This document shows, piece after piece, positions 1 through 64,000 of a stretch of 64,000 bases of DNA. The first letter of the stretch is position 1. Each line of letters begins with the position of its first letter. The notes below the pieces were generated by a model. The model had not been told where the DNA came from. It did no database searches and was given only the letters and a program-made list of their open reading frames with translations. Both the position numbers and the translations under genes were made by a program. The stretch comes from Fomitopsis serialis (lineage: Eukaryota > Basidiomycota > Agaricomycetes > Polyporales > Fomitopsidaceae): positions 1 through 64,000 of the forward strand of contig NW_025955006.1 in the NCBI RefSeq assembly GCF_022376445.1. The letters run 5' to 3'.

Positions 1-3000
1 GTGGGGCAATTTGAATCGGCGGATGATGGACGAATCTAAGGCCACCATTTATAACCCTAGGAGAGCCAGGCTGGGCGCTATTTGAGCGGCGTCTTGCGCC
101 ACATGCGTGTGCGACCGCCGGAGCTTGTATTGTTCGACTTCCAGTTGGTGTACGTGATTGGTGACTCTCCGAGCCTGGGAGGTTGATTTGGCAGTCTATT
201 ATCCCAGTCATCGACATCAAAAGCTGATACTTGCAACATTCGTCAGTCATAGTATCTACAGACGTGGCAATGCCTTCAACCTCAGGCCTCAGGCTTCAAC
301 TTGAACCTAACGCATATCGCAGGCTGTACACTTTAAAAAGACGGCAATTGCGATGAGTGCCACTTAGATATTTACTAGTCTCAGCAGCCTCAAACCTTCT
401 CGGTCGTAAGTTACTAAGTTATGAGCCTCGCCATCTGGCAACGAACATCCAAGGCAAACGGTGCGCACCATGGAAGCCTCGGTGCCAGGGTACTATGCCA
501 GCTACTCACCAAACACATTGAAACGACAGCAACGACCACCACGGCGGGCTCTTTGGAATCCCATTGCTATTATATCTGATCATCATGATCCATTGCGGCT
601 TTGACAGAATCTGTGCCGTGGGCAAAACTATCCTTGTGAAGGAACTGTAACATAAGTATCCACCAGCCGTGTGGTGTCTCATTCCTGGCCAAAGGATTCG
701 TTCGAAGACCCTGGGGCCGCGTAGGCCTACTGCGCCGCCCGACATGCACTGGCCGGAAGCATAACTGGCGAGTTCCGCGCGTCCTCTCGTGATGGGCCAG
801 TCAGCCCGAACTGAGCACTGTCGCTCTAGGTCCCAATGTCCGTGCTCAGATGCGCCTTCTTGTGGATGCATGGCTTGCGAGGTCAACGTGGTGGCCATAT
901 GACACGCCTGGCCGCTTCTACACCTGTATCTCGACGGGAACCTGTAGTCGCAGCCAAAGTGGGCGACGCCAGCGGGCTCTCGTTGATGCTTACCGTCAAA
1001 TTCAAATCGCGCAAAGGGATGGTAAGCATACAGCCATTCATGTTTGTTGCGCGTTGACGAAGACCACGCACAGGCTAAGGGTGGGCGCTATGTAGAACAG
1101 GAACTCAGACCTGTCTCGGAAAGGGACTGAGTGGACGGTGACGACTCTGCGGATTCTGATCCTACCGTCACCTTCGGCTTTGAGACTGATGCACGAAACT
1201 CACTCCACCAAGTTGTCTGTCTCGTAACCCACTGCAACGCTGGCACGGTCGATTGATTCGCCTCCTTAAGCTCCATCTTTGCAGTTCTGGGCAGTCCTGT
1301 AAAATCCTGCGATTGCGTGCGGCTCGTCTTCCAGCGACCCAGGTCGACCTACCCTCTGCCAGTGCGGCTGCACGGTAACCATCTGTTTCCTTTTATGAGG
1401 TGCATCTCGTCGATATACTGGCCCTGCATGTCCCGAGGCAGCAAGTGGGTCGTCTTCAGGCGCGGCAGACGTTTTCACCAGTTGGCTTCGAGGCGGAGTG
1501 CCTTGACCACGATCGGTTGCCGCTCATATTGGGCGAGCGCGCTCAGAGGGGTGTCCGGTGGGAGGTCAAGAAGTAGGTGATTTGTTGGACAATGCGGTAC
1601 TACACTGGCAGGTAGTCGGTTGACCCAAAGGGTAAACGTGCGGCACGTCTTGAGAAGGTAAATGTGGACGATGCGAGTATGCGCGAGATCGGGGTGATCG
1701 GACGAAACTCTTATGTGGACGTGAGCCACCTGCTTGAGCGACAGTTAGCAGACATGGAAGGATGCGACGCGACTCCGAAGTAGGTCCTCCGTTACTGAGC
1801 TCTGACTTGTCGGTTTCCTGCCCGGTCGGTCTAGCCGTCAATTGCGTACCCGATCACCACCCTCTCCGTGCTTGCTATCCTCAAGCTCGTTCGGCCCGGT
1901 CTATACTGATGTGCCTTCGCCTGCTTCTCTGGCGTTGCCCTCGTATCCTCCTCACCAGGATCAGCCGGGTCCTATTGCCTGACCCAGTGCCTGCGGTGCA
2001 GGCGTCTTCTGTGTATGGTACGTCCGCCTCGTGTCTCGTCGATACTTCACACGGCTGGTGTGTCGTCCGTCCAGAGTGCGACCAGCCCACCCTCGGTGGG
2101 CGACGCGCGCCGGAGCAGCCACTGAGACCATGCTGCGTCCGCTTGGAAGCCCCGGTACGCATCCTACGCATCCCACCCTGTGCTTCCAGTGCTAGCGTGG
2201 GTTCGTCCCTTGTGGGTGTGCGTGCGTCGAGGAGACATTGGACCGGAGGTAGCGAGAAACACCGCACGGAGCATTGACGTCCTCGGTGGATGTAGGGGCA
2301 GACTTTGCCGGTATGTGGACTGCCCCGTCTTCGCGTCTCGCTGGCCGACCCCGCGAGGTGGTCTTCGACATCCTTTGGTCCAAGTCGCGCTTCTGGCCCC
2401 ACTGTCTGTAAGCGGCGGAGGCGCGGATACGGAAGGGCGGAACTGACCATTTTCCGACATGTAGAACTCGTCTCCTGCCCCTGTACAAGGGCGTGTGCAT
2501 CGTTTGGACCTCAAATTCCGCCCTCGCCACTTCACAGCGACACCGTCTGCCGTTGCGGGAGTGGGACTGCACGGCGAACGTGGACAGCGCATCAGAGGAC
2601 GCGTTGGTGTACCTAAGAGTTAGATGTCAGATACTGTAACAACAGTGACCATGGACCTGCGTGCGCTTAGGCACACCGCAAGACTCACGGGTGTTCAGAT
2701 CGGGTGAGGTATGTCGCGTCATTTTCATTCTACATGTCCTCTGTTCAGGACTAGTTCGGCCGTTGTCTACATGCACCCACTTGCCCAGCCTCTCACAGAC
2801 ACCTTAATGAATTCTGAATGTGACGATACAGATCATTAATTACACGACAAACTCCGAATGAGAAGGCCTACCGTGAGTAGTCGAGGCTTCATAATCACGA
2901 TTGCCGTGCAGTTCCATGACTTCACATTGCGTGCTCCGTGGGCGTGGCAGCTTCGTCTACCCCATGATAAGCAGCCAACGATCGGTCGCTGTGTCTGCCG

Positions 3001-5192
3001 GGTTGAGGGCACAAGGATAGCGCATACAACACGTATAAATGGCCGAAGGGTGAGACACTGCGAGCTTGAAGTCCATGCACCATACATTCGCACTGGCTCC
3101 GGGGTTGCTCGCCCACGACTGCCCCGTGTCTCCGAAACAACTCTGTAGTTCTACTAGAACTCTATTAGCTGTGCCGGCCTGAGTAGCGGAAGGCAATATC
3201 CTCACCCAATCATCTGTGAGCGCACGGCTAGGACAAGGTGCTTCCACTGGCTGAGACGCTGATTGTGGGCAGCGTATATCATCGGCTTCGCGGGCTCGTT
3301 CTACTGCAGCCCTCAGCATGAGCCGGACATCTCGTGTAGGCAACGAGTGGTCGCCGAACTCCGGCCTTTTCGAGGCAAATGCGATGGAACGAGCCAGAGG
3401 GCAGGGACGTAGCGCACCCAGGCAAAAGATAGTGAGGGGCATCGCCACATTGATATTGCCGTGAGTGTCGAGAGAGGAGCGATAATGAAGGCAAAGGAGT
3501 CGAGAGAAACGCTGGCGGGAGAAATGGGCAGACTTGACGGGGTGACGGATGCTATGGCAATCGTACGCTGACGGAGAGAATGTTGGGTGTTGATGGTACG
3601 TGACAACGGAATACGAGTGCGCGACGTACCAGGGTGCGTCCACCACGTGCGACACTACCAGCTCTGTCCTGTTGCAAACTCTCCTGCTGCAAACGACGGG
3701 GCTTATTCGTTTGCCGCTTCGTCTCTCCCTGCCTTCGAAACTCTCCCGTCTGGCAAGTCGCATTCTGACTCGTACGTTCACCCGGTGGGCTGCTCCCGTC
3801 TCCATCGCAGATTTCTAAAGGGCAAGTCTCATCAGCCTGCCAAGGCCTATGCAGTGGGAGAATGTGTGGCGCAAGTGTACATACCTCTCATACTGCGTAG
3901 TAGGCCAGGGGACTGCATGCATGCACGCTGGTGTCTGCGGAAGTCGACGACAGACAGACCGTCCGACGTTGATACTCGCTACATCACGGCCGTCTGATCA
4001 AGTATAGCTCCGTGAGCACGGCGCAAGGAGAGGCTATGTAAGCAAGACAGCTCACGTCGTTGTGTGTTGCTCCACTCCCCGGGAACCAGCACTCCTCATC
4101 TGACCTCGCACTTCCACTGCGCTGTCACAGGTTTACCAGTCCGAGTCGGCAGTCATGTCCTTTATAGGCCGTCACGCCCGCACACCTGGCATTATGCATG
4201 GCACGACGCAGAGTCGAGGAGGACGACCGGGGCGGGGTTGAACCAGGGTTCATTGAACGTTGAACGTTCCGGAGAAGATGCGATCGACGAGTCTGGCGCT
4301 TCGCGGATGCAAAATCCGCTGCCTCGGATCGCGTCCAAGTCTGTTCAAGTTCCCTTCTGTAAGGATGTCGAGGGTTAGGGTTCCCAAGGCGGATAGCTTG
4401 GACTTCGTAGCTTACATAAGGTTAGTTGTTTTTCTTGTACCGTCACTACGCTGCGTCGTTTACCGCTATGGAACGGGATCTAACGCACTTGTGACGACCG
4501 ACGACTCACTACCACCTCCAGCAACCTTACACCTTCTCTGTATCCGGTGCCCATCGTTTCGTCAACAAACCGGCCAACCGAGACACAGCCCTCGAAGCCA
4601 GTGCACGAGAATTCAGGTATACCTGAGTACAGGGAATCGGTAGTCCTCAGCATGCCAGCATATTTGATAGGTGGGCCGACACTAGGACTAAAATGGGTGG
4701 GTCGCTGCGAGTGAAAAGAAGGATTGGCCATTGGCTCGGACATGGACCCTGCCTTGTTCAACGTGCCGCGGGACTCGAGCTGCTCGAAATGTGAACTGCG
4801 GAAAACGTGTGGCCGGTATCAGGGGACGAGGTAATCAGTCCTCTGAAAAGGAGTGTTTGAAGCGATGGAGGAACGATACTCTTCGTAAGTCATGCCAGTG
4901 CGAAGAGTTACACGGAATTGATCCGCTTTGAAGAGGGGCTGGCGGCCCCGTAGCGCGGAAGTCTTTGGTCCCAGTAGCGTGTCCGAGGATGGTGCAGTCT
5001 CGTGCTTACTTGGCAGTGGTGAGGCGGCTGACCGAGTCTGACGAGTCATGGAGACTCTGAGAGACCCCTGTCGCGCAGCGCAACCGCCATCGAGTAACGA
5101 CGACTCCAGTGATCATGTCGGCGCAAGATAATGTGACATTGTGTGAGCGATTGTTATACATCATATCATCTCGCGGAGGCGAGAACCAGTCA
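1..5192. other. No recognisable gene
   Basis: I read both strands and found no domain, no splice-linked set of exons and no tandem repeat that I can support. A GC-rich stretch at about 1,760-2,600 gives overlapping open frames on both strands, as expected from base composition alone; none resembles a known family. The tract has the look of decayed accessory or transposon-derived DNA. Confidence 0.5.
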
Positions 5193-8100
5193 CTATGTAA
5201 GTTCTTCAGCGCGGGTCAGAACATACACCACAGAATCCAAAAGGGCCTCCGATGAGGTGACGTTCTCGGTCAGGTCCACCCTCCTAGCTCCGCCATCCTC
5301 CAAACCCTTCTGCGCAATGCCCCGCATATCCACGTAGCGATTCGAGACGAAAACTTTCAAGAACCCGGTGTCGGTGTTCGGAAGCAGGATTGATTGGATA
5401 ATATCAATCCCTGCGTAACCTTGAGCAGTATTGGTCACTGGCAGTTGGCCAGGCCGACCATCCCTAGCGCGAGGCAGAGGAGCAGTATCGCTGTTAGCCG
5501 GTGGCAAGTACCAGGCCTAACAAGTCAGCGCACAGCGCGATTAGCGCATTGAGTCGTTATACATAGCACACGATTACGCACCTGTATCGCATATGTGTTG
5601 GGATCGAAGTAGAGGACGTAGGCCAGAGGCCGACGTCTGAGTTGTTGGATAGCGTCAAAATGTACTGCTTCGCAAAGTCATGAATTAGCACCTCCTTCAC
5701 TGTTCCAGGTACCTCGTATGATGACTGAGGTTCGGAGCAGCACTGGACTTGTTTGACCTTCGCATCCTCGAACAGGTCATCTCCCGTCGCCTCGCCTTGT
5801 CGGAGGACATGTAACTCAACCTTCGGTCGGATGGCTCTGGACTCGGAGGAGTTGGAGTTGGATCGATACAAGTGGAATTCCAGCGTGCCACGGTATCGAG
5901 GACATCGCCCGCCTTCTGCCTCAATCTACCAGAGATTGTGTTGGGCTGCGCGAAGTTGAACGACAACGGGTCGAGCCGCCCAACAACCCATTGTCGGCGC
6001 GAGTCTGAGTCGTACGGACCCGTATCCGCCGCGTCTTTGCACGCGTCGAGGGAGACATCGTAAGATTGGCCGCGCTCCGTCTTGCAGTAAGTCAGATGGC
6101 CTCCCGTCGGAAGCGCGACAGAGGTTCGAACTTTCATCGGCATCGTCGCCCAAGCGGATATCGCCGCTCTAGAGTCGTCCTGCATCGTGAAGTTGAAGGA
6201 AGCACCGTTGACTCGACCCTCGACTCGGACTGTACAGCTCACGGCGTCAACCTGCTTCGCAGTAAGTGGGACGCCATCCCGACGTGAAGGCGGCATGGTG
6301 AACCGTGTGCCCTTGGTGACGCCGTTGATAGCACCTGCATCCACGCGAAAGGTCTCGTCATCGATGCGCTTGAGAGCATACGAGTACACCTCTCCCTCCA
6401 ACAGGCTCCGACTGAGCAGCAGTCGATCCCTATGCTTGCCCTCGCACGTGGGATGTTGCCAGGTCAGGGGTAGTGGCCCTCCGCACAGCTCTGTCGCCTC
6501 TGCGCTCACCAGAGCATTTATGAGACGTGCATACGTGAGTTGGCGCAGGGGCTGCTTCTGGGCATATGCCTTCCGCAAGAACGCGAGGAGGCTGTGCGTG
6601 AACGTTCCGCGTGTGCGGGGCTCGCAGTGGCTGCGCCCGTCGACAATGACTCGGACCGTGACGTCCGCCTCGCGCGCATACCCATCTTCTTTGCACGCCG
6701 CCAACAAGACGTGCGAGTTCCGCGCCGCACCAAAGAAGCCCTCGGAAGTGACCGGCTTCACGCCGTGAGCATCGTCTGCAATCCAAGTCCATATAGCGTG
6801 ATCGAGTGTCGCCTGTATGGGGAGGCGTTTCACTTCAGGATTGAGCGCGCGTATCCTACCAGCACAAGGGATTTGCGTTTCATACGCGGCGCCTCTAGAG
6901 TGACAACTGTCAATGATTGTGACCTGTAGATACGAAACCGATGTCAGTGTCTAATACTCGGTGAGACAGGGATACCAGACAAATGAGCTTACTATGTTGT
7001 CCCCTTTCTCGTGCGCCAAACGCCGCATGAGCCCGTCGAACGTTCGGCCCGGGATGCCATTGACTCCTCCGTTTCTGTTCGTTGTGTGAACATCATACGG
7101 GCAAATCGTCTCGATCGTGTCGCCCTGCGAAGCCGTCCAACCGTCAGGCGCCCTTTCGCGATCCCCGTGGCTGGCGTAGAAGAACACCAGGGCATCTCCG
7201 CGGCTGATGTCAGGGTTGGAGATGAGATGTTCTTCAAAGCGACGAAAAATCTCGCTACGCGTAGCTTTCTCGTTGCTGAGTCTGGCGATCTGTTTGGAGG
7301 GGACCTGCAGAGTCTCCGTGAGGAAGTCGACAAAGTCGTCACCGTCATTGACGCAGCCTTCCAGCGGAGCGATTTTCGGGTCCTTGTACTTGTCGATGGT
7401 GATGACAAGTGCAAAGACGCTTTTCCGCACAGTGGGTCTACGTATCAGATGGTCAGCATTGTCATGTCAAGGTGAAATATATTGACCGCACCTTGGGCTA
7501 GGTGCCAGTGGAGTCCAAGGAGCCTGAGGAGTCCGAGGAGTCCTTGGGTCCTGGTCAGTCGAAGGAACCTGAGGTGTCGAAGGATCAGGGTCAATGGCAA
7601 GGGGCGTCCTGATCACGATGGCATCATGAAGCCCAAGCAACCTGATTGGGTTCCGGCGGTCTCCTGCGAGGTGCCAATATATCTGCGATCGTCGGGCAGA
7701 GACATTGACAGCGACCATGAAAAAGGTAATGTCGATCTTTGCGCCCGTGGTACGTAGCAAACATGTGAACAGTGTCCCACCTTCCACTACTCCGTGTATG
7801 CGGCCCGCTGGCACGTACCGCGCACCGTCCTCGTATGTGACTCGGATTGAGTACTTGGGAAGTGAGTCGTCCACTGCGTGGGTCGTGAACAACAAGCGAT
7901 TCTTGTGTTCGCCTTCACAAAAGGGGTGCTGGCGGTGAAGCATCAGATCTGGCCTCATCGTAGGCAGGCGGTCCATCAGACACGCATAGGTTTTACGCGA
8001 GAATTCTTGGAGGCTCGCCTCGCTCCGGAAGGCGTCCACAAGGTTGCGAGTGAAAATCCCACAGACGGTGACGGCGCTACCCGCTGCAGGGTGGGTCGCC

Positions 8101-8958
8101 TTGGCGGTCTCCTCGGGCTGACACGCAGCTAGAAGCAGGTGGGACGTTATACGAGGACACCCGAAACCGCTGAGACGTCGGGGGTTACAGTGACCACCTC
8201 CTTGTCAGGCCACGCAGGCAACGGAAGCCGCGTCAGGGTGCTAGGCAGGGATCGTGACATCTTGCATTCACCCTCATCTGCAGTCCCTCCTCGTGGAAAG
8301 CTGCAATCGAAAATCGCAACCTGTTGAAGATATTAGAGCTTGAATATGATGCCGGCCGCACTGAGAGAAATAGTACACACAAGATTGTTCCCCTTCTTCT
8401 CTGCCAACTGGTCCATCAAAGCGTTGAATGTCCGATCCGGAATGCCATAGATCGGGCGGCACTTCGGGCTGACAAGTCCTTCGAAAGCCGACTGGTCATA
8501 GGGACAGATGGTCTCGACTTTCTTTCTTTCCGGCCAGTCCGCTGGAGCGTCTATGCGGTCGCCATAACCTGCGTAAAAGACGAAGACGAGGTCGTCCCGT
8601 CCAATCCGCTCATTATTGATGAGATATCCATCAAACGCGGACAGGATATTGTCCCGCGTAGCGGACTCATTGACCAACCTGAGGATGTTGCTAGATGGAA
8701 CGTGCAGCGAATCTTTCAGGAACCTCTGGAAGTACTCGCCATCGTTAACACAGCCGTGCAAGTTCGGTATGGCGTCGTGCTGGTACTTGTCGATGGCGAT
8801 GATGAGCGCAAAGACGGTAGGACTGATTCCTTAGGTCTGGAGAGACTATGAAGATGTACAGACTACAATGAGTTCGAGTTCTCGCGTAGCAAGGAAGTCA
8901 CGTACCGGGGACACCATGCGTGCTGAATGGGCGAACAGCTGAGGGTTACGGCCAGCAT
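5193..8958 (-). CDS. Double caspase-like (peptidase C14) protein: pseudo-caspase plus active-type module
   Basis: One multi-exon gene of about 1,140 residues. Module 1 (about 8822-7492) keeps the family landmarks (IDKY, GCVNDG, ICPYD) but the catalytic histidine motif reads YAGYGD and the catalytic cysteine motif reads DCSFP, so both catalytic residues are lost. A proline-rich linker (7,510-7,600) leads through a 54-nt intron (7491-7438) into module 2, which keeps both: YASHGD and IIDSCHSRG. The family's C-terminal region (YFDPNTYAIQ, then FLKVFVSNRYVDM) follows. Likely exons on the minus strand: 8958-8906 (start uncertain), 8822-8381, 8320-7492, 7437-6993, 6923-5582, 5516-5193. In both modules an intron lies in the same phase just before the catalytic-cysteine segment, which points to internal duplication. 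Two frame breaks need one extra base each, near 8,140 and 5,620. C14 proteins cleave after basic residues (metacaspases) or act in regulated cell death; the substrate here is unknown. Reading it as two adjacent genes is possible, but the phase-matched linking intron and absence of an ATG for module 2 favour one gene. Confidence 0.72.
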
Positions 8959-11880
8959 TACTCCCTTATATCTGCCAGTGGAATAGAGCTCGGGCCCTGT
9001 CACGTGTGGGAGGTCCAGAAGTCAAATGGGCGGTGAGAATGCATGGCCTCCGCCGCTCGACCACACGAGAGAGGACCCTGCCATTGAGAACGTAACGGAG
9101 GGTGGTACAAAATGTGATTTTCGGATACACCTTCCGCTAACGCGCACGATTCATTGGCACTCATCAAAGCGTTCGCTGGCTGTGACGTTGGCATTGGAAT
9201 GGTAGCACCGCTTACCGTTCAGTCGGAAAATTCGGTGGTCCTGTGCGGCATGTTTGGAGACACACGGTTGATACCGAGAAGCACGAAACCCCAGGCTGCG
9301 ACAATATTATTATTCGGATGACGTTGCAATGAATTGGGATAAACGCACCACTGATTAAGACTGCTCTTCATGATACGTCACAAGATCTGCATGTCGACCC
9401 TCGTTTTCATCGTGGCCAATTGGGACGACTGCAAAGAAATCAGTAGTAAAGACGTTCACGAATAAACGGCATGGGAGACACTCCAACCAGCAGCATATGT
9501 AGGAAACTTTTTGACGAAGCTACACGGTGTTAGTCAGCAGTACGGGTGAGAGATCCGCGGGCTGCGGAGAGCATGAAAAGTCAGTGACTCAATAGAGTTC
9601 AAACGAATGATTGAGGCTACATGCGTTACTCGTCGCCTCGTGCACGATGTGTTCCTGCTGCATGCCAAGTTGAGACACTCGAAGACAGCGGGTCACCGGA
9701 GTGTCTGTCCACTTCGGTTCTTCCAGTCTCAAGCACTGGCGCTGCGTCAAATAATATGAGTAAAAATCTGCATGTACAGAGCACGTACATACGTCTGTCT
9801 TCAGTAGGATTTAGTCCAAAGGGTAGTGTGAGGGGTAAAGCGTGTCACTCCAGCATTATAGTAACGAACACTGTTCCATCACAGATTTCAGTCACATGCC
9901 GATTCGCAGGTCGCAAGTAACTTATCTCGAATCCCCGACTGGGAATGATTCCGACCTGTCACGGGTTTCTGACAGGACAAGACCGCCATCAGAATGCGCG
10001 TTCTGTGGGCGAGACAAGCACCCTCCCGTTGCCTCATCGAACCTCAGGGGCCTCAGGCCTCAGGCCCCAGGTTGACGGTTCTGACACCATCTTATGGTGG
10101 TCTGACGCTCAAATTCGCAGATGCAATCACGGTCAGAACTGAAAGTTCAACAAAGGTGCCCCACGTACATAGACCCTGCAATACCTGCGTCCGCTGACAG
10201 ATATAGCAGCATTCCACGACACTGATAGACTTGATTGATCCGAATTCGTGTGGGGCAGAATAGAAGAATGATTTACATACTGCGTTTGAAGACGAGCATC
10301 AGTGCTCCGCGGCGAGTACTCTGAATGTGTGCTAGCGCTCACTTACCACTATTCCCCCATGTCTAGGTCTGGTCTGCCGGAACAATCCTGAATTGTGTTT
10401 TTACAAATACAGGCACACGCCCAAATGGGTCCAGTGGTCAAAATTGAAAGTGGAACCGATGATTCTGGCGCCGCCGACATCTGACCAATTCAACGGCGGT
10501 GTTCTTTGCTCGCAACGGCTCTCTGTCGTCCAGCGTGAATCACATCAACCCGAAATTGACGAGTGTGCATGTCAGTCAGCGGTGAAGCTGGCAATGCATG
10601 GGACAAACTGCGACTCACGGAAGGATAGTTACGCCCAGAATATTGCCATGTACACGAGCGCATTGGGAAGCACGGCATACTGGCAGTAGGAGAAGGTCAG
10701 GCTGCTGGTCTGCCGGGCCCGATATCGTCTGAGTTAGTTCATTCAGCATTGTCGATTGCTGGTCGATTGCAACGTGTATTGTAAATCGGGACTACCAGAC
10801 GATGGACCACGAGCCCAAGAATCGCCGACATGAAGATATCGGAGGCGGAAAGCGTGACCAGTGTTGCATACGTGCTCAGCTGCGGATCTCTGCGCGTAAG
10901 TTGCACTTCGATGGGCGGTGAAGGCTGGGTTACTGAGTCTGGATTAGAATATGGGAAGACGATTCTTAAGAACGGAGGGCATCGGAGCATAACGACGGTG
11001 GGAGTGGACATACAGCCTAACCATCGTAACTGGGGTGCAGTGGCAGTTAGCGTTCGGCGTCACACACGCAACGTTGGGCGAACACACGACTCACAGACAC
11101 ATCGCCACGACAACTCCAGGCGCCTCCCGCGCTGCAACCCCGCGTCCAGCCTTACGGCCTGTGGAAGCGCCACGCCCGCTACCACGCTCAGCTCAGTGCA
11201 CCTTGGTACAGCGCGAGCGAGGACGCCACCCTCCCTCGCGGGCGCGAGGGACAGGAGATCCTCCGGAATACCTTCAGGGCGATTTTGCGTCACGGAAACC
11301 GGTCGCAGGTGGGTAGCCCCGGTACAATCTATGTGGGGTACCGTACTGACATGAGTCTCGCAGCACCTCTCTGTCTTCGATACTCACAGTTACTTCAGCC
11401 AACCATGCGCCGCGCCGTGCGCGTACTACGGGCTTTACATCCACGCCCTCGACTCAGCAGACACGACCGCACAATTACGCGACAGGCTCGCCGGGCGTAT
11501 AGCGCAGGTTTGGAGGAGACAGTCGGGCGCACGGTGCAGGATGACAGCGCGGAGATGTCGCAGGCGAGCGTACGAGCGTACGAGTGTACGAGCGCGACGC
11601 GGCGGTCTGCTCGCTCGTGACCGTACACGTGAATTTAGCATCCGCGAAGCGCCAAAGATCACATCTTTACCGGTCGTCCGCGGTTGGTCCGCAGCCTCAG
11701 GCAGTCTCTTCGCTCCTCTCAGTGCGCGACTACGCGTCTGCTGTGCTCATTGCTCCTCCACCGAACAACAGCGTCGCGCATCGACAGTGCTGGGATCGTC
11801 ACGCGCCGTGCATCATGGACATGCGGGCGTGACGGCATATGAGCCTGAGTGACATGGTCGCCGAGTCGCTGGAGCCCCAT
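8959..11880. other. No recognisable gene; mostly decayed sequence
   Basis: No family was recognised on either strand. A GC-rich patch at 11,060-11,300 has open frames on both strands without a recognisable product. A short octamer array (see 11,564) lies inside. Confidence 0.4.
11564..11598. repeat. Short octamer array, unit GTACGAGC
   Basis: About four consecutive 8-bp units (GTACGAGC with GTACGAGT variants) lie in tandem. No function is implied. Confidence 0.7.
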
Positions 11881-11884
11881 CAGG

Positions 11885-12010
11885 AAAGTGACTTTCGTGT
11901 CTAACTCGCCTAATTCAGGCATTTAGGCACTTAGACTCGTTAGATCGAGTGTCTAACTTAAGTAGATCCATTTCTAAATCAGACATGTGTTAGACCAGTG
12001 TTAGACCATT
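11885..12010. repeat. TTAG-rich degenerate short repeat
   Basis: TTAGGC, TTAGAC, TTAGAT and CTAAC words recur about every 10-15 bases. A similar TTAG-rich stretch lies at 15,860-15,945. The words resemble the fungal telomere hexamer TTAGGG only loosely; there is no true telomere array. Confidence 0.4.
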
Positions 12011-12120
12011 AGGTTGCTAGGCCGGGAGACCAGTAGACGTGCCAATTGAATCACTCATGCAATCAGGTATCAGGAATGAATATTAAATCAATCTACGAGC
12101 ACAAAGTACGATACTCGTCA

Positions 12121-13140
12121 CTAGTTGTGCCAATGAACCTCGAGGAGAGCATGTTCACAAGCTCCGGGAAGAGCGCCGCCATCCCCGTCGCACGCGTTAA
12201 GTGATCCAAAGCTGGCCTGCGAGCGACTCAGCTCGCATCCCCTCATCCGCCGCACCTTCCTCTTGGGCTCGCCCACGTCTGGCTCCTCGTCCGTCGGCAG
12301 CGTGTTCGCCTCCGGCACGCCCGCCGTGTGCTCGTGCGTGAGCGTGAGGAGCGCGTGTGTCTTGCTCAGCACGTGTGCGACTGCGTGCGCCAGCGGCGTC
12401 TCCTTCTCCGTGCCGAACTCTGCGTTGGCGGAGGGGACAGAGGGCGCGAGTTGGAAGTGGCCGTCGGCCGAGAACTGAGGTGGAGAAGAGGTCACCCACG
12501 CCGGAGAAGTAGCCGGGGAGGCACGGTACTCAGCACGCATGCACCGTAGACGCAGACGCGGGGCGAGCCGCACCTTGCCCAGCGGAGGCGGAAGACGAGA
12601 TGAAGGCGAGGAAGTCAGCGTCGGGGCTGTCCGTGTCGGTGGGCTGCGCCGCGGGCGCGAGGGCCACACGGACCCAAGCTTTGAGTGAGATGGAGCTGAT
12701 GACGATGTCGGGGACGTAGTAGTCTTCGTGCATGACACGCAGGGCTTTGCGAATGGAGGCGAGGTCTGTTACTATGCAGGTGTCCGTTAGTACTCTGTCC
12801 GAACAAACCCTTTGGTGTGAGACAGGGATCACCCAATCTACTTAGAACCAGTTCGGCGTGATGACAGTGGAGTATTGCAGCGTAGAGCTTGTCTGTGTTG
12901 CCCAGGCGAAGACGGGGAGGAGGAGGGGCGGATGAGCCCGAGGGAGAGGCTGTTTCGCGAGGGCGGGATGGACAGGTCTATGAGCAGGTGCTCGGCCGCG
13001 TCGAGCGTGAAGATGTACACCCCCGAAGTCTGCGTGGGGGAGTACATTTAGGGAGAGGGCATCTGGATTGCTAATGGGGACGTACCGTGACGAGCTGACG
13101 AGCCCAAACTCGTAGACTAAGTAGACGCCAATGAACATCG
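12121..13140 (-). CDS. Unrecognised candidate coding segments
   Basis: Several minus-strand open segments look gene-like in codon-third-position composition. One at 13,138-13,083 begins MFIGVYLVYEFGLV; the next, after a possible intron, has VYIFTLDAAEHLL. One at about 12,780-12,600 has EDYYVPDIVISSIS, and an acidic/basic low-complexity tail runs to 12,121. The first two faintly recall a hydrophobic membrane protein such as the RTA1-like family, but intron phases could not be reconciled, so this may be a broken gene. No function is assigned. Confidence 0.2.
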
Positions 13141-13703
13141 CATTCTCGGGGAGCGTGAGTTCACCTCGAGCGCGGCGTCCACGAGGGAGACTTGGCTGCG
13201 CACGACGCGCTCGAAATCTTCAACGAGAAGCAGTCAGTTGTCAGCGAGCATCGCGACGAGGTGGCGGCCACACCGTGAGGTGTGTGCTGCAAACGACGCG
13301 TCAGCGAGTGCAAGGAGAGGCATTACCTGCGACGAACGACGGGACAGCTGAACGAGGGTCACGCGATGAGATACGTTTCTCGTGAACAGGAAGAGGAGAG
13401 CTTAGGATCGCGATCGAGCAGGTAGATGGGGCACCCAAGCCGCTCCGAGCAAGCGGCCAGAGTACCCCGACCTGAGGTACCAGGTGGCATCGAGGATCCA
13501 TGGGTCGCCGTTGTGAGGGAGGCGTGCCAGCGATGCAGGCGCACCCCGTGTGACTCAGAGCGGAGTTGAATTTCGCTTTAGGGCAGACGCGCGGCGGCCT
13601 TGCGCGAGTTTCCGTAACGTGCAATAGCCTCATCTCCAACCCTAGTCTCGACGTTCAATAACGATGTACTGTAAGTAAGTTCTGCCAAATCCTCACAGCA
13701 CTC

Positions 13704-13886
13704 AGTGCTCACATTGTCGGGATCTACTCCTCGCTCATCCGTGCTCGCTTCGAAGAGCTGCCCAACGACTTCTTCCACAGTACCACCCTCGAGCCTGTCG
13801 AGAAGGTCCTCCGTGACTTCAAGATTGACAACAACCAAGTCGACCAGATCACCCTTGACGGCGGTTCGGCTCGCATCCCGCGGTAC
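13704..13886 (+). pseudogene. Orphan Hsp70 fragment
   Basis: About 60 codons match the end of the Hsp70 ATPase domain: [12 protein letters not shown], then [16 protein letters not shown], then a version of the phosphate-binding motif reading [10 protein letters not shown] where intact Hsp70 has LVGGSTRIPR. The rest of the roughly 640-residue chaperone is absent on both sides, and no splice-compatible continuation is seen. It is a dead gene fragment, probably left by a duplication or retroposition. Confidence 0.7.
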
Positions 13887-13959
13887 GGCCCGAATCTTGT
13901 ACAACGCGTGTGTAAGCCCAGCACCGAGCAACAAGGCCATGCTAAACATGAAGACCGTC

Positions 13960-14600
13960 ACTACGACTGGGCAAAGTGGGTGGGTCCACGAACGGGCGGG
14001 TGTGTCGGCGGGCACACAAGGCAGAGGACGACACACGCTGACCGCGAGTGTACTGGGCGAATGCCCAGCACGCAATCACGGCCCACGAACGGACGGCATG
14101 CGCGTGAGCAAACGACGAGCGGGCGAAGGTGGGTGCTGGCCGCGTGAGCAAGCGAACGAGCTGACCTCGGCCACAGGGCGTGGTTGACACACTCGCTGAC
14201 CACGAGCGCGCCGGGCGAATGCCCCGCGTGCAAACGCAGCCGACGGGTGGACCACGGGCACGGGCGGAAGGACGGCGGGTGGATGAATAAGTCGGCGAGC
14301 CCGCGGAGGGGTGTCCAGGTGAACAAACAAGCAGACGCATGAGAGGGTGATCAGGGGAGCCGGTGAGTGGACGGCGTGCCCGCATAGGTGCCCGATGGGT
14401 GGAGCTCACTCGGCGGGAGCGTGAACAGGTGGGTGGGCGCATCGTTGTGCAGCTCGACAGGTACAAAAACTGCGAGCACACTGGGCAAGTGCCCAGCGCG
14501 CCGACACGGCCATCGAATGTGCATCACGCACGCAAGCAAGCGAGTAGGCGGATGACCAGGCAGATGACAGGCCCGCTCGCTCACGTCTCAAATACGAGCC
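13960..14600. repeat. Degenerate long-period repeat with GGGC...GCCC core
   Basis: A core of the type CTGGGCGAATGCCCAGC recurs at 14,053, 14,211 and 14,481, each preceded by a related stretch ending GCGAGC or GCGAGT and followed by alternating CG-rich sequence. Spacings are about 158 and 270 bases. The core is itself an imperfect palindrome (GGGC/GCCC). It looks like a decayed minisatellite rather than coding DNA. Confidence 0.45.
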
Positions 14601-15162
14601 AAACAGTACCCACTACGTCCGGCTGGCCGAAGATCCCACCAGCGACGCCGCAAGAGCGTCACGAAGTCTTCCAGACCAGTACCGAGCACTGCGAGACCAC
14701 CACGCTCGGTAATCGCTTCGCAGGCGCCAATCCAAGCACCGAGGTCGAGCAACCGCAAACTGGCGCACCGCGCGACAGCGAGTCCGACGCGTCGACGCGC
14801 ACATTGAGGCCACGACAGATCACACCAATGCAAACGACCAACACTGTGTCTCCAAGCCCGGCGGACAGGTCTCTCCGACGCGTGCAAAGGCAAGTGCAGA
14901 CGAGGCCCCGCAAGATGTGAAGACGAACAGCAGATCTCGCGCCCGCCAAGCCACCCCGCCAGACGTGTCGACGCACACGTCGTCGCTCAACGCGCCCCGG
15001 TCCGTGCTCAATAAGTCTGTCCCCGCTGAATGTCCACACGCCTGCGCCCCTGTCGCCGCGCCTCCAATCCCCGACCGCTCTCGGAACCATGGCCGCCCTT
15101 AGACGACCCCTGACGGACGCGTGGAGCCCGGGGCACGAACCGAACCCGACCGACACGAAGGT
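14569..15162 (+). CDS. Candidate low-complexity coding stretch
   Basis: A plus-strand frame from 14,569 to 14,920 is rich in Ser, Thr, Pro and Gln with a codon-like third-position bias. A second frame from about 14,925 continues the same character (PLNVHTPAPLSPR) to a possible donor GTGAGT at 15,162. The two frames do not join without a shift. This could be a disordered exon of an unknown gene or its remnant. Confidence 0.2.
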
Positions 15163-15186
15163 GAGTCCATCCGCCTGCCCGGCCAC

Positions 15187-15720
15187 TTATTCACTTGCTC
15201 GTTCGCTCGCGCATCTGTTTGTCCACATTCTCGTTCGCCCGGCGGCTCGAGGGTACGTGTTTGAGTAATGCGCTACAAGCATTGCTTGAAGAGCTCGATC
15301 CCGACATGGATGTTGACGACGATGACGACTGTGATGACGATGCCGACGGGGAACCCGACGCGCCTGATGCGCACGCGTGGCGCCCCATTCAAGGAAGACC
15401 TCGTGCCGAGCCAGCCGGAGACGAAGAGGCCGGAGATGAAGATGTGGAGGACGAAGCAGGGCGCGATGAGGATGCCGTGAATGGTCCGCGTGTCGATGTG
15501 TTTGTGGTGCTTGCGCGCCGTCCAGGTACGTCTCCGTTTTGCTAGCATATAACACAACTTAGTAATCACGAATCTGTCGCGCCCGATATTGACGAAGATG
15601 GACAACGACCTTATGAGGTTATACACCTCGATACCATACTCCGAGCTGGACACCTTCCGCCTGTCTATGGCGACCAGTTCATCCCAGCGCGACTTGAAGT
15701 CCGAGGATACACTGGATGCC
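15187..15720 (-). CDS. Candidate membrane-protein fragment
   Basis: A minus-strand exon (about 15,715-15,610) reads SRWDELVAIDRRKV and then VYNLI, followed by a possible intron with an ACTAAG branch site and a TAG acceptor near 15,544. The next open segment has two hydrophobic stretches (GILIAPCFVLHIFISGLF and VGIVITVVIVVNI), compatible with two membrane passes. No family was recognised and both ends are unclear. Confidence 0.25.
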
Positions 15721-15859
15721 TTCTGTGCTTTCTATGTCAATAAATTCGTAGACTATCATGCACACCAGCATGTCTTCTGATGTAGATATTATATGACATT
15801 ATTTGACCATTGTGTGACAGCAGTAACTACGAGGACACATCACAGTAAGTGCACCTAAG

Positions 15860-15945
15860 TCACCAAAGTGTTGGACGACTAGGTCAGTTAGGCCGACATT
15901 AGGCTCGTGAGGCGCGTTAGGTCGTGTTAGACCGTGTGACGCTTT
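15860..15945. repeat. TTAG-rich degenerate short repeat, second site
   Basis: Words TTAGGCC, TTAGGCT, TTAGGTC and TTAGACC occur every 10-17 bases. The composition matches the stretch at 11,885-12,010 about 4 kb away, so the two may bracket one inserted or rearranged block. Confidence 0.35.
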
Positions 15946-16729
15946 CCTGATGCCGGCAGGAATGGTGGACGACATGGGCTTGATCGTAGTGAGTGGAGCA
16001 ACGTGTATTGACATCAGCTATCCCGCTCATCCCTTAGATCTCCGTGTTTATGCAGCCCATATGTGTTCAGCAGGTCCCGACGTCGCGAGCTTGAGCGTTG
16101 GATGGCCCGTCGTCGACCTCCATTGATAAAAGCGCGCATATATGAGGTCGCCGGATGTCACCTTGTTCGCGTGGCATGCCCGAGATGTCCTTCGTCGCTA
16201 GTGTGCGGCCTCGTTCTGTGAGGCAGTTGGGAGGCGCCTGGGAAGCACGGAGCGTAACAACAGGGCGCGGCTGGCGAGGTCGGGAGCAGTACTGTGGCCA
16301 AGGGTGGTGGGGGTAACAGGAAACCGAGTGAGCCTTGCGACATCTTCTAGACTAGGGGTGCGTTGGCCGTATTGCGCGCGGTAGCCGCATCCTGGTTTTT
16401 CGCACTTACTTAACCTGCTCAAGGTTCATCTCCGATCTCCGAGTCGCTTTTCGCTGGTAATCAAGTCCAAATGGACGATAAGCGGACCATACTCACCTGA
16501 GGCACCACTCAGCAACATGTATGTGTCTCATTTATATTTAGCGACCCGCGGCGAACTGTGCACACTGTGACTTCGTATATCTGTCGCTCGTCAAATAACT
16601 AGACTGGTCGGCAAGACTCATATAATCATTTGCATATCCGATTCAACGCAGTTCGCGCCAACATTGTTACAGTCAACATGGTAGATCTTACTACACCCCG
16701 ACGCCTCGTGCTAACAGCGCCCTGCGTAT

Positions 16730-17193
16730 TCACAGGACAATGTTGACGCAGCCGATGGAAATGAGGTCACCCTTTTCAATAATCAGTTAGTCACTTCTCA
16801 TGTGCGCGAAGAGACCGTCACTTACAAAGCCATTCTCTTCGCAGCACACAGGGGCGTAGCTGCAGGACTGTCCGACAGTCAGAGGGCTGCAGCCGATCCC
16901 GATCAGGTCCTCGAGGTCCTCAACAACAACGCCGATGAGCGCAAGCGCGGCGGCACCCGCAACGGACCCCGCCTGAATAGGGAAACCTGCGTCAGTACAT
17001 CGCATACGCTATACTGGTGCATTCTTACAGTCGTGGTCGTCTGGCAGCATTGCGCGCCGCCGGCGACGTTGCACTGGCTGACGGACGTAGCCGTGGGCGT
17101 GGCAGTCACAGTGACGGTGGTCGTGGGCTCCTCCCATGCAAAGGCGGCGGTCGCGAGGGAAGCGGCGGCGAGAAGGCGAGTGAACGAGAACAT
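16730..17193 (-). CDS. Class I hydrophobin (copy A)
   Basis: A small secreted amphipathic protein that self-assembles on fungal walls and at air-water interfaces. The start is MFSFTRLLAAASLA, a clear signal peptide. After splicing, the product is 117 residues with the eight-cysteine pattern C-CC-C-C-CC-C: SQCNVAGGAQCC, IGIGC, GQSCSY, PVCCEENG, ISIGC. Exons are 17193-17029, 16972-16826 and 16771-16730; introns are 56 and 54 nt, the second using a GAAAAG acceptor. The gene is intact and has a TATA box 88 nt upstream. Its closest relative, on the opposite strand at 20,232, shares a nearly identical first intron and second exon. Confidence 0.93.
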
Positions 17194-17280
17194 GGCTAGC
17201 AACAGTGTGTATGAAGCCGCTCGAAGTGGGATCTCGAGGGGTTGCTTGAGACTGGGGAGACGAGCTGCACAGTTGAGTGT

Positions 17281-17287
17281 CTTTATA
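17281..17287 (-). promoter_or_regulatory. TATA box of hydrophobin A
   Basis: TATAAAG on the minus strand, 88-94 nt upstream of the ATG at 17,193; the spacing fits a transcription start about 60 nt before the ATG. Confidence 0.6.
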
Positions 17288-17299
17288 CCCGCGACGGAG

Positions 17300-20110
17300 T
17301 TCTCATAGGACCGCGCGCATGCTGATGTTTCTTCAGACGCTTGCATTGTATGAGACGCGCATTTGGGATGCTTTTGCGACTCCACCTCTGGGCCTGGCTC
17401 GATGTCTTCGGTCACTTCCCTGCCAGCGAATGCGGATGATGCACTGCTTGGTTTCTCAGGCTGGCAGCGGTTTCCTCAGAATTGTCATATAACGCCGTTA
17501 TTAACCGTAACCTGGGTCGCTGTTCAGTGATCGGAGTCGCCGACTCCAAGTCAAGGTACAGTGGTCTTTGAGTGGTCCTACATACAGTTCAGAGCCGTCC
17601 GAAGCGCAACGTCAACCCACCCCTGTAGTCCCGCTGCCCTCGCAGCTCGTGCGACGTCTGTCCAGGCCGTTCTGTGGGTACTGTCATGATTCAACTCGCC
17701 GATCAATTCGTATTAATTGCTCTGTGAATAATGGCCTCTTTCCCTCCGTCGGCGCGTAACAACATGCGACATGAGGGGATCACCGGGTACGCAGTAAGTG
17801 CGAATGCCGTATTTTGTATGGGGACACAGTCGCATGTCGCCTCGGAGGTGCCGTGTCTCTAGGCACCGTGACCCGGGGCCAGCTACGTATTGTGCGTGAT
17901 TTTTGCTCCCATGGCATATTCCGCGAAGTCTCCATGTAAGGGTTTGAGCTGCAAGCTGACGTGCCACGTTCGCAGAGATATTTGACGGTGCAAATCGGAT
18001 GGTGCCTCGAACGTCGACACTTGAACTTGAAAGATTGGCGCCGCGGCATGCATCTCGCAGGATACTGCAGCATATCTGCGTCGAGTCGTAGTAACGGAGC
18101 ACCGGGGTCATGATTGGTACGCGCGCCACGTTCCTCCGCCCTCGATGTGTTCCGCTGAGTCGGCGCTGGCAGAAAGGGCCAATCTATCGGAAGGACTGGG
18201 GCGAGATCACATCAATATGGTGGGCGCTTGATGTTGTTGACATATGCTTTCCGATCACCTTCAGCTTGCGATCGACGATGGTGAGCTTAACTGACGGAAT
18301 ACGATTGGAACACGGTGATTGGTATTCGGCTTTACGCTGACTTCAGCTATTTCTTATGTCCATGCCTTGTACTTTGCCGTACAAGAAGGTCGACAGGCAA
18401 AGTCTGCTGTTCCTGTACGAGGAAGGCTGGACAACGAATGACACGCCGCGTCAGGATGAAACACCACGACCTTCTCCTGAAGATTCACAGTCTCGCATCG
18501 AAGGCTCGTATATGGGTTGCTCCGTTAATTGAGATTTCTGCAGTACGTGCTAACAGAAGTCTCGATCGCTTGCTGACACTGGTGTCCAAGTTCCGACATC
18601 GCTTACGGTCCCTCCGAGAACTTCAAAACGGCGTCGCAGGGCTCATTTCTGTGTTTGTACCTCGCTCGTGACGTAATCGACAAACGTGCAACCACCCTGA
18701 CGAGCTCGATGTCTGCGCCCTTCTCGTCGCTATTGTAATTGTTCTCTAGGTGAGTCGGTATTGGCGCATATCGAAGGTCGCAATCCGTTGACCCTTCAAG
18801 ATCCAATAGTTGCCTGCAACTCGAACCTACTAATCTTCGTATCACATTGCTAGGCTCTAAAACGTGAAATTGGAGTGTTCTTGAGCCTGGAAAGTGAGTG
18901 TAGGATATCTGTATGGTGAAACATACGCTCACTTTAGGCAGCGACAGCATAATATCATTTGACGGCGACTTCGCGTTGTCCGAATCGACGTATAGACCAC
19001 GGAGATCGCGATCTGTGCTCTCTTATGAGAAAATGTCTCTAGTAGTAGTTGGTGCCGTTGGTATGTGGTATCAATGCCTAGACCTTCGGTCGAGTCTCTG
19101 ATGTTCCGTTCAAACGACGCAGTGCGCCTTCGAGAACGTCCGTGGCTTTCGGCCACAGCGACGGCGACTTGGGGCTCAATGCGGCTGAGCCGGGTAGGTT
19201 CACCTCAGTCTAGATGTCACGTTCAACAGCCAGGTACCACCAGAGACACAGGGTCGAGTGGTTATGCATCGAACGGACTCATCGTGGAGTGGGAACCATT
19301 GAACCACATAAGAGTGTATGGGGCGGCGTGTCAACACGTAAATATTGCTTCCATACAGGCCCGGTGAGCACCGCCCGCCGCAAGTGTTGCCAGATGAACT
19401 CACGGCGTGGATGGTAGCAAGGCACAGCGCTTCACGATTTGACGGAGGCTCGTTCTCCTGCCACCCGACCCGTGGCCCGTTTATTCTGTGCAGGGACGCG
19501 TTCCATCCGGGAAGGCAGTTCGACTGTCAGCGCGTGGGTCTGGGCTCTCGTATGTTCCTACCGGCCTGGACGTAGGTTAAGTTCGGGGCGCGTAGGTGTA
19601 TGCAAGCGCCCTCAACATCGCCGTTGTGCTATTACGGATCGTTATCTTGGCGATTAATCAGCTAAGCAAAGCGGAAGCGTGGTCGTCGTGAGTTTTATTG
19701 TTGAGGGCGAGCGACGAAACCATTGCTTACTGTTACTCAGGCACGATATGAAGCCATGCGTGTATCACTTCAGTGAGTGAGGCTCAAGCAATACATTATT
19801 CAATGTCATAACTCTGAGGGCCGTCATCTAACAGCCCTGTTTGACTTCCATCGGTCTACTTGGAAGCAGTCGCGATGAACTTGCCACCCACGTTCGTGTT
19901 TCCTTCCCGTCGCTTACGACCAGAAAGTGCCTGTATTAATATTTGCACCGCGACTGTACCTGACGCGCTACGCCGTTGGAGCTGGACCCTGCAGCAGGAG
20001 TGTCACGGCAGGCTGCGGCGACGTCTAGAGACAACACCGTTGTCACTGATCGTACATTCGGTGTTGCTGAATGGATCTCCACATGCTACATAGTGCGCGC
20101 TCTTTCGACA
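17300..20110. other. No recognisable gene
   Basis: I see no supported gene, repeat or RNA between the two hydrophobin genes; open frames are short and lack family motifs. Confidence 0.4.
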
Positions 20111-20119
20111 CTTGGTCAG

Positions 20120-20127
20120 TATATAAG
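20120..20127 (+). promoter_or_regulatory. TATA box of hydrophobin B
   Basis: TATATAAG, 105-112 nt upstream of the ATG at 20,232, the same arrangement as in hydrophobin A. Confidence 0.6.
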
Positions 20128-20231
20128 AAGGCAAGCCGTCCCTCAGCGATTCTCCAGTTCCAGCCTCATCGAAGGAACTACACTCGAGTCCAACTAGCAA
20201 ACCTCGCTTGTTAACCTGCTTCCCTGCAATC

Positions 20232-20716
20232 ATGTTCTCATTTACTCGTATGCTCCTCGCCTGTTCCCTCGCCCTCGTCGTGGTTGCGAAGCCTTGGGAG
20301 CAGCCCACGACGACCATCACCGACACCGCTGCGCCGACGGCCACCACCATCAGCCAGTGCAACGTCGCCGGCGGCGCGCAGTGCTGCCAGACGACCACGA
20401 CTGTAAGAATGCACCAGTATAGCGTATGCGATGTACTCACGCAGGATTCCCTATCCAGGCTGGGTCTGTTGCGGGTGCCGCGGCGCTTGCGCTCATCGGC
20501 GTTGTTGTGGAGGACCTCGAGAACATCATCGGGATCGGCTGCAGCTCTCTGACTGTAGGACAGTCCTGCAGCTACTCCCCTGTGTGCTGCGATGAGAATG
20601 GCTTTGTAAGTTTGTTTTGATGCTCCTGGACTACGTGTCGTGGGGACTGACGGACAATCTATATGGATTCACAGGGCGATCTCATCTCCATTGGCTGCGC
20701 TCCGATCACCGTCTGA
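20232..20716 (+). CDS. Class I hydrophobin (copy B)
   Basis: An intact 119-residue hydrophobin. The signal peptide begins MFSFTRMLLACSLALVVVA; a Thr-rich linker and eight cysteines follow in the class I pattern (SQCNVAGGAQCC, IGIGC, GQSCSY, PVCCDENG, ISIGC). Exons are 20232-20402, 20459-20605 and 20675-20716; introns are 56 and 69 nt, both phase 0. It forms an inverted pair with copy A, whose ATG is 3.0 kb away. The two proteins differ in the signal peptide and the last few residues but are almost the same in between. The role is coating hyphae or spores with a hydrophobic layer. Confidence 0.94.
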
Positions 20717-21261
20717 AAGCATGCGCCATAGTGCTACTGCGACTCTGGTTGTTGTACTTGGTGGTTGTGTACGGGTGAGGAAGGAATGTTGGCGGTGCAA
20801 GTTTGGTAGTCTATCCCGAGTATCGGTGCCAGTGTTCGAACGAGCCGCCGTGACGCGACGTAGTTCAATAGTTGTGTCTGTCCCTTGGGTTATGCGGAAT
20901 ATGCACGATATTATCGGTCAAATATAGACTTACAGACGTTAATAATTGACTCAGCGTTCAATGGAACGGTTGCCGACCAAACTGCCACACTTGCCAAACT
21001 GAGAGTGTTTGATCACGATCGGCGTGACGGACGACGCCCATCCCCCCTCCACCAGAAGGTAATGTCTGGCGTGAGTGGGAGTACCCTAGTGATTGCCGCT
21101 TAAAGTGCGCGAATCAGATATGCAAAATGGACATGCGGCGTGCGTCCAGTTGACAACCCAGCGGGTTTGCACGAGTATAAGTGTCGCAATCTGAGACACA
21201 CACCGACACAACGTGCATGAAAACAACCCATCACGGCAATAGCAGCACGTATCTCACCCCG

Positions 21262-23656
21262 TCACCAGGACGCTGCTCCGACCCGACAGTGCCCACACCG
21301 CTCACGATGCACGCGCTCGGCCTCAGCCTCAGCGGTCATCGCGCCGATACACCGTCCTTCCGCTTCGCGTGCAGCCCGCTCGACGCGCAGCTGCGTCTCG
21401 AGACCTTATGTTAGAAACGTTGGTAAGTCCCCGGGCGTCGTATGAGAAGCAACCTTGACTCACCGAGTATCTTTGCCTGAGAGATCTTCATCTCCGCAGA
21501 TATCTCTTGGAGCTCTGTAGAAGGGGACGACTCGTTAGTTATAGCTTCGCAGCATTCGACGACACGGTGCACACCAATAATCTTGTTCTCGTTGGCAGCC
21601 TTCAATTGTAATCGCAACGCTTATGAGTGTTACGTTAGTGTATTAGTCAGTCATCAGATCCGTCGCGACGACTGATACTCACATGAGGCCTCTGCTGCCA
21701 GCTGTTCTCGCCTAGCTGAGCCCTCAGCACGCTCACCCTCCAGCTCCTTCGTCAGCGCCTCGACTTGCTCGCGGAGGACTATCGGGTACACCGTCAGTGG
21801 ACGAGTAGAGGACACGCGGATACGAGTGACATACCAGTGTTATCGCTCCGCAGTTCCACCTGTAACCTTACTAGCTTCTTGCTGAGCTCTGAGTGTATTG
21901 TGCGATCAACATACGCGGAGTGCAATCGAATGTGATCGTTGGTACTCACCAAGCGCCGATCGCTCTGCACGCTCTCCCCTATCGGTTTCGGCCTTGAGCT
22001 CTCGCTCATGCACCGATGTCAGTTGTGCCTGCGCCGCTATGAGAAAGGCAAAGAGTAAGTCCGCGATAGAGCGCTGAACGACTGATAGCGCGTACATGCA
22101 ACAGCATCGCGAGTCGTCTGCAACTCTGTCTGAAGCCCATCTCGTTCTGCTCGCAGCGCTGGTCCAACTACACGTCAGCTGGCACTCAGCTCCATTACCG
22201 CATACCCACTTACAAGCAATGTTTGCCTGTGCAGCCCGTCCCGCGGCGTCACCCTGCGCTCCCTTCGTCTTCTCCTGATCGAGCAGCACCTGCACGTCGC
22301 GCATTTCGCGCGCGACCCGCTCCCTCTCCGTATTTGCCTCGAGTACCCGGATTCGCTCCTGCGCCCATTGATACCGCGCGTCGGCCAGCTCCGCGTCCTT
22401 CCGCGCCGCCTGCACATGGAGACCTGCCCAACGATGGAGATGAGGACGTAGCACTCGTGCGTGGAGTCGAAAAAGACTGGACGTCACCATTCTCCCTCTC
22501 ATGGAGCTCACGTTCGCGGGTCGCCAGCCGCTCCACTTGGCCTCTGTATAATGCGACGTCCGCCTCAAGTTGTATCTCCCGCGCCTGCACGGTGACCGCC
22601 GCGGTGAGAGCGCTCTTGAGCGTATCCACCAGCCCGAGCTTCACGCCGATAGTACTGTCTTCGCGTGTCTGAGATGCCGCCGCGTCGCCCTGTGCCTGCT
22701 GCTCGTTTTCCTTCGGGTTTGTGGAGCCTGCGTTCAGGAGAGCCTGGGCATCATTGTCTGTGGGTTCCTCCTTGATGGTGACGAGAGCGGTGTTCTCGAT
22801 CGCAGATAGGACAACCCCGGGAGCCTATTGCAGCGCGGTCAAAGCAGCAGCACGCGCCAAGTCAGACCCGTGAAGACCAGTCTACGGAGCCAAAAAAACC
22901 CACTCGAGGACCGGAAACTCCATTACTCCGACGATCATCGCTGTGTCCCTGCGCGACGATCCTTGACGGGCCAGCAATCGGAAGATCGTTTTCAGTCCCA
23001 GGCGCACGCCCTCTCACAAAGACAGGTGGCGTGCGGAACCGCTTCTGCTGAGGGTCGGCGGGTCGGCAGTCAGGCGAACGGGGCCGCTTAGACGGCCGAT
23101 GATGCTGAGGCGGGGATAGCGCACGCGCGGGAGGGCTCACGGCAGTTCTAGGGGCGCTCGACCTCGCTCCGTCCTCTTCCCTAAGCAGCCTGTCAGTAAG
23201 TGTAGCAAAATTAAGCAAAGGAACTCGCTGTATATGAGCGGTAGCCTCCGCGCTGCAAGATTCGCCTGAGGACGTGCTCACGGACGATACACTGGCTGTG
23301 CTCACATGTCCAGTTCGCGCAGTCTGTGGTCAATTGCTTCGTGATCTTTCCACGTGCGCCATACGTTCGGCAAGAATGGCTCGATGGCTCTTCGCTGCAG
23401 ACAGTTTAGTGAAAGCCTCGTTTGAAGCACTGGGGCGTACCATGGCATCATCACGGCTGCGATCCACGTTATTCCAAGTGCATCGTGCTACTGGTGTACC
23501 TCTTCTCCAGAAACTAATCACATCAGCGCTCCGAGGAACTCCAAGGCTCTGAAGGTCGCTGTCGACAAAGCGTTCGACACTGCCAGCAGATCCATGCGAC
23601 TCTGCCTGCCTGGCTTTCTTCCCGGCGTAGTGGATGTACAATGTATAGCAGGGCAT
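21262..23656 (-). CDS. Nuclear-type coiled-coil protein of unknown function, 11 exons
   Basis: Splicing gives an open 601-residue protein. Residues 1-100 are unrecognised. A disordered part follows with a basic cluster SKRPRSP (possible nuclear signal) and a VTIKEEP site matching the SUMO consensus. From about residue 290 to 570 the chain is continuous charged coiled coil (for example ERVAREMRDVQVLLDQEK), ending ERCGHCRVGAASW. Exons on the minus strand: 23656-23365, 23295-22868, 22824-22488, 22423-22214, 22158-22096, 22036-21950, 21888-21835, 21778-21683, 21619-21575, 21514-21464, 21404-21262. Exons 4-10 are each a multiple of three and flanked by phase-1 introns, as expected of duplicated heptad-repeat exons. 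No catalytic domain is seen. A scaffold role is only a guess. Confidence 0.72.
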
Positions 23657-23659
23657 CCC

Positions 23660-24499
23660 ATTAGTTGCTGTAGATGCTAAAGAGTATGCAGCACCGGTGG
23701 TTTTTGTGACAGACTCAGAGACCTGTACTTACGGTGACCGTACAGGCCTCGCGATCGGCAGCCGCAGAGGGATGCGCTGGGGACCCACGTGACCGCGTCT
23801 GGCGACCAGACTCTGCTAAGTTTTACTCTCCGCGAAGGCACTGTACATTGGACTTTTCATCTTCATTTCTTTATGAGCCTTGGCACTCAACGTCTGGTAT
23901 GGCGAGTCCAAATTCGGCAGCGACTTCCCTGACTTGCCGCGAATGGCCAAGTCGGACAGCTTCGGCCTGTTACAGTATCGTAGCGGCGCAAGCGCCATCC
24001 CCCGACTCCTGGATGGAACACAGCGGTTCAGTCTACCGCAATTGCATTATAGTAAATATTATGTACTGTAATATTTTACCATTCGAACAGTATCGAGACT
24101 CAATGGAGGCCCTCACGCCCGCGGCGGCTTCGCCGCCAGGGCGTCTCGGGCTTCCACACCAACACAGGAAATATACGTTGAATGGGCGAATGAACAGGCT
24201 ATATTGCACAAATTTACCTTTCAAAGTGTCTGTAGTGATTGACAAAATTAGTGATAATTATGAAGATCCGAGCCGACGGATGGATCCTGAAGCTAATTCT
24301 TGCCATATATGGCTATAAATGTACCTATTATGGGAGACATTCTCACGGGTAACGTCCCTCGCACAGCACTCGACACGACGTGACACGACAAAGCCCTCCC
24401 TCCCTCCGGTCGGAGTCGGGGAATCTCGCGCGGCTCAGAAAGACTGGACATGGCGCCGCCCGGGGCGGTATTATTCGTATCTCATGCAGCTGAAGTGCG
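23660..24499. other. No recognisable gene; one GC hairpin
   Basis: A short perfect inverted repeat GGCGG/CCGCC around a CTTCG loop lies at about 24,122-24,136. It is isolated and has no T-tract, so I do not call a terminator. A plus-strand frame from 23,880 to 24,071 (ALNVWYGESKFGSDF) is not recognised. Confidence 0.3.
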
Positions 24500-25630
24500 T
24501 TGCGAGTGGTCTTGGAGCGGAAGGTCCCTTCGGCGTCCTCCCGGTACGCGCTTGATATCCGCGCTCTCGATTCAGCAGACATGCACACCTTCTTGATCCC
24601 GTACCACCACCATCTACCTTTAGCGCCCGCGCTATCGGCCCCCCATCTGCCCTCTTTCTCGCCCGTCCCATCCTCCCCCAGTGTCAGGAATCGACCAACT
24701 CGACCCCCACAGTCTTTACGACACTACATCGACCAACTCGATATCGAATCGGGACCGCGGACGACCTCATAACACCGCTCGCGGGTTGCACACCCGGTCC
24801 TCTCACCCCCCGTTAACCGGCTCCGTTATGTCTACGCGGACGGGACCTTCTATCCCGCCGTAAATCCCTCTCCCGGATCGACTATGGCCGGTTGCCACCG
24901 CCCTTGCCGCCGATGGCCTTACAACCCAATCGCGCGCACCTCCAACAGCGTACCCCAATTGCGGGGAGGCTACGGCCGACCCTACATGTTACCCGCAACG
25001 GGTCACGACCGCACGAGCGGCAGTTGCGACTGCGGGATAAACCTGCGGAATGAAAGCGACAGCTTAGGAGTATAAGGTGTAGAGAGTGGAGTCACAGGGT
25101 ATGGGCCTCTGACGGTATGTGGTATGACTGGACGCGCTGGGGGAGGGAGGCGAGGCCTTTGGGAGGGCTTTCGTGAACTGGATCAGATAAGCGCCTATCG
25201 TAACTACGGGCGCACTCAACGCGCCCTCGCGGGGAGATTATGATGGTTAAGTGGCCCACCTTACGGGCCACTGGGGGATGACGAAGACCAGGACAATACC
25301 TACGGCTGCCCACACCCCGACACGCCTTGGATGCAGGAGGGGCAGGGGCTGGGAGGGTGGTGAGGTCGCAGGGAGGTGGGGTTCATCGGGATCTGGGGGC
25401 CCATGCCGCAGCACGGTCCGTTAACGTCTGACGTCCCTTACTATGGTGCCCACATGTACCTACAGTACGGGCCTAAAACACGGAGAATACAAAAAAAAAA
25501 AAAAAAAAAAAAAAAGATTCAGCAGACATGCTGGCCGCCCTGCTTCGTTCCAACCAAGACTACGCCCGAGTGCGGTCGAACAGTTCATCGTCGAAAACCG
25601 CGTGGTACTTCCGTTGAGAGATCAAGCGTA
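24500..25630 (+). pseudogene. Unrecognised coding sequence broken by an insertion
   Basis: Left of the insert a frame reads KVPSASSRYALDIRALDSAD. Right of it the same frame resumes with MLAALLRSNQDYAR, and after an apparent one-base loss ends VEQFIVENRVVLPL before a TAG at 25,629-25,631. The resumption of the frame across the duplicated site shows that the 931-bp insert landed in an exon. The family is not recognised; the upstream start was not found. Confidence 0.45.
24569..25531 (+). mobile_element. Poly(A)-tailed retroposed insert with 16-bp target-site duplication
   Basis: The sequence GATTCAGCAGACATGC occurs at 24,569-24,584 and again at 25,516-25,531. Between them lie 931 bp that end in 25 consecutive A residues directly against the right copy. 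A target-site duplication plus a 3' poly(A) tract is the product of target-primed reverse transcription, as made by LINE elements on their own or other RNA. The insert is C-rich at its left and G-rich at its right and has no reverse-transcriptase motif that I can see, so it is either a 5'-truncated LINE tail or a retroposed transcript. Confidence 0.78.
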
Positions 25631-26327
25631 GATGTCGGAGGAGGCGGATAGACTCACGGTGTAGGATGATAGTGCAGAGATGCAGTAGGCGAGCACACAT
25701 GATCGTCATCCTGATGCGTAATATCTACTCTTGTGACGCCGGTCTGTATTGACGAGTGTACTCGCCAGGTCGTCGCTCGCACATGAATGGAGGGCTGTGA
25801 GCTCGAGTCCACTTCGAAACTGGTTATGAGCTCGAGCACCCGGGCGTGGTGAGCTCACCCTCGTTCACTCACAAGGATTTAGGCAACAACCTACGTGGAT
25901 AGTATGCATGGTGTGTTATCCTGCGAATGTATATTGGGATGCACAGTAGACGGAAATGACTAAATTGCTTTGAGAAGATCTTGGGAGTGTCGCCCTTCCT
26001 ACCTATGTCCAGATCCCTGCGGTTTATGCGCAGTGTTCAGTACGTGCAGGTAACCACGTACCGGAGTTCAATCCTTTCACATAACAACCTCCAAACTCAG
26101 GATTACGCATGAGGATCCGAAAGAGCAAGAGTATTTGACAGCGATGACGAAGTGCAGGTGGAAGATTTCTCTTCGTGGATCAAACTTCAAGACAGGTTCG
26201 TACCGGATAGACGTATGATCACTACTGGTTTAGGCATCAAATATCACGCAGATCATCAGTACCAGCCAACCTGGAACCGAACGTCATAGACAGACACGAG
26301 TTTACAAGGAATTACATCGGCATGGAA

Positions 26328-27968
26328 CTACATCGGACCCTCGTCACCAGCTGCCTGCAAAATGATCTCCACAACACGGCCAAACCAGCCGTTAATGAGA
26401 TTGTCGCTCGTCCGCCCCGCATTCCACTTGAACTGCAGGTTCAATCTGTCGTCGAACGTGTACAGCAGGAAGCTCGCCACCTGCGGATCGACTTTCTCCG
26501 CCGCGATCGAGTCCAGGACCCGGATCTCGGCGCTGTGGCTCCCGGCTTCGTTCACACCTGCGTGGGATGCCTCAACAGAGTAACGAGTTGGCAGGATGCC
26601 CTTGAGGTCACCCATGCTGCTCATGTAGGGCATGAAGGTCTTGCCAGCCCTCTGTGTCATGTAATTCTCGACGGCGATAGCCCTGTAGAAGCGAGTAAAA
26701 TGCCAAAAGTAAGGCGAGTTCACATATGCGTCATGTCTCTCCTTGAACTGCCGCGCAGCATCCCATATTGCGATCGTGCCCGCGGACTCGACAGCTGCAG
26801 TACACGGCACGGACAGCAGGACGGGGTAGGTGACGATGCGAACGGCCGTCTCTGTCTCCCCGTTGCGCGACACCTGGGGAAGCTTGGCATTGATGTCCAA
26901 TGCTTGACATAACTCGAAGTAGTACGCGTCCTCGCCGCTGGAGAAACCGTTGACTTGAGCTGCGCCCGGGCGCTGCAGGCAGGCGAAGGCGCTGGCGACG
27001 TTCGCGAGGTGCGTGATCGTGACGCTATGGGCTTTGCAGGCCTTCAAGATGTATTTGGTCTCTTCCGCGGACCACGTCTGGCGCACGACTCGAGGGTGTA
27101 GGTTGTCCTCTGAGATGACACCGTCAGGAACAAGACCGGACGTGGGCTACGGGAGCGTGTCAGCGAGGTCTAGTACAGTTCACCGTCCAGGCTCACCTTG
27201 CTCCGATACTGGACAAGCTCGTCAAACGCTGTCTTCGCTTTAGCGAGTTCAGCCGGCTCGGTGTTACCCATGTCGGGCAAGAGGCTATCCAGCGCAGGTG
27301 GGATCTCCACGACCGGCACTTCTCCGGCAAAATGTGCCGCGAGCTCCCGCTGCGCCCTGCCTGGGAGCAAGTCCAACATGCAGCGGACGAGGTTCAACCG
27401 CCGCCGTCCGTCAGTGATGAAGTGCGGCATCATGAAGCCGAGGATGTACTTCCCGGAGCGCGGATCAACGTCGCGGGCCCAGTAGAGGGAACACGTTCCG
27501 TTGCGCATGTCGAGAGCGTCCTCGGGTGTCGGGGACAGCCACCGGTCACGAAGAGCCTCTGTGGTGGCGTCCTGGTCGTGAAATGTATGGAACTCGATCT
27601 GAGCTGTCGCCTCGCGCAGGGCGTGCGCCCGAGTGAGCGGGGAGGCGTATACGACCGACGGTGGCGCTGTGGTGTGGAACGCGACCTTGGACACGAGGAG
27701 GGGGTGGCGAAGGCGGAGCGCGGCGCAGGCCTGCACGACTGCATCGTCTGTGACCGTGTGTCTGCCCGAGCATGCGAGGGGGAGGACGGAGAACGTGTCA
27801 TTGTATCCACGCGGCCCGCGCCCGAGCAGACAGCCAGCCGAGCTCGCTGCTCCCCAGTGGTCTGCTGAAAGTCAGGGTGGCTTCGGGGAGATGCATGTAC
27901 GGGAGGTTCCCGTCGGCGCCGGTAAAGAGCGATGTAGCAGGGGCGGTTTCCTTGTAAGCTGAAGCCAT
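26328..27968 (-). CDS. Condensation-type CoA-dependent acyltransferase (one frameshift)
   Basis: About 530 residues in two exons (27968-27197 and 27146-26328; 50-nt intron with a CTGAC branch site). The N-terminus reads MASAYKETAPATSLF and then LTFSRPLGSSELGWL. The HxxxD catalytic motif of the chloramphenicol-acetyltransferase-like fold is present as PHFITDG, near residue 170. Fungal relatives include the trichothecene 15-O-acetyltransferase (Tri3) family and alcohol acetyltransferases, which move acyl groups from CoA to hydroxyls of secondary metabolites; the substrate here is unknown. Near 27,808 the frame slips: the first ~55 codons run into TGA unless one base is dropped. The rest is fully open, so this is a young pseudogene or a local sequence error. 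Confidence 0.7.
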
Positions 27969-29650
27969 GAATGAAAGGTGAGCGTACTGGTCGATGACTC
28001 GGAAATGGCTTCGAAGCTGATCGTGTGTCCGTTCTTTTATCTGGATAGGCCGTCAGGCTCACGCTCATACATGACTGGCTCTCATACATACAAGATATGT
28101 CTTGTGATCTGTACTTCGTCCCCAAAGGTACAGAGGCTCACCCAGGCGTTCTATCCACGAGGGCGCCTGGAAGCTATCGGGCTAACTCCCACATCAACGT
28201 TGAATTAGAGATAGACAGGTTGAATTGGAGATAGACAGCTTGCATCGCTCGCTCAAGCCCGCTCTTCTGACTAACGTGTCACCGATGACACTACGACAGG
28301 CGGAAGGCGCGGGTCGATAGTCTGCTCCTCAAGATTGTCGTTCAGCAGATTGCACTACATCTACCTCGTTGCCGACATTCAATGCATTGAAACAGCAACA
28401 GAAACCGACGGGGCCATGTGAACACACCTTGATTAGGCGGACTACCGTGACTGCGCACGAGGATTTTTAGAAGTGCATCCGACCTACAGTATCCGCCATC
28501 CTTCAAGTTGCAGATCGCAGCATCCCGAGAGTAGTACGCGTGGTGCGGCATTGGCATGCGCTCACACGCTAATCATCGTTGCATACTTCAGGCCCGACCC
28601 TATCGAATTGCTGTCAGAGTTTGAAGCTAAGTAGGGCCATTAGATCCGTCAAGACACGTTCGAAGAGCTTCCTTATCCGTGACCCTGAGGGCAACCTGAG
28701 GGCCTGGATTCTCGAAGCAGTGCAGTCAACCGCGAGACGCGGTCACGTTGCCATTCGTACCACGTGCAAAACGCGCCTGTGGCTAGCTAGCCGTGGCCAT
28801 CGCAAGTGGCAGTCAGACCTCAGGTTGCCCGTGGTCCGCCTGACATATATGCCGTGCAAACTATGTAGGGACTAGTTATGAGTCGGATTCCGAACATGTA
28901 CACCGTGACAGTTCGCTCAGACAGAACAGATAGAAGCAAGACTGAGTACATCATCATGAAACCTGTCCGGCATAGCGAAACCTATATAGGCTATCGTGAG
29001 CAGCATCCTCGCTGATGCTTATATTGAAGAACCTGTCAAATGACCGTCCATTCTCAGGTGTTCCGTGCGGAACCCTTCAGTATGATCGCCGTGTGCGTTC
29101 TGCCCGAGCAGTCGGAACTTTCAAACCGTCCACCACCGGACCACCTAAAATACTCAGCCAGTATTCTTGAATCTTGAAGTGCATGATGCATCACAGGCAA
29201 ATTATCCTTCGCCATGGACCGTGCGGTGATATGCGGTGAGGTCTCCATTGCTCCTCAGATATATCGCGTACGCGTCTACTATGTAGCCTACTGGGCCCGG
29301 CAAGTCTGTTAGTACTGGTCGAAGTCATGACGTTTCCGGGCGACTGACATCCTCCCGTTACCGCAGAGCAAGCACTGGGACCGCCGAACAAAGTTCGTCT
29401 TCGTAGACAGCCCATGAAACGGATATACGCCCCCACTGAAATTGTCTATGCCAACATCTAGGAATTCTTAAGGGACTGGCTGACCCACGATTCTCTTCGG
29501 TCCCCAAGTTCAAGATCATCTGAAGTGTTCATTTTGAAGTTGATTCGCTATTCAATCTGGTCCACAATACCCTGCAGTCTCGGGCGCGCTGCCACGAACT
29601 TGAAGGTGCGGTGTTAGTGGTCTACTTCACACACCGCTACACCTACGGCC
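27969..29650. other. No recognisable gene
   Basis: Intergenic DNA without a supported feature. Confidence 0.4.
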
Positions 29651-29654
29651 ACTT

Positions 29655-30020
29655 CCGTCAGCAGCTGTAACACGGGCGGCGGGCCTTAGTGCTCCAGGAA
29701 TTCGGCGACATACGCACGCTCTCATTTCTCCCAGTCAAATCTTTGGACTCACGCTCGCATACTTGGCTGTGACAAGCCATGTCCAGCGGCATTTCCCCGA
29801 TCCTTGGACTTCTGGGTGTCGTGGTGCAGGGGCTTGACGGCCTCGTCGGCATCAGGTGCAACCCCGTCGTTGTCGGCGAAGACTGTAACAACACACCTAT
29901 GTGCTGCGAAGAGAATGGGATCGTAAGTATCTGTCTTCGCGAGGCAGCTTGCATGCCGATTTGACATTTTCTACTTTCTAGGGCAACCTCATCTCCGTCG
30001 GCGGTATCGTGATACGATTT
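29655..30020 (+). pseudogene. Decayed hydrophobin (copy C)
   Basis: Exon 1 is represented by AGCTGTAACACGGGCGGCGG (SCNTGG), where the usual Gln-Cys-Cys has become TAG-TGC-TCC. The second exon is well kept: GLLGVVVQGLDGLVG, then RCNPVVVGEDCNN, then MCCEENGI with a GTAAGT donor at about 29,924. The last exon reads GNLISVGG, having lost the eighth cysteine. The signal peptide exon cannot be found. Hence three kinds of damage: a stop, loss of paired cysteines and loss of the last cysteine. Confidence 0.75.
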
Positions 30021-30239
30021 TGCAATCGCATAAATGAGCTGCGATCGTTAGCGTACACAGCACACCTTGTCAAGCTCGAGATGAATCGGCTGCATATGAT
30101 CCTGAATAACAAGTTGAACTGAGTTTTATCAAGGTGCCGTGAAAGTTGGTCTAAACATACATACCTGCATAGGCAGACAGAACGTGCGGTGAACGCATAT
30201 CACAAGACCGTACAGAAGTACAATCAAATTATACGTGCA

Positions 30240-31030
30240 AAGACCTCTATGGCGTTGCATATGTAGGCAGGACTGAGTCGATACAGCAGAAACCACAGAT
30301 GCTCGCGAAGAGCACGGTGAGGAAAAAATTGGCTGTGATCCGACAGCGCAAGAGTAGTCTGAATCGAGTTTCGCAGGAGCAGAGCTCCGCGAGCCGCGAA
30401 GTCAACTGAGGGACAGTCATCCGCTCGCACGCGCCATGAAACCACTCTCGTCTTCCTACAGATCGGATGCTGTTCGAGCCCGCCACATCCGCCTGACGCT
30501 ACCGGTGTCCTCGAGCAAGAGCCGAGCACTGCGAAGACGCTAATGGTGGGCACGTACGAGCAAGATGACCGCCCTGTCCCCGCGACGTGTTCCAAAGCTG
30601 CACCCCGACCCTCCGCCTTCACATGGCCGACCGGTACAGGCAAATGTCATGGCCCACCCACAAGCAAAACGAGGCCGAGACCCTCCCGTAAGTAGATGGA
30701 AGGCCATGCTACGCCTTCTCCGGGTATGCGGGATGCAGCTGTGTTTCTGATACGTCGCGCCAGCCTGTGAGGCTGGGACCCGGCTGGGGCCGATCGAGGG
30801 GGACCGCTCAGACCTTGGCCCGCTCACGAAAGCAGACGCGTGTAGCGTCCTGTACGTTGTGAGCCTCGCGGCTTTTGCGCTGTCGGAGGGAGAGGGGCTC
30901 CTGTCGTGGGCTGACAGGAGGAGCCGACTCGAGGACAAGACAATCGTGGCCGCCGCCTTATATACGAGGGAGGGCGTATCTCAGATTCAGGTGTGGCTAA
31001 GCTGGAAACGTGATAGGCCCCTAATAGACC
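30240..31030 (-). repeat. Copy 1 of a ~0.8-kb inverted duplication
   Basis: Read on the minus strand it starts near a TATATAAG box (about 30,960) and shares long near-identical blocks with 34,380-35,110 on the plus strand, for example GACAGCGCAAAAGCCGCGAG, CAGCCTCACAGGCTGGCGCG and GCGGAGCTCTGCTCCTGCGA. Every frame in both copies is broken, so this is a dead gene or a non-coding mobile sequence. The two copies lie as an inverted pair around the HyuB gene. Confidence 0.7.
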
Positions 31031-31247
31031 CAATGACTCACTGTTATTCCCCGTTGCTGACAAAAAAAGAGTGACCCCAACGACTTCATACTTACGACTG
31101 GAATGTAGGCTTGAACCAACTTGCACACCGAGAATCAGAACGAGCGTGGTACCCAAGCACTACAGGATACATATATCAGCGCTACATGACGGGTTTGTTA
31201 CTTATCTGCCAAGCGACCTATTGCTACAACCCAGTTGTGACTTCCTC

Positions 31248-34020
31248 TCAGAATCCAGCCTGCGCCGCCTCCCTCTCTGCCAAACTCCCCCTCGGCGCCC
31301 ACGCCTTGACATGGCTATGGTCCGTCTCGGGTCCTTCGCCGTGCTCGACAGCGCCCCACGCACCTGCGCCAGGCGTCTCGATCAGCAGCCGGTCGCCCTT
31401 GCCCATCCAGACCGTTGCCTTCCCGCCGATGTTAATATTGCGCGGCTGAAGTGGCGCGGGCTTGCTATCCCCGATGTCCTCAGGGAAGTCGCCGTCCTCT
31501 TTGCGCGCCTGCTTTACCCAGGTGTTGCGGCCCATCACGCCGGGCTCGCCGCCTTCCATACCGTACGGCTGGCGCGTGCGACGCTGCCCGGGACACGTTA
31601 GTCTCCGCTGAAGCGATCACACGCCGCTACGGAAGGACGCACCTCAGAGAGGATGGACACCTGGAGACCCTCCGTGAACTCGATCTCGCGCACGACGCCG
31701 TCGCCCCCGCGCCACTTGCCCTTCCCGCCGCTGCCGTGGCGCAGGCCAAACTGGTGCACGAGCACGGGGTAGCGCCGCTCGAGGATTTCGACGTCGCCAA
31801 TACGCGTGTTCGTGATGTGCGTGTGCACGCCCGACGTGCCGTGCCAACCGGGGCCAGCGCCGGAACCGCCTGCGATGGTCTGCGGCGGATTTCAGGGACA
31901 TGGAAGACGTAAAGGAGTATGAGGAACCGACCTCGTAGTAGCCCCAGCCAGTGATGTTGTTGCCGTCCTTGTCCTTGCCACCCGCGCCAAACGTCAAGTT
32001 GCTGACGGCCACGTCAGCAATTAACGAAAGATGAACCACGGACACACGCACTTGGTACATCCCTGGCTCGCCGCACACGCCCTGAACGCCTTCAACACCA
32101 CATCGACCATGCGCTGGCTCGTGAGCACGTTCCCACCACAAACAGCTGCGGTCCTGCTCGGGCTGAGGAGGCTGCCCTCGGGGATAACGACCGTAATCGG
32201 GACGAGACAGCCCGCGTTGAGCGGGATGTCCATGTCGAGCATCGCGCGCATGCAGTATATCACTGCAGAGTGCACGACGCTGATCGGCGCGTTCAGGTTC
32301 CCGCGCACCTCGCAGCCCGTGCCCGTGAAGTCGCACACGGCGGAGCCCTCTGCCTCGTCGATCGTCACCTTCAGTTTGATCTGCAGAAAGGGTGAGGGGT
32401 GGTGGTAAGACGACGAAGGAGATAGCAGCGCACCGGAGAACCGTCGTCGAGGTAGTCGATGGCCTCGAGCACGTTCGTGCCTGCGCGCTTGGCGGCGTCC
32501 CGGAGGAGGTTTCTAACGGATTGCTCCGCGTTGGACCGGATGTGGAACATGTACTCCTGGACGGTCTCGAGCCCATAGTCATCCACGACTATCAGACCGT
32601 CAGTGTGACAGCGCTTTCAGCGGACCAGAGCCACTTACTCGCTTGGATGAGTTGAATGCCCTTGTGGTTGGCCGCGATTTGCTGGATAACAGGTGATGAT
32701 CAGTACCAGGGAGCTCAACCTTTGAAGGAGGACCACATACGGCCTTCAGATCGCTCTCGACGTCCTTGATGTTCCTGCACCCCGAGCTCCCAGGGTACTG
32801 CGCCGGCTTGTTGACCATGTACTCGACGAGCTCGTCATGGTTGTACACTCCCCCATCCACAACCTTGAAGCTCTCGATCTGTGCGCCCTCCTCGAAGATG
32901 TTCGTAGATGTCGGCGGCATTGACCCGGGGAGGATACCGCCGATGTCGGCGTGATGCCCGCGCGACGCGGTGAAGAAGATGATTTCGTTCGTCTTGGTGT
33001 CGAAGACGGGCGAGATGATGGTGATGTCAGGCAGGTGCGAGCCGCCCGCCCAAGGCGAGTTCGTCATGAGCACGTCGCCGGGCTTGAGCGACTTGCCGTG
33101 CAGCTTCATCTGGTAGCGTACCGCACTGTAGGACGTGATGAGCATCTCATAATTAGTGTACAAGGTAATGTGGAATATTGTGCATGGCTGTTCGGTATAC
33201 CACCGTGCCTCAACGAATACCACACTTGACGTGGTCAAGACTGCATCATCGGTGTTCGGTACTAGATTCAGTGGGCCATGTTCGGATAGACACATACGCT
33301 CTCCCAATTGAGAGAATGTATGCCTGCGAGAGGGCTGGGACACCATTCACGGGACCCCGGCGGTATCACGCAGTCCAAAGCCAAGCATGCATACGCATAC
33401 AGCGACTGCATCCATTCCAGACGCTAGAATCACGAGATCCACACCACGGCTAGTCGCTATTGCGAGACGCAAGCGTGATTCGCAAGGGTAGAACCATGGC
33501 ACCCAGACGCCAGCGTCCTTGGCCATTCCATACCAATTCCCCTCCGGAAAATTGCCCACCACGGATATGTGGCATGGGAGGGTCGCAGCTAGCCACGATC
33601 TGCGAGGGCGCATTCTGTAACACTCGATCCAGATACCAGCATAAGAAGCTCTGTAAAGCGAGAGAACGGACACTCCGCTGTCTGCTCCCCCAGGCGCATC
33701 TCTGACTTTGGGAGAGTAACATGTCTAGCCACGCCCGACTGCCAATTTCTGAATATACAAGCAAGACCAATCATACTCCCAACGAGATCGTGTACTCACA
33801 AACTCATCGAACCCAAGTGAATGGGAATGAACGGCGCGTTCGCCACCAGGTCTCCGTCAGGCGCAAACAGCGCGCAAGAGAAGTCCAGACGCTCCTTGAT
33901 GTTCGTACTGATCGCTGTTTGCTGTAGCGAACGGCCCATCGCCTCCGCCACGCTCATGAAGCGGTTGGCGAAGAGCGTGAGGAGGATCGGGTCGGCGGCC
34001 TTATAGTTGGGCTGAGACAT
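31248..34020 (-). CDS. Stand-alone HyuB / 5-oxoprolinase C-terminal-half protein
   Basis: An intact 591-residue protein in eight exons (34020-33800, 33125-32741, 32681-32639, 32588-32434, 32380-32052, 32001-31932, 31879-31643, 31583-31248), with every junction in phase. The HyuB signature runs through it: [103 protein letters not shown] and the end [15 protein letters not shown]. In 5-oxoprolinase (5-oxo-L-proline + ATP to glutamate, gamma-glutamyl cycle) and in bacterial hydantoinases, the HyuB half works with a HyuA ATP-grasp-like half. Fungal 5-oxoprolinase is normally one ~1,300-residue chain; no HyuA half lies upstream, and a TATA box sits about 60 nt before the ATG. Intron 1 is 674 nt, ten times the others. 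Confidence 0.88.
33126..33799 (-). other. Oversized first intron of the HyuB gene
   Basis: The exons join as GGTTCGATGAGTTT / TGCGGTACGC with a GTGAGT donor and CTACAG acceptor. The interior has no recognised gene, terminal repeat or poly(A). All other introns of this gene are 50-59 nt, so about 600 bp of extra DNA probably entered the intron. Confidence 0.55.
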
Positions 34021-34076
34021 AGCGGAGAGTGAGCGCGTAGAACGAGCACGATGAACCCTAGCTGCCTCTCCAGTGC

Positions 34077-34083
34077 TATATAT
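34077..34083 (-). promoter_or_regulatory. TATA box of the HyuB gene
   Basis: TATATAG on the minus strand, 57-63 nt before the ATG at 34,020. It supports the gene starting here rather than being the tail of a longer oxoprolinase. Confidence 0.5.
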
Positions 34084-34379
34084 CGCGCCCTGAAAGAGGG
34101 GCAATCGTCCGAGTCAGACCTTCAGTTATCGTTCCGGACAAGGAGGAGCAGATTAGCCACCGGCGCGCAGAGATTACTAGATTAGCCATTCAGGCGGCGA
34201 TCAACCAGCGCGTCTTTCCGGGATTCAAGTCGATATCTGCGGTGAGAGGGCACCTTCGGAATTGAAGGCAGCTGCGGGTGGTGGAGGAGGGTCTGTGCTA
34301 TGGTGTCTGATGTAGGCAGTATGGATGGGTTGCTCACGCCGGAGTGTCGACTGTCCAAACCGTCTCAGCCACACCTGGA

Positions 34380-35110
34380 TCTAAGATCCGCACTCCGCTA
34401 CATAAAACAGCCGCGGGTCGCCACATTGTCTTCGTCGAGACGGTCTCTCGTCCGCCCACGACGGGTGCCCGCTCTCCCCCCGACAGCGCAAAAGCCGCGA
34501 GGCTCACAACGTACAGGATGCATCACGCGTCTGCATTCGTGAGCGGGCTAAGGTCTGAGTACTCCAGTCCCCCTCGATCGACTCTAGCAGGGTCCCAGCC
34601 TCACAGGCTGGCGCGACGTATCAGAAACACAGCTGCATCCTGCAAGCCCGGAGAAGTAGTAGCATGGTTCAAGTCCAGGTGCCGAAGGATTGCGGCGGTA
34701 GGGCTGCTTGTGGGCGAGGTCCAACTTTGCCGCAGCGGTCCTGTTATGTGAAGCGGAGGGACGGATGCAGCTTTGGGACCGCCGCGGGGACAGGGCAAGC
34801 TTCACGCTTGTACGCGCCGATCGCTATCGTCTTCGCATTGTTCGACGCTTGCTCGAGGATGCAATCAGCGGCAGGAGGATGTGGCGAGTTCTTTAATTGT
34901 CCTCGAAAAGCATTCACTGCATATCACTGCATATCAGGAAGAATGTCGTGGTCAAATGGTGCGTGCATGTGGACGGTGTCCGTTAGTTCACTTCGCGGCT
35001 CGCGGAGCTCTGCTCCTGCGAAACTCGATTCAGACTACTCTTGCGCTGTCGGGTCATACCCTATTTTTTTCCTCACCGTGCTCTTCGCGAGCCTTCTTAT
35101 GCTGTTTCTA
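34380..35110 (+). repeat. Copy 2 of the ~0.8-kb inverted duplication
   Basis: The plus-strand counterpart of 30,240-31,030. Homology begins around CAGCCACACCTG (34,366) and ends around TTTTTTTCCTCACCGTGCTC near 35,085. Scattered substitutions and small indels separate the copies, so the duplication is old. Confidence 0.7.
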
Positions 35111-35899
35111 CGTGGCAATATATCTACGTTCGGCCACGCATGCCGCTGTCTGTGGGAACGAGCTTCAACAATCCGTGCATTTGTTGCCCACTCTGTCAAT
35201 ACATGCAGGTATGTGCCCGTCGACTTCAATGAAGGCTCGGATGACATGCAGCTTTGGTAGGATCTCCGTATTTCGGGGTCGCAGGCGACTGGACCATGAT
35301 GGCCTCGGCGTTGCCTCAGCGCCATCCTAACTATGAGCAGCGTGAGCGACTACTGCTTCCGTGAAGAAAGATTTTAATACTGGTTATCCACTGTCAGGTT
35401 CCCGCTTGAACTCGGGCTGAAGTCAACAAGCAGGAGTAACTTCAATATACGATTGCCCTTCGGTTTGTCTCTACAGAATGAGAGTGCATAATCGTTACCA
35501 CCTCCATTGCACCGATCCGGGCCCGGGACGTCTCCTCCACCATGCCCTCAGCAACAAAACTGTATAGTCATTCTTCATGCCGCTCATTCATTTGCTCTAC
35601 CAATGCAGGTTATCGTGTGTGCGAGCCTTCCGTCGCTCATGACCCGCACCTCGCGCACTCCGCAGCAATCATCTCGACAGGCACGACACCCTCACCGATC
35701 CCCGTGCTCGCAGGCATCTTCACATTACGGCGCTCAGGTAAGCTACAAGCGACGCGCACAACACGATCCATTCCTGACAAGATGTATACACCGACGACCA
35801 GCAGTCATACGTACGACGTCATTGTCACCATACATCCGCGTGCTACGACGCAACCAACGGAGACGAGGCTTTCCTGCATATCGGGAACACGGTCAGAAC

Positions 35900-36130
35900 G
35901 ACATCTAACCTGTCTCGCGAACGCAGTAACTCACGATGCCCCTGTGTTCGCAGCACACGGGCGCTTTTCTGACTCGCCAACGGTGAGGCCCCGCCGCCTG
36001 TGTTGCAGGGTACCGACGGAGTAGGGTGGCGGCGCACCCTGTGTTCGTGGGCGCACTGCTGGACGCAGCGGGGGCGGCGGCGACGGCGACTGACGGATAC
36101 GGCGATGCAGATGCGGGTGAGTGAGAACAT
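35900..36130 (-). pseudogene. Decayed, internally deleted hydrophobin (copy D)
   Basis: The minus strand begins MFSLTRICIAVSVS, a hydrophobin signal-peptide start, but frameshifts follow. Pieces of the cysteine pattern remain: CNTGGGA directly followed by LTVGES and PVCCEHRGI with a GTGAGT donor at about 35,929. The middle (between the first cysteines and the LTVG stretch) is deleted. No last exon was found. Confidence 0.65.
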
Positions 36131-36139
36131 GTTGGTGCT

Positions 36140-38980
36140 TGTGAAATTGAACGAGCGGAAGAAGTGCTGAGACGTTCTAGAATTTTACGCTGAAAGTATG
36201 ATTCCCGATGGTTCCCTGTCGATGGTTGATATCATTCTCGCGGACAACATGGGTTAATCGACTGAGTATTTCCTAACAATGACGCGAGATCTAACACTGC
36301 TGAAAGCTTGCCATTCACAACTCATGCATGTAGCCCTTTCGCGTCTCAATAAATGAACATTCGGGTCCCGCTGGAAGCTCGTGTCTGCAGTTACTGCTGT
36401 ATCCGTATGTCCGTCAGAGGGGACTGTCGCGCTCACCAATAATGAACAACGTCGTTTCCTAGTCATATCAGGCCCCGAGCAAGACGATAGTCATTGCACG
36501 TCCGAATGTCGAGCAGCGAGCTTCGTCGCGACAATCGCTGAGCATAATTCGTTTTCTGTTCCATTGCCCCGAGGCCGATGCTGCGATAACTGCGGAACTG
36601 ATCAGTCCGTACTGTACATGATGATTGAGTAGGAGTACATGTCCGACGCGACTGCGGATCAATTACCACATTTCAGTATACTCTGTGATTGTTTGCAAAG
36701 TCGGAGAACGGAAGCAAGTGCGTTCGAAAGACGACAAGGCTTCTAAGATGAGTACGAGGAGGTGGAGGTCCGAATGTCCAGCCTAGCTAGCCACAAGCGC
36801 GTTTCGCACGTGCCACCTACTAGTACTAACACGACCGAGGCGGCCGCAGTGCTGTCCTGTACTTTCTCCGATCCTTCATGTGTACTCGTCATGCTCGCTC
36901 GCTGCCAGTTAGCCTTGAATGTACCAGCAAATTCAGATTTCAGTACATCATCCCGCAGATGCGAACGCGGCGAGGCAAATAGTAATCACGGATGGAACTT
37001 ACGTGCGTCGTTGCTTTCTCGTGGTGGTCAACTTGTGGTCAATCCGTGTTTGGCATCACATAGGCTGCCACTTTACTCGCCCATCTTTTTGTGTAAGGAC
37101 ACAGATTTATACTGGCATAGCGAAGCTCAGGAGGGTGGCAAGGCGCTGGTCAACACAATGACGGTGTCTCCCGCATTTGCCTGCCAGTGTCGAGGACGGG
37201 AACGGACCCTTCACACGTTCGCGCGGTTCACGCCAGAATAATCGAATCTAACGATCCGCAGAGTAGTTTCAGTAGGAGGAAGACTGATGCAGGGTGCGTG
37301 TCCATATCCTCCAGCAATGCCGACTTACTTAGCTTGCATTCATCTAAGTGTTCCCAAAAGACGTCCTCGCAATCGATGGCGCTCCGTCTCAGGCATGCAG
37401 CATACGTTGACTGCATCGCGGCCTCGTACATTGCGATGGGTGCGTCCAGTGTGCTCGCCCCCGACTCGACGTCACCATCGCTTCTCCGTATCCGGGTCAT
37501 GCTCTTGCGAAGTCATCACCGTGCGGCGTGTTCTCGCTACCTCGACCCATCTCGGCATCGTGGGGCCCCCGCGTGCGATGCGGTTTTCAGGCCGGAGCGC
37601 GGCACAGGGCTCGTTCCCGCTTGGCCAGCGCATAAACGGCCAGTAGACGTACCCACTAGCTGGCGCAACACTGCTCACTTGAAAGCGTCTTATTGGTCCT
37701 GTTCATCGGGACAGCAATGCATTGTCACGTTGTCTAGTGGCTGGACGTATTAGCGACGCGCGTTGAGTATGGTCGCTGGCATTGAGACAAACGGTGACGT
37801 AGCATCTGCTCCCAGTTACTGCCACGACACACTTATTCTTCCTCATTGCAACTCGATATATATATGTGTGTTGTGACCTTTGCAAAACAGGCTATTTGGT
37901 TGTCCTCAAAGGCTTCCTTTCATCCATACTTACCGAAGGGGATATTCGGCAGCAAGCTGTGCTACGTATGGTCAATGAAATGCACCCTGGTGAGTCTGCG
38001 TTCATATACCTACGAGCTACCTGACATCTCGCTAGGTGTTGAACAATAGTGCGTGCTCGTGGCGGGCGAAGTGTTACTTACACTGACGTGTGTCCTTTAT
38101 TAGAGGTGTTGGATGCAGGTACCCTCGTCTTCAGCATGAATACTGCAGACGAATTCCGAGATACTAGGTACCTGCGTTGCTTGGTCGCGGAGGCTCGCAG
38201 ACGCACAATATGCTTCGACCCGACATCGATGATATGCCCGAAAGGCTATTGGTTCGCTTTGTAATAGGACTGCCGTGCGTCTCTCATGTCACTCTTATCG
38301 GGGACGCATGTGCGGCTCAGCCGTTGGCTTCATCGGAACTTCTGATTGTTGAGATTCCAGCATATCTTGGACCACACGACAAGCTTCTGCCACCGGCGTG
38401 GACGCCTGCCGAAAACTCTGCGCACATTGCTGCGTACTGTATGTCGTACTTTACATGGTTCACTCGGTTTGAATCCTCTCACAGTGGCCGGATAGATGAC
38501 TTGACGACTGTTTGTGGCATGGTCACGAAGGGGAGTCCGGACACATCTCGTCACAATATTCGGCAATGTTGCGCCCACGATGGCCGCTTTCATCTGACCT
38601 CGTGGGTGACGCATCCATGACAGCGCTACGGCATGAATGCGTCCGTGAACTCGTGTCACGGAAGCCAAGAGATACATCCACCGTCGAGCTTGCTCTGTAC
38701 TTCAGGGAATGACTGGACATGGTATCTCTCTGTGTACTCTTCATGACTGGAGAGGACGACTTACTCTTGTACAGGTTGTATGCATACAATGGGTGAGCCT
38801 TGGCATCATTTGCGTGGCACGTCCTCTCGGTAAATTCTATGTCCGACAGTGCCACTGCAGTTGATATGTGGAAGCTCACTATGTCCGCTGACCATGTTCC
38901 CAGGCAAACACTGCCATACAGAATGATTGCATATAACAAGTGACTGGGAGAGCTTGTTCGTGCTTCCCCGAACTCCCTGT
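36140..38980. other. No recognisable gene
   Basis: Open frames here (for example a 37,500-37,228 minus-strand frame with AMYEAAMQSTYAACL) match no family I know and lack splice-linked partners. Confidence 0.4.
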
Positions 38981-41900
38981 GCTGTTCTCAGTCATCACTG
39001 CTTGTTTGAAGGCATACAACATGGCAGACACCTCACATCTGAATACACATGAAGCATACTCAGCATTGAGACAGTAGGTCTTCCTGTTTAGATGTCATAT
39101 GTCAACATGGCATTACTGAATATTCTGTAGGAGATATCAGATGCTTGTGGTCAATCCACAGCTCAATGGGGTGGACAAAAGTGGTTGTGAGTCAATCAAC
39201 AGTGTTGTTGTCTATTGTGCTGAAAATCCAACAGTCTGGACTAACACACTGAACATGATACCTGCTGCTTTCCCTGTTCAAACTGGCCAAGAATCATCTT
39301 TACAGTCAGTGTCAAATATTGAGTTCTTTGCCTCTAGAGCCATGAGTTGGCTGGAGAAGGACCCAGTCGCTTTAATCTGGGGTCAATGCAGTACTTGTCT
39401 TGTCCATGCTTCTAAGATGTATCAGCCAGATAGTGGTAAAGCATACCACTTGAGTCAAGCAGCCTTTTGCAGCCTTGAGGAGTTCCAAATGACCAGAGTT
39501 ATCTCAACTCTCAACAAGGCCATCAGGCTCTATAGAACTGCTATGCCATTGTTTGGCAGAGAAAAAATTCCTGCTGCATGTCTCATGAGTATAGGGCATG
39601 CATATCAGTTAAGGTTCAATGTGTCAAGTACTTCCCTTGACTTGAAACAAGCTGTCTTCTTTAAGCAACAGGGTGTGAACTCTACTCATATCAATGATAG
39701 AAGTACTAGGTCAGCTAATCTGGCAAGCTTGGCTACTTCATATCAATCCTGCTTTGACAAGTCAGGAACTTTGTCAGACATTGACAGTGTCATTGCTTCA
39801 CTCAGAGAAGCCATAGAAGTATCTTCACAAGAGTCTGGCCTTCTGAATAATCTTGGTGGTGCATATCTTCATCGCTACCCAATTAGTCACATGCACTCAG
39901 ATCTCCAAGGTGCAGTTGAGTCATTGAGAAAAGGCATTGCAATTGCTCCCAAAGAATATACTCATCTCCATGATCTGTGGGCAAATCTTGCCAAAGCCTA
40001 TCAGGAACTGTTTGAAAGTACTCCCAATCAGATACATGGGCTGGAAGCTGTCAAGGCCTGTCAACAGGCACTTTCTATGGAGTATCCAGGAATATTTGGG
40101 TTTTTGGAAGACTTTGTGCTTGCTTCAATGGTGGATTCTGAGCAAGAGTCCAAATGGTTGCATATAAATGAATTTGTGAATGCACTTCAGGGAGCTTTGG
40201 ACACCACTACTGTGTCTAATACTCCTCACCTCTGGTTTTTGGGCAAGATATTTTTGAAGCTCTACAGCCTTGAGGGAGATTTGGCCTATATTATGATGGC
40301 TATCCCAATTCTCAAGACAATGTGTGGACTGTCTACATCAGATGATAGGGCAGGCATTCTTGTCAACCTAGCATATGCCCACCAAGCTTTGTTTCTCCAA
40401 TTGCATGAGCTTTCAGACATTGAAGAAGCTATCACACTGCTTTTGGAGGCCTCTCAATCTCCACAGGACAGATTTCACAGCTTGCACAATCTAGGGAATG
40501 CTTATAGTGCTCGCTATCAGTTGTTGAAGACACAGTCAGATATAGAAGCTGCTATCATCACACTCAAAGAAGCTGTTGATCTGATACCACCTTCTCATCC
40601 AGAAAGAGCTCTTTGCCTGGACAATCTGGGTGCTGTATACATGGTTCAGTTCAATAGTGACAAGAGGAAACACATCATAGACCAGGCAATACTCATTAAA
40701 GAACAAGCACTAGCAGTTCCCTCAATCACAGAATCCAGGAGACATGATATTACATGTTCTCTTGGATATGCATACACATCTCGCTTTGAGACATTTCAGG
40801 ATCCTTCTGATATATCTAAATCCATAGCACTGCAGGAAGCTGTAGTTGATCACTTGCCAGATGTAAATATGTGGAAGCCTGGCTGGTTGAATAACCTGGG
40901 CAACTCTTATCACCTTAGGTTTAAGCTCAATGATGAGCCATCTGATATGGTCCAGGCAATCAAGAGGCTTGAGCAATCAATAAAACTGACACCTAAGGAC
41001 CATGCACACTTGGCACATAGGCTCATAAATCTAGGTCAGAGATACATCCACAGAGACTGGATGGGAGCCACAGATATGATACCTTCTGCTTTGGACAATG
41101 CAATGGAGAAGGCCATCCAATCTTTCAGACAGGCAACATACTGTCATGCAGCAACATCCAGTGTCAGGATGCATGCAGCTCAGCAATGGGGTCGTTTTAC
41201 AGTCCTGCAAGGACCAGATTCATACCCTCAGGCTGTCCAAGCATATACAGAAGTATTCAATCTACTGCCCAGTGTTGTATGGTTGGGACATACCATTGAC
41301 AAGCAATATGATGAGTTGGCACAGTATAATGGCATAGCTGGGGAAGCTGCAATGGTTGCCATTGTCATGAGAAACCTTGCTCAAGCAATTGAGTGGCTTG
41401 AACAGGGAAGATCAATTGTGTGGAACAAGCTATTGCAGCTAAGATCTCCTCTGGATGATCTATACAAGGCAGATGAGCACCTGGCCAATGAGCTCAGGAT
41501 GGTTGCTAAGCAATTGGAGCATGCTAGTCTCACAAGAAATGATTCACATGGGGTACAAGTGAGAGATGTTCAGATTGAGAAAGCAGCACAATCTCACAGG
41601 AAGCTGGCTGCAAAGTGGGACACACTTTTGAAGCATGCACAAGGATTGCCTGGTTTCAAACACTTTCTGAAACCAATGCCCTTCACTGAATTGTTGAGTG
41701 TGTCTGAGCAGTGCCCAGTGATCATGCTCTCAATGATGACTAAAGGCACAGTATCTGTATGTGATGCTCTGGTGCTCATGCCTGGTAGTAAAGATGTGAA
41801 GCATGTGTCACTCACAACAATGACACTAGGCATCCTTGATGATCTCTGCCTGTCCATGAGGAATGTATCTAAGGGATGTGCAGCCCGGGGATTAGTAGAA

Positions 41901-43160
41901 GCAACCACAGAGCAGAGATTTGCATTTCTGAGTCCTGTTGATTCTTCTCAGAACCAGACATTCTATGATATTCTCAAGGTTCTCTGGACTCATGTTGTGT
42001 CACCAATCCTGCAAGCACTTGCTGTTCCAGTAAGTACTCCTGTGGCTTGCTGATATATACAACAATGATTAACTGATCACTTGCACTTCCATAGGTTTCA
42101 CTTCAGAGCCAATTGCCCCATTTTTGGTGGTGCCTTAGTGGCCCTCTTGCATTCCTCCCCATTCATGCTGCAGGGGATTACTCTCAAAGTGAACCAGGCC
42201 ATAAGATCTCTGACTATGTTGTCTCATCATATACACCTACTCTGTCAGCATTGCTCATGACCAGGCAGAAGAAAGTCAGCCAGAATCCACACTTGTTGGG
42301 TATTTGCCAGCCTCAGAATCCTAGAGCACTTCCAATCCCATATGTCAAAGATGAATGGACTGGCATCCAGAACTTGGCTGAGGCTAATAGCATGGGCTGC
42401 TCTAGCCTAGAAAATGCTGAAGCTACTGTTGACAAGACTCTTGCTGAGCTTTCCTTAGCTAACTGGGTCCATTTTGCATGCCATGCATCACAGGACAATG
42501 AGAAGGCCACTGACAGTGCATTCATTCTACATGATGACAACCTGAAGCTCATAAGGTTGATGCAAGTGGAGCTGCCTCATGCTGACTTTGCATACTTGTC
42601 AGCTTGCCAAACTGCAACTGGAGATCCCAAGCTGTCAGGACAAGCTGTCCATCTAGCTGCAGGGATGCTCTATGCTGGGTTCAGGAGTGTCATTGCCACT
42701 ATGTGGTCCATAAATGACTGTGATGGTCCTGAGGTTGCCAAAGAGGTCTACTCTCACTTGCTAGCAACCAAGGACAGTACCCAGGCTGCATATGCCCTTC
42801 ATCATGCTGTACAGAAGCTGAGGATGAAGCCAGAGTACAACAATCTCAAGGATTCTTCATTCTTGGCTTGGGTTCCATTCATACATCTTGGCTGTTGAGA
42901 TACTTGTGTTTCCATATGTTGGTTGATTTGTTATATAGCAGTTCTTACCATGTATGCATGCCATTTCCTCTTTCCTATTTGTATTGCTACAGAAGATGCT
43001 GTTCTTCGCTGATATGATCAGATGCTATGTCTGTTGTACAGTAGTTTGCCATACCTTGCACTCTGTCTTGTCTATTTGTCCTGTTGTTTCTTGTGTGCCA
43101 CTTACCTGCTGGATTGAATGATGTTTCCTGTAGTTTCAATGAGAACATGATCATGAGTTT
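38980..43160. other. Sharply bounded CpG-depleted block
   Basis: Between about 39,000 and 43,000 I count by eye only about seven CpG dinucleotides, six of them in the 3.9-kb gene body; flanking DNA has several per 60-base line. Arginine is encoded by AGA/AGG and Ser, Pro, Thr and Ala codons ending in CG are almost absent. Loss of CpG is what long cytosine methylation causes, yet the gene inside is fully open. Confidence 0.85.
39021..42898 (+). CDS. TPR-CHAT protein
   Basis: An intact protein of about 1,251 residues. Proposed exons: 39021-39073, 39131-42029 and 42095-42898, with introns of 57 and 65 nt that keep frame. Residues about 130-800 carry many TPR-like helical repeats (LGNAYSARYQL, LDNLGAVYMVQF, LNNLGNSYHLRF, LINLGQRYIHRD). 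The C-terminal CHAT domain (caspase HetF-associated with TPRs) holds the catalytic pair in WVHFACHAS and AYLSACQTATGD, then AGMLYAGFRSVIATMW. CHAT is a caspase-fold (clan CD) peptidase; bacterial TPR-CHAT acts in gasdermin and CRISPR-linked defence, and basidiomycetes have expanded families of unknown role. The start at 39,021 is chosen because exon 1 (MADTSHLNTHEAYSALRQ) joins in phase. Confidence 0.9.
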
Positions 43161-43570
43161 CGTCATCACGGACTTACAGTAGGTCTACACATCCAGTCTG
43201 TCACTGTTCTCGTACCCTGACCATTTGCCCAGTCCGTCCTTGATATCGAGCAAATGTGTACCATAGAATATATGGGCAGTCGGCTTGACCTAGGAGCAAC
43301 GGTACGCCCCAGCATTTACCGTCAATCGATGTGTCCCGTGCAATGCTCTGTACGTAGGGACGGACGAGACGCACCTTATCCCATTCGCAAATCCGTCCGC
43401 TGGGCGAACGTGCGAGGTGGACACCTAGTCAAAGTTATTGATCAGTCAGTTCGCTCGTGAATACGTCCTACAAATGTGCGTCGGGCATGCGAGGGCTCAA
43501 CACGGCAATCGTGCTTGAGCGAAGGTGTACAGAACAGCGGCGCGGGAGCAAAAGCCACACGGGAACTGTT

Positions 43571-44650
43571 TCACGCACCCCAAACGGACGTCGTTCCCGT
43601 CAGGCTGTTCATTGATGCCACACACGTCCCGCACGTCGCGCAGCGTAGGCGTGTCTTGTGCGGTTTCAATGGTGTGTTATATGCGCGCAGTACGTGCGGC
43701 AGCGAGACGAGTTCGATTTGCGAAGCGGGGATGGTTGACGACGAAGTGTGAACGGTCGCGGCGGATGACGGCAGTGCGAATGCGACGGCAGAAGAGCGCA
43801 GATGGATGGTATGGATGAACGGGCAGCCTGTCAAGAAATCGTTAGCGATCTCTCAGAGAGGTGCAGACATGGTACACGGCCTCCACGGCGGGAACAGATA
43901 CGCTGTACTCGATCGGCACTCACCAGTAAGCTTTTGGCACTGTGTGCAGTGACAGTACGCCGTCCTGAGGACGTCGGTCGCAGAGAATGTATAAGAGATC
44001 TGCCCGCAGAAACAACCACCACTCAGCTGTTCCCCAGCCGCCTCGTCCGACGCGTCTTCGCTCGCGGCGTCGCTTGTCTCATCCGCGTCTCCTCCCTGCA
44101 CGCTGCACGAGCCCGGTGCACCGACGTCCTCTGGGACCCTGTCGCGGTACTTCCTCAGTCCGTCCCTGATGTCCAGCATCCGTTCTCCGTAGTGGTAGTG
44201 CAAGACCGGACTTATCTTCTCCCACATCGCTATCCTCCCCGCGCTCTCTTCACCCGCGACTGGTATCCGCGTCAAAGTTCCGCCCCACACAGCGGTATGT
44301 CCCTCTTTCTTGTTCACAGATCCGACCCCGACGCCGCAGATGTTGCATCTGTAGCGAGTCTCGTGTGGGTGCGATGCTGGCGTATACGTGTGCAATGCAG
44401 AGTCCGGAGTAGCGCAGAAAGCGACGGATTCTAGCGGGAAATGGACAGTCGGTACGAATGGTCCGCCTATGATATGGAAGTGAATTGAGGTGGTATACAA
44501 TAGAAGATGATTGGCGGTGCACATACCTGTTAACCGTTGGCACTTCGTACAGTGACAGTAGCCGGTGGATGTTGGGATAGACGTAGCGATGTAGGTGAGC
44601 GCGCCACAGTGGCAGCTACCGCACAACCCGGTCTGTTCTAGTGTTTGCAT
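43571..44650 (-). CDS. Tandem CENP-V/GFA-domain protein
   Basis: A 307-residue protein in three exons (44650-44527, 44466-43924, 43827-43571; phase-1 introns of 60 and 96 nt). Two glutathione-dependent formaldehyde-activating (CENP-V/GFA) domains lie in tandem, each with its zinc-binding cysteines: GSCHCGAL, YCHCTKCQRLTG and CNICG in the first; GGCFCGQI, YCHCTQCQKLTG and CATCG in the second. An acidic linker (DADETSDAASEDASDEA) joins them. The second domain ends right after SVWGA, so its usual C-terminal helix is missing. The family binds glutathione adducts or acts as S-lyase; the substrate is unknown. Confidence 0.88.
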
Positions 44651-45314
44651 TGCTGCGACAACGAATAGCTTTGTCTTTGTCTTATGTAGGCAGAGGTTCT
44701 TTGAATCGCGTTCATTACTAGTTCATTACAGCGAGATGAGCGCAAGATGAGTGGAAAGAACCGAGGGAGTGTAGTGCTTAGGCGCCAGACCGCCGCCGCG
44801 TCGTGCAACTTGAAGCCTGCCAAGCGCAATTTCATATGTAACTATGCAGCTGGTCTGACCAGCCTACATGGTCCCAATCAATCAGGTAGCTCTCGACGTA
44901 TATGAAGGTATCGTTAAATGGGCGCACTCAAAAACAAAGTTCGCGAGTATGAAGGAATGCGGTGTATGTCCTAGTAGTACTAGTATGAGGCAAGGCTGGA
45001 GGGATAGCGAGTCCTCAAGCTCTTGACGAAGCTGATCGTGGGAGGTATGAGGAGTGGCTCGCACTTAGCATATCACCCATACCTGCGTCCAGTGCAGAAC
45101 ATGTTGTCGTTTGATAGTGACTTCCCGTTCCGAGTCGGCGGTGCATTGATCGAGCAAGGGCAGCAAATATACCCAGCATACTGCGTATGGCACACGGAGC
45201 GAGCACTGGGTATCATGTTACCTCGAGAGCGATGCAATGAAGCGATGTGACATCTACGAACCCAAGAACCGACACACACGCATCTAGGGCATCAAGTTCA
45301 GATTCAGCCGACCT

Positions 45315-46719
45315 TCACCGCTGAAGCGCGAAGGCCGTCCACTGAAACCCGATTGAGCGCTCACTCCTGCACGAACACAAATGACGACTCACCGCATCCG
45401 ACGTCGGCGCGTCCACGAACGACACCTCCGAGCTCTCCGCATCGTCGCCATCGAACTGCCTGATGGCCGTGCCCTGCACGCGCAGCTGGAACTTCTCCTT
45501 GCCCTCCACGTCAGCGTAGTCCTTCGGGATCTTGATCTGGATCGTCTCCTCGCCCTGCCTCGACGGCTTCCCGCCGACGAGCTCGAACAGACAGTCGTCC
45601 CGGATCTTCTCCCTGAGCACGACCTCGCGCTTTCCGATGTTGAACGCGGCGTGCCGCATGCCAGAGGGGGTGCTGACGGCCATGACGTGCATCGGCACGC
45701 CGCCGGACTGCGCGGGCAGGAGGTCGACCGGAGTCCCGGAGCGCAGGTGCACGCGCGCGAAGGGGAGGGTGGATGGGAAGCTCAAGAATAGCCCCCCCAG
45801 GGGGAGGTCTTTGACCTGCCGCGGCGTCCCGTGCGCGCGGAGCTGCACTCCGAAGGAGGCTCCCTTCGTGAAGCCGTACACTTCGCGCATGAGGTCGGCG
45901 GTGATGCGCGAGCCACGGCTGCCCGCACCCTTGTATTTCGGGCCGTAGTTACTGTGTGAGCGAGACAACGTTAGCACGAGCTCCGGGTCCAGAAAGTGTG
46001 ACGAAAAACCGATGCACGCACTGTATGGCGATCGCGGTGGGGAAGGTGCGGTACGGTATCCATACGACGCTCCCGCTGATGCCTCTCTCTGTCATGGCTT
46101 TGTACTCGACTTGCGTTGGGTACGCCGCGATGATGGTGCCGGTGGAGACCCTCGGCTCACCGCGCGGGGAGACGTCGCGATAGCCGCTAATGCTCGCCTG
46201 GCCTTGCAGCGAGTCCGCGTGGCCAAGGCGCAGGCTGAAGCGGAAGCCAAAGCTGGCTTCCATCATGTCCTTCTGCGCCTGTGTCGTGCTTGGGTCGCGG
46301 TAGCGCGCGGGGAAGAGATTGGGCAGACCGCGCGGGTAGAGGACCACACCCCAGTCATTCGGATCGTTCTCTACGGGTTTGGCCTTGAATGACTTGCAGA
46401 TATAGTACTTGTCCGCGGGGACGACGTAGTCGTCTACAGCGTTGAGCGCACGGACGGTGATGTCCCGCGACTCCTCCTTGTCAGGTCCGATGAGATTGTG
46501 ACCGGCGGTGAGGATGACGTGGTAGTCGGGTACGCCAGGGATGTTCACGAAGAAACCGTTGCCGAGGAATGTATCGGTACCCCTCTTGAATGCCATCTGC
46601 ACAACCCATTCGGTAGGTAGTGTTGCGAATGTGAGGCCGGTGGGTTTGACTCTATCCGGCTGCTCGCCTGTCCAGGAGGGGTGCTGCAAGTCGTCGGGGA
46701 CGTAAAATTTCCTGACCAT
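45315..46719 (-). CDS. Trypsin-fold serine protease, no signal peptide
   Basis: About 427 residues in three exons (46719-46022, 45951-45393, 45341-45315; introns 70 and 51 nt). The catalytic triad motifs are visible in order: ILTAGHNL (His), NDWGVVLY (Asp) and ERGISGSVVWI (Ser). A second part of about 190 residues follows (QLRAHGTPRQVKD, IGKREVVLREK, IQIKIPKDYAD), probably an additional beta domain; the last exon adds WTAFALQR. There is no signal peptide, so it probably acts inside the cell. Intracellular trypsin-like domains of this type occur as effector or partner domains in fungal and bacterial immune proteins. The ATG at 46,719 (MVRKFYVPDD) is the first in frame. Confidence 0.75.
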
Positions 46720-47360
46720 GGTTGACTCGAAGGCGTATCGATCCAATGGACACGTAGCAGTTGAAGAGAGACGTTCAGAGTAAGTTATCGAGGCTGCCAA
46801 CGGCGAGGAGAGTTACTGCACGCTGAGGGACTCCCGAACTGGCAGTCAGTGAACGGCCCTTAGGTAGTAGAACAAGAGATCAGACTTCCGCGGCTCCGAG
46901 TCCTCCTTGGGGAAATATGCCAACGGCAGCAATGGTTCCGTACAAAATGCCGCGGGTGTCCGTGTAGGAGCTAGTAAGTATGTAGTTCGCACTAGTCTCC
47001 TTCTTTGACTGAGTGGCCTATGTAGGGCTGTCTGATGAGCACCGCGCAGTTCAGGCATGGCTTACTATTCCCTTCAAGCTGCCATCCGGCCTATTGAAAT
47101 CAGCTGAGGTCTCCTGCTGGGCCCGGCATCGTGTCATTGTGTTCATCGAGAATGGAAGGATACACTTACGTCAAATGCACAGCGTGCCTCTGCACCAGCT
47201 GCCAGCACCTGGATTCAAGCATTCCCGCTCGTCTTCTGAGACGTTTTTGAGTTTTGAGCCGCGGATGTTCGAGGCGTCCCGGTACATACGGATTGGGATA
47301 GAACGGCTTGATCAACAGGCACAACAGATCGGTATCTTGCCCGGAAGTTCCCGATTTCGC

Positions 47361-47448
47361 CTTTCCGGCGGAAAGTGATCGAGATCTGAAGAAGCAGCGC
47401 TTTCCCACAAGAACTTATGTAATGAACCCGTAACGCGCAATGAACGGC
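47361..47448. repeat. Dispersed repeat, copy 1
   Basis: AAAGTGATCGAGATCTGAAG, then AAGCAGCGCTTTCCCAC and, a little later, AATGAACGGCGT. The same order of words occurs at 50,091-50,155. Probably remnants of one transposable sequence. Confidence 0.5.
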
Positions 47449-48077
47449 GTGTCACTGTCAGTGCAGGAGATGAAAGGCGCTTTCAAGTTCGACACACTCC
47501 GCCGTGACATTGGCAAGGTTCAGGCTGTCAATCAATCCCATACACCCAACACTAGGCCGCGCATATGCGCATCGATGACTCCGAATCAGAGGAAGTGCTG
47601 GAACTATCGAAATCTTGGATGCATTCGCGCGGGACAGGAGATGCCTCAGGCTGCAGGTATTGGCGAAGGCATAGCTAACGGTCTTTGAATCAACGGTGAG
47701 TGTCAGAAGGGACCAGTTGTCATCTGCGCAACATCTTACAGCGTGTACGTTAAAGTTGAGGTATTACCTGGGGCTAGCGTAGAGGATTTGCCAGTAAGCT
47801 GCGCCATCAACATGACCAGCGTGGTCCAAGGAAGCTTGAACGGAATTCAAGTATCTTCGGCGCGTCACTGGTCGGGTTCGTATACGCGATGGTCAACACG
47901 CTGGCTGTCCTAGTCATGAATGTCATGGAAGATCGCCTTGGTGACATACCGCTGGACACTAGTACTTACTGTCTCCGTCGGAGGCATATGGCACTGATTC
48001 GTAAAGGCTGCTGCCACAGCGAGATTAATGCGACAGCCATTACTACGAAGGAGGCAACTCAGCCAAATATTCCCGAC

Positions 48078-48260
48078 ATGTCCAAAACGAAGGACATTGC
48101 TCGCGGTCTCGCCACCAACGGCGCGGCGACTCGCGCTGACTATGGTGGCTGCTTAGGCTTTAACCTGCTCATCACCGACAATGGTAAACTGGTTGCCAAG
48201 TGCTGGATCAGCAAAGCATTTAGCGGGATGGCAACTACGTGTCGAATACCCGTAAGTCGA
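48078..48260 (+). pseudogene. Broken copy of the neighbouring propeller-like gene
   Basis: MSKTKDIARGLATNGAA followed by LLITDNGKLVAKCW and KAFSG matches the N-terminus of the intact gene at 49,320 (MSQVKDIARGLSANGAG, LLYTDSGKLVVKLW, EAFGD) for about 55 residues and then stops resembling it. It lies in the opposite orientation, 0.3 kb from the intact gene's 3' end. Confidence 0.75.
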
Positions 48261-48525
48261 TTCAACCAGTCTATGCTGACCACTGCATGCACATCTCTAA
48301 GTAGGAGCACAGACGAGATATCATTGAGGTGTTTCAGACAACGAGATAGCTAAACAACATGAAGAAATCCGGCGTAACGAAGCCCGTGTTGCCGTGACAC
48401 TGTGAACAAACAAATCGGGTCAGTGAGTTGTTCTCTGAATTCGGAAGAAAAGTGGTGCATGACATACATTGTCTCCAGAACTTGAACCCAGATCACAACA
48501 CATCCACAATGTGCGCGCAGTAGCA

Positions 48526-49320
48526 TCACGCGATCACGCAGTTCTGATTCTGGTTGACACACTCCGCCTTCACCTTGGACACAAAGGTGCCGTCCGCCTT
48601 GACGTCGCCAAGGACGACCTTCTCTCCGACAGCGGGGACCTGGAGCACCGCGCTCTCCTCCGTCAACCCGAACGCCTCGACCGTCTCCTTCGTGCCGCCG
48701 GTCGAGACGAACATCTGCTTGAGCACGCCGACCGGCGTGGGCGCCGCGACGCTGTCCGCCCACTTCTCCGCCTCGTAGAGGCCGTGGATGTACTGGTCCG
48801 CGGCGGAAACGTAGAAGACGTCGCCGCCGGGGTGAGAGAAACTGAGCGCGGTGCCGGCGAGGGGCTGCGCCGCCTTGGCGAGCTGGGTGGTCGCCCACGC
48901 CCCGCCCGCGGCGGGCTTCGAGAGGTAGGTGAGCTCACCCCCGGCGCCTTGGAAGACGACGCGGACGGTGTCCTGCCAGAGGGTGGCGGCGAGCTTGCCG
49001 GAGGGGTGCACGGCGAGCGCGGGGAGCGTCTTGTCTTCGGCCCACTCCTCCTCTTCCTCGTCGTACGAGAAGACGACCAGCTTCGAGCCGGAAGTGATTC
49101 CGACAACAAAGGACTTGGTGGTGGTGGCGACGTAGGCGGCGGTGGAGCCGGCGCGAACGGAGCTGGAGACGAGCTGCTCGTCGCCGAACGCCTCCCCGGT
49201 CCAGAGCTTGACGACGAGCTTGCCGCTGTCGGTGTAGAGGAGGTAGTTGCCGTTGTTAGCGGGGGTCGGCCCTGCGCCGTTGGCGGAGAGGCCGCGAGCG
49301 ATATCCTTCACTTGGGACAT
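48526..49320 (-). CDS. Beta-propeller / lectin-like protein
   Basis: An uninterrupted 264-residue protein without introns. Repeating units of about 45 residues carry alternating small and aromatic residues: NYLLYTDSGKLVVKLW, FVVGITSGSKLVVFSYDE, KLAATLWQDTVRVVFQG, GDVFYVSAADQYIHGLYEA. This recalls the fungal fucose-specific lectin propeller, though key sugar-site residues cannot be confirmed by eye. There is no signal peptide, as is usual for fungal defence lectins. A strong TATA box lies about 100 nt upstream, suggesting high expression. The third-position GC bias is extreme, giving long spurious open frames on the other strand. Confidence 0.72.
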   Translation of the reverse strand: MSQVKDIARGLSANGAGPTPANNGNYLLYTDSGKLVVKLWTGEAFGDEQLVSSSVRAGSTAAYVATTTKSFVVGITSGSKLVVFSYDEEEEEWAEDKTLPALAVHPSGKLAATLWQDTVRVVFQGAGGELTYLSKPAAGGAWATTQLAKAAQPLAGTALSFSHPGGDVFYVSAADQYIHGLYEAEKWADSVAAPTPVGVLKQMFVSTGGTKETVEAFGLTEESAVLQVPAVGEKVVLGDVKADGTFVSKVKAECVNQNQNCVIA

Positions 49321-49416
49321 GACGACTGGTGAGTGCTGGTAGAGTGCAGAGAATATGATCTGGTGTGCGATGCGAAGAGCGGGCGAATTGCTGTATGAGC
49401 CTGCCGCGCGGATGAT

Positions 49417-49424
49417 CTTTTATA
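49417..49424 (-). promoter_or_regulatory. TATA box of the propeller-like gene
   Basis: TATAAAAG on the minus strand, 97-104 nt before the ATG at 49,320. Confidence 0.6.
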
Positions 49425-49429
49425 CAGCT

Positions 49430-51070
49430 GCCTCCGTCAGCCTAGCGGCTACTCCGAGTAACTCTGGTGAATCGCCTTGCAGGTCTCGACGGTGCGTCCT
49501 CCCCGAAATGACCAGGTTGTACGTATTCACATCATCGTACGCAGCCTGGTACGAAAGCGTGTGCAGTGACATGACCGCGTGCTGGTCTTCCATGACTTTG
49601 TGACAGTCGGCGGATTGTTCATATCGCGTCTCCGCGGGATCTGGTCGACTGCAAGAACAATTGAACTCTGGGAAATCGAGTCAACACTGGATCCCCTTGC
49701 CCCTTGCTGACAGCCGTCTGTCCATTTCAAGACGCCAAGAGCGACTTTTCCGTAAAGCGCTGCAGCAATGGCCCATGAGGTGTCACGTCAAGTGCGTCCA
49801 CTGCACTATATGCCCGCATTCGAGTTGAAGACCTCCAGGTTCTTGGGTCGGGCCAACGTAAGTTCTGCTTAGTCGATTGACAACTTGAAAGCTCATTCAC
49901 AAGAGGCTGTCAATGTCTTCATAACCAATTTCGTCCGAAGGGATTGCCAACGACGTCCACAACAACGCGCGCTACTAGGCGCTACCAGTACACCAGTCGG
50001 GAACCGCCGCTTAACAGCCTGTCGTCGGTGCCTGCCATCAATCTTCTGTCCTCCGCTCTACAGAGATCCCCAGAAGCGCCCTGGATTGGACTCTCCGGTG
50101 AAAAGTGATCGAGATCTGGAGAAGCGGGGTTTTCCCACCACTTAATGAACGGCGTACGTCGAGGTCGGCAGGGAAGATGTTCAAGACAACAATGACAGAG
50201 AATCAAGGTCAGCAGACAGGCCCGGGTCCGCAACGTGCGACACATGCGACTTTACCATGCAGCTCGTACCTCACCTCCGCCGCAGCGCTCACGCAAGCAC
50301 TCGCCCCATCGTATCAAGCTCCGTTTCGCAACATACTGTACACTGCGAAACTATCGCCATGTGTTCGGTGTACAACAGGAAGTATGTGCGGAAATATGGA
50401 CTCAGCGCGGGAGGCTCAACCTATAATTTCCCTATAACTTCCGTGGCACTGCTTGGTGAGTACTTTCGACTGAATGATGGGCCAGCCGGATCCTGCCTCC
50501 GCAGATTGTGTCGCGTTAGCGAGCTTCCATTCAGGCTACATCGTTGATTATCATTCGAAATCAAAGCGACCGGTCACATTACGTTCCGCAGCCAAGCTGG
50601 CGTTTGGCCAGGTCGCCCGTTGAACGGCGAAATGTCGAAGAGAAGGGTGAGACTGATGCTAGCTATTGTCAGTTATTGCCCTCTCGGGGACTGACGGCCT
50701 CGGGAAACCTTTAGGACGTGCCGCGGCCCTCGCTTCCGTTGTTGGTCAAATGCAGTCAGCAAACCTCTTCTGCTCGATATTTGTGGTCGGACGACTCAAA
50801 CGGCGGAATGCGATGCTCAAGGTGGGCTCTTCAGGGCATTCAGGGAAACGCCGATCACATCACTGGGTGGTCTTGTTCTGGCCAGTAAACGTCGTCCACT
50901 CGAGCAACGGGCCTGTCTTCGTGCGACCCCGACGCCGAACTCGGGTGCAGGCCCGCGGGACTGCTTGATTTGCGCAAACGCCGCCGTGTGGAAGTCTCAG
51001 CAAGGCCGCAGAGTTATATGGATGGCCGCAGCCTCAGATCATCGCCATTCCTCCCTGCCTAACTCTTCAC
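49430..51070. other. No recognisable gene
   Basis: Contains the second dispersed-repeat copy (50,091-50,155); otherwise nothing supported. Confidence 0.4.
50091..50155. repeat. Dispersed repeat, copy 2
   Basis: AAAAGTGATCGAGATCTGGA, AAGCGGGGTTTTCCCAC and AATGAACGGCGTAC, in the same order and orientation as at 47,361-47,448. Confidence 0.5.
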
Positions 51071-51074
51071 CATA

Positions 51075-52923
51075 ATGCCGAACCTCCACGATGACGCTTT
51101 CAGCGGAGATCTTACCAGCACTCTGCTCGAGAAGTACCTCAAGGATGCTGGTCCCTCCGCCTCCACCTTGATCAACTCTCCCGGGGGAATGAAGAAGGTC
51201 ACTCCGCTCGCCGCGGCATGCTGGGGCGGTCGCCTTGCCGTCGTCCAGCTACTCCTGAAGAACACGTCTCCCAAACTGGACATCAACTTCGCGGACCCCA
51301 ACGGACGCACCGCGCTCTTCTTCGCATGTTCCCGCTCACCGTCTAAGGACAGAGTCAAGATCGTCGAGGCACTCCTGGATGCCAACGCGAACGTTGACGT
51401 GCAGTTCCCGCAGGACGACAACAGCACGGCGATCATGGTCGCCTTAAAGCAGCTCCGTGACAAGGACCTCGTCCATCTGCTTGTTGATCGCAACGCGTCG
51501 CTAGACTTGGAGAACAGTAAGCGCCAAACAGCGCGCACGATAGCTAAGGAGGTCGGTATGGAGCAGGAGCTGTTGTCGGCGGGCCAGAGGAAGGCGAACA
51601 GAAACAGCTTCATCGACTACATCGTTTCGACCGTGCTGTTCGTGGTGTCGTACATCAACCTTGGGATGATCAAGGACGCTGTGACGGGTGTCATCGGAAA
51701 GATATTCAAGCTCTCAGGAAAACGGGACGCGACTGGAGTCAAGGTACTGTGCATAACCCTTCGGAACATGCACGAACCGCTGATATGTGTCGTCTCTGTA
51801 GGAAGTAGCCAAGGTACGGGGCTTATGCAGACGGTAACATAGCTTAAAATTCTCAGCTGATCGGTTTTAAGGACATCCTATCGCCCAAAGTTGCGAAAGA
51901 GTTCAATGATAAGTTCGACCAGTCCACCAATCAGGTATGTCCACCGATGCATGGGTACCTTAGCTTCATCTCAATGTCATGAACATCCACAGAAGGGCCC
52001 TGATCCCCCCGCCGGTCCCGACGCCCCTACCGCAGAGGTGATACCCACCTATGCTATGTCCCATGTGCCCACGAGATACTGATTGCAATCTCTCGCAGCC
52101 TCGTACCGTCAAGGACTTCCAGAATGTACTTACCGACTACGTGACCGAGTCCGGTCTCAGCAAGTTCTTCCCGCGCGACGATCCCTTCATCCAGAAGCTC
52201 GCTGGCCGCGCAGCGGCGTTGCGCGAGAACAAGTCGGACCCGCTCGGGAAGCCCGAGAACTTGAAGAATCTCATCACCCTCTCGCTGTACCACCCGATCA
52301 TCTACTGCGACGACAGCGGCTCCATGGCTGCCGACAATCGGTACATCAAGCAGCGCGAGCTCGTCTCGCGGATCGCCCGCGTCGCGACGAAGATCGTGCC
52401 CGACGACTTCGGCGTCGAGCTGCGCTTCATCAACTCGCGCATCACGAAGTCAAACATGACGACGGAGGAGATTGACCAGACGGTCTCGTCGGTCTCGCCG
52501 AGCGGCGGGACGAGGATTGGGACGACGCTGAAGAACGATATTCTGAAGCCGTTCGTGTACGACAGGCTCGCGGATACCACGAACCCGTTCAAGCGGCCGT
52601 ACCTCGTGTGCGTCATCACAGACGGCGAGCCGACGAGCGAGCCGCAGTCGACGTTCAAGGACGCGATTGTCGAGTGTCGGGCGACGCTCGACAGCAACAA
52701 GTTCTACCCCACGTCGGTCATGTTTTGCGTCAGCCAGATCGGGGACGACCCCGCGGCGGAGGCGTTCTTGGATGCCTTGCGCAACGATGGGTCGATCCAG
52801 GACGTGGTGCACTGCACGGCGGAGAAACTCGACGATAAATTCGATGAGCTGAGGGCAAACGAGGGGAGATTGGAGGAGTGGATTCTCAGGCTTTTGACGA
52901 AGCCGCTCATGGGAGATGATTGA
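51075..52923 (+). CDS. Ankyrin-repeat plus vWA-domain protein
   Basis: An intact 542-residue protein in five exons (51075-51743, 51802-51813, 51857-51934, 51993-52037, 52099-52923), all junctions phase 0. Residues 1-190 hold about four ankyrin repeats (TPLAAACWGGRLAVVQLLL, GRTALFFACSRS, VKIVEALLDANANVD, DLVHLLVDRNASLDL). A short hydrophobic stretch follows at about 180-200. From about residue 310 a von Willebrand A domain carries the metal-site motif DDSGSM (DxSxS), SGGTRIGTTL and CVITDGEPT. The second exon is only 12 nt. Ankyrin-vWA proteins of fungi are probably protein-interaction adaptors; no enzyme domain is present. The gene converges on eIF3L with about 150 bp between. Confidence 0.88.
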
Positions 52924-53074
52924 GGACCGTGTCATCCATACTTGTCTTGCTTTCGATATGATGTGATATGTCTGTGGCAAGCATTATGCACAACAATGTT
53001 GACGGGACAAGGCTACAGCATCAGCGGGCAAGAAATACATGGATCAGTATTTACACTCTACATTCCCAGTGCAC

Positions 53075-55333
53075 TCAAGCTGTCTTGACACCACCCCAGG
53101 CGACACTACGCCCTGCCGTACGAGGCGCAGCTGTCGGCAACTCTGGCGCGATACCCACAGGTGCCTTCGCTTTTGGTGGAAGGGGGCTGTTCCGGAGGGC
53201 ATCGAAGACACGCTGTGCGTGCTCCGTGTTCCGGATGAACCATCCTGCGTATTTTCTGCCGAGCGTCGACTCGGCCATGTGCACCATGTTCTACCAGGAA
53301 CATGTGAGTACTTCAAAGGCTTCCGCAGGTGAAGTGGGGAAACCAACCTCGTCAATCACGAAGTCCAGATCACTCGTCGACGCCGTCTGGCCGTCCAACA
53401 GGCCTTTCTCGTTCTCTGTGTCAACCCTGCTCACGCTCCTGCTCGCTTGCTTCATGACCATCAACTGCTGGACCATCTCCTCCTCGTCCGCGTCGAGGAA
53501 GTTCGCGAGCTTCGCCGCGTCGAGCGACGCGTACAGCTTCAGGAAGCTGCGTAGTGTCGGCACCGGCGCCTGCGCGCGCACCTCGGAGAGAAACAGGGCG
53601 AGGTGTCGTTGTGCTGGCTCGACCGGCGGGTCCTCCATGTACAACGCGAGCTGGTCACCCTCCTCGTAGGGCGGTGGGTTGGCCGCGATGAACTTGGGGC
53701 AGGCGTACAGGAAGAGCTCCTCGACGGCGGGGAGGCCCTCCTCGCTGGTGAATTCGTGAGGTCACGGATAGAGACGATAGGTGACGACTCACCCTCGCGA
53801 CATCTTGGTGAACTGATCTCCATATCGCTCCTTGACGATGTTGGAGATGTTGTCGTCGACGCGCATCGGGGAGAGGGCGCTGCATATCGCCAGAAGTGCA
53901 TACATCCGATCGGCAGTCTTGTTGATCTGTAACACAATGTAAGGTGCACAATCACAAAAGACAAGCGGATGACATACCTGGTCATACTGATAGCTGCGCG
54001 TGTGGTACTGCCGCATCCGTAGGATGAAGTTCAGGATGTTAACGAAGGTCCGGATAGCGTCGGGATACCGCCGGAGCATGATGTAGCAGAAGCCGACGTA
54101 GTAGAAAGTGGTGACATGGCAGGCTGTGACACGCATGAACGGAGACTACGAGAGGGTCAACATGCGAGCTCCGGGAGTGATGAGACACGCACCTTTTGGC
54201 TGAGTTCGACGTTTTCCATGATCTTAAGCGCAAGAGTGAAGTCGCCGAGGAGCGTGTGCACCCGCAGGAGACCGATGATGCTGAAGTAGCCAAGCATACG
54301 GTACAATGGGCGCACACCATATTCGCCCACAATCTCCCTGCACAAACATGAGTGACGTTCTGCCGCTGCAGTCATCTGACGTACGCAATCTCCTCGGCAG
54401 ACTTGCTCTCCTGTAGCGCAATGATGTGCTCGTGAATTTTCGACTTTTGTATGAGCGAGTACAGAACGTTGAGGACGCTGTACGAGCTCCACACCTGGCT
54501 CTCCTCGGAGAGCAGGACGATCTCTTCGTCTGTCTTTGACTTGACCTTTGATCGCCAGACGCAGAACGACTGGTACTGGTAGATGAACTCGTCGATGATG
54601 TCCCAGAGCCACTGCTCAGGGAGCTCCAGAGCTACGGGGCCGTCCGAGTCTGAAGGGTCAATGGTCAGACTGGCGGAGAACCAATGAGCATTCGCCACTC
54701 ACTCAGCAGGTAATTGAACAGCTCGCAGCTGTTCTCGTACGAGTGGAAGCGGTCGTCGATGTCGGGCTGAAGTCGCGAGTAGACGTGGCGGTAGTAGAGC
54801 TCGCGGTAAAGGATGAGGAAAATCTGGTCTGCGTAGAAGTTGCGGTGTCAGTTCTCGTGGAATGCAAGCAGGCTCACCATCGTTCACCAAGGGTGCGATC
54901 ACCTCCGCCTCTGGCCATTCCGTCTTCGCGTAGAACTTCTCCGTCAGTCTATTCCACCCGCTCTCGTAGGCCACCGTGATTTCGGCGAGGTTGTTGTCTA
55001 GGACGGCTTTGTGGAAATGCACAATGAACTGCGCAACGTTGGAACATGCGAGCCCAAGACGCAGCGCATGCACTCACCCGCTTGACGACGTCTGGCACCT
55101 GAGAGAAGGCTGCTTGTTGCGCCATCTGCTGTTGAACAGCCACAAGCGTAGTCTCGTCTATCCGAGGCTGTGCTGCAGGAGAATGAGTATCGCCTCATTC
55201 CGATGCGACCACCATGCTTACCGTCTTCGTACATTCCGTTCTGACCATAGTTTCCGATGGCAAGGTTCACGTCAACATCCTGCAGGTCCTCCTCGGGCTC
55301 TGCTTCCCAGAGCGCAGTGCGTTGTTGAGACAT
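53075..55333 (-). CDS. Translation initiation factor eIF3 subunit L
   Basis: A conserved PCI-type subunit of eIF3, which recruits the 40S ribosome to mRNA. The start is [16 protein letters not shown]. Further along are [94 protein letters not shown] and [13 protein letters not shown], all hallmarks of eIF3L, and the C-terminal PCI part [20 protein letters not shown]. The gene is cut by many 50-70-nt introns (for example 53,347-53,291), and every exon I checked joins in frame. Length is close to 600 residues, usual for the family. No frameshift was seen, in contrast to the genes just downstream in coordinates. Confidence 0.92.
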
Positions 55334-55339
55334 CGTCGG

Positions 55340-56180
55340 AGACTGAGAGGGACGGTGGAGGAAGGATGCTGGAGGCGTAGCGTGCACGGTGTATGGCAAA
55401 AATGATCGGTGATGAAAATGTAATCTCAATAAGCGAGGCTGTCAGTGGCCATACAAAACTGGGTAACGATAGTATACTGTGGCAACAAACGTATAGAGAG
55501 ATCTTACTTACTAACGAAAGTTGCTAAGCGCCTCCGTGTCGCAGCGTTGTTCCGTGCATCTCGTCCCGCCTTTACGAGGTCGGATCCTTCTCTGAACATA
55601 CCCTTGCTCAAGTCCTGATAGAGCTCATCGTGCATGCGGCATGCTCGTGCACTCCCAAGGCGCGTCTTCAACGGCAGCACCCGCAGATGGCTGGCATGCG
55701 CCTGGGAGCGAAGAGCATGAGCAAGCTCACTAGTCGAAGGGACAGCAGGGTAACTGTTGTAGCCTGTACGTCCTCTGCAGAGGTTGCGACGAAGGAGAGG
55801 GGATTGTCGCTGGAGGTATGTGCCTAATTGAATCAGAGTCGGCTGTTCCAGCGTACGAATCCTCGCAGGAACGGGGCAAATCCCTGCTGGTTGGCGATCA
55901 GCTGTTCTTCACGAACGCGACTTCGCCAGCTCTAACCGCCCAGTGTATACGCAACAATGCCAGAGATCCACAGCTTGTACCAACACTCATCCGGGACTCC
56001 CTGTCACGTCGCGTGGTCCACCAGAAGTCTCCCACTGGCGATAGCTGGCAGTTCTTCCCGGCGCACGCATCTGACTAAAGCCGGCCGTCGTTCTTACTCT
56101 ACGCCAGCATTTCCAGATCGAAGTGGAGATGATTTTGCTGTCAGTGCATTCCATTGGCCAGGCACGGAGTATGACGAGTG
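55340..56180. other. Intergenic; possible lost N-terminus of the next gene
   Basis: Nothing definite. The nucleotidyltransferase downstream lacks a clear start, so part of its 5' exons may lie here in decayed form. Confidence 0.3.
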
Positions 56181-56189
56181 TGAAGATCC

Positions 56190-57816
56190 CTAGGGTTCCT
56201 ACGAGAGTCCTGAAGGCGCGTGCGGATGTATACGAAGAGTCAACTCGATTATGCAAGCAACCTTTGGGAGACGGTTCGAAGTAGTGGTTTTCGGGAGTAC
56301 TTGCTACGGCACGGATAGCGCAGACAGCGACCTTGACCTATGTATGCTGGTAGGCAGTGTCCGTCCTCTGTGAGAGCCTTCGACCTTCATATTTTGATTG
56401 AAAAGGACCACAAGAAACCCAACGGCACTTTGCCAGAGATGACGTAGATCTGTTTGGTCGGTCATTACTTCTTTGTTCGTCCGTGTGAGGTATTGACTAT
56501 AACACAGGGCCGTACGATGTTGAGTGAGTGCTTGGATGAACTCCTCACCGAGAGACTCACGACCATCAGGGCTGTCGCGGCTGCACTCAAGACCGTCAAA
56601 TCGTTGAAGCGAAGTTCAGAACCCATGTTCATCAACGTGGAGGCCATACCTAGGGCTCTCGTCCCGATTGGTCAGTTACCAATATATCCGTCCCCGTACC
56701 CGGGTCGACTAATGTTTCGTCGGGCAGTGAAGTTCAAGGATACAGTGACGGGCTTGTCGTGCGACCTGAACGTCAACGACCGTCTCGGGGTCGTGAACAC
56801 CTTACTCATCAGGCAATACTCCATGCTATCCCCGCTGGTCCGTCCGATGATATATGTGATCAAGTACTGGGCGAGGAATCGGGAGCTGAATGATTCATCC
56901 GCCGTACCGGCGACACCCAGCAGCTACGCATACGCGCTTATGACAATAGCTTTCCTGCAGGTATGTAACGCCGTGCATATCGTTGCCAACGGCCATTATA
57001 TATACTCGCAGATGCGCAGTTTGCTCCCCAACCTTCAGAGGCCATCAGACGCCGAATATCCAGATCCAGACAAACACATCTGGTTCCGGAGGGTGACGAG
57101 ATATTCAGGAAAGATGGCGCATATGAAGTGTGATGTGCGGGTTCTGGCTTTGGACAAGTGGGAACCTAGCCGGGAGATTCCTACCCACAGACAAGCCTGA
57201 TAGAATGGTTCAGGTGCGTATGGTCCCGTCACGCTGACTTGGTGGGCTCTTTTGACGAATATATCAGCTATTGGGCATCAGAGCATGACTACTCGCGCCT
57301 CGCTATAAGCGTGCGCGACGGCGGAATCGTTCCGAAAATTGACATCGTGAAGCGTCATTCTCCTGAGATAGACGTCGACATCGAAGCCACGCTGAGTCTG
57401 ATCCGAGACATCGGGAGTAGCCTCGATCAATGAGCTTCTACACTTCGTGCAACCACCGTGTGTGTGCACGATCCATTTGTCCGCATCAAGGTGGGTAGAT
57501 CATGCGGCCGGACAGTCTCGTCGTGCTCATTCCTGGTTGAATGCAGAACTTGACGGCCTCGGTCTCGATGAGAGACTTCAAGAAGTTCAAGGAGGAGTGC
57601 GCGGAGGCTTGCAAGCTTTTACAGGAAGGGCTGCCTATCCAACAACTCTGTAGCCACATACCTGGTCAAATATTCGTTGAGTTGATGCAAAGTTTCCTAG
57701 ACCAGCAGTTTGTATCCCTGGTCTCTTCATACTATGACCCGAGTCGTCCGTATCAAGCTTCAAGACCCGTCATGCATCATTGTCTTATGGTCGTATTCGC
57801 GACATTTGCGTGCTGA
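56190..57816 (+). pseudogene. Cid1/Trf4-type non-canonical poly(A) polymerase or TUTase, damaged
   Basis: Family marks: the nucleotidyltransferase motif VVVFGSTCYGTDSADSDLDL with its catalytic Asp pair, then VEAIPRALVPI-VKFKD with the third Asp region (LSCDLNVNDRLGVVNTLLI), RPMIYVIKYWARNRELN, SSYAYALMTIAFLQ, and the PAP-associated end YWASEHDYSRLAISVRDGG and VCVHDPFVRIKNLTASV. These enzymes add A or U tails to RNA. Damage: a frame slip just before the NTase motif (about 56,240), another near 57,193, and an in-frame TGA at 57,431-57,433 between two conserved blocks that share one frame. The TGA follows CAA and could come from CGA by C-to-T change. Introns flanking the good exons are intact, so the gene died recently or this is one bad allele. 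Confidence 0.78.
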
Positions 57817-58042
57817 TCTGAGTTGTGAGCAAGGGTGTACTCAGGAGAGGCCACAATAAAGGCATCTACATATCATGACATCTACATCTGGTTTGTGCGA
57901 TGCTTCGATTTGGTCTCGATGATACTGCTTCTGCATCACCTGCCATTTCCGGAAGTCCGTACTTCACGGCCTCCGCCCGCAGGTTGCATCCCACCAGCTC
58001 ACTCCTCGTCCTGCTCTCTCCTCCCCTCGCCGTTTTCCTAGC

Positions 58043-58889
58043 ATGGCCACGCTAGCGCGGTTGACTTCGATATCAACCCAGACGCTCTCCTGCTGCTCGA
58101 ACGGCAGCGACTACAGTCGCTTGTGAACCCTAATGCGAACGCGCTCCACATCCCACAGATTGCACGGAATATGCGGCAGCTGCGCGCCGGGTGCTCTCCC
58201 TGGAGGAGAAGGAGGGGCGATCAGAGGCGGTGAACTTGCTGAGGAGCCATATGAGAGGATGAGGAGCATGCTTGGCCCGGAGGGGGAGGCGGCGGGCGTG
58301 GAGAGGTGCGTTGGTCAACGGATACTTGTGACCGTGCGCGGTTAACATGGGACGTGATAGACTGGAGGAACCTGCGGGCAGTGCCAGCACATCGGCGTCG
58401 ACGTCGCTGCTGGACTCTAAGCCATCTTCGCCTCTGTCCTCACTACAACCTACTGCCACGAAGACTCCGGCTCCGACGCCGACGCCGAGCCATTCACGCC
58501 CTACACAGATGACCCCGAGGCAGGCTACACGAACGACGAGATGCTGCAGATGCAGCGGCAAATGATGAATGACCAGGACGTGCACCTCGACCGGCTCTCG
58601 CAGTCGGTAAACCGCCAGCGTGACCTGTCCCTCCAGATCAACGATGAGCTGGACGTGCATACGGGATTATTAGAGGAACTCGACCACGAGCTCGACCACA
58701 CTGGGAGCAGGCTGAGCGGCGCGAGGAAAAACTTGGAGAGGGTGGCGAAGGGGGCAAGGGAGAACGGTGCGTATGTGGAGTTTTGTGGGTTGGTACGAGA
58801 TTGAACGTTTCTTGTATCCAGGCTCGACGGTCATGATCGCCATCCTGATTCTCGTGCTACTCATCCTCATCATTATATTCAAGACATAA
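58043..58889 (+). CDS. Qc-SNARE, syntaxin-8/Syn8-like (several frameshifts)
   Basis: Starts MATLARLTSISTQTLS. The Qc SNARE motif is clear: NDQDVHLDRLSQSVNRQRDL, then QINDELDVHTGLLEEL with the central Gln, ending in a C-terminal anchor (VMIAILILVLLILIIIF). Such SNAREs drive fusion in the endosome-vacuole pathway. The last intron (donor about 58,767, acceptor at about 58,822) joins the anchor in frame. Upstream, the frame slips about four times, each fixed by one missing base: after CTCTCC (58,104), in GCCGGGTGC (58,190), in GAGCCATATGAG (58,245) and before GACTCCGGC (58,460). Two of these lie in CC or GGG runs, which fits lost homopolymer bases. Confidence 0.75.
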
Positions 58890-59136
58890 CACTGACTCTT
58901 GCGAACACCTCTCGCGTATTCTCCCTTGCATATCACCGCGCTTCATATACGAGCACTCATCTGCACATAGCTCACTTATCCTATATGTATAGTACGCTAG
59001 CATAATATCCCGGGACACATGGATTTTTGATACCTTTAGGTCTTCAGTCGAATGTCCTTATCACCTTGGAGGTCCCGCTAATTGTGGGTGGCTATGAAAT
59101 GAACAAGGTCTTCGTCGAAGGCCAGGATGTGCGGGT

Positions 59137-60396
59137 ATGCCTCAACTGAGCGCCCAAAGTGGCGGCGACCTCTTGTACGCTACTGTCATCTACCACCTAG
59201 GCGACATGCTCTTGTTCTACGATTTAGTCCAGAGCGATGAAATAGAGGACGCATACAAAATCGAGGTGGAAGGTACACCCGCGTTCCGACTGCAGAGGTC
59301 GGCTTTGTATCCACCTACCGCCCCCTTGCAGGTTACCCGCCCGACGAAGCGGCGACCCTCGACGCCTTCAAGTGAGCGGACTATTCCAACTACGCGCTGC
59401 CAATGATTCATCTTTCGTTTCTAGATATCGCCAGGCCCATGCGCCAGATCTCTTCCTAGGTGCATATGCCCCCAGCGGGGTTGAGGGAACCACCCGCAAA
59501 CTGATCGGCTACGTCTGCGCGACCCTCTCGCCCGCGTCCAGCCTCTCGCACGCGTCCATGTCCACACACGTCCCCGGCGCACCCTCCGTTTGCATCCACT
59601 CCGTTTGCATTTCCCCCGCGCATCGCCGGCAGGGTGTCGCGCTCGGGCTCCTTAAGAATACCTGACCCGCCTCGAGAGCGCCGGCGCATACGAGCGCGTC
59701 CTGCTCATCACGCACGAGGAGCTGCGCGGACTCTACGAACGGGCTGGCTTTGAGTGGGTCGGCGCGAGCGCGGTAACGCACGGCTCGCGGCCATGGTTCG
59801 AGATGCGGCGCGAATCGCGAGGGGCGGATGCACCCTCCGCAGTAGAGGCCGTCGCGCCTCCGAGCGTACCTGCAGGGCTCTGGGGGCTCTACAACGCTCG
59901 GCGACGGCGCGCAACCGCCCGCAGGTCGCGCACTCGCGGCTTTCCCGAACGGCGCGCAGGACCTCGTGGTGGACGACGGCCAGGGCGCGCTGCGGAACAA
60001 ATCCGACTTGCTGTGCCCGCGGGAGGGATGCGGGAGCGTGATCCTGAAGGACGGTGTGGCGTCGCTGGTCGAGCGGGCCAGTGTACAGATGGACCCGCTA
60101 GAGCATACAGCGATGAGCTTGCTGCCGCCCCTGCCCACGCCCCGGGTACGGCGAACTGGTGGCTCGTTGTGCCGAATGTCATGGCATTTGAGAACATCGG
60201 ATTCTCAAAGGTAGTTCTGTTAGATGGTGGGTCTTCTCGACTTCGTATTCCGCTTAGATGTTGAGTCATTGTCACATTTAGGGAAGCGGCTGAAGTGCTT
60301 AGCTGCGCAGATTGTGACCTAGGTCCACTAGGCTGGTGCGAGGAGGGCGGCAACGAATTCTGGCTCGCATGTAGCCGTGTGAGCTACAGAGAATGA
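59137..60396 (+). CDS. GNAT acetyltransferase fused to a Dss4/Mss4-type Rab factor (frameshifts)
   Basis: N-terminal half: an arylalkylamine/serotonin N-acetyltransferase-like GNAT domain. DAYKIEVEG and YPPDEAATLDAFKYR (across two introns) lead to KLIGYVCATLSP, the acetyl-CoA loop VCISPAHRRQGVALGLL, and ELRGLYERAGFEWVG. C-terminal half: Mss4/Dss4, a Rab-binding chaperone/exchange factor. It has GALRNKSDLLCPREGCGSVI with the first zinc cysteines, ANWWLVVPNVMAFENIGFS, and KCLACADCDLGPLGW after one slip, ending SRVSYRE. No stop or ATG separates the halves, so they appear to be one polypeptide. Frame slips: about 59,655 (AAGAATACC), about 59,885 (in a run of five G), a possible one at about 60,145 and one near 60,302. 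The start may be 59,137 or the in-frame ATG at 59,206. Confidence 0.7.
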
Positions 60397-60865
60397 CGAA
60401 ATAGTAGCCCTAGAATGTACACATACAATGCTCTTGTGCAAACAATTTGAGTCCGGGCACAGGTCATGCCCCCGTACGCCGCGCTGAAGTGCTTGTACCC
60501 CATCCAGATGGAGGTGAACCAGGATTATATCCTTCCGAACCACTGACGCGGCTTTAGTCCAGCAAAATTCTTCATTTATGCACCATATGTACAAGAGCCA
60601 GCTACAAGAAGGGGGAAATAAAGGCTACACTGTGTAAGTCCATGCAGACAGCTGAGATCCGATACACAGGTGAATGGTCAAGCCAGCAGATCAAGAACCG
60701 TACGAATCATACAAGACAAGGCTCCCACACGGTGCACAAAGAGCTGACGACCCAATCACATAAATACGACAACAAGATGCGAAGTTTCGAGGTGACGAGA
60801 GATCTATTAACCAGGCCGACGAAGCCACCTGTTTCGGAGCGAGAAGACGTATTGCAAGGATAGCC

Positions 60866-63040
<2,175 letters not shown>

Positions 63041-63044
63041 GGTC

Positions 63045-63835
63045 GCGACTGTCGATATCAGAGATGGGCGCTGCCGGCGGCGAGGCGGTAATGCTCTAAA
63101 TAGCGGGCGCTCGCGGGGACCACTGGTTGACTGTGAGAGCCGACCGTAATCTTATCGGTCTTGTGGGTATCGGAACGACCAATGCGGGGCGTCGAGGGGT
63201 ATTTCGAGAGACAAAAGGCGTAAAGGAAGGGAGGGTCCGGGGACACATTATCCTCAGCTGGGCATGATATAGGAGATTGGTGGACCCGCGCACTCACCGT
63301 CACGCGGCAGGTGGTCAACCCTTGGTCGATCCTCTGACCACTATCCTTTTCCTTTGGAAACGAGAGTAAAAATCAGCGGAACGTCCGGTGGTAGATGTTG
63401 AAGTGAGTAACAAGATGCGCAACCGTCTCGGGGGTCAACATGCAATGTGCATGTCACGTGCCAGTGTCTATTCCACGAATTGCTTGGAGTTGAAACGAGG
63501 ATTCGAACGTTCACTAGCACTATTCAAAAATGAAAACGTTGAATGTTCGATGTTCCGAGGTCATTCATTATTTCCAGCCTATTACCCAAGTCCTGTCAGG
63601 GTACTACACAAGTACAAGTGGGGCTTTGACAGATATGAAGATCGATCTAATTCGTCTGGCTCACGGAACGCACGTACCCTGGGCCTTACTTCTATCGTGT
63701 CACTCACCTAGTACCGAGGACATCATAGATAGTCCATTATCCGTATTCTAGCGCGGTAATAGGACCCACTAGCAAGTGGAATTTCCATGCAACTCGCTAA
63801 GCATACGTCCATACATACCGAACTGACCACTGTAA
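63045..63835. other. No recognisable gene
   Basis: Probably the promoter region of the kinase on its left side; nothing else is supported. Confidence 0.35.
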
Positions 63836-63837
63836 GT

Positions 63838-64000
63838 ATTACCCGCTAGCTGCCAGTGCCCTCGGAACCTACTCCTATCACTCGCCAGATGACATTCCCG
63901 ACAACATCCACGCCGTCATTCCTGAGCACGACCCGCCTCTTCCCGTCCTCCGCGATGTCCCCGCCGATCACACCCGTACCCTGCCGCGCGTCGATGATCT
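63838..64000 (+). CDS. Partial candidate gene running off the window
   Basis: From 63,838 to the right edge one plus-strand frame stays open with codon-like composition: LAASALGTYSYHSPDDIPDN, then AVIPEHDPPLPVL. A GTAAGTATTACCCGCTAG stretch just upstream could hold a splice site. The family is not recognised from so short a piece. Confidence 0.3.

What the first reader, a model, noticed from the sequence alone, without database searches (positions are those of the whole stretch)
38980..43160. An intact 1,250-residue TPR-CHAT gene in a near CpG-free island
About six CpG in 3.9 kb, against several per line outside, with abrupt edges. CpG loss of this depth marks prolonged cytosine methylation, normally of transposons, but here the reading frame is perfect and codon choice avoids CpG. 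That implies a gene kept under selection while methylated, or a cassette recently moved in from a CpG-poor source.
Basis: partly seen in the sequence, partly recalled or inferred. Interest (0 to 1): 0.8.

Follow-up and report, generated by a model that had tools for sequence, protein, structure and literature searches.

The report
CpG-erased family of fungal death-protease genes
In a wood-rotting fungus, several intact genes for caspase-like proteases have lost almost every CpG across the gene body, as if methylated for a very long time, while transposons sampled in the same genome have not; fungi are thought to have largely given up methylating working genes.

Summary
Window 38,970-43,160 holds 7 CpG (O/E 0.04; 1.08 outside) and one intact three-exon gene of 1,251 aa with TPR repeats and a CHAT protease domain.

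The depletion is not specific to this locus. Of 10 non-redundant CHAT loci found, 7 are CpG-free islands in unrelated flanks and 3 are normal. Islands track the gene: the 5' edge lies -51 to +152 bp from the ATG in the five contigs measured, and several edges fall inside coding sequence. Lost CpG is largely accounted for by equal TpG and CpA, and arginine is roughly halved. Sampled transposons (30 RVT_1, 20 KDZ) are CpG-normal.

Some Rhodofomes, Daedalea and Sparassis homologues carry the same arginine-poor signature, while normal-class orthologues do not, so the state looks old and inherited by lineage. dN/dS is 0.21-0.28.

Best reading: long-lived CG methylation of gene bodies in a selected family (inferred; no methylation or expression data). 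A recent cassette from a CpG-poor source is not supported, although the locus is absent from the other haplotype. Whether other gene families share the state is untested.

The parts
38970..43160 (.). near CpG-free island, 7 CpG, O/E about 0.03-0.04
39021..39073 (+). exon 1 of the TPR-CHAT gene (ATG at 39,021)
   Evidence: GT..AG splice reading, no RNA evidence
39074..39130 (+). intron 1, 0 CpG
39131..42029 (+). exon 2, TPR region
   Evidence: TPR_11 exactly at its cut-off
42030..42094 (+). intron 2, 0 CpG; an intron at a like place is seen by eye in C358 and C248
42095..42898 (+). exon 3, CHAT caspase-like protease domain (PF12770, E 3.9e-36)
42482..42484 (+). candidate catalytic His (ACH motif), invariant in 8 of 8 aligned proteins
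   Evidence: role of the residue recalled
42605..42607 (+). candidate catalytic Cys (LSAC motif), invariant in 8 of 8 aligned proteins
   Evidence: role recalled
35381..43114 (.). 7.7-kb segment absent from the other haplotype contig C111 (left end 35,282-35,380 depending on the alignment); its left 3.6 kb is CpG-normal and single copy
   Evidence: CpG

Best explanation
The island is the body of an intact TPR-CHAT protease gene. It belongs to a subset of TPR-CHAT genes in polypores whose transcribed regions have been methylated at CG for a very long time, probably by the basidiomycete maintenance enzymes (DNMT1-RFD and DNMT5). Methylated CpG decayed to TpG and CpA on both strands. Purifying selection kept the frame and the catalytic residues while CGN arginine codons were lost or replaced by AGR. 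The protein most likely works as a caspase-like executioner or sensor in regulated cell death or non-self recognition, like the TPR-CHAT protease of Podospora that activates a fungal gasdermin. The mark would keep the gene silent or restricted to one stage without destroying it. Shown: CpG loss tied to the gene body in 7 of 10 CHAT loci, TpG/CpA replacement, arginine loss, selection on two comparisons, normal CpG in the sampled transposons, and a DNMT5-type gene in the genome. Inferred: methylation itself, transcription, its timing, and the death-protease role.
For: Seven of 10 non-redundant CHAT loci are islands with O/E 0.00-0.05 and 3 are normal. CpG+TpG+CpA per base is nearly conserved (0.20 in islands, 0.22-0.23 in normal genes), and TpG about equals CpA. 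Arg is 3.2-3.7% in the 10 depleted contigs and 5.7-9.8% in the 5 normal ones, R/(R+K) 0.40-0.47 against 0.73-0.82. In five contigs measured (four loci) 5' edges lie -51 to +152 bp from the ATG and 3' edges +19 to +361 bp from the stop, with up to 12 CpG in the CDS before the edge. CpG left in islands is transient: 4 of 13 dyads differ between near-identical copies (C268/C358, C113/C255) against 12 of 306 in near flanks, p 0.0023. dN/dS 0.278 and 0.208. DNMT5-like gene: E 4e-82 to the chain called Rad8 in 7r76 (that this is Dnmt5 is recalled). In Ganoderma sinense 98.7% of 5mC is at CpG (passages of PMC4457147). A TPR-bearing CHAT protease activates a gasdermin in P. anserina (passages of PMC12881547).
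Against: No bisulfite, nanopore or expression data. The model would predict CpG-poor transposons, and the 50 sampled were normal; they are best-scoring, probably young copies. No DNMT1-RFD match was found, but that search rang in no control genome either, and introns break such matches. C268 and C248 each carry a one-base frame difference from near-identical partners, and the C434 match holds a TGA and a TAG: assembly error, introns or real decay. Two 3' edges do not follow the gene end: in C12 and C767 the island stops about 172 and 38 bp before the end of the CHAT match. The polymorphic CpG may be new gains at the many TpG/CpA sites. A review says gene-body methylation was largely lost in fungi, with some exceptions (passages of PMC13297926).
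Confidence: 0.6

Rival explanations
1. Repeat-directed CpG mutation (a basidiomycete RIP-like process in the sexual cycle) hit the duplicated TPR-CHAT genes, followed by selection for the copies that stayed open. Methylation in vegetative cells is not needed.
For: RIP-like mutation with CpG preference is reported in Ganoderma (passages of PMC4457147). The family is multi-copy, and members of a fungal non-self gene family are known RIP targets (passages of PMC1805685).
Against: C667 has no nucleotide match at 1e-20 to the other 14 CHAT pieces yet is fully depleted. The sampled multi-copy RVT_1 and KDZ elements are not depleted. Depletion stops near gene ends, whereas in the Podospora RIP pseudogenes altered ratios extend at least 750 bp beyond. 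The window gene, C113 and C255 are open.
Confidence: 0.2
2. Selection against CpG in these transcripts or genes (RNA-level sensing or codon selection) rather than mutation.
For: The frame is intact and synonymous choice avoids CpG, including NNC|G junctions (1 of 379).
Against: Introns and 5' and 3' non-coding parts are depleted too (1 CpG, about 16 expected). Replacement is balanced between TpG and CpA. Arginine is sacrificed: at 17 Arg-rich columns depleted proteins keep Arg in 88 of 217 cells against 515 of 731 in others. No such sensor is known to me in fungi (recalled).
Confidence: 0.12
3. A cassette recently moved in from a CpG-poor source.
For: The locus sits in a 7.7-kb segment absent from haplotype C111. 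Flanks of different islands are not alike.
Against: The segment's left 3.6 kb is CpG-normal and single copy. Island edges lie inside coding sequence in C358, C255, C248 and C667. Pairs with other genera, and rejection of one clade for all depleted rows (AU p 2.8e-5), would need several transfers. Most of the GC drop equals CpG decay (predicted 0.459-0.484, seen 0.439-0.454).
Confidence: 0.05

Closest known systems
Gene-body CG methylation of animals (insects, cnidarians) and plants
   Same: CpG is lost across the gene body while sequence outside stays normal; the 5' end of the CDS can be spared; genes stay under purifying selection. The animal and plant side is recalled and from search listings.
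   Different: A fungus, where this is said to be largely lost (PMC13297926 passages); here part of one protease family, and depletion is nearly total (O/E 0.00-0.05). Methylation not measured.
RIP acting on the Podospora NWD/HNWD non-self recognition family (PMC1805685, passages)
   Same: Cytosine-directed mutation of a fungal cell-death/non-self gene family with repeats.
   Different: RIP favours CpA, inactivated two pseudogenes and extended at least 750 bp outside; here CpG only, window frame open, edges near the gene ends.
TPR-CHAT proteases: Podospora gasdermin-activating protease (PMC12881547 passages); PDB 7zoq TPR-CHAT
   Same: TPR plus CHAT architecture and candidate His/Cys residues; weak sequence match to 7zoq, E 0.0029.
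   Different: No gasdermin gene was identified next to it; function untested.
CpG methylation and CpG-type RIP of transposons in Polyporales (Ganoderma sinense, PMC4457147 passages)
   Same: CpG context, order Polyporales.
   Different: There transposons carry more of it than genes; here the sampled transposons are CpG-normal and part of a gene family carries it.

Membership tests
TPR-CHAT protease family | CHAT domain | tested here: met
   PF12770 125.4 bits, cut-off 24
TPR-CHAT protease family | TPR repeats before the CHAT domain | tested here: met
   TPR_11 exactly at its cut-off (26.8 bits), three other TPR models below theirs; named homologues are annotated TPR-like or CHAT
TPR-CHAT protease family | catalytic His and Cys present | tested here: met
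   invariant in 8 of 8 aligned proteins; role of residues recalled
Gasdermin-activating two-gene cluster | gasdermin gene next to the protease | tested here: inconclusive
   20 of the window's 57 ORFs of 150 aa or more scanned with Pfam, none called gasdermin; spliced genes not modelled
Gene-body CG methylation | 5mC at CG in the gene body | not testable with these tools
   no methylation data
Gene-body CG methylation | CpG depleted across the body, normal outside, TpG/CpA gained | tested here: met
Gene-body CG methylation | gene is transcribed | not tested
   no RNA data
Neurospora/Podospora-type RIP | CpA preference, TpA gain | tested here: not met
   CA O/E 1.65 and TA 0.62 in the island, 1.12 and 0.75 outside
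Neurospora/Podospora-type RIP | inactivating stop codons | tested here: not met
   window gene open for 1,251 aa; C113 and C255 open for 1,274 and 1,279 codons after one intron is taken out; C434 does hold stops in its match
Transposon-targeted CpG methylation of Polyporales | transposons CpG-depleted | tested here: not met
   best 30 of 147 RVT_1 and best 20 of 108 KDZ matches; matched domains O/E 0.79-1.40 in 49 of 50, one (L042) cut by the contig end, whole locus 0.92

The most novel reading that the evidence does not exclude
Brown-rot polypores keep a dedicated, gene-body-confined CG methylation state on specific lineages of cell-death protease genes. It is inherited across gene duplication, dispersal and speciation, while transposons are not marked to the same depth. 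This would be a fungal counterpart of animal gene-body methylation, used to hold dangerous immune-type effectors in check. It arose at least twice within the family and rewrote protein composition (about half the arginine).
Probability: 0.35. Interest if true: 0.85.

Novelty: new variant of a known kind. Interest (0 to 1): 0.68.

Why it matters
Fungal methylation is held to be mainly a transposon defence, with gene-body methylation largely lost because it mutates coding sequence (passages of PMC13297926). Here intact, selected protease genes have paid exactly that cost almost to completion, on more than one branch of the family and, by protein signature, in other genera, while the transposons sampled have not. 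That makes a testable system for how a methyltransferase picks out a gene family, how long such a state lasts through duplication and speciation, and whether silencing is how fungi live with death proteases. It also suggests a cheap screen: arginine-poor members among homologues in GC-rich fungi.

Tried and rejected
Mobile-element boundaries: no convincing terminal repeats around the island, and by eye no target-site duplication at the junction with C111. An early impression that the C268/C358 island was 15 times less diverged than its flanks came from badly matched outer flanks; near flanks differ by about 1% (17 of 1,703, profile), and I dropped it. NACHT family as comparison: only 2 weak matches below cut-off. 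CpG state of other genes is therefore known only from the rest of the window and from 51 non-CHAT loci, of which 3 (L031, L059, L066) held short CpG-poor stretches. Codon selection alone: rejected by the non-coding depletion. PDB search at the default threshold found nothing. Rows dropped: one search used 50 named rows of the 235 homologues fetched by then, plus 15 own contigs; one search left out 7 near-duplicates; one search left out also C53, Cenococcum and Nocardia and added 2 rows (297 fetched by then). Results against the protein proxy: P0001, deposited for the depleted C268, scores 0.63, probably because its 1,910-aa model runs past the island. Gymnopus and Dendrothele proteins (0.35-0.49) also look depleted but stood in 'other', and the depleted group was named by arginine content after the first tree was seen, so the AU p and the count of origins depend on that labelling; 16 of 297 homologues fall under 0.48. 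Gln and His are the commonest replacements of conserved Arg in depleted proteins, but also in the others, so that point is weak. A first dN/dS run was wrong because a stop shifted the codon alignment and was redone.

Full report
Observation. Kilobase bins give 2, 2, 2 and 0 CpG in 39,001-43,000 and 62-122 in the other 60 bins. Seven CpG lie between 38,970 and 43,160; O/E is 0.04 inside and 1.08 outside, with TG 1.55 and CA 1.65 inside. The gene is three exons, 1,251 aa, one stop at the end, with TPR_11 at its cut-off and a strong CHAT match. Synonymous permutation of its own codons gives 73 CpG and recoding with the codon use of CpG-normal CHAT genes 243, against 6 seen; the 435 non-coding island bases have 1 CpG against about 16 expected.

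Where it is. The window is contig C401 of a 66.19-Mb, 806-contig genome. Deposited Fomitopsis serialis proteins P0001, P0138, P0199 and P0237 lie on contigs of 366,554, 694,411, 45,741 and 558,405 bases, the lengths of C268, C667, C248 and C35. So the genome is that of F. serialis, Polyporales, Fomitopsidaceae.

The family in the same genome. Searches with the protein and with PF12770 gave CHAT genes on 15 contigs (such counts are lower bounds). Ten contigs hold CpG-free islands of 1.9-4.2 kb and five are normal. Merging near-identical contigs (C268/C358; C113/C248/C255; C53/C599; C35/C689) leaves 7 depleted loci (C401, C268, C113, C12, C667, C434, C767) and 3 normal (C223, C53, C35). The C434 and C767 pieces that I hold are cut at the left. 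In the all-against-all comparison of the pieces, different loci match inside the genes but not in the flanks, so the state goes with the gene and not with the place.

Edges. In the five contigs measured (four loci), the 5' edge lies -51, +20, +152, +152 and +70 bp from the ATG, and the 3' edge +262, +361, +19, +21 and +25 bp from the stop (C401, C358, C255, C248, C667). C255 and C248 have 12 CpG in the first 152 bp of the CDS and then almost none. Three 3' edges were judged only against the end of the CHAT match: C12 about 172 bp before it, C767 38 bp before it, C434 174 bp after it. Edges inside coding sequence argue against the island being an inserted unit and for a domain tied to the transcribed region, though transcripts were not seen.

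Nature of the change. CpG+TpG+CpA per base is 0.20 in islands and 0.22-0.23 in normal CHAT genes. TpG and CpA are about equal (411/415 in C401; the widest gap is 319/354 in C667). Turning every CpG of normal genes into TpG or CpA would bring GC to 0.459-0.484; islands have 0.439-0.454. Arg falls to 3.2-3.7% from 5.7-9.8%, mostly AGR instead of CGN. At 17 columns with at least 40% Arg in 45 other homologues, depleted proteins keep Arg in 88 of 217 cells against 515 of 731; Gln and His are the commonest replacements, but they are so in the others as well. All this is what CG-specific deamination would leave, not CpA-type RIP.

Still under way. Between near-identical copies, 4 of 13 CpG dyads in islands differ against 12 of 306 in near flanks (Fisher p 0.0023; two pairs, C248 not used). 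New CpG gained at the many TpG/CpA sites would also raise the island fraction, so this shows that island CpG is short-lived, not which way each site changed. dN/dS (NG86) is 0.278 for C401-C358 and 0.208 for C113-C255; the pairs with C248, cut at its first stop, gave 0.36 and 0.42. CpG avoidance restricts synonymous change, so these may be too high.

Other species. No DNA of relatives could be read here, so I used arginine content as a proxy, calibrated on the 15 own contigs (complete separation). Daedalea P0124 and P0232, Rhodofomes P0123, P0177 and P0183 and Sparassis P0198 have R/(R+K) 0.33-0.47, while F. serialis C35 (P0237), Daedalea P0236, Rhodofomes P0292 and Laetiporus P0216 have 0.67-0.78. 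The normal four form one clade (99/100). Depleted rows pair across genera (C113 with Rhodofomes P0183 and C767 with P0177, both 100/100), and holding all 13 depleted rows as one clade is rejected (AU p 2.8e-5), with the caveat on labelling told under Tried and rejected. In an earlier tree, 6 own depleted genes and 4 low-arginine relatives formed one clade (97/94), which the second tree left partly open. NCBI now files Daedalea quercina in Fomitopsis. So the state seems older than the split of these polypores, with more than one origin. Gymnopus and Dendrothele proteins also score 0.35-0.49; whether that is base composition or the same thing is open.

Transposons and machinery. The best 30 of 147 RVT_1 and best 20 of 108 KDZ matches are CpG-normal in the matched domain (49 of 50 measured there). 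These are high-scoring and so probably young copies. The only PF00145 match is a DNMT5/Rad8-type gene, E 4e-82 to the Rad8 chain of 7r76. DNMT1-RFD was not found, but that search rang in no control genome. A review and a Ganoderma paper put CpG methylation mainly on transposons, and the review says gene-body methylation was largely lost in fungi, with some exceptions (passages of PMC13297926 and PMC4457147).

Presence and absence. Contig C111 matches window 34,001-35,380 (88%) and 43,115-49,000 (91%) with the two parts 14 bases apart, so 35,381-43,114 is missing there; a second alignment ends the left match at 35,282. The left 3.6 kb of that segment is CpG-normal and matched only itself in the genome. 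Insertion and deletion cannot be told apart without an outgroup.

Function. CHAT proteases are among those clustered with gasdermin genes in fungi, and a TPR-bearing one activates a gasdermin in Podospora (passages of PMC12881547). The His and Cys are kept here. Most likely this is a regulated-cell-death protease whose gene is held down by methylation; both halves of that sentence are inference. My searches listed no paper on CpG-depleted TPR-CHAT genes; I saw listings and the passages named, not whole papers, and the library lacks most subscription journals.

Noticed in passing
L066:1-630 (contig C46 from about 485,556): A CpG-poor stretch beside a KDZ transposase match, starting at the locus end, with a unit like AAGAATAAGACTATTCC seen several times and no open frame over 105 aa; CpG-poor islands may thus also occur in repeats.
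   Followed up: partly
L059:1-470: Two CpG-poor stretches beside a KDZ transposase match.
   Followed up: partly
window 30323-30897 and 34469-35069: Inverted repeat arms 75-92% complementary about 3.6-4.6 kb apart, next to the left end of the presence/absence segment; C111 also holds a similar stretch.
   Followed up: no
window 16820-17136 and 20295-20611: 317-nt inverted repeat, 91% complementary, 3.2 kb apart.
   Followed up: no
window 43115-43160: Just right of the haplotype junction, 2 of 4 CpG of C111 are missing in the window copy by eye, as if depletion had spread about 45 bp into shared flank.
   Followed up: partly
G000 contigs C36, C13, C90, C479: Fungal protein kinases (PF17667) are expanded: 165 matches with 107 of 312 candidates scored, often several per contig; CpG state unread.
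   Followed up: no
P0001 (deposited F. serialis protein on C268): The deposited model is 1,910 aa and its composition suggests it runs past the CHAT gene into CpG-normal sequence; probably a fused annotation.
   Followed up: partly
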